The position numbers were made by a program, and so were the translations under genes. A DNA stretch of 64,000 nt from Pichia kudriavzevii (taxonomy: Eukaryota > Ascomycota > Pichiomycetes > Pichiales > Pichiaceae), in the NCBI RefSeq assembly GCF_003054445.1, contig NC_042508.1:744001-808000 (forward strand), written 5' to 3'. Position 1 is the stretch's first letter. Each line of letters starts with the position of its first letter. The notes beneath the pieces are model-generated. The model made no database searches. It had not been told where the DNA came from and saw nothing but the letters and a program-made list of their open reading frames with translations. This document shows, in pieces, positions 1 to 64,000 of the stretch.

Positions 1-1084
1 ATATAGCAACTTGCGTAATACAGACCCTTCGGACATTGCAAGAAGATTCATTATGAATTTTGATGAAAGAATTGGAAATAATCTAGCTGGAATAGACAGC
101 TCTGACCCCATGGAAGATCAAGATCAACCTAATACTCTAATAGAAGAAGGACATTTGGGGGAGATAGGACGTCCAGATTTCCTAGAATGTGCTTATTCTC
201 AAGCACTATATATTGTGAAGAAAGATATTAGGTGGCTTCTCTGCTATATTGAAAGTGGAGAGAACCAAGAATGCGTAGATTTTACCAAGGAAGTCCTAGT
301 ACATCCCGTATTCCTAAAATTTATCAAAAACAAGAATTTCTTGGTATGGGGTGGCGATATTTCTGATAGTGAAGCATTCCAAGTGTGCAATCAATTTAAT
401 ATCACAAAGCTTCCTTTCTTAGGCCTACTTTGTATGACTGTCAATCAGATACCCACGTCGTCTGGAATGCAACAATCAGAACCAGTTCTATCATTAGTTT
501 CGAAAATACAAGGATATAAGGATTTAGAGACTACAATACACAAACTCCAGCGTGCATACTCAAAATACAATCCCATTGTGTCCCAGTTAAAGAGGGACAA
601 CCCCGAGTCTTTGCAGGGTGTTGTAAGAGAATTACAAGATGAAGCTCTGCAAAATTCAATAAGAAGAATTCGGCCTCTAAGAAACTCATACAGTAGAGAA
701 CCACAGAGAAGAAGTAGAGAAGAAAAACGTTTACAGTGGCTCAAGTGGAGAAAATCGACTTTAGAGCCTGAGCCCAATGAACCAGGCCAATATGCTAGGC
801 TTGCAATTAAATTTCCAGATGGTTCAAGAAAACAAATCAAGATAGGAAAGACATCTTCTCTAGAAAAAATTTATGCAACGTTGGAATGCATGTATTTGAA
901 TGAAGTTGAACTTGGGGATGCCACGGTTTACCAATGTCCAGACGACTATGAGCACGAGTATCGTTTTAGAATATACACAGTTATGCCAAAGCAAATTATA
1001 CCCATGAGCAGCAACATTACAATTGAAGAGACCACTTCCATATATCCCAGTGGTAACTTGGTTGTCGAAATGGTGGTCGATTAG
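1..1084 (+). CDS. UBX-domain protein, FAF2/Ubx3-like (5' end outside window)
   Basis: The frame is open to the left edge with no in-frame stop, so the N-terminus lies outside the window; about 360 residues are visible. They follow the FAF2/UBXD8 layout. A thioredoxin-like UAS domain comes first (ECAYSQALYIVKKDIRWLL, then LPFLGLL). A charged arginine/glutamate-rich helix follows (SREEKRLQWLKWRK). A C-terminal UBX domain starts at ARLAIKFPDGSRKQ and runs to the stop. Proteins of this family recruit Cdc48/p97 to ubiquitylated substrates, at the ER or lipid droplets (FAF2, Ubx2) or on endocytic vesicles (Ubx3). The hydrophobic hairpin and UBA domain that would separate these subfamilies would be upstream, so I do not choose between Ubx2 and Ubx3. 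It is convergent with SRP14 across a 92-bp gap. Confidence 0.82.
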   Translation, partial: YSNLRNTDPSDIARRFIMNFDERIGNNLAGIDSSDPMEDQDQPNTLIEEGHLGEIGRPDFLECAYSQALYIVKKDIRWLLCYIESGENQECVDFTKEVLVHPVFLKFIKNKNFLVWGGDISDSEAFQVCNQFNITKLPFLGLLCMTVNQIPTSSGMQQSEPVLSLVSKIQGYKDLETTIHKLQRAYSKYNPIVSQLKRDNPESLQGVVRELQDEALQNSIRRIRPLRNSYSREPQRRSREEKRLQWLKWRKSTLEPEPNEPGQYARLAIKFPDGSRKQIKIGKTSSLEKIYATLECMYLNEVELGDATVYQCPDDYEHEYRFRIYTVMPKQIIPMSSNITIEETTSIYPSGNLVVEMVVD

Positions 1085-1176
1085 TTTACTTTTCAGCTTC
1101 ATCTATTCAATTTTGTACGTAAATACTAATCGTTAATTAGCTCAAATTATATAGGTTTAACAGATTATAAGATTAT

Positions 1177-1654
1177 CTATTTCTTGGACGTCTTCTTAAC
1201 CTTCTTCTTAGACTTGGACTTCTTTTTTAGCCCTGGAAAACCGGCTTTGATAATGTTGGTGTATTCTTTCCAAAAAATAGCCAAATTTTGGGGCTCAACA
1301 ACTGTACTCAACTTCACCTTTTTAGATTTGTCCCTATTACCATCCGTGACTCTTATAAGAATGGGATGGGTTTTTTGATCAGGATTAAATTCATGTAGAA
1401 GTGGTTTGACATTTTTCGGAAGATCAGATAACGGGTTGATTCCTTCAATCTCATCATCAATATTATACGACAATCTCTTTTGGGTGATATATATGGACGA
1501 TTTTCCACCGTTTTTCGTAAGCAAACCAGTTACTTGTGTGAAAAACTGTTATAGTAAATCAAAAAAAAAATGTCAGTATTCAACATAGGCTCAAAGAAAC
1601 AATTCACATAATCCCACTACCATAACATACCTCATTATTATCCAACACGGCCAT
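1177..1654 (-). CDS. SRP14: Signal recognition particle subunit SRP14 (two exons)
   Basis: The minus-strand coding sequence is exon 1 at 1654-1631 (eight codons, MAVLDNNE) plus exon 2 at 1545-1177, joined in phase 0 to give 130 residues. Exon 2 starts FFTQVTGLLTKNGG and continues through an SRP14 core with a PILIRVTDGN strand, the STVV motif and FWKEY, ending in a lysine-rich tail typical of fungal SRP14. Exon 2 alone has no ATG, while exon 1 supplies the usual short acidic start of the family. SRP14 is the Alu-domain subunit of the signal recognition particle; it binds the SRP RNA and supports elongation arrest during ER targeting. Length is close to the S. cerevisiae protein (146 residues). 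Confidence 0.9.
1546..1630 (-). other. SRP14: Spliceosomal intron of SRP14
   Basis: This 85-nt intron has the donor GTATGT at 1630 and an acceptor AACAG ending at 1546. No exact TACTAAC is present. The best branch site is TACTGAC at 1578-1572, about 26 nt before the acceptor and followed by a T tract. Removing it joins exon 1 to exon 2 in frame. Confidence 0.87.
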
Positions 1655-1837
1655 TTTTGTCTAGTGTAAGCAGCTATGTTGGTAGTCTTTCCGTCTGTGC
1701 TTACAACTTGTTAAGTTGCTTATGAGATTCCGCCATCTTTCATGGATCCAAATATCTTCGAACACCGCGCAATTGTGGTCAACGAATTACGTAAGCAAGA
1801 ATTACTGGTATACAGAAGAATAGCTTCACAACGTCAT

Positions 1838-3235
1838 TTATAAATTCGAGAAGAATGTGTACATGTTCAAAGCATAACCATAAGGAACACCAAAAATCGC
1901 ATCTATTCCCAGAACGTGGTTATCATCCAAGATTGTGATAGTATTTGGCTGCTCAATTTCAATAGGATAAGCAGAGAATGCATTGCCATACTTTTGAGCT
2001 TTTGATGGATCATATATTTGGAAATGCTGGCACATACTTAACCCACATAGAACATAGTTAGTGTGGTAGAAGTCTGAATTCATACCAGGTTTATCTCTCA
2101 GCCCAAAAGTATCTTGACAACAGCACAATATGTAATTTTGTAACCTTTGGCGGTCAATTAAAGAAAGGTACTTATTGGGATCATTAATTTTGTACTTGTT
2201 GTAATTGATTAATAATTCCAAAAGGGCCACAGTACCCCCAACCCAATGGCTGTAGCATCCATCCACTAACTTATTTGTACGACCAGAAAACCCACCTTCT
2301 AGCGAGTACTGTCTATCCACAGTCCACTTTATAAGGATCTCCAAGTTGAGACCAGATACCATCAATTCGTCTGGATTCAATAATATAAAGAGGGCAGATA
2401 ATGCGCAAAAGGTATAACCTCCATGCGCTTCGTCACCAGGAGCACCAGCAAACCCTCCTTCGTATGTCTGACATTTAATTAGCCAATCAGCAACACCTTT
2501 TCTCAAATCGTCATCTAAAATATTAAGTAATTGTGCTATACATAAGGCACAATAAGCAGCTCTTGTGTCCGATTCACCTCCAACATGCATGGAAAATGAC
2601 CCATCTTTATTTTTGCATTGTAACAACCACTTCTTTACCTTCTGCGTATCTATTTCCCTCCATGCATTCTCATTTTTTGATAACAAAAGTGCTAACACTG
2701 CAGCATATGAGGCTGCTAAATGAGGTAACTGATGTAACCCACCTCCAAATCCAGCAACCGTATTTTTACTTCCAGAAGATGTCTTATAGAAATACATTAA
2801 TTGTTTAGCCGCATTATTTTGCTCTTTGGTATTCAAATTATCAATCAATGCAGCAGAATTCATCAACCAAAATGCAATCCAAGTTTTAGATGCATCCAAT
2901 TTACTGAAGGGTGCAGGCAGGGGACGATTCAACATTTCATGGATGTACCTACTGTGCATCTCTCTATTCAACTTTGGAATTTTATCTGATCCTTCACTAA
3001 GGATATCCTCGTAAATGGTCTGCACATCAACCTCTACTTCCATCTTTTTCTCTATTGTATCTGTTAGGACCTCGCCCAATGAAGCATTACAATTGGAAAA
3101 CGAGTCGTAGCTGGCATCCAACATGTTTAGTAATGTGTCGAAATCTAGAAATGATATACCTTGATTTTGACTGGTTTCAATCAAAGATGAGACCGCAACC
3201 TCAGATTGCTGGTTTTTCACCTCGTCATTTGGCAT
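1838..3235 (-). CDS. RAM1: Protein farnesyltransferase beta subunit
   Basis: This 465-residue protein has the repeated alpha/alpha-barrel motifs of prenyltransferase beta subunits, with QLPHLAASYAAVLAL, the GG(F/Y)xG repeats (EGGFAGAPGDEAHGGYTFCA, EGGFSGRTNKLVDGCYSHWV) and DFYHTNYVLCGL. Zinc ligands are visible as Asp325, Cys327 and His391, counting from the ATG at 3235. An in-frame GTG lies 18 bp upstream, but the ATG is the normal start. With the alpha subunit Ram2 the enzyme transfers farnesyl diphosphate to CaaX proteins such as Ras and a-factor in the cytosol. The RTNKLVDGCYSHW stretch fits farnesyl- rather than geranylgeranyltransferase. It is a little longer than S. cerevisiae Ram1 (431 residues). 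It is divergent from the NUP53-type gene. Confidence 0.93.
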   Translation of the reverse strand: MPNDEVKNQQSEVAVSSLIETSQNQGISFLDFDTLLNMLDASYDSFSNCNASLGEVLTDTIEKKMEVEVDVQTIYEDILSEGSDKIPKLNREMHSRYIHEMLNRPLPAPFSKLDASKTWIAFWLMNSAALIDNLNTKEQNNAAKQLMYFYKTSSGSKNTVAGFGGGLHQLPHLAASYAAVLALLLSKNENAWREIDTQKVKKWLLQCKNKDGSFSMHVGGESDTRAAYCALCIAQLLNILDDDLRKGVADWLIKCQTYEGGFAGAPGDEAHGGYTFCALSALFILLNPDELMVSGLNLEILIKWTVDRQYSLEGGFSGRTNKLVDGCYSHWVGGTVALLELLINYNKYKINDPNKYLSLIDRQRLQNYILCCCQDTFGLRDKPGMNSDFYHTNYVLCGLSMCQHFQIYDPSKAQKYGNAFSAYPIEIEQPNTITILDDNHVLGIDAIFGVPYGYALNMYTFFSNL

Positions 3236-3635
3236 CTGGAGCAGTGTGATCACAACCTCCTATAGCTCTTTTCTCCTGAAAGAAATGTTTGTATAAAAAC
3301 ATCGGCCAGACGTTTTCGAATAATCAATTGTATAAGCTCAAAAGGGAATAAAACAAAAATTCGGTTTGTGAGCCGCTATCCGACGCAAAGTAGCCGAAAC
3401 TTAAAATTTGCACGTTTTTTTTTACGGTAATGAAATCTTTTTTTTTTTTTGGGAAGAGTAGGGGAGGGGGGGTCACGTGCCGAGTTAGCGCTTCAAAAGA
3501 ATCATGAAAGTAAGATTTTTTTAGCCATACAAAACATAAATAAGTTGACGAAATGTCAAATTAACAAATTGACGGAATTAGGATATCAATTTATCTTCGC
3601 AATCGACGTCACCAGGACAATACTTCCTATCTAAT
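3236..3635. promoter_or_regulatory. Divergent promoter region between RAM1 and NUP53-like gene
   Basis: About 400 bp separate two divergent starts. It contains T-rich runs near 3414-3450, a G-rich patch at 3458-3472, and a palindromic E-box CACGTG at 3474-3479, the core of Cbf1-type sites. There is no other open frame or RNA gene that I can recognise. Confidence 0.5.
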
Positions 3636-5069
3636 ATGTTTGGGGGGATAAATACGTCAGCACCGAACAAACAAAGCTTGTTTGGGAACAGCGGTGCATC
3701 TTCTTCCAAAACTAACACATTTTCACAGCCTTACCAACAACAACAACAACAGCTACAACAAGTGCAACCAACACAAGGCCTGCCCCTTCAATCATCTATT
3801 TTTCAGAATCCTGGTCAGGCTATACAACAAATGAAAAGTCCATCGAGATTTGAGAAATATGAGCTTAAAGGTGCCTCTGAGCCAAAACTTTTTGCGTCAG
3901 ATGTGAAAACGGGTGCCAGTCACTCGGATACAAATGACCCTTCCAAGTCAAAACATAGAAAAAGGACTATTCCTTCACATTTAGTTAAGCGTTTGAATAA
4001 GAATAAGAGTACATTGGACGAAGAGGATAAACCAAGTGTTCCGATTTTACCGTTTAAAGCGACAAAACAGAGCCAAACAGATACCTTTGATGAGGATTTT
4101 GCATATTTGTATGAGCATGATAAACTACCCAGCAGATCATTGTTAGATCCGTTAACGTTCAATGATGAATATACACCAGGTGAGATACTCATGGAAGGTT
4201 CTGACTTCAATAAGATGACGCAAGAGCCATTTGAGTTTAAAAACGCTTTCCAAAGGCCAAACAGGAGTACGATTTCACAAAAGACTACAGGTAAAGAAAA
4301 TAGAGAAACTAAGCTGCCCTGGTCTAAGACTTCGAATGAGATGCAAATTGATGATTCTGATCTATCAGTGAAAACAGAGTTAGTACCGACTGACACAAAA
4401 CAAACGAGGAGTCTTACTTCTGAGAAATTATACTGCGCAGTTATAGTATACGGGTTTGACGATGAGAACTTTCGTGTGCTGATTGAGCATTTTGCCAAAT
4501 ATGGTAAAATCATGGAAGACTTGATGATTTCAGATTTTAATTATTACTATGGACAACCAGGAAATGTTTTAGCCGTTGATAAACTAGTTGATATTAACGA
4601 CCGATCAAATGCAAAGCTTGGAAATAAAAACGCTTTTCCAATATTTTTAGGTGAGGGGTGGGTGAAAATCACCTATGATAACCCAAATTCAGCAATAAGA
4701 GCTCTTGCTGATAATCTGATAAGTGATAACAACGGCAATATATTGGGGGTTATTCCATACACAAGAGAAGACTTGGAGTTGTTATTAGGACAGAAAATTT
4801 CAGATTCAATGGATGTTGGTGCAGGCTTAAAAGGTCTCAACCATGAATTGGAATTGGACATGAAACTGGCAGATAACTATATAGGAAGATACCTAAGGGC
4901 TGCTAGAAACGGGCTTACACGAAAAGATTCAAACAGTGGAGATTTACGGTCTAAATCACTCGCAATAAAAGATGGTTCTAATCTACTGTTGAAGAAGGAC
5001 AAACATGAAAATCGTAAAACTATATGGAACTCAGGTATGGGTTTTTTGTTTGGTAAAGGTGAAATTTAG
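3636..5069 (+). CDS. NUP53: Nucleoporin of the Nup53/Asm4 (Nup35) family
   Basis: The 477-residue protein opens MFGGIN with a second LFGNSG motif, so it has a few FG-type repeats, followed by a Q-rich stretch. A dimerising RRM-like MPPN domain starts near residue 263 (YCAVIVYGFDDENFRVLI, then FAKYGKI) and ends near 375 with an IPYTREDLE-like strand. The C-terminus carries a short amphipathic segment (WNSGMGFLFGKG), the membrane-binding helix known in this family. Nup53 links inner-ring nucleoporins (Nic96, Nup170) to the pore membrane and in S. cerevisiae binds the karyopherin Kap121. S. cerevisiae has two paralogues, NUP53 and ASM4/NUP59; I cannot tell which this corresponds to, and it may be the single pre-duplication copy. 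Confidence 0.85.
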   Translation: MFGGINTSAPNKQSLFGNSGASSSKTNTFSQPYQQQQQQLQQVQPTQGLPLQSSIFQNPGQAIQQMKSPSRFEKYELKGASEPKLFASDVKTGASHSDTNDPSKSKHRKRTIPSHLVKRLNKNKSTLDEEDKPSVPILPFKATKQSQTDTFDEDFAYLYEHDKLPSRSLLDPLTFNDEYTPGEILMEGSDFNKMTQEPFEFKNAFQRPNRSTISQKTTGKENRETKLPWSKTSNEMQIDDSDLSVKTELVPTDTKQTRSLTSEKLYCAVIVYGFDDENFRVLIEHFAKYGKIMEDLMISDFNYYYGQPGNVLAVDKLVDINDRSNAKLGNKNAFPIFLGEGWVKITYDNPNSAIRALADNLISDNNGNILGVIPYTREDLELLLGQKISDSMDVGAGLKGLNHELELDMKLADNYIGRYLRAARNGLTRKDSNSGDLRSKSLAIKDGSNLLLKKDKHENRKTIWNSGMGFLFGKGEI

Positions 5070-5213
5070 CTTAGTTCTCCTGTGCAGTACCTTTTCAGAC
5101 ATGAAGAATAACGTTTGTCAAATTATATTATACAATATTGTTATACATATGTAAGCCATTAAACCGCGTGAAACCTTCGGCCATTACTACCTTCTTCTTC
5201 CACCAATCTCTAA

Positions 5214-8200
5214 CTAGTCGTCTGTATTGAAAAGACCACCAAGACCACCTTCTAGACCATCCACTGTATTTTTCTTTTTCGCCCTAGTAGCACCTTGTAT
5301 CATTTTATTACGCTGCTCTATATATGCATCTGGATTACCATCATTTCTAGCATTGTTAAATAATGTGAGTAAACAGTTTTTTCTTTCTCTTGATTTTTGG
5401 CATGCACTGAATACATTTTCAAAGTTCGCCATGGTTTCTTGATTTACTCCAAGTTTATTCTTCAATAGCTGAAGCGGGTAATCACTCTTGAACCTCTCAC
5501 CAATGTACAAGATCGATAAGGTATAAGCGGCTTCTGAATGTGCATCAGTGTAAAATTTGTCACAAATTAGATCGATAAGTATGGGCATAATATTTTCTAA
5601 GATAATCTTATCAACTCTTTCATCATTCAGTCCAACTAATTCTTGCGAAATATGTCTTAAAATTAAAATAGCATTGAATGAACATCTGGTGTCCCTAAAG
5701 GAGATAATATCACAAAGTAATTTCAAAAATGGAGCCAAGACTTCAAAGTTATAGATGAGGAACTCTCTAGTTTCCTTCTGTCTATCAGTCAAAGAGGTTC
5801 TAACCTTTTGTCCCGCTATATCTATCAACATTCTATCAATAACCTGTGTTAGTTGACGTAACATATGTTCTTCAAGCATTTCCTCACTCAACTGTTCATC
5901 TGATTCGTTACCTTCCAATCTCAGACCTTTTTCGTAAACACGATTCCAACGTTGAAGTAGAAGTTCATCCAATTTAATAAACACCTGAGGTAAGAATCCC
6001 AACATGAAAAGGTCAAAATAGTCCATAGGACAATTTTTAATCACATTTCTGACAACTAGATTAATCATGTGCCTCCACGAGTGTAGAGTAATACCTACTG
6101 ATTCTTCTGTTAATGCCTTCCATAACAGGCTTGCATTCTTAGGATCAACATACAAAGTTTCTTCCAACTCGGTTATAGTGCCAATCATCAAATAAGAATA
6201 TTCTCTAGTGTATCTGATTATATGGCCAACCGAGTCTGCAAAATCTCTAAGAGTATGCATAGCCTTAACATTTTCATCAACAAAAGATTCTCTTGATTGA
6301 ATCGAGATACCCTGCTGCCAGAATCGTTCCATGGTTGTGTATTTCACAAAACTTTGAACCTCATCAGGCAATCCAACCCAATTTGCCGGATTGTGATATG
6401 CTTGAATTTGATATATTAATTGAAAAATATATGGAAGAATTGGTTCGACCCTAGGCTGCCATAATTTAAGCAAATTTTTGTAAGTCTCTGATTCATGATC
6501 CAACTTTTCAATACTATACTGAATTAATATCCTAGTTGCTCTGATAGGGAAAACAGAAGACCACTGGTCTTTTAGCTGTTTCTTTAATTGTCTTCCAGTT
6601 TCATCCATCTGTGCCTCAAGCAAATTGGTGCTTGCTGTTATACCTCTTGATCTGAAATATTCAGCTATTTTTACAATACCTAATCTCTCCATAAACCAGT
6701 GTAGGTCAGACAAACCTTTCATTGTATTTGGATCAGACCATGCCATCAACTCTGGGTCGACTATCCTTTTGAATGTTTCTTCTTTGTTTTCCAAAGATGA
6801 TCTCTGAGAAACAACCAACAAAAAAGACTTAAACGCTACTATCTCGTGAGAAATTAACTCTTTTTGACTTAAAATTGTATCAATCACAGCTTCTAACTCG
6901 GAGAAGATGTTCTTCAATGATTCAGGCATCAAATAAGCCAACCTATTCAATTCCGTACCGCTTGAAGCTCTCAAGTCTCTGATATTTTCCAATTCTTCAT
7001 CAGACGCATTTTCCGGATACGGAAAAGTACATGTTTCAATGACTCTTTCCAAAACTTTAAACATGGTGGAATTCAAATCCTTTAATAGAGGTGTAAATTG
7101 AACCAAAGTCTGAATCTGCTTTCTAACTAATACTGGGTTTTGGATCTGTAACATAATCAAAAGTTTACACAAGTTATCAACTTGATCTGTCAAATAGGCC
7201 TTGATTTCTTGAGCATCATCTTCCTTATACCAGATTTGCCATCTTGTAATACCTCTTACACAAGTTTCAATTATTGAAAACTGTGAGTATGCAGTTATAT
7301 AAGCTTCAGATCCCTTACCCTTGTATGTCAAATTCAAGTTGTTTAAACTCTCCATGCCTAGTAAACTGCTGAAAAAGTTATTGAGCCTTTCAGCTAGCCA
7401 CATCAGCGCATCCTTTGGTTTTTTACATACAATGATTCTAACAATATCATCATTCATTTTCTTGAAATCACTAACAAAGGATTGCTGGTCAGATTGATTA
7501 TCGAAATCGTAATTTAAGTATTGTAGAGGAATCGATTCAGGGTCTGAATCCACATAGTTGATCAACCTATTAGCACAATTTTCTAGTAATTCTGGTAAAA
7601 CTGATTCAAAGTCGGGCTGGTCACTCAATTCATCTGCTCTTAACATGGTACACCAAAACTGTAAAGAAATAGCACTGACTGATGGGGATTCATTTTTTGT
7701 TGTTTCAAGGATAAGTTTATAAAAGTTCGTAAAATCACGATCACTGGTTTTGATTGATTCCTTGCTAGTTATATAATCTGAAAGTATGATGAGAAACTCA
7801 ACAATTTTCTTTTGTAAAGTATAATCATCATAATCAATATCTTCATAATTGATTTGAACACTTTTATAAGTTTCAAAAAAGATCTCATAGGCAGTATTAT
7901 TAAACGCAGAATTCACCAACCATTCATTATCTTCCGGATTTGAATAAGGTTTATTATAGAGAGAATCAAAACACTCAATTGTCAAAAGTTTGATTCTCAT
8001 GTCATCAATTGTTAACAACTTGAATAGTTTCGTAATGATGTCAACTTCTTTTAGAGCTAACGGTATAATCCAGAAAAGAGATATTTTAAGGATCTCAAGT
8101 AATTTGACTGTAGTATCAAGGTAATAAGATTTGGTGGTATTAATGTCAGAATTGTTGACGAAAACATTGCTATTGTTGTTTGATAAATCGTTGAAGATCA

Positions 8201-8984
8201 AAAACTGGATGCATTCATCCAAAACTTGACACCATTGTAACAACCAACCTTCAGATTGAGATACAAATAACCTTACCGTATCATTCTGCTCATACTTTGC
8301 AGACAGGATACGTTCAGCAACAACTATTTCAGGACATAAGGATATCAAAACAGTTCTCCGCTTAGAAACAATTGGATCATCTAACAAATAAATATCTTCA
8401 AATAATGTTTTCATAATTATGAGAGATAACTCTCTTGTGATTTGACTGTGGTTCCATAATTCTAATAGATTGGAATCCATAGACATCCAAGAGTCAATTT
8501 TTTCTTCTTCTGTGAATTGATAAACATCTTTATTTTCTGGAACTGCTAAAGGGTCGGTATTTTCTATGTTACCTAATCCAGCTGCCAAACTTGGATTCTG
8601 CTTTAGAAGACATTCACCCCAACACCTTTTAGCGATTTCCACCCACAAAAATGCAATCTTGGATTTTAAGTAATGAGGATCTTGAGGTGAGACTTTAGTT
8701 GCTAATTCTACGATCCAACTACGTACTGCAAGCTTTTTAGGTCTATCCCAATCATGGTAGTAAGATGTTATGGATGACAAGAGAAGATTAAGAGCGAAAT
8801 GTCTCACAATATTGTTATAACCGTTGTCTATCAATGCTAATTGATACCCCCAATAGGGGCAATCGGGTAGTGCCTTGATCGTCTCCAAAAATCCCTGTGC
8901 TTCTTGTCTCTGAGCATTCGTCGAAGCTGGATTGTAAATAATATCTAAAGACGTTATTATTTGAGATATACCTTCTGCGGACAT
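5214..8984 (-). CDS. MSN5: Karyopherin Msn5 / exportin-5 family
   Basis: The protein has 1256 residues, close to S. cerevisiae Msn5 (1224). It begins with the family-specific helix pair (IITSLDIIYNPASTNAQRQEAQ, shortened here) and the IVRHFALNLL repeat, followed by an Exportin-1-like region (YLKSKIAFLWVEIAKRCWGE). HEAT-type helices continue to the end, with a conserved block FRDTRCSFNAILILRHISQ near residue 1100. Msn5 exports phosphorylated cargo such as Pho4, Mig1 and Far1 from the nucleus and imports replication protein A. The low-complexity C-terminal tail (RAKKKNTVDGLEGGLGGLF) is typical of the family. It is divergent from OMS1. Confidence 0.93.
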   Translation of the reverse strand: MSAEGISQIITSLDIIYNPASTNAQRQEAQGFLETIKALPDCPYWGYQLALIDNGYNNIVRHFALNLLLSSITSYYHDWDRPKKLAVRSWIVELATKVSPQDPHYLKSKIAFLWVEIAKRCWGECLLKQNPSLAAGLGNIENTDPLAVPENKDVYQFTEEEKIDSWMSMDSNLLELWNHSQITRELSLIIMKTLFEDIYLLDDPIVSKRRTVLISLCPEIVVAERILSAKYEQNDTVRLFVSQSEGWLLQWCQVLDECIQFLIFNDLSNNNSNVFVNNSDINTTKSYYLDTTVKLLEILKISLFWIIPLALKEVDIITKLFKLLTIDDMRIKLLTIECFDSLYNKPYSNPEDNEWLVNSAFNNTAYEIFFETYKSVQINYEDIDYDDYTLQKKIVEFLIILSDYITSKESIKTSDRDFTNFYKLILETTKNESPSVSAISLQFWCTMLRADELSDQPDFESVLPELLENCANRLINYVDSDPESIPLQYLNYDFDNQSDQQSFVSDFKKMNDDIVRIIVCKKPKDALMWLAERLNNFFSSLLGMESLNNLNLTYKGKGSEAYITAYSQFSIIETCVRGITRWQIWYKEDDAQEIKAYLTDQVDNLCKLLIMLQIQNPVLVRKQIQTLVQFTPLLKDLNSTMFKVLERVIETCTFPYPENASDEELENIRDLRASSGTELNRLAYLMPESLKNIFSELEAVIDTILSQKELISHEIVAFKSFLLVVSQRSSLENKEETFKRIVDPELMAWSDPNTMKGLSDLHWFMERLGIVKIAEYFRSRGITASTNLLEAQMDETGRQLKKQLKDQWSSVFPIRATRILIQYSIEKLDHESETYKNLLKLWQPRVEPILPYIFQLIYQIQAYHNPANWVGLPDEVQSFVKYTTMERFWQQGISIQSRESFVDENVKAMHTLRDFADSVGHIIRYTREYSYLMIGTITELEETLYVDPKNASLLWKALTEESVGITLHSWRHMINLVVRNVIKNCPMDYFDLFMLGFLPQVFIKLDELLLQRWNRVYEKGLRLEGNESDEQLSEEMLEEHMLRQLTQVIDRMLIDIAGQKVRTSLTDRQKETREFLIYNFEVLAPFLKLLCDIISFRDTRCSFNAILILRHISQELVGLNDERVDKIILENIMPILIDLICDKFYTDAHSEAAYTLSILYIGERFKSDYPLQLLKNKLGVNQETMANFENVFSACQKSRERKNCLLTLFNNARNDGNPDAYIEQRNKMIQGATRAKKKNTVDGLEGGLGGLFNTDD

Positions 8985-9359
8985 TGAGTGACGGGTCTAT
9001 TAATCTGGTGTTTTCGTTTATTTTGGTTGTTTTCTTTATCTATAAGTGAATCTAGCTGGCTGGTAGAAAATAAGCAGAAATGCGAATTTGAATGTTGCAA
9101 GTTCCGAGGGATCTGTAGGTTATAGAAGATATCCTAGTGACAGATAATCAGCAGTGGCAAATAAATTCAATTAGCACTACAGCGTTTTAATGATGACGAT
9201 GAAATCAACAACTAAAAGTGCGAGGCTTGCTCTCAACAAAATAAAAACAGAACCGGAAAGGGGAAGGGGAAGACAGGAAGCGAAAAAACAATTTAGCAAA
9301 GTCAAAGAGTACATCTAAATTGTCAAATCTACAGCTTAGCTCTTAAACATTAGACATTA
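8985..9359. promoter_or_regulatory. Divergent promoter region MSN5/OMS1
   Basis: This 375-bp spacer separates two divergent starts. It has an A/G-rich stretch at about 9240-9300 upstream of OMS1. I find no open frame, RNA gene or strong binding-site palindrome. Confidence 0.4.
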
Positions 9360-10733
9360 ATGAATTCCTTCTTACTAAGGGGAGAGATGTTTTGCGGCTT
9401 GGGTGCACTGCGTAAAAAGCAGACTTCCATTGTTTTCAAAGATGCACTACGCTGCTGGTATTCGACAAGTTCCAAGCTACCTCCCAAACCTCCAAAATTT
9501 CATTTTAAGACGAAGAAAGAGCTTACACCAGAAGAGCAGAAGAAAATTGAGGATGATAGAAAGTACAACGAAGCTATAAACTCCGGATCATCCATCAAGA
9601 AGTGGGGTGCTATTGTGGGCTCGGCAGCCTTTAATAAGAAGGCTACGAAATATTATATTGGTTTATATGTGATTTTCTTGTGTTATGGTATTCATTACTT
9701 TAGGAAACTCTTTGCAAGACATTTGGAAGAAGAAGACTTGAAGAAACTAAGAGACGAGGGAAAACCTATGAGCGAGTACCAAAAACTAAGAATCAGAGAT
9801 TTGTCAGGAGATTTGCTAAGAACTAAGGATACACAAAAGTTGAAGGCTTACTATCAACTAAAAGAAGAATATGATTCAAAAAGTGAAGAAGAGCGCAAAG
9901 AAATAGGACCTTTTAATCCCAAACCAGAGGATATTGAGGATATTGTTGACCTCAAATTTGAAGAATGTATTCTACCTCCAAAAGACTTATCAGAATTCTA
10001 TGACAAATTAGCCGATGAATATGATAGTGATGTTGGAACCGAAGAAATGATGTCGTTTATGAAAAGCAAGAGGAAATGGGTTATGAAACACTGTAAAGGC
10101 GATGTCTTAGAAGTTGCTTCGGGAACAGGTAGGAACATTGAGTACTTTGATCCAACTGCTGTTAGCAGCTACACATTCCTTGATGCATCTAAGAAAATGA
10201 TGGATGTATGTTATGATAAATTTCATGAAAAATGGAGTAAATTCAAGAAAGTCAAGTTTGTAGTTGGTAAAGCTGAAGAATTAGTCGAGCTATCTACAAC
10301 CAGAAAATCTGTTGATTCCAAGGCTTTCAAATACGACACCATTATAGAAACTTTTGGACTTTGTTCACACCAGGATCCTGTCAAGGCTTTGAAGAATATG
10401 AGGGAATTATTGAAACCAGGTGGGAGAATTGTTCTCTTGGAACATGGGCGTGGAAAATACGACTTTATTAACGATATCCTAGACAAACGTGCCCACAAGC
10501 ACAGTGAGAAATGGGGGTGTCGGTGGAATTTGGACATTGGTGAGTTGGTGGACGAGTCGGGCCTTGAAATTACAGAAGAGCATCGTGCCCATTTGGGTAC
10601 AACATGGATGATTGTCTGTAAGCGGCCAGAAGATGTTCTGGAGACAGAGGAGATGACCTTCTCGGAGAGATACCTGTTTCCAAGAAGAACAAATACAGAC
10701 TCTTCTGCTCCTAAGCCGGTGTCTTCTTCATAA
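9360..10733 (+). CDS. OMS1: Mitochondrial inner-membrane methyltransferase-like protein Oms1
   Basis: This 457-residue protein starts with a basic, hydroxylated presequence-like segment (CGLGALRKKQTS, then ALRCWYSTSSKL). A single membrane segment lies near residues 97-113 (YYIGLYVIFLCYGIHYF). A charged coiled region follows, then a class I SAM-dependent methyltransferase fold from about residue 215. Motif I reads VLEVASGTGRNIEYF and a later motif reads LLKPGGRIVLLEHGRG. This is the arrangement of S. cerevisiae Oms1 (471 residues), an inner-membrane protein found as a multicopy suppressor of respiratory defects in oxa1 mutants. Its methylation substrate is not known to me. Confidence 0.9.
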   Translation: MNSFLLRGEMFCGLGALRKKQTSIVFKDALRCWYSTSSKLPPKPPKFHFKTKKELTPEEQKKIEDDRKYNEAINSGSSIKKWGAIVGSAAFNKKATKYYIGLYVIFLCYGIHYFRKLFARHLEEEDLKKLRDEGKPMSEYQKLRIRDLSGDLLRTKDTQKLKAYYQLKEEYDSKSEEERKEIGPFNPKPEDIEDIVDLKFEECILPPKDLSEFYDKLADEYDSDVGTEEMMSFMKSKRKWVMKHCKGDVLEVASGTGRNIEYFDPTAVSSYTFLDASKKMMDVCYDKFHEKWSKFKKVKFVVGKAEELVELSTTRKSVDSKAFKYDTIIETFGLCSHQDPVKALKNMRELLKPGGRIVLLEHGRGKYDFINDILDKRAHKHSEKWGCRWNLDIGELVDESGLEITEEHRAHLGTTWMIVCKRPEDVLETEEMTFSERYLFPRRTNTDSSAPKPVSSS

Positions 10734-10932
10734 TTAGCCAATGACCGAAATTTCAGGAGATCAACTAATTAATTATATTACCGCGTAAATTCTTTCTGTA
10801 CATATCGAAGACAAAGAAAACCAGACACTGTATATATATGCCTCAATAATTGCAAATTTTACCGTATTGCCACTCCTCTCTTTTTGTATCTGCTACTATT
10901 CTATTTTTTCTCCTGTTTTCTGTTAAAACAAG

Positions 10933-11829
10933 ATGGCCTCCCGTAAATCAAAAAGAGTATCGTTTGACAACTCCTCTAAGATTGTGGAAATCACTGAGGA
11001 AAATGAAAGTGAGTTCTCCGAGTCGGTGACAATTTCAAAAGATGAGTTTGACCCAGACTCCATGAACATTGATCTTACAACAGGCAAAAAAAGAAGAAAC
11101 ATTGGGCAGAGTTCTGAAAAATCGTCATCCAACGGTGGTGGTGATTCCAAGGAGGAGTTCACAGTCCCCCTATTGACTACTTCATGGGCACTAGTTCCCT
11201 ACCATTTATTACTGTTGTTGTTCAACATCGTCGTGGATGGTACCATCATGGAAGACGTTAGAGAGGGTGTCCAGAAGGCTTTTTATGGACTCTCTGTTTT
11301 ATCTCTTATATTTGCTGTTCTAGTTAATGAGGCTGTTAAGGGGGAAAAAACCAAAAATGCAAGATCCGATGGTCCTACAAACTTTGAATTCTTTTATGTT
11401 GCATTGTCTTTCCCCCTCTCAATCATGTTATCTGTTCCAGTTTATCTCACCTTTTTACTGTTTGGTGCACCTGCTGGTCGTTTAAACGCTTTAACTTTTT
11501 ATCTAGCGTCACATGTCTCCGTAATTGCATTCTATCCATTACTAAATGTTTACAAGTTTACTGACAAAAATGCAAAGAAGATTTGGTGGAAATTGCTCAC
11601 TTTTCAAGTGGCAAATTGGAAATTTAACCAAGTTTATTGTACAGCTATTGGTACTTTAGTTGGTTGCTGGCTTGGTGTTCTTCCTATCCCTCTTGATTGG
11701 GATAGAGATTGGCAAGACTGGCCAATAACCGTTTTATTTGGTGCATATGCTGGTGGGTTCCTAGGTGGTTTAGCAAGTTATGCATATGGGTGCTACGTGT
11801 ATTCGAAAATGAAAAGTAGAATATCGTAA
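10933..11829 (+). CDS. GPI11: GPI-anchor ethanolamine-phosphate transfer subunit Gpi11 (PIG-F)
   Basis: The protein has 298 residues. An acidic, serine-rich cytosolic head of about 75 residues is followed by six or so hydrophobic segments. Family landmarks include LLTTSWALVPYHLLLLLFN, an FGAP loop, HVSVIAFYPLLN, and the conserved C-terminal block GCWLGVLPIPLDWDRDWQDW followed by YAGGFLGGL. PIG-F/Gpi11 stabilises and assists the ethanolamine-phosphate transferases Gpi13 and Gpi7 that act on GPI precursors in the ER membrane. The S. cerevisiae protein is 219 residues, so the extra length is mainly the N-terminal head. It is in tandem with OMS1. Confidence 0.93.
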   Translation: MASRKSKRVSFDNSSKIVEITEENESEFSESVTISKDEFDPDSMNIDLTTGKKRRNIGQSSEKSSSNGGGDSKEEFTVPLLTTSWALVPYHLLLLLFNIVVDGTIMEDVREGVQKAFYGLSVLSLIFAVLVNEAVKGEKTKNARSDGPTNFEFFYVALSFPLSIMLSVPVYLTFLLFGAPAGRLNALTFYLASHVSVIAFYPLLNVYKFTDKNAKKIWWKLLTFQVANWKFNQVYCTAIGTLVGCWLGVLPIPLDWDRDWQDWPITVLFGAYAGGFLGGLASYAYGCYVYSKMKSRIS

Positions 11830-12159
11830 TTCTTTTCTTAAGTATATTATTCTAATTTTTTGTTGAGGAAGTTAGCTAATCAACTATATAGATTCTCCTT
11901 AACTGAAATGAAGACCCACATTTATTCCTAAGTACTCTTTCAGTGCAGTGTAAAAAAATAAGTGTTGACGAATAACGTGAATGAGAAACCTAATATGAAG
12001 CGACTTAGATGGATAGACTGTGTCTGGTTAAATCATGTCAGCATTAAAATAGCGTTTTTTTAGAAGAAACGCGTCAAATGGCTTTGAGTTATAGAGAAAG
12101 CTACAGATGCAACTTCTTCCTCAAAAAAATATATTTGAACACAATCACCCAATCAATTT
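11830..12159 (+). promoter_or_regulatory. Intergenic region upstream of NSE3
   Basis: This 330-bp stretch is AT-rich, with a T run at about 12056-12061 and an A run at 12124-12129 close to the NSE3 start. I see no gene or clear transcription-factor palindrome; it probably holds the GPI11 terminator and the NSE3 promoter. Confidence 0.35.
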
Positions 12160-13179
12160 ATGAGTAGAGCAAAAAGATCAGCCCTTAACGGAGAGATAAG
12201 CGGTGAGTTGTCCGATTTGGACATTTCAAGAAGTGAAAGAAACTCTTTGAAAAGACAAAGAATTGAAAGCTCATCTAACTCGGTGAAAGAGGATGCCGCT
12301 AGAAGAATCGCCATTGCCACTGGGAGAGTCATGTTGGGACTGTCCAGTAGAAACCAGGCTCTTAATAAAACTATTATCTCAAAGATAATAGAGACTGAGA
12401 ATGAACGAGGCACCGGTCTACAGTTTAAGAAGAATGTCCTTCCTATTCTTTCAAACATGATGTTTGACACTTTTAGATATGCGGTTGAAGAATTACCATC
12501 AAAGAAAGTCTTAATGAGCAGTATATCAGTGAAGGAGAAAACTAAAGGAGAAACTAAAGCAGGGCCTTTGTCTGATGGATTCATTCTTACAAACAACATA
12601 TCTGCTTCATTGCGTGCTCTAAACTATACATTTATGGCCAAAAATACACGAAATATTGGTAAATCAATAAAGGGAATGCAAACTCCAAAGGAAAACATGT
12701 CTAAACTCAAAGTATATGGAGAGGGTTTACCAAAGCCTACTTCGATGATTGTACAAAATGGCTTCAAATTACTCATAATATGTGTTATTATCTTACACAA
12801 CAACAACATCCTGCAAAGCGATTTGACCAATGTCTTAAAGACAAAATTTGGTTTATCGTTCAAAGAGAAAGAGCAAGTTTCGATATTAGGTAACCAGACT
12901 CTTAGTGAGTTCATAGCAATGCTCAGCAAGCAAGACTATATTGAAAGAATGCTTATTAGTAATACAGATGGTAGTGGCGGAATAAGCCAGAGGAGTTTGA
13001 ACTCCAAAAACGCAAAGCATGATGATAATTCGCTGGTACTGAAATTGGGAAGGCGATGTTTAGCCGAGTGGACTATGGAAGAGTTTGTCGGTATTTTTCG
13101 TCAGCTCATGCAATCCCAATGGACTGACCAGTTGCAAGAGGCGGCGATATTCACCGTGTCCAACATTTGGAAATCATAA
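12160..13179 (+). CDS. NSE3: Smc5-Smc6 complex subunit Nse3 (MAGE family)
   Basis: The 339-residue protein matches the MAGE/Nse3 pattern. A basic head of about 45 residues is followed by ARRIAIATGRVMLGLSSRNQ, then the first winged-helix half. A second half contains KLLIICVIILHNNNILQSD, LGNQTLSEFIAMLSKQDYIER and a closing block LGRRCLAEWTMEEFVGIFRQ. Nse3 forms a heterotrimer with Nse1 and Nse4 that binds DNA and regulates the Smc5-Smc6 ATPase in DNA repair and replication. The S. cerevisiae protein is 303 residues. A serine/asparagine-rich loop near residues 265-285 interrupts the second half. Confidence 0.87.
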   Translation: MSRAKRSALNGEISGELSDLDISRSERNSLKRQRIESSSNSVKEDAARRIAIATGRVMLGLSSRNQALNKTIISKIIETENERGTGLQFKKNVLPILSNMMFDTFRYAVEELPSKKVLMSSISVKEKTKGETKAGPLSDGFILTNNISASLRALNYTFMAKNTRNIGKSIKGMQTPKENMSKLKVYGEGLPKPTSMIVQNGFKLLIICVIILHNNNILQSDLTNVLKTKFGLSFKEKEQVSILGNQTLSEFIAMLSKQDYIERMLISNTDGSGGISQRSLNSKNAKHDDNSLVLKLGRRCLAEWTMEEFVGIFRQLMQSQWTDQLQEAAIFTVSNIWKS

Positions 13180-13414
13180 ACAATTGAGATTTGCGCTGCC
13201 GTTCTGGTCTTGATTTTTTCCTAGACTATTTTGTAAAATATTTCCTGTAACGGCGAGTACCAGTAATTGATGTACGTCGATATTGTTCGAAGAATGTGCG
13301 GAGGATTCGGACATGCGCTTTTGTAAATTAAAGGATGATTCATACATTCTTTTGAGAAAAATTTGTGTAATTTGGTAAGCATATACAGTATTAAAACCCA
13401 CAGGCAATAATAGC

Positions 13415-15595
13415 ATGGGAAGTAGGTTTGAGGCCTTAGATGGAGATGACGTTCTCGTATCGGAACAGGTAATCCAACCGCACAATGTTCCTAAAGACAG
13501 ACATAAGCTACGAAAAAGAGTATCGTTGATTTGCTCATCAATTGCAGCATTAGCATCAGGGACGCCTTATCTATATGGAGTATATTCTCCGCAATTAATT
13601 AATCGGTGTGGCTTCACGGCAATTGACTCCTCGTATCTTTCATTTGGAGGTAACATTGGGTCTTCCATTGGCGGATTTTTAGCTGGATTAATCATTGATG
13701 CATTTGGTGTTAAGGCTGGTCTTTTACTGGGTGCATTTCTTCAATTCTCAGGATTCTTCACTCTATATATCAACTTCAAAAACGAGTGGCATTATTTCAT
13801 ACAATTGCTATTTGCAATGTGTTCGATAGGTTTTGGTTCGGTCTTGTCATATTTTGCAACTATCAAGGTTGCAACATTGAATTTTCCTAATCATCGAGGC
13901 TTGGCAAATGCGTTCCCTGTTAGCTCTTACGGTTTGGCAGCGTTGTTTTATGCTTTTGTTTCCACATTTTGGTTTACGGATAATGTAGAAGGGTTGCTAA
14001 GGTTTATAGCTTGTTTTTCCGGTATCCTCATTTCAATATCCAGCATTTTCATCTGTATTTATGAGAATGGCGATGAGGGCGACGAGGACGATGAACAAAT
14101 AGATACAGGTGGTCACTACAACACAATGGATTCTTCTGCCTATAATGAAGAGGATGAGAGACGGGGCCCAGAGACCAGTAAAAACGAGATGGAAGTTGGG
14201 ATAGAATACTTGCTTAAAGGCCATAGAGGATCATTTGCACAAATAAATAACTTTAATAGGTCTGATTCCTCGAGCTCTTTGTTTTCAGATATGACTGGGG
14301 CTTCTTCTATGGTGAGTACTTCCGCCTCTAGTTCTTCAAGATTGCCACCGAATTTTACTACGAGTGCCACAAATATACCAATCCAAAATAGTTCCAATTT
14401 TATTAGATCAGACAGTCTCAACAAAAAATCGGTTTCTAGCTCCGAAGTATCTTCTTCTCCTTTTGATCTTCGGGTGCAGAGAAATCACTACAGAGCTGGT
14501 TCTTTTAAGTTGTCATCTTCGATTAACAACTCACCTAGAAATGCGAGGGGATTTGGTAGTTTTAGTAACTTAAAACAATTTAAAGATAACCCCAATGTAA
14601 GCGAAGATTTATCATTATCAATCGAACGATCAGCTTCTTCAACTCCCGAGACAAATCAATCTAGCAATATCCTTCCTCAATCGTTATGTGAGATTCAATC
14701 CTCCCCTATGGCTTCGGATTCTGACGTTGGTGGCGCAAAACCCCATGGATTATATGATGCATCACAGTTTGTTCAGTCGAATACTACGCAAAAGGCAAGT
14801 CCAAATAAAAGGAAACGTCACAAAAGAAAAACTACTACTAAGGAACACATTACCCAGTTGTTTCGCAACCAACTATTCCTATCTCATTATATTTTGAACG
14901 CATTTTATTGTGCTATTGGCCAGGTTTACATCTTCAGTATTGGATTTATTGTAAGAGCACAAGTTAATTATTATAATATGCATAAACCCTCTGAAATTAC
15001 GTTTATACTACAACTGGCTGAGAAATTGACTGTCCCGCACAGAAAAGAAAATGCGACCCCTTCAAATCTAGCGGTAGCATATCAAGCGTTGCAAGTTAGT
15101 ATAATTTCATTCTCTAATTTTCTTGGTAGACTAATATCGGGCCCAACATCCGATTTGATCCATAAAAAGATGAAAAAGAGTAAAATATACGTTTTAGCTG
15201 TTTCCACCATAATCATGGGATGTGGTCAGGTATCACTTGTTCTCTCAAATAAGCTGGATCTTTTATCTTTGATTTCATTCTCCATAGGGTTAGCGTATGG
15301 TGCAATCTATGGTACAATGCCTTCTATTGTTGCAGATTCCTTTGGTGCAAAAAACTTTGCGACAACTTGGTCACTATTAGGGACTGGCCCCATCACTATT
15401 TTTTTGTTATTAAGTAACTACTTTGGCAGTATTTATGATGAAAATAGTGAATGGGGATATATAGGTGACGACAGAATAAAGATGTGTTTGCTAGGTAAGA
15501 ATTGCTATTCTTCAGTTTTTACTTTAACCTCATTGATTTGTTTGATGATCTTCATTTTTTATAATGTGTTGATTCAGTACTCAAAGAAGCAGTAA
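13415..15595 (+). CDS. MFS transporter, nodulin-like/Mch1-YMR155W type, with long cytosolic loop
   Basis: The 726-residue protein is built as 6+6 membrane segments. The N-terminal half has RKRVSLICSSIAALASGTPY, where LYGVYSPQL is the nodulin-like signature, and GGNIGSSIGGFLAGLIIDAF. The second half includes VSIISFSNFLGRLISGPTSD and AYGAIYGTMPSIVADSFGAK. A hydrophilic, Ser-rich central loop of about 260 residues (roughly 215-475) separates the halves and ends in a basic patch before TM7. Relatives in S. cerevisiae are YMR155W (547 residues) and Mch1 (486); their substrates are not established, and Mch1 is not a demonstrated monocarboxylate carrier. The loop has many S/T-P and RxxS-type sites, suggesting phosphoregulation. 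Location is probably vacuolar or plasma membrane. Confidence 0.8.
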   Translation: MGSRFEALDGDDVLVSEQVIQPHNVPKDRHKLRKRVSLICSSIAALASGTPYLYGVYSPQLINRCGFTAIDSSYLSFGGNIGSSIGGFLAGLIIDAFGVKAGLLLGAFLQFSGFFTLYINFKNEWHYFIQLLFAMCSIGFGSVLSYFATIKVATLNFPNHRGLANAFPVSSYGLAALFYAFVSTFWFTDNVEGLLRFIACFSGILISISSIFICIYENGDEGDEDDEQIDTGGHYNTMDSSAYNEEDERRGPETSKNEMEVGIEYLLKGHRGSFAQINNFNRSDSSSSLFSDMTGASSMVSTSASSSSRLPPNFTTSATNIPIQNSSNFIRSDSLNKKSVSSSEVSSSPFDLRVQRNHYRAGSFKLSSSINNSPRNARGFGSFSNLKQFKDNPNVSEDLSLSIERSASSTPETNQSSNILPQSLCEIQSSPMASDSDVGGAKPHGLYDASQFVQSNTTQKASPNKRKRHKRKTTTKEHITQLFRNQLFLSHYILNAFYCAIGQVYIFSIGFIVRAQVNYYNMHKPSEITFILQLAEKLTVPHRKENATPSNLAVAYQALQVSIISFSNFLGRLISGPTSDLIHKKMKKSKIYVLAVSTIIMGCGQVSLVLSNKLDLLSLISFSIGLAYGAIYGTMPSIVADSFGAKNFATTWSLLGTGPITIFLLLSNYFGSIYDENSEWGYIGDDRIKMCLLGKNCYSSVFTLTSLICLMIFIFYNVLIQYSKKQ

Positions 15596-15961
15596 AATCA
15601 ACCTATATACCACATCCATATACCACTGCAAGCTACACGACGTTTTCTTGCTTGTATTTGACAACATGCGTCTCTTTTCCTAGATATACTTGGATATTAC
15701 AAATTATCTTGCTACCTCTATATCTTTGTTATACCCCTTCTGCGTACCCACTCATTCAATTCTGAGACAGTTCTGTAAAGATTTTGCTCCAGCATAGTGG
15801 ATGTTCGTTTTTTATAAAAAAACCAAAAAAAAAAAAGCTTCTGTTTTTTTATATGGCGAGAACTCTGCTCTGAACAAATTCATCATAGTGGAAGTATAAA
15901 GAGGAAAGCTGAAGGAAGCGTTTAGTCTTTTTTGATTTCACAGGGAGTCCAGCATTGAGAG
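15596..15961 (+). promoter_or_regulatory. Intergenic region upstream of CFT1
   Basis: This 366-bp stretch contains A and T homopolymer tracts at about 15810-15850 and a TATA-like TATAAA near 15896, about 65 bp before the CFT1 ATG. No gene is visible. Confidence 0.4.
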
Positions 15962-18900
15962 ATGGATGTCTACAATCAGTTTGTTAATCCTACTACCTCT
16001 TTGTTGAGTTTGTACTGCAATTTTGTTTCAAAAGATGAAGATAATCTAATTGTGTCCAAGGGAAATTTAATTCAAGTCTTCAAAATCGTTGATGTTAGCT
16101 CAAAATTTGATTCGATAAAGGATGAAAAAATTGATTTATCAGGATACCATGCCATAAGTGAAGAGAATTACAAATTGATTTTGGTTACGGAATATACTCT
16201 GAATGGTGTCATTTTAGATATGCATAGATTCAGGACCACCGGTGAAAATGTAGACTATTTACTCATATCAACTGAACCTGCCAAAATCTCTCTTGTTAAA
16301 TGGAATCCTGCAGACTTTACTGTAAGTGTAGTGAGCTTGCACTATTATGAGACAGTTTTGAATTCTCTACTTATGGAAAAGTTGAAAGATTCAGTTGTTT
16401 CGCATAGAACTGATCCAAATTTTGGCTGCTCCATAATGCAAGTTGAAGACTTGGTAGTATTTTTACCCTTCGTTCAAGTTGATCACGACATGGAGTTAAA
16501 TGATGACTATGATCCTCTGGAAAACTCCGATAAAACAAATGAACTGTCAAAAAACGATTTATTTGAAGAGAGTTTTATAGTTAACGCAAGTACATTACAT
16601 CACGGCCTGAAAAATATAATCGATATTCAGTTTCTAAATTCATACAGAAGCCCAACGCTGGCCATTTTATATGCACCGGATTCAGAAACCTGGGCAGGCT
16701 ACTTGCCAAAGAGAAAGGACAATCTAAAGTTGATAGTGTTATCACTCCATTTGAAAGAAAAATCTGCAAATGTTATTATCGAAATTAACAGCCTACCTTA
16801 TGATCTTTATCGGATAGTTCCACTTGACGATCCGATCAATGGATTATTGATTGTTGGTGCAAATGAAATAATCCATATTAATTCTTTGGGGTCCCCCAAG
16901 GGTATATATGTGAACGAATTTTATTGTTTAAGCAGTTCTTTTCCTTTGAAAAGCCAACAGGAACTTAACCTGTTTTTAGAACATTCTGCAGTTGCACAAG
17001 TTGGAAAAAATGAAGTATTATTAGTAACAAAAGATGGGGAATTTTACACTTTGATATTCGATGAAATTGGAGGCGTTTCTAATCTCAACAGAATTGTTTC
17101 AAATAGTCCATCAAATTATGCAGATATCAGCGTCAACTCAATTTTGAGTATTGAAACTATACCTCATAAGAACATGGTTTTTATGTGCTCCCGGGGGAGT
17201 GACTCTGTGCTTGTAAAATGGGAATACCGGTTGCAGCCCACTACTTCAAGCGACAATCATGATGGCGATGAAATAGTAGATACTGATGACGATTTCTGGT
17301 TGTACAATGATAATGGGGCACAAAATAATGATGAATTAAGCACTTCTTTGACTAACTGTAAATTCACAATGATTGATGCATTAATAAATACTGGTCCTTT
17401 GTCCGATTTTACGTTTGGGTACTCTTCAACTGAAAAAAAGTTACATGGTCTTACAAATCCAAATTATAAGGAATGTGCAATATATGGTACCTCAGGGCTA
17501 GGAAAATCAGGCTCCGTTTCGATAATCACACCAACTGCTAAACCACTGATCAAGTCTTCCCTAAAATTCTCTCATGCTAGCAAAATTTGGACAATTAACA
17601 GCCACGACGGAGAGACCAAATATTTGATTATCACTGACCAAAAGATGTCTACAACCCAAATTTTTGAGGTTTCCAAGGACTACCAAGAATATAAAACAAA
17701 GGCTTTTAGAGGGAAACACTTTTCAGTTCAATTTGGCTCTATCAGTATCAATGAAAAAATAAGACCTGTTCAAATTATAGCCCATGAAGTCCTTATTTAC
17801 AATTTATCCTTTGGTTTTATCTGCTCACTAAAAGTAGAGAAGGAAGTAAACCTCTCTATAATATATGATAATTATATTGTTTTACTAATGAAAACCGGCG
17901 AAATTGAAATTCTTGAATATGACGACAATTCCAAAGAATTAGCTAGGATGGACTTACCTGCCCTACTAAACTTTCAAATATTCACAAATGCTTGGATTAC
18001 GAAATCGGATCTTTTGACCTGGGCTGTGCCTGCCAAAAAAAGAGATGCTGTTGGGGAACTCGTTGATGTAAAGAAGGATATACGTAACGAGGAAGTTCTA
18101 TTTTGGCTTGTGACAGCTGATAACAGACTATTGGTCTTCAGAAAGGAGCATTTGGAAAAAGTATATGAGTTTGAAGGCATACACAATATGCCTGAGTATT
18201 TACAACTTACAGCTATGAATCCTAATTATGAAGCCGATGTCGATCCTATTTTGAAGCAATGTATCTTTACACAGATCGGAGATAAATATGATCGTGAGGA
18301 TTACATGATAATTCTAACTTTTGGTGGTGAAGTGATAATGTATCAATTATTTTATGACACCCAGAAAAAATATTTCAAGTTCATGAAAGCAAACGATTTA
18401 TTTCAGTTGCCGATAACTGGCGCTCCGGGTAATTCCTATTCATTTGCTACAAAAGTTGAGAGGAACCTCTTTAAAATTGATGACGTTGGTGGCTCATCTG
18501 TGATAATGGTCAGTGGTGCGCTACCTTTTATTATCTACAAACAATATAATTCAGTTCCAAGAATGTTCAAGTTTACCTCAATGCCATTCTTGTATTTTGC
18601 GCCTTATTCCACTAACATTTGCTCTGATGGTATTATTACTATTGATGATAAAAAATCATGTAGAATGGTGCAGTTGGACTTTGAATACGACTACTCCAAT
18701 AAACTTCCAATAAAGAAATGCAAAGTTGGGGAAACCATCGATAAAATTGCTTATCATGAAGACGCAAATGTTTTTCTGGTTTCAACTATATCCACTGAAA
18801 ATTATAATCTTTTGGACGAAGAAGGTGAAGATACTATTGATCATAATAGAGACCTTAAGAAGCCAGCACAAAACTACAGGGGAGCTATAAAGCTACTATC

Positions 18901-19978
18901 ACCAGGGAATTTAACTGTAATTGACACGCTAGATCTCGATGAAAATGAGGTTTGTACTGCACTGAATGTTTCTAATTTGAGAATAAATGGTACTGAAGGG
19001 AAAAGGGCTCAGATATTTGTCGGGACAGGAATCTATCAAAACGAAGATGTTGCTACAATGGGTGCATATAAATATTTGGATATTATCAATGTCGTTCCGG
19101 AGCCTGGTTTTCCTGAAGCCAAACACAAACTTAAGTTATTAAGTACAGAAACATACAAGGGGCCTATTTTGGATGTATGTGAAGTCGATGGTAGGTTTGC
19201 TGTAATTCAAGGACAGAGGATGTTAGTGAGGCAGTTAAAAGGAGAAAGCAATTCCACGCCTGTTGCATTTGTAGACACTTCTTTGTTCTCGTCCAAAGTA
19301 AAAGCGTTTGAAAACTTCATTTTGATTGGTGATTCGTACCAAAGTGTATCTCTGCATGGATTTGAAGCTGAGCCTTATCGTATGGTTTCACTGGGTAAAG
19401 ATGAACACAACATGAAACTTAATGAGTGTGAATTCATAGTACATAATCAAAGCATGTTTATATTGGCTTCTGATGATAACAGAGTCCTTCATATTTTACA
19501 ATATGATCCATATGATGTCAATTCCTTAAAAGGACATAAACTACTCAGAAGAACAGCCCTGAGAACTAACTCTTATACAACAAAAATGCTTCGGAAAGAC
19601 AGAAGAGAGGCATGTTTTTCAATGGTTAACACGTTGCCTATTAGAAAAGACGTTGATTTAGGGTTTGAGGTTATTGGTTGTAATATTGATGGCTCAATAT
19701 ACAAAGTTTCCCCAATCAACGAATATCAGTATAGAAGACTTTATTCCTTGCAAAACCAAATTGCAGATAAAGAAGCACATTGGTTGGGTTTGAATGCAAA
19801 AATGAATGCTGTTGGTGACTTACAAGACGAGATGAATGTTATAAAAAGGCCGATTATTGAATATCGGTTATTGACTAGATTCAGTAGCATGGCCGAAGAT
19901 AAAAAAAAAATGTTTGCTATTAAATTGGGTAAAGACGCTCTAGTAGATGTATACCGGGATATGATATCTTTACAATAG
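15962..19978 (+). CDS. CFT1: Cleavage and polyadenylation factor subunit Cft1 (CPSF160)
   Basis: The protein has 1338 residues against 1357 in S. cerevisiae Cft1. It shows the triple beta-propeller pattern of the CPSF160/DDB1/SF3B3 family. The N-terminal landmark (KISLVKWNPADFTVSVVSLH, followed by YYE) and the later DPNFGCSIMQVEDLVVFLPF block distinguish Cft1 from Rse1 and Mms1. The C-terminal CPSF_A domain holds IFVGTG and QRMLVRQLKG. Cft1 is the large scaffold of the nuclear CPF complex and, with Yth1 and Pfs2, contributes to poly(A)-signal recognition in mRNA 3'-end formation. An acidic insert near residues 435-455 is not a usual landmark. Confidence 0.93.
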   Translation: MDVYNQFVNPTTSLLSLYCNFVSKDEDNLIVSKGNLIQVFKIVDVSSKFDSIKDEKIDLSGYHAISEENYKLILVTEYTLNGVILDMHRFRTTGENVDYLLISTEPAKISLVKWNPADFTVSVVSLHYYETVLNSLLMEKLKDSVVSHRTDPNFGCSIMQVEDLVVFLPFVQVDHDMELNDDYDPLENSDKTNELSKNDLFEESFIVNASTLHHGLKNIIDIQFLNSYRSPTLAILYAPDSETWAGYLPKRKDNLKLIVLSLHLKEKSANVIIEINSLPYDLYRIVPLDDPINGLLIVGANEIIHINSLGSPKGIYVNEFYCLSSSFPLKSQQELNLFLEHSAVAQVGKNEVLLVTKDGEFYTLIFDEIGGVSNLNRIVSNSPSNYADISVNSILSIETIPHKNMVFMCSRGSDSVLVKWEYRLQPTTSSDNHDGDEIVDTDDDFWLYNDNGAQNNDELSTSLTNCKFTMIDALINTGPLSDFTFGYSSTEKKLHGLTNPNYKECAIYGTSGLGKSGSVSIITPTAKPLIKSSLKFSHASKIWTINSHDGETKYLIITDQKMSTTQIFEVSKDYQEYKTKAFRGKHFSVQFGSISINEKIRPVQIIAHEVLIYNLSFGFICSLKVEKEVNLSIIYDNYIVLLMKTGEIEILEYDDNSKELARMDLPALLNFQIFTNAWITKSDLLTWAVPAKKRDAVGELVDVKKDIRNEEVLFWLVTADNRLLVFRKEHLEKVYEFEGIHNMPEYLQLTAMNPNYEADVDPILKQCIFTQIGDKYDREDYMIILTFGGEVIMYQLFYDTQKKYFKFMKANDLFQLPITGAPGNSYSFATKVERNLFKIDDVGGSSVIMVSGALPFIIYKQYNSVPRMFKFTSMPFLYFAPYSTNICSDGIITIDDKKSCRMVQLDFEYDYSNKLPIKKCKVGETIDKIAYHEDANVFLVSTISTENYNLLDEEGEDTIDHNRDLKKPAQNYRGAIKLLSPGNLTVIDTLDLDENEVCTALNVSNLRINGTEGKRAQIFVGTGIYQNEDVATMGAYKYLDIINVVPEPGFPEAKHKLKLLSTETYKGPILDVCEVDGRFAVIQGQRMLVRQLKGESNSTPVAFVDTSLFSSKVKAFENFILIGDSYQSVSLHGFEAEPYRMVSLGKDEHNMKLNECEFIVHNQSMFILASDDNRVLHILQYDPYDVNSLKGHKLLRRTALRTNSYTTKMLRKDRREACFSMVNTLPIRKDVDLGFEVIGCNIDGSIYKVSPINEYQYRRLYSLQNQIADKEAHWLGLNAKMNAVGDLQDEMNVIKRPIIEYRLLTRFSSMAEDKKKMFAIKLGKDALVDVYRDMISLQ

Positions 19979-20490
19979 ATAATAGAATTACTTTGGATGA
20001 TGAAGTTGGGGACTTAAGAAAGTAAGATCGTGTGTACATTTCTCACAAAAGTGCTTGTAGATAATTAAGTATATATGTAATCAGATATATCCATAGCAAA
20101 AAAAGAATTGGAGCTACATATGTTGATGAATTTCCGTGGTGCATGGAATGAAAAACTTGGCGAAGGTAAAATAGTGAAATTCTGTAGTTGAAAAGGCTAA
20201 AAAAAAGGCTAAACTGGAACAAAATAAGTTGTCTGCTAGAGGTCACAACGTAAAATGTTAGTATTAAAGTACCCACTGAGATTTAAGTGAAAGAGTAAAA
20301 AGGAATTTCATTCTCTTATTAAGAAGGTTTTGAGTAATATTACTGATCCACACTTTTGTAGCAAAGCGAGAAAAAATTCATGATCTAACCACTGATCCAG
20401 TTTTTGCTGTTGCTGCGGCCTGCGAGTCTTCCATTTGGAAATGATAAATAATCAGATGTGGATAAGTACCGGACAAGTGTATGAAATTGG
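19979..20490. other. Intergenic region CFT1-IPK1
   Basis: This 512-bp region separates two plus-strand genes. It holds the CFT1 terminator and IPK1 promoter. On the minus strand it contains an exact TACTAAC at 20263-20257, followed after about 20 nt by a CTAG acceptor and then a short open frame rich in hydrophobic residues (to about 20043). A convincing donor exon is missing, so I do not annotate a gene here. Confidence 0.35.
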
Positions 20491-21501
20491 ATGGTTAGGC
20501 GTGAACAAACAGATTTTATGGATGGTTGTGTAGCTTTTTCAGAAGATGGAGAAACAAGTTCTCCTCCAAGAAATCACATGCTATTGACGCTGGATGTGTT
20601 ACATGATTTAGAATTTATAGGTTGTGGCTCAGCAAATGCTGTATTCGCCTATTGGGGTGACCGTGATGATCTCAAACATAAAATTATAAGAGTACGATTG
20701 CTACATAGTGAAATTTGCACTACAGTCATATACAACGCTTTAGTTTCAGGAAAATTCGATAGTTTGAGAAGCTATCTTGTTGCGTGTAGCATACTCCAAG
20801 TTGATCCAATATTGTTGCAAAAGCTTGAGGATTTTGGTCGAAAAAAGGTGGCAAACTTCAACTTAAATTTAGAAGAAAAATATGTGCTGCTGATGGACAA
20901 CATATTTTCCTATCCTTTAAGCCGATACAATTGTTATAGACTGAGCAAATACCATACATTTTTTGTGGAGAAAGGGAATAATGAAACTATTTTAGAATTT
21001 AAACCTAAATGGCTATACACCTTACCGGAGAATCACAAGAGCTGTCGAAATTGCTTAAATGCAATGTATAAAGGCCAAAAATTCAACCCATGTCACTTGA
21101 AACTTTTACAGAAAAATGGAATAGATATCTGGTGTAACGAAGTCCAACAGGAACTCAACAGGAGAGGAATAAATAAAAGTGTGAAAAATGATCTAAGAGA
21201 AACTATTCAAAGAAATTACAATCTCTTTGAAACGCTTTATGCACTGCAAAACAAATCAGATGTCCACAAGCTTCTTTTGAATTTGAAATCAGAAGAGGAT
21301 GTCACTGAAGAATTAAAATTTGAGATGACTATCCGAGATGTCTCATTGCTGATGAAGCTAAATGATAAGAAAGTATTCGTGATAGATTTGGATGAGAAAC
21401 CTGCCACTAAGTGGATAAGATGGAAAGAACATGAAGCGGAATTTGAAGATAAATATTCGGAGGATTTAGGTTTGCAATGTAGCTTCGAAGCAAACAACTG
21501 A
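20491..21501 (+). CDS. IPK1: Inositol-pentakisphosphate 2-kinase
   Basis: The 336-residue protein carries the Ipk1 landmarks: an N-lobe glycine loop IGCGSANAV followed by IIRVRLL, the LEFKPKW motif (consensus EXKPK), a CRNCLNAMYKG motif with the paired cysteines, and a C-terminal block DVSLLMKLNDKKVFVIDLD that places the catalytic and Mg-binding aspartate region. Ipk1 phosphorylates inositol pentakisphosphate at the 2-position to make phytate (InsP6), a nuclear cofactor for Gle1/Dbp5-dependent mRNA export. The S. cerevisiae enzyme is 281 residues. The start at 20491 is the first ATG in frame; residue 10 is a possible alternative. Its 3' end overlaps the 3' end of HTD2 by 36 bp. Confidence 0.9.
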   Translation: MVRREQTDFMDGCVAFSEDGETSSPPRNHMLLTLDVLHDLEFIGCGSANAVFAYWGDRDDLKHKIIRVRLLHSEICTTVIYNALVSGKFDSLRSYLVACSILQVDPILLQKLEDFGRKKVANFNLNLEEKYVLLMDNIFSYPLSRYNCYRLSKYHTFFVEKGNNETILEFKPKWLYTLPENHKSCRNCLNAMYKGQKFNPCHLKLLQKNGIDIWCNEVQQELNRRGINKSVKNDLRETIQRNYNLFETLYALQNKSDVHKLLLNLKSEEDVTEELKFEMTIRDVSLLMKLNDKKVFVIDLDEKPATKWIRWKEHEAEFEDKYSEDLGLQCSFEANN

Positions 21502-22458
21502 GTTTTGGTTGGTGATCCATAATTTGGTTACTCCGTTTAATTTCTTGTAACTTATAGTAAGTGGTTTGTTTACAAAACTTGGAGCCGAGATCTTATATTT
21601 GAAACTTTTCACCCAAATATCTGTGTTATAGTTTAACCAAAACTGAGAGGCAAGTGATATCAATAATGGAGCCTCTATTACTATATCTGGATAGTTTTCA
21701 ATACTTTTAGCATATTCTGGGTTGTAATGTATCTGGTGAGAATTGAAAGTGACTGCACTCATTCTAAAGTTAGTCAATAGAGTCGGCACAACCGTTATGC
21801 TTTTGTCGGGATTTTCAATCGTAGAGAATCTCTGTTTGTAACTGGAATAGAGATCAGCCAGATATCCCAGCCCCCTCATTTCGACTATGCAACTGCCGTT
21901 CTGATTATTAAAACACCTCTTATATTCAGCAAATATTGTACCAGTTTCTTTCAAAACCTTAACACGCTTAACAGTTTCAGTAAAGTTTAGTTTATCTCCA
22001 AATTTTAACGGATTGGAATGATTATAAGCAAAGGAACCATTGACCCACATCCGCCTCTTGAAAAACTCTACTTTCTTATCACACGGAGCATGATAATTGT
22101 CATAACCGTCTATGCCCAATTCTGACTCATTAGAAAGCGGGTTACAGTAGCCTAACGAATACGCCAACGGTAACCCCGATCCAATCGGAAACATTTCATT
22201 CAAGTTAACTGTATGGGTCTGATCACTATTTTTGTTTAAGCTTTCCATAAATAATGGACATGATCTATCCAGTAAAGATTGTGTTGTCACGTATATTTGT
22301 TTAGCTGGAAGAGTTGAAACAAACTCATCTTTGATTTCCCACGAAGAATTCAGTAATCTACTCTTGAACTCTTTTATTTCTTCGTCTGAAAGCTTCAGTG
22401 CAAGCTTTAATTTACCTGTAAATCTTTGTGAAATATGTGAACAGAATGAACGAATCAT
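21466..22458 (-). CDS. HTD2: Mitochondrial 3-hydroxyacyl-thioester dehydratase type 2
   Basis: This 330-residue protein has a short basic N-terminus (MIRSFCSHISQRFTGK) that fits a mitochondrial presequence. A MaoC-like hot-dog fold follows. Family marks are FKRRMWVNGSF, the FGDKLNFTETVKRVK strand pair, TGTIFAEYKR, and a C-terminal HQIHYNPEYAKSIENYPDIV helix segment with the hydratase-type His. Htd2 catalyses the dehydration step of mitochondrial type II fatty-acid synthesis, which supplies octanoate for lipoic acid. The S. cerevisiae protein is 280 residues. The last 12 codons overlap the end of IPK1 on the other strand. Confidence 0.88.
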   Translation of the reverse strand: MIRSFCSHISQRFTGKLKLALKLSDEEIKEFKSRLLNSSWEIKDEFVSTLPAKQIYVTTQSLLDRSCPLFMESLNKNSDQTHTVNLNEMFPIGSGLPLAYSLGYCNPLSNESELGIDGYDNYHAPCDKKVEFFKRRMWVNGSFAYNHSNPLKFGDKLNFTETVKRVKVLKETGTIFAEYKRCFNNQNGSCIVEMRGLGYLADLYSSYKQRFSTIENPDKSITVVPTLLTNFRMSAVTFNSHQIHYNPEYAKSIENYPDIVIEAPLLISLASQFWLNYNTDIWVKSFKYKISAPSFVNKPLTISYKKLNGVTKLWITNQNSVVCFEATLQT

Positions 22459-22690
22459 TAGTTACTGAATTTGGATAATAGTGCAAAGGTCTTTAATCTT
22501 GAAATGTTTAATCCGGTCTAATTTTTTTTTGGGGATTGAGTCAATTTCTAATGCGTACCAGAGTAAGATACTCATTATTACGCTTCAAGGCAGTAAATTT
22601 CTATTGGACCTACATAGGACCAAATTAAATACTTTCATACTTTTTTAATAAACAACGGTAAGAATATATTTCACGTATACAGTACATAAC

Positions 22691-23668
22691 TTATGTATAA
22701 GTTAATCTATTTATTTCAGCCTTTGTTAAGACTCTATCATTTACGTGGACTGAGTTAGTTAGAAATAATGTTTTAGGGCCTTTGAGTTCAACAAAGACGT
22801 CTGATCTATGATATGGAATAAGACTTTTAAGCTTGAGTATAGCGGTTTTGATATAATTAGTTAGTGAATGTAATGTATGCAATATCATTTTGAAATTAGG
22901 ATCAGTTGACACGGATTCGGGAATTTTCAAATAGCTCAAAACCCAATTGAATCTTAGAGATGCTGGAGCTCTTCCGACACTAAAATCAACGATGCTTTTC
23001 ACGTTACCCTCAAGTTCGTTGAACGAGCCATCATCTCCTCTTGAGTGGGTATAGGCAACGATAGACTTGGTGTTTACCTGTATGTTCTCTCCTTCTTTTA
23101 AATCAAGTTGAATAAGTTGTCCTGGACATGATATGACAAAACTTCCACTTCCAATCATCTGGACATACGAATAATTATTTTTTGGGGATACTGGTCTAAT
23201 TCCAGGCCCCGACCATGAAAGGAGGGACGATTTTTTTAGAATCCAATTGGACTCTCCATTTTCAGCAACTGCAAAGCAAGAATTATGTGCTTTAGGAGCA
23301 ATCAAAAATGACATGGCCTCCTTCTCATTGAAACACCTTTGGAATATTAAACCGGAGTCGGCCGTCTTGCTTATTTCTAAGCACAAAGAATTTATGTGAC
23401 CATTCATTGCTATTATTTTTTGATTAGAACTTGAATAACGAAGATTCAATATAGAGGACTTCGGTAATTTGATGTTCAGTAAGTTTGAAGACGAACCTAA
23501 AACCTGATATGTAACAGGTTCAGCAAAAGCTCCTATACCAGTGGCATTTGGCAATGATGTCAATGGTTTCTCTAACTCCGTGGATGCAGTTGAACCAGTC
23601 GATTTGAACAATGACTTAATTGAGTGAAATGATATAGGTCTAGCCTGAATTTTTTGTATTAAAGGCAT
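22691..23668 (-). CDS. AIM24: Altered inheritance of mitochondria protein 24
   Basis: The 325-residue protein begins with a basic mitochondrial-type leader (MPLIQKIQARPISFHSIKSL). It continues with the AIM24/TRAP-like beta-rich domain, recognised from VTYQVLGSSSNLLNIKLPKS, LLSWSGPGIRPVS and MIGSGSFVISCPGQLIQLDL. Aim24 is an inner mitochondrial membrane protein needed for normal MICOS function and respiratory growth in S. cerevisiae (394 residues there). The protein here is shorter, mainly in the N-terminal and C-terminal linker parts. The gene is in tandem with HTD2, with a 232-bp gap. Confidence 0.85.
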   Translation of the reverse strand: MPLIQKIQARPISFHSIKSLFKSTGSTASTELEKPLTSLPNATGIGAFAEPVTYQVLGSSSNLLNIKLPKSSILNLRYSSSNQKIIAMNGHINSLCLEISKTADSGLIFQRCFNEKEAMSFLIAPKAHNSCFAVAENGESNWILKKSSLLSWSGPGIRPVSPKNNYSYVQMIGSGSFVISCPGQLIQLDLKEGENIQVNTKSIVAYTHSRGDDGSFNELEGNVKSIVDFSVGRAPASLRFNWVLSYLKIPESVSTDPNFKMILHTLHSLTNYIKTAILKLKSLIPYHRSDVFVELKGPKTLFLTNSVHVNDRVLTKAEINRLTYT

Positions 23669-23967
23669 TATTGAAGCAACGTTTAATTAATGCTGCATTT
23701 CCTGGGCTCCATCCGGTAAGAGTTTGCACTCATTACTTTCATTAAAAAAGATCTCATTCACGTTCACTTATTCTACGCGAGATTGGCTAGATTTTAACAT
23801 TTTCACCACCTGATAAAATGAAAATAAAAGATTATACAAACACTTTTTACCTGTATTTAGCAATAAATTCAAACAATACAAACTTTTGTGGTCATTACTA
23901 TTGAATGGTACATAGCTATCAACAAATAAAGACAACCTAAAAAAACTTTCAAAAAAATAAATGGAAA

Positions 23968-24039
23968 TGCGAGCTCTGTGGATCGAACACAGGGCCTCCA
24001 GATCTTCAGTCTGGCGCTCTCCCACTGAGCTAAGCCCGC
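23968..24039 (-). tRNA. tRNA-Phe(GAA)
   Basis: The 72-nt minus-strand gene folds into a full cloverleaf. The acceptor GCGGGCT pairs with AGCTCGC (one G-U), and the discriminator base is A. The anticodon loop CTGAAGA in a CCAGA/TCTGG stem gives GAA. The T arm is CTGTG-TTCGATC-CACAG. There is no intron, unlike the S. cerevisiae tRNA-Phe genes. A T7 run about 10 nt downstream can terminate RNA polymerase III. Confidence 0.97.
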
Positions 24040-24320
24040 AATTGATGAAATGTAAGAGATCAGACAAAGGACTATCTCTCTATTTCCTCATCGGGTAATC
24101 ATATAGAAGGTTGAAGAAGATTGTAGAAGGTTAAACAGAAGTTCTAGAAGATAATTAAATCCCTCAAAATGCTATTTTTAAATTAAAGAATTACTATTTA
24201 AACAGAGGACATTCCATATATGTTCTCAGAGAATTAACGTATAAAAATATATAAGATATAAATAAGCAATAATCAGATTCTAAAGTACGGATCACCAGCA
24301 ACACTTTCATTTCATCAATT

Positions 24321-24392
24321 GCGGGCTTAGCTCAGTGGGAGAGCGCCAGACTGAAGATCTGGAGGCCCTGTGTTCGATCCACAGAGCTCGCA
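24321..24392 (+). tRNA. tRNA-Phe(GAA), first half of probable dicistronic unit
   Basis: This gene is identical in sequence to the minus-strand copy at 23968-24039. Only 7 bp (24393-24399, starting with four T) separate it from the tRNA-His that follows on the same strand. Four T followed by C is a weak polymerase III terminator in yeast, so read-through into tRNA-His is likely. Confidence 0.97.
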
Positions 24393-24399
24393 TTTTCTA

Positions 24400-24471
24400 G
24401 CCGTTCTAGTATAGTGGTGAGTACGCATCGTTGTGGCCGATGAGACCCAGGTTCGATTCCTGGGAACGGCA
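24400..24471 (+). tRNA. tRNA-His(GTG)
   Basis: The 72-nt gene folds with acceptor GCCGTTC/GAACGGC and discriminator A; the extra G-1 of mature tRNA-His is not encoded. The anticodon loop TTGTGGC gives GTG, and the T arm is CCAGG-TTCGATT-CCTGG. A T6 run at about 24476 and a T9 run at about 24490 follow and should terminate transcription. Confidence 0.97.
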
Positions 24472-24648
24472 TATTATTTTTTCAATTTCTTTTTTTTTCG
24501 AAGAGGCGGGTGATCTATTGTTTACCAAGATGTTTTACTGCACTTCAATAGTGAATTTGGATTTGCGATATAAAGAACTAATTATAAAGCAACACAACAG
24601 ATATACACTAAAATAAACTCAAATACATCAGGAAGGCTCAGATAAAAC

Positions 24649-26751
24649 TTATTCTAAAAGTTTGGTAACTTTACCAATAGCAATGGTTTGACCTTGATCT
24701 CTCAAGGTGAACCTACCTAATTGTTGGTAGTCATCATAAGTTTCAAGGCAGACAGGCTCAGTTGTTTCAAGAATGGCAATAATTTTCATACCTTGCTTTG
24801 CAAATGCAGGTGCCTTCTTAGACTTTCTATTAGTGCCTTTTTCTAATTTATGCAACAACTGGGTGAAAGTGACTTCTTCAATAGCAGTATGAACGTGCAT
24901 GACACAAGAGAAACCTGACGATAAAATAGACTTTAACTCAACGATGGCAACTTGGGCTTCAAACTTAGTCACGGTATGGACTGGATGAAGTGTTGAGGTT
25001 AACACGTAACCAACAGAAACATCTTCTTCTTCAACGTTCTTCAATCTGAGTCTTACTTGTTCACCACAAAAGGCGGAATCAGCTTCTGCCTCAGTTTCGT
25101 TATAAATGGTTAGGACTTCAACGTTGGTTCTATTTGGCATTAATAATAGACTTTGGCCCTTCTTGATGTGTCCCGACTCAATTTTACCCTCGATAACAGT
25201 ACCTAAATCTTTCATCTTACCGGAAACTGGAAGCATAAATGGATCGTTAATCTTTCTTTGCGCTAAAGGCATGTTATCTAAGAACTCTAGCAGAGATGGT
25301 CCATTATACCAAGGTGCATGCTCCTTTGGAATTCTTTCCTTCAAACCCTCACCAGTAAACCCGGAAACAGGCATGAATGTAATGTCTTCTTTTGCATAAC
25401 CGACACCTCTCAAAAAGAGAGATAACTTACTAATACATTCATTGTATCTTTCTTCAGACCAACCAACGGTAGGATCATCCATCTTATTGATAACAACAAC
25501 AATTTTGTTGACACCTTGGGTCTTAGCTAAGATAGCGTGCTCTCTAGATTGACCACCTCTTTCAAAACCTGCTTCATACTCTCCCTTTCTTGCGGAAATG
25601 ACCAAAACACCGACATCAGCTTGAGATGCACCACCAATCATTTCAGAAACATAAAGTTTGTGACCTGGGGCATCTAAAATAGTATAACGTCTCTTATCGG
25701 TTTCAAAGTAAGACTTACCAACTTCAATGGTCTTACCATCATTTCTTTCTTCCTTGTTGGTGTCCATAATCCAAGACAAGTACCAACCTTGTCTACCGGC
25801 ATCTTTGGCCTCGCGTTCGTACTTTTCTACAGTACGCTTATCAACGGCACCAGTCAAATATAGCAAATTACCACCCATAGTAGACTTACCTGCATCGACA
25901 TGACCCATGAAAATAATGGACATGTGCTCCTTACCACCAAACATATCATTAACGATGGCTGGGTCGATCTGGTCTTCCACTTCCTTAGCCGAAGCTTTTG
26001 CAACGGAATCAGACTTCTTCATAGTCTCAGCTTTTTTAGTTGGCTCAACCTTCTTTGGTTCTTCAGCCTTGGATTCTTTGTTTTTCTTAGTTTCTTCTGT
26101 CTTTTTTGCTTGAAGATCCTCTTGTACCTTTTCCTTTTCGATCGTGTCTTCCTTCACTTTTTCGGTCTTTGGTTCTTCTGAGTTAGGTTTTGAAGGAATT
26201 TTAACAGTACTGGATTTCAAGTTTAATTTTAGAACTTTCTTCTTTGGAGCAGCATTGAGTTTTTCTTGTTGTTGTTTCTGATAATCTTCGAAACTCATCT
26301 GTTGGGAACCAGATTGCTCTTGTTGCTCTTGTGGTTGGTAACCGCTGTTATAGTTGTTGTTATAGTTGTTGTTATAGTTGTTGTTGTTGTTGTTGTTGTT
26401 ATAATTATTGTAACCGTTACTATTATAGTTATTTCTACTATTATAGTTGTTTCTATTGTTATAATTGTTATAATTGTTATAATTGTTATAGCCACCTCTG
26501 TTGTTATAATTTTTGGTATAACCGTTATTGTTATTGTAGTTGTTGTAGTTTTGATACTGTTGTTGTTGTGGCAGTTGCTGGTTAGCATCAAATGCTGGGG
26601 CCTGGAAACCTACACCTGGAACAAATGTTGGAATTGCATTTGGGTTAAAAGCTGGTGTACCAGCATTCAAGTTCATATTTTGCATGCCTTGAGCTAGGTT
26701 GTTCTGGTCAAACTGACCATTCTGAGGGGTTTGATCTTTCTGCTCAGACAT
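24649..26751 (-). CDS. SUP35: Translation release factor eRF3 (Sup35), with prion-like N domain
   Basis: The 700-residue protein has the three-part Sup35 layout. Residues 1 to about 150 are extremely Asn/Gln/Tyr-rich, with many NNYNNYN-like units. Residues about 165-265 are charged, Lys/Glu-rich (M domain). From about 270 there is an EF1A-like GTPase region with G1 GHVDAGKST near residue 282, then DAPGH (G3) and NKMD (G4), followed by two beta-barrel domains. It ends AIGKVTKLLE, as in other eRF3 proteins. With eRF1 (Sup45) it completes translation termination. A PAM2-like stretch (NPNAIPTFVP) at about residues 36-46 could bind poly(A)-binding protein, but its spacing is one residue longer than consensus. 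Codon use is strongly biased, as expected for an abundant protein. Confidence 0.96.
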   Translation of the reverse strand: MSEQKDQTPQNGQFDQNNLAQGMQNMNLNAGTPAFNPNAIPTFVPGVGFQAPAFDANQQLPQQQQYQNYNNYNNNNGYTKNYNNRGGYNNYNNYNNYNNRNNYNSRNNYNSNGYNNYNNNNNNNNYNNNYNNNYNSGYQPQEQQEQSGSQQMSFEDYQKQQQEKLNAAPKKKVLKLNLKSSTVKIPSKPNSEEPKTEKVKEDTIEKEKVQEDLQAKKTEETKKNKESKAEEPKKVEPTKKAETMKKSDSVAKASAKEVEDQIDPAIVNDMFGGKEHMSIIFMGHVDAGKSTMGGNLLYLTGAVDKRTVEKYEREAKDAGRQGWYLSWIMDTNKEERNDGKTIEVGKSYFETDKRRYTILDAPGHKLYVSEMIGGASQADVGVLVISARKGEYEAGFERGGQSREHAILAKTQGVNKIVVVINKMDDPTVGWSEERYNECISKLSLFLRGVGYAKEDITFMPVSGFTGEGLKERIPKEHAPWYNGPSLLEFLDNMPLAQRKINDPFMLPVSGKMKDLGTVIEGKIESGHIKKGQSLLLMPNRTNVEVLTIYNETEAEADSAFCGEQVRLRLKNVEEEDVSVGYVLTSTLHPVHTVTKFEAQVAIVELKSILSSGFSCVMHVHTAIEEVTFTQLLHKLEKGTNRKSKKAPAFAKQGMKIIAILETTEPVCLETYDDYQQLGRFTLRDQGQTIAIGKVTKLLE

Positions 26752-27178
26752 AATAGTTAAATAGTGACAATGTCTTGAGTAATCAAGTAATATGAAGTCT
26801 CAGTTTCAATGTTCTTTCTATCTCCATCCATTTTTCATTTGGTCTCTTATTCATAAAAATTTTTAATTCTCGGTATAAGCAGATTCATGTCGCAAAATTG
26901 TTATGCCCCAAGCGACGCGACGCCAAATGTTTTAAGAAACTGAAAAGTAACAGATATCACAAACTTACGAGCCTCGCAGATAAAAGTCTGAAATAAGGTT
27001 TATTTTGATTTCCCGGAAAAGTAAAATACAAACAAAAAAATTGAAGATTTGTTGGCTCTCTATACTACATATTTTCTTTACTTTTGATCAACTTTTCAGC
27101 TTTAAGTAACCTGACATTCATATAGCTATAATATTACGGTGCTGAATTTAAGTGGGCACAAGCAAATTAATTTCTGAG
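26752..27178. promoter_or_regulatory. Divergent promoter region SUP35/HEH
   Basis: This 427-bp spacer lies between two divergent starts. It contains a GC-rich island (GCGACGCGACGCC at about 26913-26925) that resembles MCB-type ACGCG sequence, in otherwise AT-rich DNA. No gene is visible. Confidence 0.4.
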
Positions 27179-29047
27179 ATGGATGCACAAATATATTTAG
27201 CCGACGATTTTGACATCTCAAAACTTACGGTGCCCAACCTAAGATCAGTGTTGGTTGAGCATGAAGTACCATTCCCTTCAAATGCAAACAAACAAGAGCT
27301 GATCAACATCTTCAACAAACATATTAAACCAAGAGCTTTGCAAATACTAAAAAAGTATCAAACGGAACCATCATCTGAAGAAATCTGTGAAGCTGTACAC
27401 GAGGATAAGCATGGTGCAGATTCCTCAAAATCAGAAAAAAGCATACCATCAAAGCGCCATTCTGAAGCGACGTCGAAGAAGGCTAAAAAGAAAATAAGAA
27501 AGACTAATACTGAATTGCTAGATTCCAGCTCTTCATTTTTAGGGATCGAAAAATTTGAACCTAATGAAAATGACGATATCTTCAATAATTCCATCGACAC
27601 ATCTACAATTCTAAGGAAAACCAGATTTGCAGATAAGAAACCTGCCTCGACCAAGGACATCCTTTCTCACTTTGATAAATCTATCCCCTCTAGTAAAAGT
27701 TTCAACGATAGCGTGTCTTCTGACTCCAAAACGAGATCTCATTCACCCGTAGAACGAAAAGATGAGTTAAATATAATAGAAAAAGTGAAAGAGTCAAGGA
27801 GAGAGGCGGAAAATAACATCCACAATTCACAAGGAAATGAATTCCTACTTATTGAAGACGTTGAGACTGAATTTGGTGATGATCTGGTAGAAGAAGGCGA
27901 ATTAAGAGAAGAAGTTCCTTTAACTATCAACTTCCCAGGTGAAAGTGAGGTCAATCCCCACAAGATTCTTGAAGGTCCAATTAAGAGCATAAAAGAAGTC
28001 GTTTCTGTCAATAATAACGAAAGCTTGGAGAAAGTTAAAGAAGAAGTGTTAACCGAAGGTAATAAGTTGGTGTCCACCATTCAAGTTGAACCTCTGGGCT
28101 CACCTGAAACGAATAATTCGAGTTCTGATAAAAACTTGACCACAATTGATATAAATGAAGAAGCGAGTAATAAAAAGAATGCTGACTCAAACCAGACCAC
28201 TCAAAGTGAATGGAAGGATAAGCACGTTGTGAATGAACATGGAAGAGGTGAGGAAGTAGAGAAACTTGAAACTATCCAGACAGTTGGTAATATCAATAAT
28301 GGTTATAGAACGAACAGAATTCCCATTTTGTTGTTGATACTTTTTTATGGGATTACGGTTGTTAATTTGCTGATTCCTACTTTACTTTTATTGTGCTTTA
28401 GAGAAATTAAGTTGAATACTGGCTACTGCGGGTTTGACAAACCTTCTAAAACTTTAGACTTATGGGGTAAACTCCCTGATGCATACACATCTAAGTTGCT
28501 AAACCTGAAACCTTACTTTGTGCAGGTTGAAACATTGATAAGTGATTCAGTTCATTTTCAGTGCAGTGAGTGTCCCCCTAATTCAAAATGCCAATTTAAT
28601 ACTTTACAATGCGACTATGGCTATGTGAAGACTTATCCACTAAAATCTGTATTTGGCCTGATCCCATTACAAGAAACCTGTGAATTTGATTTTTTGCACG
28701 AGCAAAAGATGCACTATCTATCAGAATATACTATAAAGTATTTACGTCGCCACCACGACCAACCCCTTACGTTGGAGGAATTGCATGATTATATCAAGTC
28801 TACAAAATCGTCTTATATTTCATCTTCAGATTTTGAGGAATATTGGGACAAGTTTGTCAAATATGAACTTTTACATGATGAACAAGTCACTATTGATGCT
28901 CAAACTAATGTGGTGACGTTAACACATAAAGTGCCATCCGAGTTTTACACTAGAACGTATGGGGTTGACCGCAAAAAGAGATCCAAAAATCTATTTAAAA
29001 AACACACACCAACAGTGGATTTTAGAGACTACTATACAAAAAACTAA
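27179..29047 (+). CDS. HEH/LEM-like inner nuclear membrane protein (Src1/Heh2 family), short form
   Basis: Counting from the ATG at 27179 the protein has 622 residues; the longer open frame upstream begins with GTG. The N-terminus holds a helix-extension-helix domain (DISKLTVPNLRSVLVEHEV, then FPSNANKQELINIF) like Src1 and Heh2. A long acidic/basic linker with NLS-like clusters (KKAKKKIRK) follows. A membrane segment lies at about residues 383-410 (IPILLLILFYGITVVNLL). The lumenal MSC part has conserved cysteines (GYCGF, CSECPPNSKC, LQCDYGY). S. cerevisiae Src1 and Heh2 then have a second membrane segment and a winged-helix tail. Here the protein ends about 25 residues after a basic patch (RKKRSKNLFKKH), and the next gene starts 138 bp on in the opposite direction. 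Confidence 0.82.
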   Translation: MDAQIYLADDFDISKLTVPNLRSVLVEHEVPFPSNANKQELINIFNKHIKPRALQILKKYQTEPSSEEICEAVHEDKHGADSSKSEKSIPSKRHSEATSKKAKKKIRKTNTELLDSSSSFLGIEKFEPNENDDIFNNSIDTSTILRKTRFADKKPASTKDILSHFDKSIPSSKSFNDSVSSDSKTRSHSPVERKDELNIIEKVKESRREAENNIHNSQGNEFLLIEDVETEFGDDLVEEGELREEVPLTINFPGESEVNPHKILEGPIKSIKEVVSVNNNESLEKVKEEVLTEGNKLVSTIQVEPLGSPETNNSSSDKNLTTIDINEEASNKKNADSNQTTQSEWKDKHVVNEHGRGEEVEKLETIQTVGNINNGYRTNRIPILLLILFYGITVVNLLIPTLLLLCFREIKLNTGYCGFDKPSKTLDLWGKLPDAYTSKLLNLKPYFVQVETLISDSVHFQCSECPPNSKCQFNTLQCDYGYVKTYPLKSVFGLIPLQETCEFDFLHEQKMHYLSEYTIKYLRRHHDQPLTLEELHDYIKSTKSSYISSSDFEEYWDKFVKYELLHDEQVTIDAQTNVVTLTHKVPSEFYTRTYGVDRKKRSKNLFKKHTPTVDFRDYYTKN

Positions 29048-29184
29048 GTTTTTAATTACTAATTTTTTACATCATTATAACTTTTTCGCTTCCTTTCCTT
29101 TTCTTTTAGTTTGTAATATCTACGTACTTTTCATGTTTCGTATGACATAATGACGAGCCCTTCAAATTATTGTTGATAAAATGG

Positions 29185-30268
29185 TCATGTGGACCTTGGA
29201 GATAGGGTGTAATCATTATTAGTTCGCTTTGTTTCTGTGTCAGCACCACCTAAGACTTTATCATTTTGAATACTACCTATTGAATTGGTAGACTGGGGAA
29301 TTAATTGAGTGATTTGAGTGGGGTTATCCGCTAAAGCAGGAGTTTCTGAAGAAGAAGTATCTTTTATGCTTTCATTCTGTTGGGGAGACTCTTGTACATT
29401 GGGATCCTGGATCTCAACCAAAGAACTATCTGCATTACTTTCCGTATTAATTTCTCCATTATCCCTATGATTTTCAGCACCATCTTGTTCGCTATTATCT
29501 AAAGGTGTAGTTTCGTGCCTTTTTCTCAACCTTTCCTCTCTGCTTAGAGCGGTGTTTATTTCGCCATCATTATTTGTGCTATACATGGACTCTTTTAACT
29601 TTTGTCTTTTAGCAGCTCTCATTTCAGCAGCTTGTTGCTTCAAAACCTCCAATTCTTTCATTCTAACGGCTTCTTCTTCTTTTTTACGTCTTTCTTTTTC
29701 TTCTAGTCTAGAAGATCTTTTTCTGTTGGCCATCAACATTTGCATTTCAATTTCACGCTTTCTTTGTGCACTTTGTTTCCTCTTCTTTAAATCATGTTGA
29801 ATGATAAAATCAATATTTGCTTCTAGAGCTTGACTCAAAGCATACTCATCCGAAGATGTTTTCTTGCCAAATGACTTTCTCAAATCTTTTATATAGTTAT
29901 CATATTGATAAATGCCGGTTGTGAGACAAGTCCATTCCACCAACTTAGGACTTAGTTTGGCCAAATCTGTATATGGATTTTTAACTTTCTCATTATATTC
30001 CGATTTTTCTACTGGAATCTCAAGTTTTGAAAATTCCCATTTTCTGCGATAAACTCTAGCATCTTGTAAGATGATATATTCTTCCTTTGTGTTACCTTTG
30101 ACAGTTTCATAAATCGGAGTAATCTTTAAATCAAATTGAGGTTTTTCAAATTTGTCAACAGTCTTACGGAAATTCGAATAAGATTTGGTATTTGCCAGTT
30201 TTATGAGATTATATAGAACATCTATCTTTTCCGATAGTGGCAATTTAGAGTATGTTATAACGGGAGAG

Positions 30269-30301
<33 letters not shown>

Positions 30302-30789
30302 CCATCATTATCATTAAGATAGTTGGCACCATCTTTGTTCTCATTACCGTTATCATCGTGTCCCCCCGCATTCTCAGGCTCTAGACCGTTTAGTTCCAGT
30401 AAATTATAATCCTTGTAGATTTGATCAACAAAAAAATCGAATTCCATATCGATACTTACAATCTTCTGGTTTTTCAAGAATAAAATTAACTTTGATTTTA
30501 AACTGTTGAGAAAGGTAGGAGGTGCAATGCCTAATAATTCTTCTTCAAAGTTCTCAACATCAAACGCGTCAGCTAACTTGATAACATGTTTCAAAAGGTA
30601 AATCCATTGTACTACAAATGAATACTTGAAATTGTTTCTTAATGATGAAAGTGTGCTTGCATGGTTTTGATGTTCAATCATCAAGAATTTTGGTGTTTTC
30701 AACAGTTGATTCTTGATGTCCTCCGGGACCAATTTGGAAAGGGATTCTGCAGGGTGATCACTGCTCTTTGCTATTGAGGTCACTGCCAT
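29185..30789 (-). CDS. Conserved nuclear protein, DDT-like/WHIM-like (chromatin-remodelling type)
   Basis: This 534-residue protein has an N-terminal helical region (VVQWIYLLKHVIKLADAFDV, then FEEELLGIAPPTFLNSL) resembling the DDT domain of chromatin-remodelling factors. An Asp-rich run (about residues 164-176) encoded by GAT/GAC repeats follows. A block with DARVYRRKWEF resembles the motifs that follow DDT in RSF1/CECR2/Ioc3-type proteins. A basic coiled coil (RKRSSRLEEKERRKKEEEAV) runs to about residue 400. The tail is Asn/Gln/Ser-rich and likely disordered. I infer a nuclear, chromatin-related role from these features, but I cannot name an S. cerevisiae orthologue. It is convergent with the HEH gene. 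Confidence 0.5.
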
Positions 30790-31096
30790 TTAGAAAATTT
30801 CCTTGATGCTAAAATTGAAAATTTGTTTTAGTAAGATTGTTAATTTCCTAGCTCAAGAGTTGGTCATTTGAATGTCTACTATGTAGGCCATTCTGTTGAA
30901 TTCATTAGTTTGATCTTTCGTTCTCCCAATCTATGATCCGCGAAGTTTGGAAAATTAGGAACGTAATGAAATAAAACATGCAAAACCACAAAGTAGACGC
31001 GACGGCCAAAACGGTTATTGTCTTGGGGTTTTTTTTTTCTTTTTTTTTTCTTTTTTTCAGTCCATCAAAAGAAAATAGGAGTCTCCCTATATTAAT

Positions 31097-31111
31097 GGAA
31101 TATTCTCGAAG
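31097..31111 (+). promoter_or_regulatory. Heat-shock element (perfect 3-unit HSE)
   Basis: The sequence GGAATATTCTCGAAG is three alternating 5-bp units, GAA-nn-TTC-nn-GAA, with no mismatch. It lies about 530 bp upstream of the RPN4 ATG. Hsf1 is a known activator of S. cerevisiae RPN4 through such a site. Confidence 0.7.
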
Positions 31112-31476
31112 AGGGCTCGGTTTTTCCGCTGTTTCGTTTACTTTCTCTTTTTTTCCCCTTTGGGAAGAGCCTTGCCGTTTCGCGGACCGGGGCGGTGATT
31201 TTTAATTTTCGTTTAGGAGCGCTTCGAAAGCATCAAATCTGCAATCTCGTCTGAGTTCCACCTAATACGTATTCTTTTTCTTTGCTCAACCTCTTATTTA
31301 AGCCAGTTCTTTGGAACTATACAAAACCAGAGATATCCTTATAGAGGACAAAGACATCTACCATTATATTCGTTTAGAATACCTGTTTAGAATACAGGAA
31401 TATCACATCAGATCAATACTCAGAGAAAAGCACAGATAGAAAAACTCTCAGGTTTATTAAGCCCCGTTTTTTTTTA

Positions 31477-31483
31477 TTACTAA
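31477..31483 (+). promoter_or_regulatory. Yap1-type site TTACTAA
   Basis: This is an exact TTACTAA core 158 bp upstream of the RPN4 ATG. Yap1 controls RPN4 through related sites in S. cerevisiae. Seven-base sites occur by chance in AT-rich DNA, so the call rests on the context. Confidence 0.35.
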
Positions 31484-31640
31484 TACAGTCTCTTATATTA
31501 AAGGACACTTCTTAAAGAAAAAAAAGAGAAATTTTTCCAGACACCAACCTACATTACAGATTATCTCGTTAGAGAATATAATACAAATTCAACACACCTA
31601 TTCAGTTTTCTTTGCTGAGTCTTTGTTTCTAAAACAGAAT

Positions 31641-33626
31641 ATGGCAACCACATTATCCCGCACCAACACTGAAGTCATGGACGATTATTTACCTTTGACT
31701 ACCCAAATTACAAACCAATCTGATATATCACAAGTACAAGCACAATCTATTCAACCTAATCAATCTTCTCAACAACATTCTTCTCAGAATGACTTTTACC
31801 AATATATCTCGTTGCCAAATATGTCTCAAGACTCTCTACAAAAATTCTCCGAAAATGAGGAACCGATAAATCCTATTTCCGAAGCAGCCGCTCCTGCGCT
31901 GACCAGAAATACTAATAATAATAATATGAGCAATGGCAATGATGTGCATGATATTACTAATAGGTCTAATTTTGGTAACATATACAACCCTTACGCTAGT
32001 ATGGACTCATATACTGTCCCCCTCACTGCAGATCCCCTGAACCCAGAGATCATGAATCTTACTACTGATGAAAGCAACTATAATAACGAAGATATCCAAA
32101 TTGTTAACCCAAGACAGACTACTACTAATCCTACTCCAAGTAATTTCAACAATTCCATAAATCAGAATATAAATCAATCAGAGAAAATAGAGTATGATGA
32201 TGACATTTTGATGGTTCCGCAAGATAACTACTTTGTTTATGACCAGCAAGATACACAGAATATACCTGAGTTGATGGAACTTGAATTACAAAATAAACAG
32301 TTTCCTCAATCTAATGAACTAAATATCTTCAAAGCAAATGATGTATTTTATGAATTTTCTGATGAAGAAGATGAAGATGATGAGGTCGATCTACAAAATA
32401 AGTTAGACGATGATGAAATGGAGATGAAGATGGATGAGAATGATGATGATGAGGAGCTAGACGAATTGGATAAATTTCAAAAGTCACCTTTCAGTGAAGA
32501 TCGTGATAATTCACTTGAAAATCATGCAACTAATTACATCAAGTATAATGGTAATTGGAACGCTAGTAGTAATAATTACGGTTATGACAATTTGAATTCC
32601 ATTTATTCGTTAACAGTTCCGAATCAATTGAATTCAATAAGTGCAAACCAAAATGGTATATCTGTCAGTGGTATTTCGTCACCTTTGACTAGCTTTGAAG
32701 ATGTGGATCTTTATGCAACTGATGATACTAAAGATAGTAGCACCAATAATGTGTCAAACAGCTTTAATGTGACTGATGATGAATTACATCAAATTCACAA
32801 TCACAATACATTCAACATGCGACATTTTGATGATTATGAAGAAGAAGAAGAAGCAAATGAGAGAGAGATCCATGACCACGATGATGACGAAGAAGATGAA
32901 GAAGGAGAATTTTATGATGATGAGTATGCGATTGACATCGACATGGATTCTGATTTGCACACCCCTGTATTTAAAGATAGAAAAGAGTCTGTTACTGCCG
33001 AATCAAGACCATTCCTAAGAAAGGAGCGCCGTTCATCATCTTTAAGAACTTCTTCGAGACCTAAAAGACTGAGCAGAAAGTCTGCTTTTGCCTCCTTAAT
33101 GCCTCATCAAGCACCTTCACTAAGGAAACCGAGGGTATCTTCTCATTCACATTCTGAAAACTGCAGAGTAGAATATGACGAAAATAAAAACGAAGAGCAT
33201 ATCTGCACAATACCTAACCCTAAGACGGGCAAACCGTGCCTCAAGAAGTTTTCAAGACCATATGACCTAGTGAGACATCAAAATACAATCCACGCATCTA
33301 AGAGGTCATTTTACAGATGCATGTTTTGTGAAGACGATTTAAGAAGAAAGCATGGTTTGGACTCTATCAACGAAGTTGTCATCGCTTGTAAATACAGGGA
33401 CACGCAATTTTCCATTGACAATTCCCAATCCCATACTGCTAGTTCCCATAATGTTAAAAAGGTAAAAACAGGCACAGTTAACAACTCTGGGTATTTAAGC
33501 AATAAGACTTTTAGTCGTTGTGATGCTTTAACAAGACATTTACGTTTTAGACATGGTTTAAATAATAATCAGCTAGTAGATGCTATGGACTTTGCAAAGA
33601 AGAATGTTGAGTATTATGATAACTAG
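31641..33626 (+). CDS. RPN4: Proteasome-gene transcription factor Rpn4
   Basis: The ATG at 31641 gives 661 residues; an in-frame TTG lies 18 bp upstream. The C-terminus is diagnostic. A first C2H2-type finger (CTIPNPKTGKPCLKKFSRPY, then DLVRHQNTIHA) precedes a second, atypical finger with a long insert (CMFCEDDLRRKHG ... KTFSRCDALTRHLRFRHGL), and the protein ends in AMDFAKKNVEYYDN, as Rpn4 does. The N-terminal two-thirds is Asn/Gln/Ser-rich with two acidic runs (about residues 240-280 and 400-430), like the activation and degradation regions of S. cerevisiae Rpn4 (531 residues). Rpn4 activates proteasome genes through PACE elements and is itself rapidly degraded by the proteasome. The finger insert is longer than in S. 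cerevisiae. Confidence 0.92.
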   Translation: MATTLSRTNTEVMDDYLPLTTQITNQSDISQVQAQSIQPNQSSQQHSSQNDFYQYISLPNMSQDSLQKFSENEEPINPISEAAAPALTRNTNNNNMSNGNDVHDITNRSNFGNIYNPYASMDSYTVPLTADPLNPEIMNLTTDESNYNNEDIQIVNPRQTTTNPTPSNFNNSINQNINQSEKIEYDDDILMVPQDNYFVYDQQDTQNIPELMELELQNKQFPQSNELNIFKANDVFYEFSDEEDEDDEVDLQNKLDDDEMEMKMDENDDDEELDELDKFQKSPFSEDRDNSLENHATNYIKYNGNWNASSNNYGYDNLNSIYSLTVPNQLNSISANQNGISVSGISSPLTSFEDVDLYATDDTKDSSTNNVSNSFNVTDDELHQIHNHNTFNMRHFDDYEEEEEANEREIHDHDDDEEDEEGEFYDDEYAIDIDMDSDLHTPVFKDRKESVTAESRPFLRKERRSSSLRTSSRPKRLSRKSAFASLMPHQAPSLRKPRVSSHSHSENCRVEYDENKNEEHICTIPNPKTGKPCLKKFSRPYDLVRHQNTIHASKRSFYRCMFCEDDLRRKHGLDSINEVVIACKYRDTQFSIDNSQSHTASSHNVKKVKTGTVNNSGYLSNKTFSRCDALTRHLRFRHGLNNNQLVDAMDFAKKNVEYYDN

Positions 33627-33893
33627 TATATCTCTGCATTGGTTCTTCATCGTTCGCCAATATGTTATTTTTTTTTCAGGGAATTCTTTTGACTTATTCT
33701 GATTATACCTTCTTTTTTCTTTCCTTATCTTCTAATGTTATATCTTCATTAGAACGTTCTCTTTACTATCAAATTTTGTCCCCCCCCCCTTCTTCTCTTT
33801 TAAACTTATTTTGAGTATAATTCCCTTTTTTCTATATAATCTTATAAATAAATTAAAATTAATTTCAATTTTTTTCAAACAGACGTAAGCTCG

Positions 33894-35129
33894 TCAGAAT
33901 GGGTACGAGTTAGGCTCATTAACGACAGTTATTCCCCTTTCTTCCTGAAGTTTTGTTTGTTCTTCAAGATAAGGAATTAATACATCTTTGAATTTTTCGT
34001 AGCCCCTGTAACGTCTAACATCATCATCCCAACTTAAAATACCGTCTAATAAGCGTTTTGGAACATGGGGCTCTAAACACATTTTTGTAATTGGCAAAAA
34101 ATAAGTTCTGATGGTGAAAACAATACAGCCTGTAAGTGGTAATCTTCTTACGGATTGTCTCTCTGAACGATAATAAATCATATTGACATCGTTCGCAGGT
34201 TCAGCAGTGTTCCATCCAACATCTGGAATATCCTCCGAGCCTATTGAAGAAGACCAAGCTAGATCATCATCTGTTTGAATAAAATAGTTGTTTCTTACAA
34301 CCGGTTTATCACACGTCAATCTTGTGAAAAACTTTTCCATTGGTGTTTTTAACTTTTCATTATATTTAGGGACATCCCCCGTTGTATGAATTGCACTTAA
34401 TGGCAAATTTATCTTGTCCTTTAATCTCCAGAAACCTGCAAGCATAATTGCGCCACCCTTTAAAATATACTGACCATCTTCGTTTTCTTTCAAAATTGCC
34501 AAATCATCTTGTGTCATAAGTGCTGCCATTTCCATTGGGTCTTTTTTAAACTCACTTTTTGGTATATTATTGAATTCAAAGACCTCACCAGTAACCAAAT
34601 TATTCAAACCTTTTTCAGTTTTTGTAAACAACGTGGGATATCTTTTAGGGAGGTATTCTCTAAACTCCATTAGCAGTTCAATAGCTGCATCCCAAACATC
34701 GTCTTGGGTGCCTACTAATTCGGATCTCCTTTTTTCCAATCTTTCAAGTTTCCGGTTGTGGAATTTCATCCATTCATTATCCATCTCAATCCAGGAATTC
34801 CACTCCATTGATCTGATACCCATAGTAAAAAAGTAAGTATGCTTGAAAGCACGATACGGTAATGGTGGGGTATCTTTAATTGACCAATTTTTGAATTCCT
34901 CAACAGCTGGATATTCAAAAATTTCTGCTTTCCAATGCCCAACTGTCCTATGTTTGTTGTTTGCATCTTTAACAGACACAGGGATATACGTCTTGCTAAA
35001 CGATTGATTGGTTACTTTGCCATTATTGGCAGCTTTTTCAATTATTTTGTATAATGCGAAAGCAATGCTTGCAAGTACAATGAAAACAGGGAACATTGTC
35101 ATTCCTTGGGGTAAAGTCATAGGCATCAT
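33894..35129 (-). CDS. Heme-dependent oxidative N-demethylase-like protein (DUF3445 family)
   Basis: The 411-residue protein starts with a membrane anchor (MFPVFIVLASIAFALYKII, about residues 12-30). The rest matches the fungal DUF3445/HODM alpha-subunit-like family, with YRAFKHTYFFTMGIRSMEWN, WIEMDNEWMKFHNRKLERL, YLPKRYPTLF, ILKGGAIMLAGFWRLKDKIN and the arginine-rich RSERQSVRRLPLTGCIVFTI block. The bacterial counterpart is the heme-binding subunit of an enzyme that oxidatively demethylates amines such as dimethylamine. Filamentous fungi often carry such genes; S. cerevisiae does not, as far as I know. I infer an ER- or mitochondria-anchored oxidoreductase; its substrate is unknown. It is convergent with RPN4. 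Confidence 0.72.
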   Translation of the reverse strand: MMPMTLPQGMTMFPVFIVLASIAFALYKIIEKAANNGKVTNQSFSKTYIPVSVKDANNKHRTVGHWKAEIFEYPAVEEFKNWSIKDTPPLPYRAFKHTYFFTMGIRSMEWNSWIEMDNEWMKFHNRKLERLEKRRSELVGTQDDVWDAAIELLMEFREYLPKRYPTLFTKTEKGLNNLVTGEVFEFNNIPKSEFKKDPMEMAALMTQDDLAILKENEDGQYILKGGAIMLAGFWRLKDKINLPLSAIHTTGDVPKYNEKLKTPMEKFFTRLTCDKPVVRNNYFIQTDDDLAWSSSIGSEDIPDVGWNTAEPANDVNMIYYRSERQSVRRLPLTGCIVFTIRTYFLPITKMCLEPHVPKRLLDGILSWDDDVRRYRGYEKFKDVLIPYLEEQTKLQEERGITVVNEPNSYPF

Positions 35130-35650
35130 TATTCTTTTCAGTTTATCAATGCATCATTCTAGTGCAATAATTTAGCCATCTTTCTAGTTAGTGAATTGTC
35201 CTATTATATAGAGAACATGGGTTCTTTCGTCGATAGCTCCAATCCCTTGATAAACCAGGAGAATATTTCCCAATTAGGAAATGATATCCCATAAAATGCT
35301 TTAACTTTTATATATTTCGCATCCTTCGGTCTAAAGCAGTCAACTTGACCATTGAAAAATCATGCAAAACTCAGTGTCCTCTGCTACCCCTTGATAAAAT
35401 AGATAGTGGATTTCAGCCAATGGGCAGATTCAAATTAGTGATATATTATATGTTAGTTTCAGTACAAAAATCCAAACCCCATTTCTCGTCAAACAAATGA
35501 TGTAGCAATATTATTTTTAGTTGCTCATTTACAACACTATCAGTGAAAGAATCAGTTGCTTGATAAATACATAAGATATTACTCATACACGTATGGTTAG
35601 TCTACAGTTTAAAGGAGAAATAAGAAGTTGAAATTATGAAAGGAGAGAAA
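35130..35650 (-). other. Intergenic region upstream of the DUF3445 gene
   Basis: These 521 bp hold the presumed minus-strand promoter of the DUF3445 gene and the 3' flank of the next minus-strand gene. The DNA is AT-rich with no open frame, tRNA or clear repeat. Confidence 0.35.
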
Positions 35651-36439
35651 TTAGTGTTTAACAGGGTTGTCCACATTTTTCCTTAACTTAGCCAACTTTC
35701 TAATACTTTGCATAGTCTTCCTTTTCTTGGCTGGAGGCAAAATAGCTGCCCCTGTTTCATCCTTTTTTGCATATTTTTCTTCTGCAATGTCTTTCACAGA
35801 TTTTGTGTGCCTGGCTCTTTTTCTTGCGATATCTGAGCCAACTTTTTTTTGTTTGCCTTTTTGCTTCTTGGTCTCATTTGGATTCTCCTCAATTTTGTTT
35901 TGTGTAGCTATATCTTGGATTTTTATGTGTTTGATCCCTGTATCGCTTTCGTCCATCGAGTCACTCTTTGAATCATCGGCTTCTTCCTTTGATAACTTTC
36001 CTGGTATTTTTCCTGACGTCTGTTGAGTTTCATGGTCAGGTACCTTTTCACTGTCTACTGGATATCCATTCTTCACCTTCTGGTCTAGATTGTCACCTCT
36101 CTTGAGCCTCTTTTCACTTGAATCATTACTTTTATCAATTTTTTCAGATTTATCAGTGAGTTCAGATTCAGTATTTGGAATTTCATGACCATCATCGGTC
36201 AAGACAAGGTCCTCATTTACTATCTCACAAACACTAAGAGTAGGACGTTCAGGAATGCTTGTGATTATATCTTCTTTACCTGGTTCAGCGGTATCATTTA
36301 ATCTTTTATCCTTATTCGGAGGTTGATCTATAATTTTTTCGTTTTTTTCATGGCTTTTTGATAGAGCAGCAGTTTCTTTTGTAGTACCTCCTGGTACTCC
36401 ATGAAATGGATTGAAAAAATTTAACAGACTCTTAAACAT
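35651..36439 (-). CDS. Unknown lysine/acid-rich protein, probably nuclear
   Basis: I do not recognise this 262-residue protein. It starts with a short hydrophobic/aromatic head (MFKSLLNFFNPFHGVPGG). The rest is low-complexity and highly charged, with many Lys, Glu, Asp and Ser residues and likely disorder. Several basic clusters resemble nuclear localisation signals (KKQKGKQKK, RKRARHTK, PPAKKRKTM). The C-terminal 40 residues (SIRKLAKLRKNVDNPVKH) are the most structured-looking part. Open length, codon use like its neighbours and compact spacing support a real gene. No enzymatic motif is visible. Confidence 0.55.
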   Translation of the reverse strand: MFKSLLNFFNPFHGVPGGTTKETAALSKSHEKNEKIIDQPPNKDKRLNDTAEPGKEDIITSIPERPTLSVCEIVNEDLVLTDDGHEIPNTESELTDKSEKIDKSNDSSEKRLKRGDNLDQKVKNGYPVDSEKVPDHETQQTSGKIPGKLSKEEADDSKSDSMDESDTGIKHIKIQDIATQNKIEENPNETKKQKGKQKKVGSDIARKRARHTKSVKDIAEEKYAKKDETGAAILPPAKKRKTMQSIRKLAKLRKNVDNPVKH

Positions 36440-36796
36440 CTTGAGCTGTATATGGTCAGAAGGTGTTGATTATATAACGTCTGGTATAGTTAAATGAAGG
36501 AGTAAAGTAAAAATTTTCGAACATTATTTATTTGAAAAGTAAACACAAGAAAATTTGATTTCCTAAATAGGCTCGACTATAATACAGATTTATCATCAAA
36601 AAGTGTATCCTGTTCTTGCCTCTGCTAATTACCGCAATAAAACCGTTATTTCCCACTCCACCTTTGGTGAATGGGAGGCATGAATCGCAGCGAACCAATT
36701 CAAGAAAACCAACAGAATATTATATATAGTTGTAATTAAAGACTTTAAGTGTTTGTAATCCTATTCTCAGGAGCAAAAATAAACTAGTAAAATAAA
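36440..36796 (-). other. Intergenic region, unknown gene to RKI1
   Basis: These 357 bp separate two minus-strand genes and hold the unknown gene's promoter and the RKI1 terminator. The DNA is AT-rich. I see no gene or notable site in it. Confidence 0.35.
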
Positions 36797-37507
36797 TTAA
36801 ACAGATAATGTAGTAACACTACCGTCTGCATTACCAATATAAGCCTTCTTGGCCATATTAACAAATAAACCTGTTTCCACAACACCAATCATAGCTTTGA
36901 TTTTACTGTTGAGCGCTTCTACTTTAGAGACTTCGATTTCTCCAAAATCACAATCGATGACAAAGTTGCCATTATCAGTGATTGCAGGACCTGCTTTTGA
37001 CGGAGCACCAGACCTTACTACTGGATTGCCACCTAGTTCTCTTAGCTCTTTACTGATCTTAGCATATGCATTTGGGATGACTTCAATTGGAATCCCTTTC
37101 TTCCAACCTTTACCCAACGCACCGGTATTTTTACGATCATCTGCAACAATAATAAACTCAGTTGCTGAGTCAGCAACCAACTTTTCCTGTAATTGACAAG
37201 CACCACCACCTTTGATACAGTTCAAGCCGGTATCGATCTCATCAGCGCCATCAAATGCAATATCGATAGTTGGATATTCTTCCAAACCACCCAACCTCAA
37301 ACCATTTTCAATGATTAGCTGTTTAGATTGGAAACCAGTGGGAATGCAAACATAGTGGTTTTTGTTTTCTAGCTGACCGATACGCTCAGCAACATAAACT
37401 ACTGTAGAGCCAGAACCGATACCAATAACTTTATGGCTTGGCTTTAAATTCTTGTCAACCGCAGTATAAGCGCAAAGTTTCTTAGATTTTTCGACCAAGT
37501 CAGACAT
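36797..37507 (-). CDS. RKI1: Ribose-5-phosphate isomerase
   Basis: This 236-residue protein matches type A ribose-5-phosphate isomerases throughout. It has the phosphate loop [25 protein letters not shown], the active-site motif AFDGADEID, the lysine-containing [12 protein letters not shown], and the conserved [14 protein letters not shown] block. It interconverts ribose 5-phosphate and ribulose 5-phosphate in the pentose-phosphate pathway in the cytosol. It is slightly shorter than the S. cerevisiae enzyme (258 residues), mainly at the N-terminus. Confidence 0.96.
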
Positions 37508-37943
37508 CCCTTTCGATATAGGTGAGAGAAGGTTGGTTTTAGACGAGAAATATGACGGGAAAATCGTCCAAACATTAGATGAGATAAGTCAAAAAATTAA
37601 GTGTATCGGCTAGAATAATATCGAATCTTGGAAAAAAAAAAGTTACTCACTGTTTCCCCACAAAATATTATATGAAATTAATCCACTGGACTCATAGTAT
37701 GACATATTAATTACATAATCAACGACTAAGCGCCATTAGTATTTAGACACTGCACTCTTATTTTTATAGTAATAAACAGTATACAAGCCAATAAACAACC
37801 AGTATCTAACTCCCCCATCAATCTAGGAGATAACATTAATAATCGATGGTAATCACCAAAAATCAGTGGAGGCTCGTTATTGGAACAAACATTTTTCAAC
37901 AGAACCCTCGCATTGGCACGTGCAATATATGAGGGTTTGGACT

Positions 37944-37954
37944 GCGCACCGCAC
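37944..37954 (+). promoter_or_regulatory. GCGCACCGCAC element shared with RPL16 promoter
   Basis: This 11-bp string lies 183 bp upstream of the RPS7 ATG and 22 bp after an E-box. The same string lies upstream of RPL16 (48534-48544), in the same orientation relative to its gene. The binding factor is unknown to me. Confidence 0.4.
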
Positions 37955-37991
37955 GCAGAACCTCTTTGAATTTGTATTTTTTTTTTCCACA

Positions 37992-38023
37992 GAGGGGCTC
38001 TCTAACGAGACGAGGGGCTCTCT
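37992..38023 (+). repeat. 12-bp direct repeat upstream of RPS7
   Basis: GAGGGGCTCTCT occurs at 37992-38003 and again at 38012-38023, 20 bp apart. It is followed by a small CTCGTGAGCGAG hairpin. It lies 114-145 bp before the RPS7 ATG, probably near the transcription start. Confidence 0.6.
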
Positions 38024-38136
38024 CGTGAGCGAGAATTTCAACATGAAGATAGTTGATGATACAGAAAAAATGAAAAATGGTTGAAGAAACAGAGAGTTAC
38101 GTCTTTTGAAGAGCCCTCCTATCGTCAAGTATCAAC

Positions 38137-38703
38137 ATGTCTGCAGCAGCAAAGGTCTTAAACCCAAACCCAACTGAATTAGAATTACAAGTTGCACAAG
38201 CTTTTATTGATTTAGAAACTAACTCTGACTTAAAGGCTGAATTGAGACCACTTCAATTCAAGTCCGTTAAGGAGATTGAAGTTTCGGGTAACAAGAAGGC
38301 TATTGTCGTTCTTGTCCCAGTTCCTTCTTTAGCTGCATACCACAAGGTTCAAATCAGATTGACTAGAGAATTAGAAAAGAAGTTCCCAGACCAACATGTT
38401 GTCTTCCTTGCAGAAAGAAGAATCTTACCTAAGCCAGCAAGAGGTTCCAGATTAGGCCAAAAGAGACCAAGATCCAGAACTTTGACTGCTGTCCATGAAA
38501 AGATTTTGGATGATTTAGTCTTCCCAACTGAAATTGTTGGTAAGAGAGTCAGATACATGGTTGGTGGTAACAAGATTGCAAAGGTTTTGTTGGATTCCAA
38601 GGACTCTACCAACATTGATTACAAGTTAGAAACTTTCCAATCCATCTACCAAAAGTTGACTGGTAAGCAAGTTGTTTTTGAAATCCCTTCCAAGACTTTA
38701 TAA
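38137..38703 (+). CDS. RPS7: Ribosomal protein eS7 (Rps7), intronless
   Basis: The 188-residue protein matches eS7 over its whole length, from [18 protein letters not shown] through [20 protein letters not shown] and RILPKPARG to the C-terminal [18 protein letters not shown]. It is a small-subunit protein, and codon use is highly biased. Both S. cerevisiae genes (RPS7A/B) carry an intron in the coding region; here the frame is continuous from the ATG, so the intron is absent. Confidence 0.97.
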
Positions 38704-39171
38704 ATTTGTCTATAGCATCGGAATTAATATAATAAGATAGCCAAAAGAATAAATTTAATGGTCCTCAGTTATTTACTGTCATCGGTTTTAATGTAAAATA
38801 ACGATCATGATTTATTAGGGAAGCACCACTTTTTTTAAACATGCGTAGCTGTATATTGTGGAAGCTCCAGTAATTTTAATTATTCACTGAGGAGGATGGT
38901 TTTCCAAGTTATGAGTAATATTGTAATTCTAGTGTGCTTCTATTGTATATCTTCAATATTGTTAGTTGATGACTAGCTATTATCTACTGTAGGAGTAGGG
39001 GGGTTGTATTTTTTAAATCTTTAGAACATTTTAATGTACGTACTTGCTGTATCGTTAAAGTTTTTTTTTTTTTTCAAATTTCATTTACATAAGAAACTTC
39101 AGATTATTTATATACTTCAGATTATTTATATACTTCAGGTTATTTATACACTTCAGGTTTTCTTACACGCC
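38704..39171 (+). other. Intergenic region RPS7 to the large mitochondrial gene
   Basis: These 468 bp hold the RPS7 terminator, a T14 run at 39061-39074 and an 18-bp tandem repeat at 39096-39167. An in-frame ATG at 39034 would add 46 residues to the next protein, but the stretch it encodes is poly-Phe plus repeat, so I start that gene at 39172. Confidence 0.4.
39096..39167 (+). repeat. 18-bp tandem repeat, four copies
   Basis: The unit ACTTCAGATTATTTATAT is present twice exactly (39096-39131). A third copy has two changes (39132-39149) and a fourth is more diverged (39150-39167). The repeat ends 4 bp before the ATG at 39172. Its 18-bp length keeps the reading frame of the upstream ATG open. 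Confidence 0.88.
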
Positions 39172-42100
39172 ATGTTTTGGCGTAAACATTTAACAGTTCT
39201 CACTTGTCCGGGCTCTAGAATTGAATGTATAGGGGTTAGTCATACCAACGTTTTTAATCACAGATCATTTTGTTCTTTAAAACCAAATAAAAATAACAAA
39301 TCGGTTCACAAGAGTAATGAATCGTCAACAAAAGGACACGACAGCGTTCGTACAGACTTCAAAACCTCGATTATTATCCCATCAACGTCATTGAATATCG
39401 GGCTATTTGAGTTTAAAAAGCAATTTTCCCTTTTGAATGATGGTACGATACCATCACGGAAACTAGGTGAATTCAAAGAAAGTATAGATAAGTTAATATT
39501 ACAAGCAACATATGATATCGATCTGCAGTTGAGATCAATAAAACCAATTATAGTACATTCTTTATTAAATCTTCCAGATGATGATTTTGTTGAATTGCTG
39601 ATTTACCTACTGTCAAAAGGGATTACTATTTTGGATAATCAAGTATCATTGAGAGTTACAGAAATTATGAGATCGGGTAATTTAACACTTAAGTACAAAA
39701 TAATATTTGGAGTGTCAAAGAAAGACGTAAATTTATTATCTTTTAGGGCATCTTTACCCCCATTATATCGGAAAGTAATGCAAAAATCCTTCTCCCCTAA
39801 GGTTATTCAAAGCATTATCACAGATGTTTACCTCCCGCTCCGAGATAGATCCAAAATATTAGAGTATTTGGGAATATTGGAAGATATAATGGAAAACACC
39901 GAATATAAAAGGTTTGCGGATAGTGTTAAATGTGTGCTATTTGACCTGAAGATACCTATTGCAGCTTACAAAATGGAAAGTATATCTAATAACAAAAAAT
40001 TTGATGGTTTCCTTAAGTATCTCCTTTCGTTGCCGTCCACTTTATTAGATATTATGTTTGAAAAGTTTATCCTTTCAAATTTTGAAAAAGTTACCTCAAA
40101 GACTTTATTTCTTTATATATCTTTAGTTTATGGCGACGTATCAAAATGTTTTCCTTCATTAATTGGATATTCAGATATAGAATCTGTTAACTACGAAGGC
40201 CATAAAAGCAGATCTACAATAGCAAAAGATACACAACAAATACCAATCAATATATATTACTTATTTTTCCGGAAAACGATTTCAGAGCTTAGAGTTCAAG
40301 TTTTGAAGAATCTAATACATGATGTCTCTATTTTGGGGCCCACTAATGAAATAACAAAATGTTTCAATTTTGCGTTATTTGAATTAGCAATTGAACTCAA
40401 GGACACCAAGAAAAACTTCCATAACTATGCGATGGACTACCTATCTCATACAGATTTTAGACCTCCTAGATTTGCTGCTCTTCCCATTATCGACCTCAAA
40501 TCTTACTATTCCAATGACACCGCACAATTATTGAATATAATGGACACATATGGTAGTGACAGGTTTTTTACTCTAGATACAGACGACGTCAAAGAAATGT
40601 TTCAAGACCTTAGCAACCCAGAGAAAGACCAATTTATTCACATCTTAATGAAACATAAATTTAGTTTACCTGACGGTTCTATCATGGAACAATGGATCGA
40701 GGAAAAGCCCGAAAGGATACAGTATTTAGTACCAGATGATTGTGACGTTAATTCCATCAAGAAGATAATAAGTTTGCTAACACCCGTTCAAATGTTTAGA
40801 TTGATTACCAAGTATAATGAAAATTTTCCTAAACATACTGAAATTCTCAAGGTTTTGGAAAGTTTTAATTATAATATTGAATATCATTATGCAGCATTAT
40901 CAGCTTTGAAAATACCAAATGCAAAGGCATACACGCAACTCAAAACCTTATCTGACTACTTACACGCCGAACATCTCATAGATAAGGTCACTGAAGAACA
41001 GCGACTAAGACTTTACAATATTTTCATAAAAAACTGTATTCAATCGAACTTTGCATCTGGAATCATATGTGCATCGACAATAGTACCGAGTTATAGGGAC
41101 CAAACAGATACAATTGTTAAACTAACTTCCTATGTGAAACCTAAACGGTTGCTACCAGTCTCAGGAAAGCATAAACTACCTGTAGACATATTCATGGTAG
41201 CCTTAAAAAGCTCTCTACGAAATGCCGAATCAGATTTCAATATCATTTACTGGTATAAATTGTGCATGTCCTATGCAAGAAGCATAGAAAAAGTTGAAGA
41301 AAAGGTAAGATTTCGGCAAGAAGTGTTTGGATTGTTGCAGAGCGAGATCGTAACCAAAGGGTCAAGTCCCATGATACTTTACAAACTATATTCATATGCG
41401 GAGAGTGATGCATTCAGCCCAGATTGGAAATTAAAAGTAGATATGAGTGAAACTTTGGAAAAGTATTTTAAAGAGAGCTTACTGAAAAATGATAAAAAGT
41501 CCGAATATTCCATTGTCGAAACCCTTTCAACAGTTGCAAAATATGAATCTGACATCACACTTTCAGCTGACTTAATATCTTCACTATTTGGAAAAGTTCC
41601 TGACAAAGAAAAAATATTTTTTATTAAACTGTTGAGAAACATGTCACACACAGTTCCTTATGTTGAAAAAATTGGATCATTTCTTCACTCCGAATTTCGA
41701 AAAAAGAACCCTGATGTATACGACCTATTAGGCCTTGATATCTCTAATCCGTTGATTAATAGTCCCACAGCAAAGCGTACCAAGTGGATGAAGTTTGATA
41801 ATAGATATTTTTCTCCTTTAATCGAACAATTCATGCAACGCTTTATTAGTAAGGAAAAAAATATTTCTATCAAAGGTATGATGCAAGATTCGTTGGGATA
41901 TATGGACTACAGTAAAGATACAATAAAGTGCCTGAAGTTTTATGAACTGTATCATAGCGTTTTTACGTTCAGAGGGAAAACTTGCGACTTAAAAGGCTGT
42001 GATATTGATGAGTTTGTTTCTGAGTGCAAACAGGTATTTAATGGATCCGAAGACATACTTCCACCATATTTACTCGAACCATTTATGTTACATTTTCTAT

Positions 42101-42867
42101 ACACACGGAGCCTTTCGTATGATCTTCAAACAATGGTTAAAATGATATACATTATAAATAATGGTGATGCGAATTTCGGAAAAAGTGGACTTTGGAATAT
42201 AATTAATTCGGATGAAAAGCAACGTTTGGAAGCATATTTTACAGAGGTACCAAGGTGCTTTGATACTTTTGTTGAATCAAACGTCGTATTGTTATACAAT
42301 ATCCTATTTTCAATTTGCAAGAACTCACAAGATCTTTCCACTAGTGAGCTAATGTACATTATTGACTTTTCGGAATATTTATTGCGAAAGCCTTTTATGT
42401 CCAAAAAGGCGAAGTTCAACATTATGAATTGTGTTTTCATACTTGTTGGTAAACATTCGGATTTATTATCAATATTCTACAAGAGGATGATCACGATTCT
42501 CCCAGAGTATAAAGTTTCTAAACTTTTGATTACAGATCTTTTATATTCAGCCACTATGAATGACTTCGTAAACATAGACTCAATTCTGACGTATCTGATT
42601 AAAAGCAATGATAATGTGTTGATGAATCAGGCATGTGAATCAGTGATAAAAAGATTGATGGAAGAAGATCAAAACGTCATTGCACAGGAACTATATGTGA
42701 AGTACACACAACTAGTTCCTCGTTTCAAAATCAAAGACATAGATCAGAATATGTCTTGGGCAAAGGCAAGTAAGCCGAATATTCATGTCGATTCTGGTTC
42801 TGAGGTTAGTATGCAGATAAACAGGTTCAAAGTCAAACTATATGATTACGAGAAGCTAACCAAATGA
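39172..42867 (+). CDS. Very large predicted mitochondrial helical-repeat protein, unknown
   Basis: From the ATG at 39172 the protein has 1231 residues. The head (MFWRKHLTVLTCPGSRIEC and on to about residue 50) is basic and hydroxylated with no acidic run, as in a mitochondrial presequence. The rest is alpha-helical, rich in Leu, Lys, Ser and Tyr, with many short helix pairs but no classic PPR signature that I can fix. This resembles fast-evolving yeast mitochondrial RNA-binding factors such as translational activators, but that is inference from composition only. I see no enzymatic motif and do not recognise an orthologue. An alternative start at 39034 exists. The gene is convergent with the next membrane-protein gene (65 bp). 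Confidence 0.65.
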   Translation: MFWRKHLTVLTCPGSRIECIGVSHTNVFNHRSFCSLKPNKNNKSVHKSNESSTKGHDSVRTDFKTSIIIPSTSLNIGLFEFKKQFSLLNDGTIPSRKLGEFKESIDKLILQATYDIDLQLRSIKPIIVHSLLNLPDDDFVELLIYLLSKGITILDNQVSLRVTEIMRSGNLTLKYKIIFGVSKKDVNLLSFRASLPPLYRKVMQKSFSPKVIQSIITDVYLPLRDRSKILEYLGILEDIMENTEYKRFADSVKCVLFDLKIPIAAYKMESISNNKKFDGFLKYLLSLPSTLLDIMFEKFILSNFEKVTSKTLFLYISLVYGDVSKCFPSLIGYSDIESVNYEGHKSRSTIAKDTQQIPINIYYLFFRKTISELRVQVLKNLIHDVSILGPTNEITKCFNFALFELAIELKDTKKNFHNYAMDYLSHTDFRPPRFAALPIIDLKSYYSNDTAQLLNIMDTYGSDRFFTLDTDDVKEMFQDLSNPEKDQFIHILMKHKFSLPDGSIMEQWIEEKPERIQYLVPDDCDVNSIKKIISLLTPVQMFRLITKYNENFPKHTEILKVLESFNYNIEYHYAALSALKIPNAKAYTQLKTLSDYLHAEHLIDKVTEEQRLRLYNIFIKNCIQSNFASGIICASTIVPSYRDQTDTIVKLTSYVKPKRLLPVSGKHKLPVDIFMVALKSSLRNAESDFNIIYWYKLCMSYARSIEKVEEKVRFRQEVFGLLQSEIVTKGSSPMILYKLYSYAESDAFSPDWKLKVDMSETLEKYFKESLLKNDKKSEYSIVETLSTVAKYESDITLSADLISSLFGKVPDKEKIFFIKLLRNMSHTVPYVEKIGSFLHSEFRKKNPDVYDLLGLDISNPLINSPTAKRTKWMKFDNRYFSPLIEQFMQRFISKEKNISIKGMMQDSLGYMDYSKDTIKCLKFYELYHSVFTFRGKTCDLKGCDIDEFVSECKQVFNGSEDILPPYLLEPFMLHFLYTRSLSYDLQTMVKMIYIINNGDANFGKSGLWNIINSDEKQRLEAYFTEVPRCFDTFVESNVVLLYNILFSICKNSQDLSTSELMYIIDFSEYLLRKPFMSKKAKFNIMNCVFILVGKHSDLLSIFYKRMITILPEYKVSKLLITDLLYSATMNDFVNIDSILTYLIKSNDNVLMNQACESVIKRLMEEDQNVIAQELYVKYTQLVPRFKIKDIDQNMSWAKASKPNIHVDSGSEVSMQINRFKVKLYDYEKLTK

Positions 42868-42932
42868 TTCACAATACAATACATTATTTTTATTTATACA
42901 TGGGTAACTATGCTATATATGCGGGGTAATTT

Positions 42933-43997
42933 CTAGTAAAAAGCTTTTAGCAGTTGTTCTCTTGCTTGGATTGTCATTTCGTCAAATTCATTGCTCTTAC
43001 GCTTTTTATAATTTGTAGGGAGATTCAAATTCAAAGTTTTCGTAGTTTTGTGCCTTGCTTCTCGGCGACATTGAACTGGGGTCGAAAATTTATCTATCTT
43101 GATTTTTTCCCTTGCAAGTAAAGTGTCTAATTTCATTTCGAAGCTGTTTTTCCTAGAGGTTGGTGGTGTAATATCTGGTGTTTTGTTGTCCCATAATTCA
43201 TTCTCCGAAAATTTTTTGCTACCTAATGAATCAACTAGAGTAATTTCATCTTCGATATCTGTACTGTTAATACTACTGTTTGACATAGCAGAAGTAGCCG
43301 ACTTGTGAGGTATTTTTGTCGAACGACTCTGTTCTCTTGATAGGTTTTGTGAGAAAAACCACCCTGCAATTACAATAACCATAATGATAACAAAAGGAGC
43401 CTTGAATCCTCCATAATTAGTAGGTGTTTGCGTGATACGAACAGACTGGTTAGAATCCTTAAAGAATAAAGTATGTATAAGCTTGAATCCAATGAGAGAA
43501 TAAACAAGTGATGGTATATGAACTTTTAATGGCTTGCCTTCTGAGATTGTAATTTTGAAATGAAGATCTGAGTTCCAAAATCGTATGACTATACCTGTGA
43601 ATGCTTCTAGCAAACCCGCCAAGATTACCATAAGATCGGACTTTTCCTTATTATCCACACTAGAATTAATTGAAGGGTAAATCTCCTTCCCATTTCTTAG
43701 CACCAGTGGTTCATCCATGGGGTGCACATTCTGGTTATCCATCTTAACTTCGATTGCAACGTCATTCATGTGCCTTTTGCCTTCATTGCTGGAATCGGAA
43801 AATGAGTCTAGTGTTGGAATCAAGCCAAGATTTTTTTTGATTGGTATTAATTTTGCATTAGGATTTGTATGTGATCGAACTTTACGGGGAGTAGAAACAG
43901 GTGAAGAGGAGGTAATTGGAACCTCTGTTCGACGGATAGGTGATGATTCTCTTGTTCTGATCTTGTTGAACTTATCGAAGATCTTAGGAGCAGCCAT
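42933..43997 (-). CDS. Unknown integral membrane protein with phosphorylatable tails
   Basis: I do not recognise this 354-residue protein. The N-terminal 120 residues are basic and rich in S/T-P sites (ESSPIRRTE, SSPVSTPRKVR), which look like CDK targets. Three hydrophobic segments follow at about 122-140 (LMVILAGLLEAFTGIVIRF), 162-179 (SLVYSLIGFKLIHTLFF) and 201-216 (PFVIIMVIVIAGWFF). The C-terminal 130 residues are again polar and basic, with KKRKSNEFDEM. The pattern would suit a nuclear-envelope or ER protein regulated in the cell cycle. No catalytic motif is visible. Confidence 0.6.
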   Translation of the reverse strand: MAAPKIFDKFNKIRTRESSPIRRTEVPITSSSPVSTPRKVRSHTNPNAKLIPIKKNLGLIPTLDSFSDSSNEGKRHMNDVAIEVKMDNQNVHPMDEPLVLRNGKEIYPSINSSVDNKEKSDLMVILAGLLEAFTGIVIRFWNSDLHFKITISEGKPLKVHIPSLVYSLIGFKLIHTLFFKDSNQSVRITQTPTNYGGFKAPFVIIMVIVIAGWFFSQNLSREQSRSTKIPHKSATSAMSNSSINSTDIEDEITLVDSLGSKKFSENELWDNKTPDITPPTSRKNSFEMKLDTLLAREKIKIDKFSTPVQCRREARHKTTKTLNLNLPTNYKKRKSNEFDEMTIQAREQLLKAFY

Positions 43998-44482
43998 TGT
44001 TAGTAAAGTGATTGACTAGGAAAAAGGAGGGCGGATCTGATGATGCATTTGAATTCAAAAGCACAAGATTTATCTATCTATATAAGAGGATATATAAAGA
44101 TTATTACTGATCAAGGAGCCATTGAGAAGTCATACTCTCTTTCCCCCTCTCAAAGACGAGTATTATCTCGAAGTATAAACATTAAGAGGATAATTTGAAA
44201 CCAGCCACCAATCTCAATATTTTATTCCTATATGGGGAACTGTTTCGCTACTTCCACCTGAAAATCTGAGGATCAAGTACCTGAATTTGACCGGTGAGAG
44301 GAACAAACTTTTAATTATAATGCGCCGTAATATTTGAGATATACTCGTTAAGAACATTATAAAATGTATAAACAAGAATGTTTACATATTTGATATAACC
44401 AAGTTAAATAAGGGTAAGAATATAGTATAAATAAGTTAATTGAATAAAAGAATAATAAAATTAAACGTTATAATCAAAAAGC
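43998..44482 (-). other. Intergenic region, membrane-protein gene to ADP/ATP carrier
   Basis: These 485 bp hold the promoter of the minus-strand membrane-protein gene and the 3' flank of the carrier gene. The DNA is AT-rich, especially 44331-44460. I see nothing else in it. Confidence 0.35.
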
Positions 44483-45400
44483 TTATTTGAACTTCTTACC
44501 GAAAAGGATAACTTGTAATTGGTCGTACATGGAAATAACACCAGCACCTGCAACACCTCTCAAAATGTTAGCACCACAACCCTTGAACAAGGACTTGACA
44601 CCTTCCTTAGCAACAATTTGGGAGAAAGCATCGAAAGCACCCTTATACTTGACAGCTTGACCAGAAGTCATCATCATTCTTCTTCTAACGGTATCTAATG
44701 GGTAAGAAGCGGTGGAAGCACCGGTGGTGACGAGCCAACCTAACAAGAAAGCTGCAAGGAAGTTGTTTTCTAAAGAACCGGTTAAAAGAACTGGCTTTAA
44801 GGAATCAAACAAACCAAAGTACAAACCTCTGTAGACAACAATACCGACAACAGATGGCAAGAAACCTCTGTATAAACCTGCAATACCATCGGAAGCAATG
44901 GTCTTCTTGTAGACATCGAATAAACCATTGAATTGTCTTTCACCGTTACCCTTAGCAGCCTTTGCATCGTTAGCTAATCTAGTTCTAGCGTAATCTAAAG
45001 AGTAAACGAATAAAAGAGAAGTACCACCGGCTAAACCACCAGATGCCAAGTTACCTGCGAACCATTTCCAGTAACCTTCTTCCTTCTTGAAACCGAACAT
45101 CTTCTTGAACTTATCCTTGAAAGCAAAGTTTAATGCTTGGGTTGGGAAGTATCTGATAACGTTAGCAGTGTTACCTCTCCAGAAGGAAACAATACCTTCG
45201 TCCTTAGCAGTTCTAGAGAAACATTCGACAATACCATCGTACTTTCTTGCTAATCTGCCTTGCTTGATCATTTCATCTTGGTTTTGAATTAATAACTTGA
45301 CTCTTTCAATTGGAGCTGCTGCAGTCTTGGAAACTGCAGCGGAGACACCACCCATTAAGAAATCGGTCCAGAAGTTGGATTGGATCTTTTGTTCAGACAT
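44483..45400 (-). CDS. PET9: Mitochondrial ADP/ATP carrier
   Basis: The 305-residue protein has three mitochondrial-carrier repeats, each with the PxD/ExxR/K motif ([29 protein letters not shown]). The nucleotide-carrier signature RRRMMM is near residue 240, and [20 protein letters not shown] is the characteristic block of ADP/ATP translocases. It exchanges cytosolic ADP for matrix ATP across the inner membrane. Codon use is extremely biased, indicating high expression. S. cerevisiae has three paralogues (AAC1, PET9/AAC2, AAC3); I use PET9 for the main form and cannot exclude another copy elsewhere. Confidence 0.93.
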
Positions 45401-47270
45401 TGTTGGAATATTATATAGTTACTTGGTCTATGGAACTAAGGAACGAGAGATGAAGAAGAAAAAGAGAAGCAAAAAAGAAGAAAGAAAAACCTCAAGGAGT
45501 AAATCCAAATCTACACCTGAAATTTGACAAAAAGTGGACATCGGTGCTAATAAATAAACTCGCTCTCTCTCGGTTTTCGTAGTTTCCACCTTTTCAGTGT
45601 TGAAATTCAGCTTTTTTTTCCCCTCAATTGGAAAATTATAAACGCGTTCCCCATCCGTTAATGGCACGCTGTGCCCGGTTGGCAGACGCATACGCGCTCT
45701 CTCATTGGCCAGCAAGACAAGGCGAAATAAAAACAAAAAATGAAAAAAAAATTGACTTTCCGGGGGGGGGTTTCTTTTTTTTTTTTAAAGTTTCCCCGTT
45801 TTACACATTTTTTTCCCTCCTAGTTGGGCAACCCTCTCCTGTATCTTGTAGGGAAATACGAGCGAGCCGAGCCGATATGCACGGCTCATTTGCAGCACTG
45901 TTTATTAACTGTTTGCAAATTATGGGTCTTGTCCATTGTATACATACGCTCTAATACACATGTACAATTATGTGGGGAGGGGGTTATCTTGATTCCATCC
46001 CCTTTTACCTTGTTTCTAACTTGCTCTATGAGGGATGACGATTCGATGGTCAAAGGTCAAAGGTTGGATCCAACTTCAGCATCTCTGCTGAGTTGTCTGT
46101 CTACTGCCTAGAGCCACAGTGCTGAGATATTTGGAGTTGGCTCGGCTCCTCAGAGTCGGCTAGCGGCCGCTGTTTCCGGTTTTGTTGTAAACGCGGTTTT
46201 GCCTTTCCGGTAGTTGATCCGAGCAATAATAGAGACAGCCACCTCAGAGAACTGAGCAGTCTCTGATGAGATTGGAAACCTTCACCAACTAATGCCGCTC
46301 TGAATGCTGGTGGTTTGAAATTATATATATATATATAGAGCCAGAAAAGGTTGAAGTGATGCCTCTTCGAAAGAGTGCCCATACCCCTCCCTCTCCTTGC
46401 GGCGTTTTTGCTATCTGAAGCAGTTGCATGTGTTGGTAGATGTAAATCCGCAGATTGCCAACCCGATATCTCCCACGTACAACATAGGCACTCTTGGAAA
46501 TGAGGACGGTAACTGCAGCTCTGCAATGTATGTTGTGTTGCGTTCCCGCCTTAACAATCCAATACGTATACGAGGGGAACGTTTCCAGCCGCCAGAAAAT
46601 GTAAGAAGAGGAAACCCTAGCGGGTTATGCAATGTATCCAAGTACAACAGGAATTGGCTTGTCCATTACAAGGATTGACGAGGGACTTGGTGGTGGTGTG
46701 CTTAATATTTCTGTAGTGGTATATTGTAACCGCCTGGACGCTGTTACTGGATCAGTCGTGTCCCCCGCCCCCATTGAACGCAGCTACTAGCACGCATCCA
46801 AAGAAACCGCTTTACAATGAGACAGTAAAACTTAATCCAAAGTCCTGTTTGCATTGGCCCATTGTGGCACCGTCCTGTAGTAGTAAGACAGCGCATGAAA
46901 GAATAGGAAGAAAGAGACGTACACAGGAAAGAGAGTACATTTACCCTCCCGCTACAGGTGCATAGAAGCTACAGCGGCGTGCATCGTATACATAGTTGGT
47001 GATGAAGGTGGTGAAACATAAACCCTGACAAGTCCTGTTCTCCCCCTCCATGAACAAGAATGTTGGATCTGTTTCTCCAACTTCCAAATAGTTGAAATCC
47101 ACCAAACTTGGACCAGAGCGTCCACTGCCTTCGCAAACTCGTAATGTGAGAAATGAAAATCTTTTGTACTTAAAACACTTGGGTCGATAGAATTACAAAC
47201 AAGATTGATTATAATTAAAGAGGTAGTATATATATTTTATTCTTTACTTAAAGTAATATACCGATCTGAT
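45401..47270. other. 1.9-kb gene-free, GC-richer region upstream of the ADP/ATP carrier
   Basis: No convincing coding sequence is present. The open frames here (up to about 140 codons, for example 46101-46526 minus) have atypical composition and no recognisable domain. GC content is clearly above that of neighbouring intergenic DNA. Landmarks are a CCAAT box at 45704-45708, a G9 run (45762-45770) followed by a T12 run (45775-45786), a TA dinucleotide repeat (46322-46337) and several CGG-rich patches (46141-46215). The part near 45400 is surely the carrier promoter. The part near 47270 is the RPL16 3' flank. An unrecognised non-coding RNA in the middle cannot be ruled out. Confidence 0.5.
45704..45708 (-). 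promoter_or_regulatory. CCAAT box upstream of the ADP/ATP carrier
   Basis: CCAAT reads on the carrier's coding strand, about 305 bp before its ATG, in the context CTGGCCAATGAG. The Hap2/3/4/5 complex activates respiratory genes through such boxes in yeasts. Confidence 0.4.
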
Positions 47271-48255
47271 TTAGTAACCTAAAGCAGCTAATTTTTGAGA
47301 AGCTTCGGATTCTGCAACAGATGCCTTTGCAGCAGTCAACTTCTTTGCAGCAACTAACTTCTTTGCGTAGTATTCTGCTGCTCTTGCCTTTCTCTTGTCT
47401 TCTAAAGTAGAGACAATAGAATCGTATTTCCAACCAACAGAAGCAGATAACTTACCAAGAGTGGTGTATTTTCTACCTGGCTTTAATCTTAAAACTCTTA
47501 AAGCTTGAGGAACAACAATTCTCTTCTTCTTGTCGTATGGTGGTGGGACACCTTCGAAGACCTTTAATCTTTCTAAAGCTGCTGCACCTCTAGCAGTCTT
47601 GTGTGGAATCATACCTCTAACAGCCTTATAGAAGATTCTGGATGGAGCTCTGAAATGGAATTGACCTCTTCTGTGGTTGAAGTTGGTGGACTTTCTCAAG
47701 TAGTCGTGGTACTTTAATTTGTTTCTGAAAAATTCACCAGAGACGTTCATTTCTTCACATCTGACAACAACAATCTTTTGACCATTTAAAAGTTCCTTAG
47801 CAACAATAGATGCTAATCTACCTAATAAATGACCCTTACCTATAACATTAAATAAACAATATCATGTTAGTATTTATTCCACTGTGAAAAATCCTCGTGG
47901 TAATTTAAGAAAGATTATTGCATTCTGAAGAGTACTCATGTACTCAATAATGGCATTTTTTTGTTTACTTCAACCATTCTAGATGGAATAGCCCGTTAAA
48001 ACTCATAAAGTGATAGACTAATCTACTTTTACTAGCACAGTACCACATTCATAAATGGTACTCCATGTTTGAATTGTGCTTCAACTTTGGAAAGCCAAAT
48101 CGATGGCCTAGTTTTATGGTTTCACTTGTTTTTCCATTTCTTTCTCTTTCTCTTTTTCTATTTCTTTTGTTTCTTTGAAGTCTCTTAAATCACGACAATT
48201 TAATAATAGAATCATACATACCGTCAACGACAACAACTGGTTGGAATTCGCTCAT
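47271..48255 (-). CDS. RPL16: Ribosomal protein uL13 (Rpl16), two exons
   Basis: Exon 1 is 48255-48222 (34 nt, [11 protein letters not shown] plus one base) and exon 2 is 47839-47271. The split codon joins to GGT, giving ...[16 protein letters not shown], the start of uL13. The product is 200 residues, against 199 in S. cerevisiae, and continues with [39 protein letters not shown] and [18 protein letters not shown] to the C-terminal KLAALGY. It is a large-subunit ribosomal protein. A reading frame confined to exon 2 would start at an internal Met and lose the first 40 or so residues. Codon use is strongly biased. Confidence 0.95.
47840..48221 (-). other. RPL16: Spliceosomal intron of RPL16
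   Basis: The 382-nt intron has the donor GTATGT at 48221, an exact TACTAAC branch site at 47872-47866, and an acceptor TATAG ending at 47840, about 27 nt after the branch. Long 5'-proximal introns like this are usual in yeast RP genes. Confidence 0.93.
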
Positions 48256-48762
48256 TTTGTTTGAGTTATTGAATGTGTCTACAGAACAAACAGTAAAACC
48301 TTTTAATCACAACTTCCACAAACTGAATTTTCAATATAACAAATCTTTCAATCAAATGAGAAAATTGACCACCATCCACCTCCAAGCTCTCACACACAAA
48401 GGGATCCCCTCGGTGTCTCTCTCCAAGGGGGAGCCCAGGAGGAGGAGCGAGGGGCAAGGGATCGGGCAACCCGCCCTCGGTTCCTCCCAAACAGGGAGTC
48501 GCTTCAGCAGACGGCGCGCACTAAACACAATATGTGCGGTGCGCGGGTGTCATTGGGTAGGCTGCCTAGGATGGCAGTCACACATGTCTAATTTAACATA
48601 CGGGGCTACTAATTAGGAAATTTGATACGTTAATTTGATGATATGGGGGCTCAGCAAAAAATGGGAAAGATTGAGGGAATTGTTTGAATACTTTGACCTA
48701 ATTTACAGAAAAAACACGATAAGATAAGCATGGGGAGACTCGGAACTCACTTATATAGGAGA
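48256..48762 (-). promoter_or_regulatory. RPL16 promoter region
   Basis: These 507 bp lie upstream of RPL16 and downstream of the spliced RecA-like gene, both on the minus strand. The part at 48400-48600 is GC-rich, with purine-rich repeats such as GGAGGAGGAG (48439-48448 region). It contains the GCGCACCGCAC element on the gene strand (48544-48534), 279 bp before the RPL16 ATG. No gene is visible. Confidence 0.5.
48534..48544 (-). promoter_or_regulatory. GCGCACCGCAC element shared with RPS7 promoter
   Basis: The minus strand reads GCGCACCGCAC, identical to 37944-37954 upstream of RPS7. The flanking bases differ between the two places, so this is a conserved site and not a duplicated stretch. 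Confidence 0.4.
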
Positions 48763-49608
48763 TTATTTTGCATTTAAAAACACATCAATGTCATCATAAA
48801 TGGAATCTATCTGCACATTGTCTCCATCTATGAGGATCTGGTTGTCCATCATATTCCGTAAAAGGCTGCTTACACGATGTAAACCAATCGACTGTCGAGG
48901 TTTGCGTTGTGTAATCTATATATATATATATGTATGGATTGGATAATGGCAATGTTAGTATTTGGAAAGACACAATGTAAAACAGTAATGCATACATACA
49001 ATAACAGTTGTTAAATGGTTCTGGGATATATCTCTGATATGTTTGATGATTTCAATCATTATTCGACCAGCTGTCAGTTGGAGGCACAATGTTAGTACAC
49101 ATATTCGGATTCCCTAATTGTCCATGGCTATTGTGTTACCTACACTTTCTCTGGTCTTCAAACATGGAGACATTAAATGCCTCATCCAAATCTTCAAGTA
49201 TAATACACTGAGGAATATATTTGAGTTGCTTCAGAGTAATCAGCATTTGAGATAGCGATAGAGTTTGAGCTACTTGAATATTCGACATTAAGGAATCATC
49301 TACTGTCATTTCCTCGCGTAATGTCTTGAGACGCTCGACATCAAACAGTATCGATGAAAGGTGTACGACTTTATAAGAGGGCTTTTCTCGTAGCTCTTTC
49401 AAATAGTATCTCATTGTATACTAAGATAGTTTGTATTTGTGTGTGTGTCAGTGTAAGTGTTAGTATACTTGTTTTCCTCTTTCCCCTAGAGTTGGTGGTG
49501 TGTTTTGTTGGAACGTACATTAGATGCATAATGCGTGACACCGCCATGATGGTTGTATTCTACCAATGAGACATGGCCGTTGATCCTGCTGTGTGGGTCA
49601 TGGGACAT
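48763..49608 (-). CDS. Four-exon gene; P-loop-less RecA/Rad51-paralogue-like protein (Shu-complex type?)
   Basis: I assemble four minus-strand exons: 49608-49519, 49420-49144, 49070-49000 and 48915-48763. The coding length is 591 nt (196 residues plus TAA), and all phases agree. The ATG at 49608 is the first after an in-frame TAG. The protein reads like a small RecA core. A strand and loop where a P-loop should be (HVSLVEYNHHGGVTHY, without GxxxxGKT) is followed by YKVVHLSSILFDVERL (RecA: VxYIDTExxFxxxRL). A Walker-B-like strand CIILEDLDEAF and a final strand HLTTVIITQRKP, in the place of the RecA TNQ strand, come next. Psy3, Csm2, SWSAP1 and some Rad51 paralogues share this small size and lost or atypical P-loop, and act in recombinational repair. 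Orthology is inference; the exon structure is strongly supported by three TACTAAC sites. Confidence 0.72.
48916..48999 (-). other. Intron 3 of the RecA-like gene
   Basis: 84 nt; donor GTATGT at 48999, exact TACTAAC at 48960-48954, acceptor TATAG ending at 48916 after a TA-rich stretch. Confidence 0.85.
49071..49143 (-). other. Intron 2 of the RecA-like gene
   Basis: 73 nt; donor GTAGGT at 49143 (one base off GTATGT), exact TACTAAC at 49097-49091, acceptor GACAG ending at 49071. It splits a Ser codon in phase 1. Confidence 0.8.
49421..49518 (-). other. Intron 1 of the RecA-like gene
   Basis: 98 nt; donor GTACGT at 49518, exact TACTAAC at 49465-49459, acceptor CTTAG ending at 49421. The junction is in phase 0. 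Confidence 0.8.
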
Positions 49609-50440
49609 CACCTCTTGGGGGGGATTCTCCTATAATTGGCACCGTGTATGCCTCAACCACTAACTTCCACCCTATAACTGAATATATTACATAAGCAAAT
49701 CTACTTTTTGTTTGTGTTGATCGCCATCGTTGAAATTCGCGCAACTTTGGTGGCTCAACGCTGCTGTTCTATCGGTATCCTAAGAGATGTCTTTGCCCTG
49801 AGTCTAGGGTAAACTATCCACCTTCGTTGCTGTTTGACTAGACAGCTACTAACTTTACGCTAGTAAATGAATAACGGCTCGCTCTCATGATCACTTCTCT
49901 ACATCACCCTAACAAGTGTATCATTTTTTTTTCAAGTGGGTGTTGCTGTTGGTGCTAGCCTTAGTGCCCTCGTTAATAGTTGAACAAACACTGGCATTTG
50001 GAGTATAATGAAAAGGGATCACTACCCCCCGCTTCCTGTTCCGCTTCTCCCTTCCGGAAAAACCACCCACCCTTTCTTTTCCCCCACTAATGTATGAATT
50101 TTTCCGTTCCCAGGGGAATGGCCCACTTGGTTCTCTGTTAACCCACACAATTTTGACGCATCCCACACACCTTTTTTTTTTCTACCCCACACTTTCCCTT
50201 GAAAAATCTCCAATTTGAACTGGCAATTTTCACCCCCCACCACTTGCATTCATTAGTGAGTCAATCCATCCCGCGGTCGGAGATTCGGAATCCACCTACT
50301 GGTAATCTGTAATCTATATTCCCGCTGACCCTTTATAAATGAACTATTGTCGTCAATTGCGGTAGTGCTCCAACAAATTGTAAGGACCTTCTTTAACCTT
50401 TTCGATTCAATCCATCTCCACATAAACCTAGTTGCACACA
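49609..50440. promoter_or_regulatory. Divergent promoter region, RecA-like gene / CYB2
   Basis: These 832 bp separate divergent starts. The CYB2-proximal 400 bp are GC-richer, with several C-rich runs and STRE-like CCCCT/AGGGG pentamers, such as AGGGG at about 50113-50117. A CGG-rich palindromic patch (CCGCGG, 50271-50276) may bind a zinc-cluster factor. An exact plus-strand TACTAAC (49846-49852) has no matching donor or coding exon nearby. No gene is visible. Confidence 0.4.
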
Positions 50441-52177
50441 ATGTTACTCAGATCACTAAACTCTTCTGCTCGTTGTGTCAAACAAACAACCAGAACAAAG
50501 GTTAGGTATCTCAGCCACGTCAGTGGTGCAAGCATGGCGAAACCTACATTGAAGAACAACTCGAGAGAATCCAACAAATCCAGAAACTATCTAATTGCTG
50601 CTGTGACAGCATTGGCTGTATCAACCTCAATTGGAGTTGCCGTACATGTGAAGGACCCCTTGTATAACGATGCTACCGGCAGTGATTCTCCGAGAAGTAT
50701 ATCTGTTGACGAGTTTGTCAAGCATAATTCACAAAACGACTGTTGGATTGCAATCAATGGCAAGGTTTATGATTTCACTGATTTTATTCCAAACCATCCA
50801 GGTGGGGTACCTCCATTAGTTAATCATGCTGGTTATGATGGTACTAAACTTTATGAGAAATTGCACCCAAAAGGTACAATTGAGAAATTCTTGCCAAAGG
50901 ATAAGTTTCTGGGTGTGTTAGATGGTGAAGCGCCAAAATTGGAAGCAGACTATTTGGTGGACGATGATGAACAAGAGAGACTGGATTATTTGAACAACTT
51001 ACCTCCTTTGTCATCTATTCAGAATGTTTATGATTTCGAATACTTGGCCAAGAAGATTTTACCTAAAGATGCCTGGGCATATTATTCTTGTGGTGCCGAT
51101 GATGAAATCACAATGAGAGAAAACCACTATGCTTATCAAAGAGTTTATTTCAGACCAAGAATTTGTGTTGATGTCAAGGAAGTTGATACTTCTTATGAAA
51201 TGTTAGGCACTAAAACCTCTGTTCCTTTTTATGTATCTGCCACCGCTTTGGCTAAATTAGGCCATCCTGATGGTGAATGCTCAATTGCTAGAGGCGCTGG
51301 TAAGGAAGGTGTCGTTCAAATGATTTCGACCCTTTCCTCAATGTCATTAGATGAAATTGCCGCTGCTAGAATTCCAGGTGCAACCCAATGGTTCCAATTA
51401 TACATTAATGAGGATAGAAATGTCGCTAAAGGTCTGGTCAAACATGCAGAAGACTTGGGTATGAAGGCTATCTTTATAACTGTTGATGCTCCTTCTCTAG
51501 GTAACAGAGAAAAGGATAAAAGATTAAAGTTTGTTAATGACACCGATGTCGATTTGGGTGATTCCGCAGATCGAAACAGTGGTGCTTCAAAGGCACTATC
51601 TTCGTTCATTGATGCTTCTGTCTCTTGGAATGACGTCAAAGCGGTCAAGTCGTGGACTAAATTGCCTGTCTTAGTTAAAGGTGTTCAAACAGTTGAAGAC
51701 GTTATTGAAGCTTACGATGCTGGTTGTCAAGGTGTTGTTTTGTCAAACCACGGTGGTAGGCAACTAGATACTGCTCCTCCTCCAATCGAATTATTAGCTG
51801 AAACTGTTCCAACTTTGAAGAGATTGGGTAAATTAAGACCAGATTTTGAAATTTTAATTGACGGTGGTGTCAAAAGAGGTACCGATATTTTGAAAGCAGT
51901 CGCAATCGGTGGCCAAGATGTCAGAGTTTCAGTTGGTATGGGTAGACCTTTCTTATATGCCAACTCTTGCTATGGTGAAGCAGGTGTTAGAAAATTAATT
52001 CAAAATCTAAAGGATGAATTAGAAATGGATATGAGATTGTTGGGTGTCACTAAAATGGACCAGCTATCTTCGAAACATGTCGATACTAAACGTTTGATTG
52101 GTAGAGATGCGATCAACTATTTGTATGATAATGTATACAGCCCAATCGAAACCGTTAAATTCAACAATGAAGATTGA
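50441..52177 (+). CDS. CYB2: L-lactate dehydrogenase (cytochrome b2)
   Basis: The ATG at 50441 gives 578 residues; the in-frame TTG 9 bp upstream is not used. A basic mitochondrial presequence leads to a hydrophobic sorting segment (YLIAAVTALAVSTSIGVAV, about residues 47-65), as in bipartite intermembrane-space signals. A cytochrome b5 domain follows (DCWIAINGKVYDFTDF, then the heme motif HPGG). The FMN domain has LGHPDGE, TVDAPSLGNREKD, VLSNHGGRQLDTAP with the catalytic His, and a GGVKRGTDILKA phosphate-binding block. It oxidises L-lactate to pyruvate and passes electrons to cytochrome c. The S. cerevisiae protein is 591 residues. It is the divergent neighbour of the RecA-like gene. Confidence 0.95.
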   Translation: MLLRSLNSSARCVKQTTRTKVRYLSHVSGASMAKPTLKNNSRESNKSRNYLIAAVTALAVSTSIGVAVHVKDPLYNDATGSDSPRSISVDEFVKHNSQNDCWIAINGKVYDFTDFIPNHPGGVPPLVNHAGYDGTKLYEKLHPKGTIEKFLPKDKFLGVLDGEAPKLEADYLVDDDEQERLDYLNNLPPLSSIQNVYDFEYLAKKILPKDAWAYYSCGADDEITMRENHYAYQRVYFRPRICVDVKEVDTSYEMLGTKTSVPFYVSATALAKLGHPDGECSIARGAGKEGVVQMISTLSSMSLDEIAAARIPGATQWFQLYINEDRNVAKGLVKHAEDLGMKAIFITVDAPSLGNREKDKRLKFVNDTDVDLGDSADRNSGASKALSSFIDASVSWNDVKAVKSWTKLPVLVKGVQTVEDVIEAYDAGCQGVVLSNHGGRQLDTAPPPIELLAETVPTLKRLGKLRPDFEILIDGGVKRGTDILKAVAIGGQDVRVSVGMGRPFLYANSCYGEAGVRKLIQNLKDELEMDMRLLGVTKMDQLSSKHVDTKRLIGRDAINYLYDNVYSPIETVKFNNED

Positions 52178-52320
52178 TTGTTGGAAATATATTATTCATA
52201 AAGGCGAAAACATTCCCTTGGTATTTTATTCCAAATTTATGATACATAGACGTATTTTTTATATATAAAGTTATATTATTAATGATTCAAGAAAAAGTTC
52301 AAATAAACTAATGGATCAAC

Positions 52321-53469
52321 CTATTTCGACCCTTTCTTCATTGCTACTTCTTCCTTAAGCAACAGATGATTAAGTAGATACTGTTTTTTTAGCCAATAGT
52401 ATCTCGCCGAGGAGTTATACTTGACTAGCTTTTGCTCAAGAATCTTCCTAAGACGTACTAGCCTAGCATAGTAATCTGTTTGTTTCTGTATTGTTTGTTC
52501 TAACTGTTCTACAGTCATTGAATCAATATCTCCAATGTCTTCGACGTTGACAACTTTCCCCCCCTTGGCAGCATTCTCTTTTTTGTTGGAATACGACATT
52601 AAAGATTCCTTGATTTTCTGGGTACCTTCAATGACCATTGAGGGATTAAATTTGATTTCTTTGATTTTATAATGGTCGGCTATTAGCTCTTCCACTTCGT
52701 CATCATGATCATCAGATATGTCACGTTGCCTTTTCAATTTATTAAAATTGTTTATCAGTTTATTGTGATCTTGTATCAATTCATTGCGTACTCTTTTCTC
52801 AATATCAAAAGCTATTTTCTTCCCGCTAGACTCAAAATCAACTCTGAAGTCATTTTCTCGCTGGAATTCATGTATTTCATGGATTAATTCTCTATTGATA
52901 TTCTCATATGCATCCTGTAAACTGTTGCCGTTGATATTATGAACCGCCTTTAAATGTTTCAATAAGGCATCTGCTCTAGTAAATGCCTTCAGACATTCAG
53001 GTAATAAACAGTAAAATGGCTTCTCGGCTGTATGCGTCCTAATATGAGACAATAGCGCAAATCTACTGTGTTGTGGAGTACCATATCTTGGACAATTTCC
53101 CCACTTACATGAATGGTCTGTGTTGGGTTGTTTAAAATGATTAGTATTTATGTGATTAACCATCTCATCCATTTCTCTGAACTGTGTCGAGCAGTCGTCC
53201 CAACGGCAAATATGAATATCTTTGGGATCCAATTTTGCCTCTTCCTCCGAAATAGTGTCCTTGTCTGATTTTAGCCTAAGGCAGTCCATACTTTTGAACT
53301 CTTGTTCGAGATCCTCATCGGTTATCCGCCTAGCAAACACTATATCACTTGTCATCAGTTCTGATGGTATGTTCATTCCCAATAAGTTGCCGCTTTTCCT
53401 GTCTAAACTTCGTGTTTCGTTACTTCTCCTACTATCCCTCATGAAAATAAAGTACTCATTCACATTCAT
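52321..53469 (-). CDS. C2H2 zinc-finger protein, Iec1-like (INO80 complex type)
   Basis: I take the ATG at 53469, giving 382 residues; a TTG-started frame reaches 53520. Three zinc-finger units lie at about residues 85-185. Landmarks are CRWDDCSTQF, CKWGNCPRYG followed by SRFALLSHIRTHTAEKPFYC, and LPECLKAFTRADALLKHLKA. This trio with the PSRFAL-like linker is typical of the fungal Iec1 family, a YY1-related subunit of the INO80 remodeller described in S. pombe. The C-terminal half is helical and charged (VEELIADHYKIKEIKFNP, then SARYYWLKKQYLLNHLLLKE), as in that family. S. cerevisiae has no clear Iec1. The assignment rests on motif pattern and is moderate. Confidence 0.62.
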   Translation of the reverse strand: MNVNEYFIFMRDSRRSNETRSLDRKSGNLLGMNIPSELMTSDIVFARRITDEDLEQEFKSMDCLRLKSDKDTISEEEAKLDPKDIHICRWDDCSTQFREMDEMVNHINTNHFKQPNTDHSCKWGNCPRYGTPQHSRFALLSHIRTHTAEKPFYCLLPECLKAFTRADALLKHLKAVHNINGNSLQDAYENINRELIHEIHEFQRENDFRVDFESSGKKIAFDIEKRVRNELIQDHNKLINNFNKLKRQRDISDDHDDEVEELIADHYKIKEIKFNPSMVIEGTQKIKESLMSYSNKKENAAKGGKVVNVEDIGDIDSMTVEQLEQTIQKQTDYYARLVRLRKILEQKLVKYNSSARYYWLKKQYLLNHLLLKEEVAMKKGSK

Positions 53470-53626
53470 TCCCCTGTTTTTGAATTTCTGTGTTTTCTTT
53501 TCGCTCACAAAAATTCTCAATTTTTCACTTAATTAGTTTCTCAAATATTGAACGTTAGGCACTTTTCGACTCGATGGTGACTGACATCTCTCTAAATACA
53601 ATAAGACTTTATCGTAGAAACACGCT

Positions 53627-55111
53627 ATGTCTGACTTACAACTCACTATATTAAAGGCCCTTGGTGAAAAGGGCTCTATTCCTGACTCGTCTGTGGAATT
53701 TCCTAATGAAGACTCTCAACAACTTCAAGCAGCATTAAATTCTTTACTTGCCAGATCTATGATCACCTATAAAACTAAAGAAACTGAGACTTACAATTTG
53801 ACTGACGAAGCAAAGGAAATTGTTTCACTAGGCTCCCATGAATACAGACTTTTGAATAAAGTTATTGAAAGCCTTGAAGGTCTGAAGATTTCCGAAATCG
53901 ATTCTGTCATGGGTAAAAATGGTAAAATCGCACAAGGCCGTGCTTTTAAGAACGGTTGGATCAGTAAAGACGGCGATAAGTTGGTTGCAAAAGTTGAGGA
54001 TTCATCTTCTGTCCAAGACACAACTGCCGAACAATTAAAGGAAATTGTTGCAACTGGCTCTTTATCAAATAAAAAAGACTTGGCTGATTTGAAAAAGAGA
54101 AAGTTAATTGCTCCTGTTAAAGTTTTCACATTCTCTATTGAAAAGGGTCCTGAGTTTGCACTAGAAATTAAGCAATTAGAAACGGATATTACATCTGATA
54201 TGATTTTGTCAGGTTCTTGGAAATCAGCGTCTTTCAAACCATATAATTTCAACACAGAGGGTGAATTACCACATTCTGGTGCATTACACCCATTGAATAA
54301 AGTCAGAGAGGAGTTTAGACAAATCTTCTTCTCTTTAGGTTTTTCTGAGATGCCGTCAAATCAATACGTTGAATCCGGTTTCTGGAATTTTGACACTTTA
54401 TTCGTTCCGCAACAACATCCAGCTAGAGATTTGCAAGACACCTTCTACCTAAAAGATCCAAAGACAGCATTGCCACCAAGTGATAAGGAATATTTAGAAA
54501 ATATCAAAGCTGTTCACCAAGATGGTGCGTTTGGTTCCATCGGTTACAGATACCCATGGCATTTAAACGAATCATTGCGTACCGTTCTAAGAACTCATAC
54601 AACTGCAATTTCTTCCAGAATGTTGAAAGAGTTGGCTAAAGATCCTAAACCAACTAGATTGTTCTCTATTGATAGAGTTTTCAGAAATGAAGCTGTTGAT
54701 GCCACTCATTTAGCTGAATTCCATCAAGTTGAAGGTGTCTTTGCAGACTACAATTTAACTTTAGGTGATTTGATTGGTTTTATGCAACAATTCTTTGAAA
54801 AGATGGGAGTGACAAATTTAAGGTTCAAACCAACTTATAATCCTTATACCGAACCATCTATGGAAATTTTCTCATGGCATGAAGGTTTGGGTAAATGGGT
54901 TGAAATTGGTAACTCTGGTTTATTCAGACCTGAAATGTTGGAACCTATGGGACTACCAAAGAATATGAGAGTCCTTGGATGGGGTTTGTCTTTGGAAAGA
55001 CCTACAATGATCAAATATGGTGTTTCAAATATTAGAGAATTGTTAGGCCATAAAGTTGACTTGGATTTTATCGAAAACAATCCAGCTGCAAGACTTGAGG
55101 TTGATATCTAA
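53627..55111 (+). CDS. FRS2: Phenylalanyl-tRNA synthetase alpha subunit, cytosolic
   Basis: The 494-residue protein matches eukaryotic PheRS alpha. N-terminal winged-helix DNA-binding-fold domains lead to the class II catalytic core, with HPLNKVREEFRQIFFSLGF and PQQHPARDLQDTFYL. The core continues with LRTHTTAISSRML (motif 2 region), RLFSIDRVFRNE, DATHLAEFHQVEG and the motif 3 block GWGLSLERPTMIKYG. With the beta subunit Frs1 it charges tRNA-Phe. Length is close to S. cerevisiae Frs2 (503). It is divergent from the Iec1-like gene across a 157-bp promoter. Codon use is strongly biased. Confidence 0.96.
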   Translation: MSDLQLTILKALGEKGSIPDSSVEFPNEDSQQLQAALNSLLARSMITYKTKETETYNLTDEAKEIVSLGSHEYRLLNKVIESLEGLKISEIDSVMGKNGKIAQGRAFKNGWISKDGDKLVAKVEDSSSVQDTTAEQLKEIVATGSLSNKKDLADLKKRKLIAPVKVFTFSIEKGPEFALEIKQLETDITSDMILSGSWKSASFKPYNFNTEGELPHSGALHPLNKVREEFRQIFFSLGFSEMPSNQYVESGFWNFDTLFVPQQHPARDLQDTFYLKDPKTALPPSDKEYLENIKAVHQDGAFGSIGYRYPWHLNESLRTVLRTHTTAISSRMLKELAKDPKPTRLFSIDRVFRNEAVDATHLAEFHQVEGVFADYNLTLGDLIGFMQQFFEKMGVTNLRFKPTYNPYTEPSMEIFSWHEGLGKWVEIGNSGLFRPEMLEPMGLPKNMRVLGWGLSLERPTMIKYGVSNIRELLGHKVDLDFIENNPAARLEVDI

Positions 55112-55263
55112 TTTTAAATATCAATGTAAACTTTTTGTTTTTAACCCTAATAAATTTTATATACTATACAACATTTTTCTATATGATGATTTAATTACAG
55201 TGTTAACTCATTACTGAACCTTCAAATTTGGTTATCGATCTCAATGATCCAATGTTTGCACGA

Positions 55264-55284
55264 CACGTGATTGTCATGACGTCA
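55264..55284. promoter_or_regulatory. Adjacent CACGTG and TGACGTCA palindromes
   Basis: CACGTG (Cbf1/bHLH core) is at 55264-55269 and TGACGTCA (CRE, ATF/CREB-type bZIP core) at 55277-55284. They lie about 150 bp past the FRS2 stop codon, with no annotated promoter within 1.3 kb on the plus strand. Confidence 0.4.
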
Positions 55285-55414
55285 AATAGTGAATCATCGT
55301 AAATAACATGGTTTAAAATGAACAATAAACCCATTAGATGTTTTGTCGGGGGGAGTACGAAACTTTGCTACTGCACTAAAAACTAGGTAGCATAGTCTAA
55401 ATTAAATTTTCTTC

Positions 55415-55475
55415 AGATAGTTGGAGGTATACTAGGTGTTTCCTAAGAGTAAACTTAGAAAACCTATAACTATCT
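55415..55475. repeat. Imperfect inverted repeat
   Basis: The outer ends AGATAGTT and AACTATCT pair exactly, and an inner pair of arms (AGGTGTTTCCTAAG with CTTAGAAAACCT) pairs with one-base gaps. The left arm has about nine extra unpaired bases. It might be a hairpin terminator or a chance structure. Confidence 0.35.
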
Positions 55476-56667
55476 AAAGAACAACTGATGAAGTGTATTT
55501 CCTTGTGTGTATCAGTTTATATGGTGAATATTAATAAAAGAAGCCTCGGTCCTTTTTGAAAATGTTTATGGCAAGAAAAACATCAAGAAAGAACTTTGAT
55601 GTTTCTTTGGCATATCGGAATTTTTGACTCATCCCTGTTCTTTGGATAGAAATAGCCAATTTTATAAGTTAAAATACTAATGAACAATTGGAATATTTAA
55701 ATTTGTTGGGCTTAGTTACAAATACTCAATAACTTTAACTACTTATAATAAAAATAAAACATATTAGAATGATAAATAAGATAACCTTTCTATTGTTGAC
55801 TTTTTTTGATATAATTAAACCCCCTCCCCCTCAGTTCAATTTATCTAATGGTATTAAACACAATAAAAACAGCATATGTGATCAATTATTTGAAAACCTA
55901 TTGGAGATACTTGATACTGCTCTTGCATTGGAATAAAATATTTTCTATTTCAAGGAATACTACTGTAAATATAATAGACATATTTAGTTCGATACTGGAA
56001 GTGACTAAAGAAATGTAAAGGCTACCTATAAAGATATTCAAAACCATAGCGGAAAAAATGATCCTTTTATCAACTATCGTTTTGATTGAATAACTCCCTC
56101 TTACTTGTGTAGACAATGATTGAATTTATTTTGGATACCCATATTAATAGTTGTCGTTTCAATAACTGTTAAAAAGAGCTTACTAGCTACAAAGAAAAAT
56201 AACCAGTTAAGTGAATGAAAATAACTTAATTTTTATAGAAACTCAAGATGTACACAAAGCTAAAGACACGTAGACAGCTTTATCTTTTATATAGAGAGGG
56301 TGTAAGAATTATTATATGATTTGACAAATAGATACATCCTAGATCTGGGTGTATACACAATTGATTTAAAGAAGCTTTGGCGAAACTGGGTAGAATTTTC
56401 GTGACTCCTATTAGTTAATGTTTCAATAATTAGTTTTAAGATAATCATATGATTATTTATATGTTGTGTGTTATGGTATTTAAAATTACGTAAATAAAAG
56501 GTTAACTTTTGCATAATAAATGAAAATTAATCTCACTTATCTGTAGGTAAAAGACTCTAAAGGTTAGAACCTTCTCATAATAAAAAAAAATATAATTTAG
56601 AATCAATTCTTCAATGCCAAAAAACTCTCAAGTCTTAGATTTGTATTATTAAAATAAATGTAAATCT

Positions 56668-56740
56668 GGGCGTGTGGCGTAGTTGGTAGCGCGTTCGCCT
56701 TGCAAGCGAAAGGTCATCGGTTCGACTCCGGTCTCGTCCA
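56668..56740 (+). tRNA. tRNA-Ala(TGC)
   Basis: The 73-nt gene folds into a cloverleaf with the G3-U70 pair diagnostic of alanine tRNA. The anticodon loop CTTGCAA in a TTCGC/GCGAA stem gives TGC. The T arm is ATCGG-TTCGACT-CCGGT, and the discriminator is A. There is no intron. One acceptor pair is U6-U67, a mismatch where S. cerevisiae has C-G. A T6 run about 30 nt downstream can terminate transcription. Confidence 0.95.
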
Positions 56741-57966
56741 TTTGCCAAAGCTATTTTAAATTAAAATTAAGTTTTTTTCTTTTCATTTAGAGTCTTTGCA
56801 AAAAGAAACAAAAAAATAGAAAAATAAAACATAATCAAACGCAAGAAAAATTTTCCATTTTACGTCAGTCTCAATGCATAAAAAAAAAAAAATTTCAGTA
56901 GAAGAAAAATATGGGTGAAAAATTATTTCTTTTCATATTCCGTTTACGCTTGGAGGGAGGGTTAGTTGACATGATTATTTCACAGAACTTATCTATCAGT
57001 AACCACTTGAAATCACCCTTATCAGCTTCAGATTTCGGAGTGCTATGTACATGTCCAATAGGATATCAATCAGTTAAGTCTTTGTAATGTTGGTATTGAT
57101 TATTGAAGGTGTAAGACAGAAACCCTTTTCTCTATCAACTTATTATTCTAATGAGATTACCTCACTCGGATGCAGCATAAGGTAATTTATGACAAGTAGT
57201 CAAAGACATTGTTTGTACCTGCCGCGCAAGTGCTAAATATTTTACTATCCCCATTTATAAACAGCGTGATCCCCCCGTCTGTACTTTGCTAAACTTTAGA
57301 ATTGCCTTGAAGATCGTGTTTTTGCATTTTTCATTTTCCCTCCTTCCTTTCCCCAGAACAGACCCCTGATCTACTCTCATCTAAAGAAAAACTTCATTCA
57401 ACACAGATCTTAATACACCCCCATACTTAAGATCGTAGCTTTTCTTTATAAAATAAATTTACTTGCAATTTATTTAAAGAAAAAAAAACCAACCAATTGT
57501 CTCTTTTGAGCATATCCAAAAACTTTACATTTACTACTATTTGAGGTATGTTACTAAGTTTACACCTGAATCTCTAGTTGCAATTTTCAATTACTTTAGT
57601 CGTTTGTTCTGGGTTCAAAAGGAAGAAGGAGGAAGAAACATGTATTTCATCAAATGGGATAGAAGCACAAACTGCTTTCCCTTATCACCCATGAACTTTT
57701 GGCTGTAGTAATTCTAGGTTCTAACTATTGTATTACCATATTTATCTTATTGACTTCTTACTAACAGTTATTAACCTGAGAAAAATTGACCGATTGACTT
57801 CTTATCTCGCTATGAAGAAATTTTTTCATTGCTAATGAGAATTTATTTTCTATACCTTAAAACAGCAGAGATGAGTTGCTCAATTTCAGGTTATGGTGCC
57901 AATTTTCTTAGTTTTGCCTAATTCCTATTACCTGAATTAATCTTTCAGTTTGATAAAAAAAGAAAT
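56741..57966 (+). promoter_or_regulatory. URA2: URA2 promoter and long 5' leader
   Basis: These 1226 bp lie between tRNA-Ala and URA2. A TATA-like TTATAAAATAAA is near 57448. The leader downstream has a GTATGT donor at 57546, an exact TACTAAC at 57759-57765, and a CTTTCAG acceptor ending at 57948, so a leader intron is likely (separate entry). No other gene is visible. A pyrimidine-rich stretch at 57326-57352 precedes the TATA-like box. Confidence 0.5.
57546..57948 (+). other. URA2: Putative 5'-leader intron of URA2
   Basis: The donor GTATGT is at 57546. The acceptor TTTCAG ends at 57948, 18 bp before the URA2 ATG. The exact TACTAAC (57759-57765) is far from that acceptor (about 180 nt); an earlier CTGAG acceptor ending at 57780 is closer. 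Splicing to 57948 would remove eight upstream ATGs and leave none in the leader from at least 57446. This is inference; transcript data would decide. Confidence 0.5.
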
Positions 57967-60900
57967 ATGTCTTTTCATAATCCAATTTCCCCATCTTTTG
58001 AAAAACTTGGTACAAACCTTGTTACCTTAGAAACCCAAGAAGGTATCGCAATTCAAGGTTATTCTTTTGGTGCTAATGTGCCAGCCGCTGGTGAATTAGT
58101 CTTCCAAACCGGTATGGTTGGTTACCCAGAATCAATCACTGATCCTTCTTACGAAGGTCAAATCCTAGTCATTACTTACCCTCTTGTTGGTAATTATGGT
58201 GTCCCAGATAGAAAATTAATGGACGATGTTGTTAAATCTCTTCCAAAATATTTTGAATCAAATAAAATACATGTCGCAGGTTTAGTTGTTGCTCATTATA
58301 CCGAAGAATATTCTCATTACTTGGCAACTTCCTCTTTAGGTTCTTGGTTAAAGGAACAGGGTATTCCAGCCATTTATGGTGTTGATACCAGATCTCTAAC
58401 TAAGAGATTAAGAGAAAAAGGTTCTACCTTAGGTAGATTCTGTTTAAAGAAGGAATCTATTGATGTTGATGCAGCCCTCAGTGATGCTGATTGGAAAAAG
58501 AATTTTGAAATTCCGGAATGGGTCAATCCAAACACTCAGAACCTGGTGGCAAAAGTTTCTACTAAAGAACCGGTTATATATGAGCCTCCAAAAGAATTGG
58601 CTAAATTAGGTCCAGATGGTAAGGTTATCAGAATTGTTGCCGTTGATGTGGGTATGAAGTACAACCAAATTAGATGTTTTGTCAACAGAGGTGTTTCCTT
58701 AAAGGTCGTTCCTTGGAACTACGATTTCACTAAGGAAGAATATGATGGTTTGTTCATCTCTAACGGTCCAGGTGATCCTTCCGTTATGACTGATGTTGTT
58801 GAGAAATTGAAGGTTTCCTTAGAAGAAGCAAAAACACCAATCTTTGGTATTTGTCTAGGTCACCAATTGATGGCAAGAGCTTCTGGTGCTAGTACCTTAA
58901 AGCTTAAATTTGGTAACAGAGGTCACAATATTCCCTGTACTTCCACTGTTTCAGGTAGATGTTATATTACCTCACAAAATCACGGTTATGCTGTTGATGC
59001 TAATACCTTACAATCTGGATGGAAAGAGCTATTTGTGAATTCTAATGATGGTTCAAATGAAGGTATTTACAATACTGAAAAGCCTTTCTTCTCTGTTCAA
59101 TTTCATCCTGAATCTACACCAGGTCCAAGGGACACTGAGTTCTTATTTGACACATTTATTCAAGCCGTTATTGACTTTAAGAAGTCGAAGATTTTGAGAG
59201 CAGTTGAGTTTCCAGGTGGATTGAAGGAAGAAAATGAAAAATTGCATCCTAGATTGAAGCCTAAGAAAGTCTTGGTTCTAGGTTCTGGTGGTCTCTCTAT
59301 TGGTCAAGCTGGTGAATTCGATTATTCTGGCTCTCAAGCTATCAAAGCTTTAAAAGAAGAAGGCATCTACACTATCTTGGTTAATCCAAATATTGCTACC
59401 ATTCAAACTTCTAAAGGTCTAGCTGATAAGGTTTATTTCTTACCAGTTACACCTGAGTTCGTCAGAAAGATCATCAAACAAGAAAGACCAGATGCCATTT
59501 ACTGTACCTTTGGTGGTCAAACCGCTTTGAACGTCGGTATTAAATTAAAGGATGAGTTTGAATCCTTGGGTGTTAAAGTTTTAGGTACCCCAATCGATAC
59601 CGTCATCACAACTGAAGATAGAGAGTTATTCGCTAGAGCGATGGACGAGATCAATGAAAAGTGTGCAAAGTCTGAAACTGCTTCCAATATTGATGAAGCT
59701 TTAGCTGCAGTTGAAAAGATTGGTTTCCCTGTTATTGTTAGAGCTGCTTATGCACTAGGTGGTCTAGGTTCTGGTTTTGCAGATAACAAGGAGGAATTAA
59801 TTGAGCTTTGTAATAAGGCTTTTGCTGCTTCTCCTCAAGTTTTAGTTGAAAAATCTATGAAGGGCTGGAAAGAAGTTGAGTATGAAGTTGTTCGTGATGC
59901 TTACGACAATTGTATTACCGTTTGTAATATGGAGAATTTCGATCCTCTTGGTATTCACACTGGTGATTCCATTGTTGTTGCGCCATCCCAAACTTTGTCT
60001 GATGAAGATTACAACATGTTAAGAACCACTGCTGTGAACGTTATTAGACACTTGGGTGTTGTTGGTGAATGTAACATTCAGTATGCCCTTAACCCACATT
60101 CCAAAGAATACTGTATTATTGAAGTCAATGCAAGATTATCTAGATCTTCCGCTTTAGCATCAAAGGCCACAGGATACCCACTAGCTTATACTGCAGCAAA
60201 ATTGGGTTTGAATATTCCTTTAAATGAAATCAAGAATTCTGTCACTAAAGTCACATGTGCATGTTTTGAACCATCTCTAGACTACTGTGTAGTTAAGATT
60301 CCAAGGTGGGATTTGAAGAAGTTCACCAGAGTCTCCCCATTGTTATCTTCCTCTATGAAGTCCGTTGGTGAAGTTATGTCCATTGGTAGAACATTTGAAG
60401 AAGCTATCCAAAAAGCAATCAGATCAACCGATTACCAAAACTTAGGTTTTAACGCTACCGAAGCTTTAATGAGTATTGATATTGACTCTGAGTTACAAAC
60501 ACCTTCCGACCAAAGATTATTTGCTATTGCTAACGCCATGTCTACTGGTTATGACGTTGAAAAGATTCACAGAATGACCAATATCGATAGATGGTTCTTA
60601 AACAAATTGTATGGCCTAATCAAGTTTGGTGATTACATTGCTTCTTTTGGCACTAAGGAACAGTTGCCTATCAAGGTTTTAAAAGAAGCCAAGCAATTAG
60701 GCTTTGAAGATAGACAGATTGCCAAGTTCTTGAACTCTAACGAAGTTGCAATTAGAAGATTAAGAAAGGATGCAGGTATTATCCCAGTTGTCAAACAAAT
60801 TGATACCGTTGCAGCAGAATTCCCAGCATTTACCAACTATTTGTACATTACCTACAACGGTCAAGATTCGGATGTTGATTTCAACGATCATGGTGTTATG

Positions 60901-63900
60901 GTCCTCGGTTCTGGTGTTTACAGAATTGGTTCTTCTGTTGAATTTGATTGGTGTGCTGTCACTGCAATCAGAACTTTAAGGAAGAATGGTTTCAAAACTA
61001 TCATGGTCAACTATAACCCAGAAACTGTTTCTACCGATTATGACGAAGCTGACAGATTGTACTTTGAAACCATCAATCTTGAAAGAGTTTTGGATATCTA
61101 TGAGATTGAAAACTCCGCCGGTGTTGTTGTCTCTATGGGTGGTCAAACTTCTAATAACATTGCATTACAACTACAAAGACAAAACCTAAAGGTCTTAGGT
61201 ACTTCCCCTGCTATGATTGATTCTGCGGAAAACAGATATAAGTTCTCCAGAATGTTGGATAATATTGGGGTTGACCAACCTGCATGGAAAGAATTAACTT
61301 CCTTAAAGGAAGCTGAAGAATTTGCAGAGAAGGTTTCTTACCCTGTCTTAGTTAGACCATCTTATGTTTTGTCTGGTGCTGCGATGAACACCGTTTACTC
61401 CAGAGACGATTTGGAATCTTATCTTTCCCAAGCTGTCGAAGTCTCTCCAGACTATCCTGTCGTTATCACCAAATATATTGAAAATGCTAAAGAAATCGAA
61501 ATGGATGCTGTTGCTAAGGATGGTAAATTGATCATGCATGTTGTTGCTGAGCATGTTGAGAATGCAGGTGTCCACTCTGGTGATGCTACTTTGATTGTTC
61601 CACCTCAAGATTTGGCACCAGAAACTGTCAAGAGAATTGTTGAAGCAACAGCAAAGATTGGTAAAGCTCTTGATGTCACTGGTCCTTTCAACATCCAGTT
61701 TATTGCTAAGAATAACGAAATCAAGGTTATTGAATGTAACGTTAGAGCCTCTAGATCCTTCCCCTTCAATTCCAAGGTTGTTGGTACTAACATGATTGAA
61801 ATGGCAACCATGGCTATTATGGATCTTCCATTAACCCCATATCCAGGTCAAAAGCTACCAGATGATTATTGTGCTGTTAAGGTTCCACAATTCTCTTTCT
61901 CCAGGTTGTCAGGCGCTGATCCTGTTTTAGGTGTGGAGATGGCATCTACAGGTGAAGTTGCATGTTTTGGTCACAACAAGTATGAAGCATATCTGAAGGC
62001 TTTGATTTCTACGGGTTTCCAATTACCTAGGAAGAACATTTTATTATCCATTGGTTCTTACAAAGAAAAGCAAGAACTATTACCAGCTATCAGAAAGTTA
62101 GCACAATTGGGTTATAATTTGTTTGCTACCTCTGGTACAGCAGATTTCATCCAAGAACACGGTGTTCCAGTTAAATACTTGGAATTGTTAAATGAAGAGG
62201 AAGAATCACAAAAGGCTGAATATTCCCTAACACAGCACTTAGCAAACAACTTGATTGATTTGTATATTAACTTACCATCTGCAAATAGATTTAGAAGACC
62301 TTCTTCTTATGTCTCTAAGGGTTACACTACCAGAAGAATGGCAGTTGATTTCCAGATTCCGTTAGTTACAAATGTTAAGTGTGCTAAGATTTTGATCGAA
62401 GCTATAGCTCGGAACGAGCCACTTGAAGCAGAAGAAATTGATGCGCAAACTTCCCACACTACCGTGCAATTACCTGGTTTAGTTTCTATTGGCACCTATG
62501 TCCCAACATTAGGTGAACATGGTGCAGCTGCTTTTGAAGCTACTACAAAAGCTGCTGTAGCTTCTGGATTTGTTTTCAACTCTATTATTCCAATTACTAG
62601 TGATGGTGCTGCTATTGTTGATGCCAGGACTTTAACAAGGGCAACAGAAATCATTAATGGCAACGCATATTCCGACTATTCCTTGTGTGTTGCCGCAACT
62701 GAGACCAATGCACAACTTCTCCAACAAGTTAGTGCGCAAACCTCTGCATTATATATCAATGCAGCTGACTTTGATACCTCATTCATTCCTTCATTGTCGT
62801 CCCATTTCAACAACTGGCCTTCTAACAAACCTATTATAGTTGACGCAAAGTCTACTTCTCTTGCTTCTTTATTGTTATTGGCTTCATTGTTCAACGCTAA
62901 GATTCACGTTACCAATGTTACAGACAAGAATGATTTAGCATTGATCTCAATGTCAAAGCAAAAGAACATGAAGATTACATGTGATACTGCCATTTATTCC
63001 TTATTTTTCTCCCAAGCTGATTATCCAGGTGCAAGTTTCTTACCAACTAAAGAGGACCAGAAAGCTCTATGGGACAATTTAGAATCCATTGATTGTTTAT
63101 CGGTCGGCACAACTCCATACAAGTTAGCACAGCACTTGGGTGAGGAGATTACTCCAGGTATTGGTTTTGCAGATTCTATTCCGTTGTTAATCTCAGCCGT
63201 TTCTAAGCACAAGATAACCATTAATGATATTGTATCTAAGTTACATGAAAACCCAATCAGCATCCTTGGTTTAAGTGACTCTGAATCCTTGATTGATGTT
63301 AATGTTGATAGAAAACCATCTACCTTAAAGTCTCCTGTTAAAGTTTGGACTCCTGTCAAGGATGTTGATGGTTCAGTTGAAAGAGTTTACATGAATAACC
63401 AGACTGTTTCTTTGGAAGGTGAATTTGTTGTTACTGAACCCCTAGGAAGAGAAAGTACTGCATTGCATACAGCATCAATCTCTAACGAATTTGCAATTGA
63501 AGCCGGCGTTGCAACTACTGCAGCTGCTACTCCACGTACTAGAAGAGGCTCGAAATTTTCTTTTGACAGCAACAGAAGACGCTCTTTAATTGACTCACTG
63601 AAGGACGGCGAAGAAGAAGATTCTCCATCCGGTGCTGATTTAGTTTCTTTCATGCCACCAAAAGAATTGTCTCCTCCTAACGCTATCTCAACCTACATTA
63701 AGGGTCACAACCCATTCTTGAGAAAAAACATTCTTTCTGTGTCTCAAATTGGCAGAAGGGAGCTTCATGCGCTCTTCACGGTTGCACAAGAGATGAGATT
63801 AGCGGTTGAAAGAGAAGGTGTGCTTGACATTCTGAAGGGCAGAGTTTTAACGAACGCCTTTTTTGAACCATCTACTAGAACATCCTCTTCCTTCAATGCT

Positions 63901-64000
63901 GCAATGCAAAGATTAGGTGGTAGGGTAGTCTCAATTAGTGAACAAGGTTCTTCTGTTAAGAAAGGAGAAACTTTACAAGATACTATCAGAACCATGGCAT
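57967..64000 (+). CDS. URA2: Multifunctional pyrimidine protein Ura2 (CPSase/ATCase), 3' end outside window
   Basis: The frame is open from the ATG at 57967 to the window end, 2011 codons of about 2210 expected. Domains in order: glutamine amidotransferase with catalytic Cys296 ([11 protein letters not shown]); two carbamoyl-phosphate synthase halves from about residue 430 ([32 protein letters not shown] and later [12 protein letters not shown]); a dihydroorotase-like region at about 1440-1850 without the metal-binding HxH motif, as in other fungal Ura2; and the start of aspartate transcarbamylase, with [12 protein letters not shown] near residue 1965. The protein makes carbamoyl phosphate from glutamine and then carbamoyl aspartate, the first steps of UMP synthesis; UTP inhibits it in S. 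cerevisiae. Codon use is strongly biased. Confidence 0.96.

Follow-up and report, generated by a model that had tools for sequence, protein, structure and literature searches.

On the minus strand of a 64,000-nucleotide stretch of the Pichia kudriavzevii genome (NC_042508.1, positions 744,001 to 808,000; here called the window), four short coding segments can be joined across three introns into one reading frame, which raises the questions of whether this is a gene at all and, if so, what kind of protein it encodes. A sequence-only reading of the window had proposed a hidden gene for a RecA-like protein without a P-loop, possibly a subunit of the Shu complex. The four exons and three introns (49608..48763, minus strand) join in phase into a product of 196 residues and are arranged as follows, together with the ORF that overlaps them:

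49519..49608, minus strand: exon 1 (90 nt), starts at the ATG and spans 30 codons; contains SLVEY and a degenerate loop, NHHGGVTHYAS
49421..49518, minus strand: intron 1 (98 nt); donor GTACGT at 49518, branch site TACTAAC at 49465-49459, acceptor TAG
49144..49420, minus strand: exon 2 (277 nt); encodes KVVHLSSIL, FDVERL and, at the Walker B-like place, CIILEDLDE
49071..49143, minus strand: intron 2 (73 nt); donor GTAGGT at 49143, branch site TACTAAC at 49097-49091, acceptor CAG
49000..49070, minus strand: exon 3 (71 nt); a helix and the start of the TVIITQ strand
48916..48999, minus strand: intron 3 (84 nt); donor GTATGT at 48999, branch site TACTAAC at 48960-48954, acceptor TAG
48763..48915, minus strand: exon 4 with the stop codon (153 nt); RKPR (residues 150-153) right after TVIITQ, and the C-terminal part
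49136..49414, minus strand: 92-codon ORF, exon 2 read into intron 2; kept by an ORF-only annotation

The first AG past each branch site was taken as acceptor, at distances of 39, 21 and 39 nt, and with these acceptors the frames stay intact at intron phases of 0, 1 and 0. The donors (GTACGT, GTAGGT, GTATGT), exact TACTAAC boxes and nearby AGs of the sequence-only reading were all found at these introns, and its phase agreement across four exons and 196-residue product were reproduced exactly by first-AG joining. It had also placed an in-frame stop ahead of the ATG; the 92 bases 5' of the ATG contain four, the closest of them 8 codons away. In a RecA-like fold, NHHGGVTHYAS in exon 1 would occupy the place of the P-loop.

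Single branch-site boxes mean little here, because their number is only modestly above that of shuffled sequences (the window has 12 TACTAAC, shuffles average 6.75, and 4 of 100 shuffles reach 12). A single strand carries three of the 12 inside 512 bp, and every one of these is accompanied by a donor and a close AG. Both strands were scanned blindly for a donor (GTANGT, GTATGA or GTATAT), TACTAAC, the first AG and an open frame; the only models of more than 100 residues were the four-exon gene (plus sub-models) and the neighbouring RPL16. When the window was dinucleotide-shuffled 300 times, no model with at least two introns arose; of 20000 local shuffles (1.1 kb), four yielded such a model and none a three-intron one. 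The codon score is highest for the joined frame, both among all six CDS frames and, exon by exon, among the three same-strand frames; this advantage is partly due to the penalty on stops, which the other frames hold. Codon bias is weak, at -0.084 bits per codon (shuffle mean -0.163, sd 0.050), and the 23 training ORFs of the window score 0.150 on average, with a minimum of 0.015. This weak bias would suit a 92-codon ORF surrounded by fortuitous splice signals, with no translated four-exon gene, but we consider that highly improbable, as three introns were obtained in 0/300 window and 0/20000 local shuffles and a 196-residue product with two substitutions has been deposited from another contig. 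On these sequence grounds the locus is almost certainly a real protein-coding gene with three spliceosomal introns.

For this yeast a gene with three introns is unusual, given 205 introns per 5140 genes; the annotation of P. kudriavzevii has introns in 4% of its genes (PMC6053246), in line with the earlier remark that dense splicing is rare in such yeasts. Splice signals were also observed at two other places. In the ORF read as DMC1 (L010, G000:C2:2480707-2484435), an intron can be made out by eye after the first exon (GTATGT, TACTAAC, TTAG), and the main ORF alone starts downstream of that intron. In the window, a TACTAAC at 44005-43999 (minus strand) ends just 5' of the ATG of a 354-aa ORF (43997..42933) to which Pfam assigns no family at E 1e-5 and for which the blind scan listed no model; this box could belong to an intron preceded by a further exon, or could be due to chance.

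The gene model is already deposited, and the records examined attach no family or function to it. An 'unnamed protein product [Pichia kudriavzevii]' of 196 residues at NCBI (P0001; cluster of four sequences) is identical to the window product at 194 of 196 positions, the two substitutions being S7N and M89I. The gene is therefore neither hidden nor overlooked, contrary to the sequence-only reading, though the deposited protein is unnamed. An ORF-only annotation had been expected to miss the gene or to keep only a 92-codon fragment; the ORF (49414..49136) is present, and its 92-residue product is near-identical to a deposited fragment (P0002, with two members and 30 contigs). The only homologues in some 5.8 billion proteins were P0001 (65 candidates) and P0002 (2 candidates), and these searches reached no relative in another species. 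Ten stretches of viral contigs fitted a pattern, none of which was confirmed. A search of the species' own genome (10.79 Mb in five contigs) with P0001 returned four places, which are its own exons, and a second copy was not found.

The Walker A motif GxxxxGK[ST] is absent from the product, which agrees with the claim that the P-loop is missing. No family of Pfam or NCBIfam was matched above its cut-off, the NCBIfam match lying far below. A profile search of the product, which had been proposed as a check, yielded from Pfam only sub-threshold matches to Peroxin-22 (PF12827; E 0.019-0.022, 15-15.2 bits against a cut-off of 26, 33 C-terminal residues) and to the AAA ATPase domain (PF00004; E 0.12, 13.2-13.3 bits against a cut-off of 21.2, residues 83/84-152, covering the Walker B to sensor 1 stretch). 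Peroxin-22 (Pex22) has the best Pfam E-value and was rejected as a short match below the cut-off; another locus of the genome (C1:1895162) passes at 26.9 bits. The Csm2 profile (PF16834) matches S. cerevisiae Csm2 (3.2e-63) and the Psy3 profile (PF16836) matches P0003, P0009 and P0010; P0001 is matched by neither.

Comparisons of P0001 by hhalign with Psy3, Rad51/Dmc1, Rad51/Dmc1/Rad57, Rad57 and Csm2 came out no better than those with 28 ORFs of the window, at least one of which is antisense. Unfiltered HMMER scores, each set against 2000 shuffles of the product, were 0.3 bits for Psy3 (matched by 582/2000 shuffles), -2.5 bits for Rad51/Dmc1 (1121/2000), -0.1 bits for Rad51/Dmc1/Rad57 (353/2000), -1.9 bits for Rad57 (970/2000) and -0.6 bits for Csm2 (930/2000). 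The strongest single result of these tests was the 5.3 bits of an AAA profile (14/2000) made from 18 of the 20 AAA loci of the same genome, two having been dropped by a frame and motif filter.

A global test with 200 shuffles and 120 of 121 decoy fragments gave z values for Psy3 of -0.03 (eight sequences), 1.70 (two) and 1.72 (three), for Rad51/Dmc1 of 1.61 and 1.14 (17/200 and 23/200 shuffles as good) and, with Rad57 included, of -0.18, for Csm2 of 0.62 and 0.71, and for AAA of -0.27. The values for divergent Psy3 (z 1.64 to 1.72) were equalled by 12-14 of 200 shuffles and by 3-5 of 120 real decoy fragments. In the controls, Rad57 scored z = 18 against Rad51/Dmc1, and Psy3/Csm2 scored 0.09 to 0.85 against Rad51/Dmc1 and -0.61 to 0.85 against each other. 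Since Psy3 and Csm2, which are known paralogs, fail the same test, sequence tests of this sort are blind to Shu-type Rad51 paralogs, and these nulls do not count against a Rad51 reading. The local alignment to the Psy3-family protein P0009 (DPHN-RINGHVSLVEYN versus DPINDKPNRHVHLVEHN) had a score that 44 of 400 shuffles equalled. By the profile tests, the product cannot be filed under the Csm2 or Psy3 families; it is a candidate that may act in the same way.

Two structures were predicted, both with low confidence (pLDDT 41.2 and 44.5), and the guided one was built with Psy3 sequences as input and is biased towards them. A comparison of a predicted structure with Psy3 and SWSAP1 had also been proposed; here only the Psy3-guided model points to Rad51 paralogs, and the unguided model matches unrelated folds. 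Foldseek returned no match with E < 0.001, and its first three rows for the guided model were Cdc48, an AAA protein. In a structural re-ranking, the Shu1 chain of 6dex came second and AAA chains first appeared at rank 10. Of the RecA-like core seen by the sequence-only reading, the absence of the P-loop stands, while for the core itself no family passes its cut-off and the models are of low confidence; a RecA-like fold is a plausible hypothesis.

The four-exon gene lies between two neighbours:

47271..48255, minus strand: RPL16 (Ribosomal_L13 match; the gene name is our reading), exons 48255-48222 and 47839-47271
50441..52177, plus strand: divergent neighbour with cytochrome b5 and FMN dehydrogenase domains, CYB2-type by our reading

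RPL16 has one TACTAAC intron and a joined ribosomal L13-type product of 200 residues, and served both as syntenic anchor and as positive control of the splice scan. The four-exon gene is directly upstream of it on the same strand and ends 507 bp before its start codon; 832 bp separate the ATGs of the four-exon gene and the CYB2-type neighbour. The segment at 48400-48560, between the four-exon gene and RPL16, is G+C-rich (64% against 37% for the window). Elsewhere in the window, at 23967-24471, two tRNA-Phe genes are oriented against each other, and a tRNA-His gene comes immediately after the second.

In S. cerevisiae, CSM2 is the locus that we take to be YIL132C, and in the naming of yeast loci two Crick-strand genes with consecutive numbers on one arm are adjacent. 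RPL16A is YIL133C (PMC2675909). The numbering would therefore place CSM2 directly upstream of RPL16A, in the same order and orientation as here. Neither the name YIL132C for CSM2 nor its adjacency to RPL16A was found in the literature searched, PMC7642924 included. The Shu-type proposal of the sequence-only reading had been made from the sequence with no mention of RPL16, and these two weak and separate lines, gene order and that proposal, are the main reason for preferring CSM2. TOM7, a neighbour of RPL16B, was not found near RPL16 in the window, where a TOM7 query gave one match, with E 5.4, at 58113.

The product resembles Csm2 (PF16834; PDB 3vu9 chain B) in length (196 against 213 residues) and, if CSM2 is indeed YIL132C, in a tandem, same-strand place immediately 5' of RPL16 or RPL16A. 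S. cerevisiae CSM2 is not known to have an intron, against three in the window gene. Both proteins carry basic residues after a core strand, RKPR here and K189-R192 in Csm2 (PMC6683157), but they differ in that there is no detectable sequence similarity and no PF16834 match. Psy3 (PF16836; PDB 3vu9 chain A, 5xyn) is of similar size and shares a short similar stretch (HVSLVEYN here, HVHLVEHN in P0009); it differs in that its profile is unmatched and the similarity is within chance, and in the alignment the segment ahead of the C-terminal strand is longer in S. cerevisiae Psy3 than in the window product. XRCC2 and other human Rad51 paralogs are also counted among the closest known systems.

We favour, with some confidence, the reading of the product as a divergent Rad51 paralog; it may belong to this Rad51-related family of DNA-repair helpers, a tie suggested by gene order and weak structural hints. 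That it is the counterpart of the Shu-complex subunit Csm2, as gene order suggests, is a tentative assignment that we hold at somewhat less than an even chance. A P-loop-less, divergent Rad51 paralog that corresponds to Csm2 is, as a whole, the best explanation, and as a whole it is put forward with the same reserve. Of the earlier guess at a Shu-complex subunit, the position beside RPL16, which CSM2 presumably shares, speaks in its favour and the missing Csm2 and Psy3 profile matches against it.

Three other identities have to be weighed. The product could be a fast-evolving, lineage-specific protein of another fold, whose seemingly RecA-like strand order is no more than strands and helices alternating in the usual way; only P0001 and the near-identical P0002 turned up among the roughly 5.8 billion proteins and the unguided model matches unrelated folds, but the adjacency to RPL16, presumably shared with CSM2, and a segment order that fits a Rad51 paralog (no P-loop, a Walker B-like strand, then a strand followed by basic residues) make this unlikely. 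A degenerate AAA-type domain, or another small protein of the P-loop fold that is not Rad51-related, would have Walker B-like and sensor 1-like strands without a P-loop, and AAA is the only fold family with a sub-threshold Pfam match over the core (residues 83/84-152, E 0.12). The own-genome AAA profile (5.3 bits, 14/2000 shuffles as good) and the Cdc48 rows at the head of the Foldseek results for the guided model point the same way; yet the global test gives z -0.27, the match leaves out the first third of the AAA domain and AAA chains come only from rank 10 in the re-ranking, and we regard this identity as unlikely. Finally, the gene could encode a Shu-complex Rad51 paralog that is PSY3 or SHU1, with the RPL16 adjacency coincidental. 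The best, though weak, likeness is indeed to divergent Psy3 (the P0009 alignment; z 1.64 to 1.72), and the Shu1 chain of 6dex is second in the re-ranking, but these values are within chance (44/400 shuffles equal the P0009 score), the eight-sequence Psy3 profile gives z -0.03 and gene order points to CSM2, which leaves this identity unlikely as well.

As to how a Csm2 counterpart would work, the S. cerevisiae proteins Shu1, Psy3 and Csm2 are described as Rad51 paralogues (PMC6957567). Csm2-Psy3 binds double-flap DNA with abasic-site analogues, for which lysines and arginines of predicted loops are required; its proposed role is to promote error-free template switching mediated by Rad51 (PMC6683157). 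By analogy with the S. cerevisiae Shu complex, the P. kudriavzevii product would act without ATP hydrolysis and would pair with another Rad51 paralog. Should the fold be right, RKPR (150-153) after TVIITQ would be in the place of a DNA-binding loop, and this basic loop after the fourth core strand might touch DNA at a damaged fork, the product aiding Rad51 filament formation so that the lesion could be bypassed without errors.

The genome holds ORFs read as RAD51, DMC1 and RAD57. PF06745 has 15 matches in it, two of which are RAD51 and DMC1 and one of which overlaps the RAD57 ORF; no RAD55 was seen among the 15, and one further ORF that was read looks like ATP synthase beta. Queries for Shu2, SWIM, Csm2 and Psy3 gave no match in the genome, and only SWIM gave matches in control genomes; these proteins are so divergent that the empty queries show little. 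It is possible, at somewhat less than an even chance, that P. kudriavzevii keeps a Shu complex whose CSM2, now past profile recognition and with three introns, has kept its place next to RPL16 ever since Pichia and Saccharomyces diverged.

Should the gene structure alone hold, this is an ordinary though intron-rich gene. If it is CSM2, profile searches and ORF-only annotation would give the false impression that this yeast branch lacks the Shu complex, any inferred absence outside the Saccharomyces branch would need rechecking, and gene order combined with splice-aware gene finding can recover Shu subunits that profile searches miss. The gene would then be a candidate for DNA damage tolerance at the time of replication in P. 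kudriavzevii.
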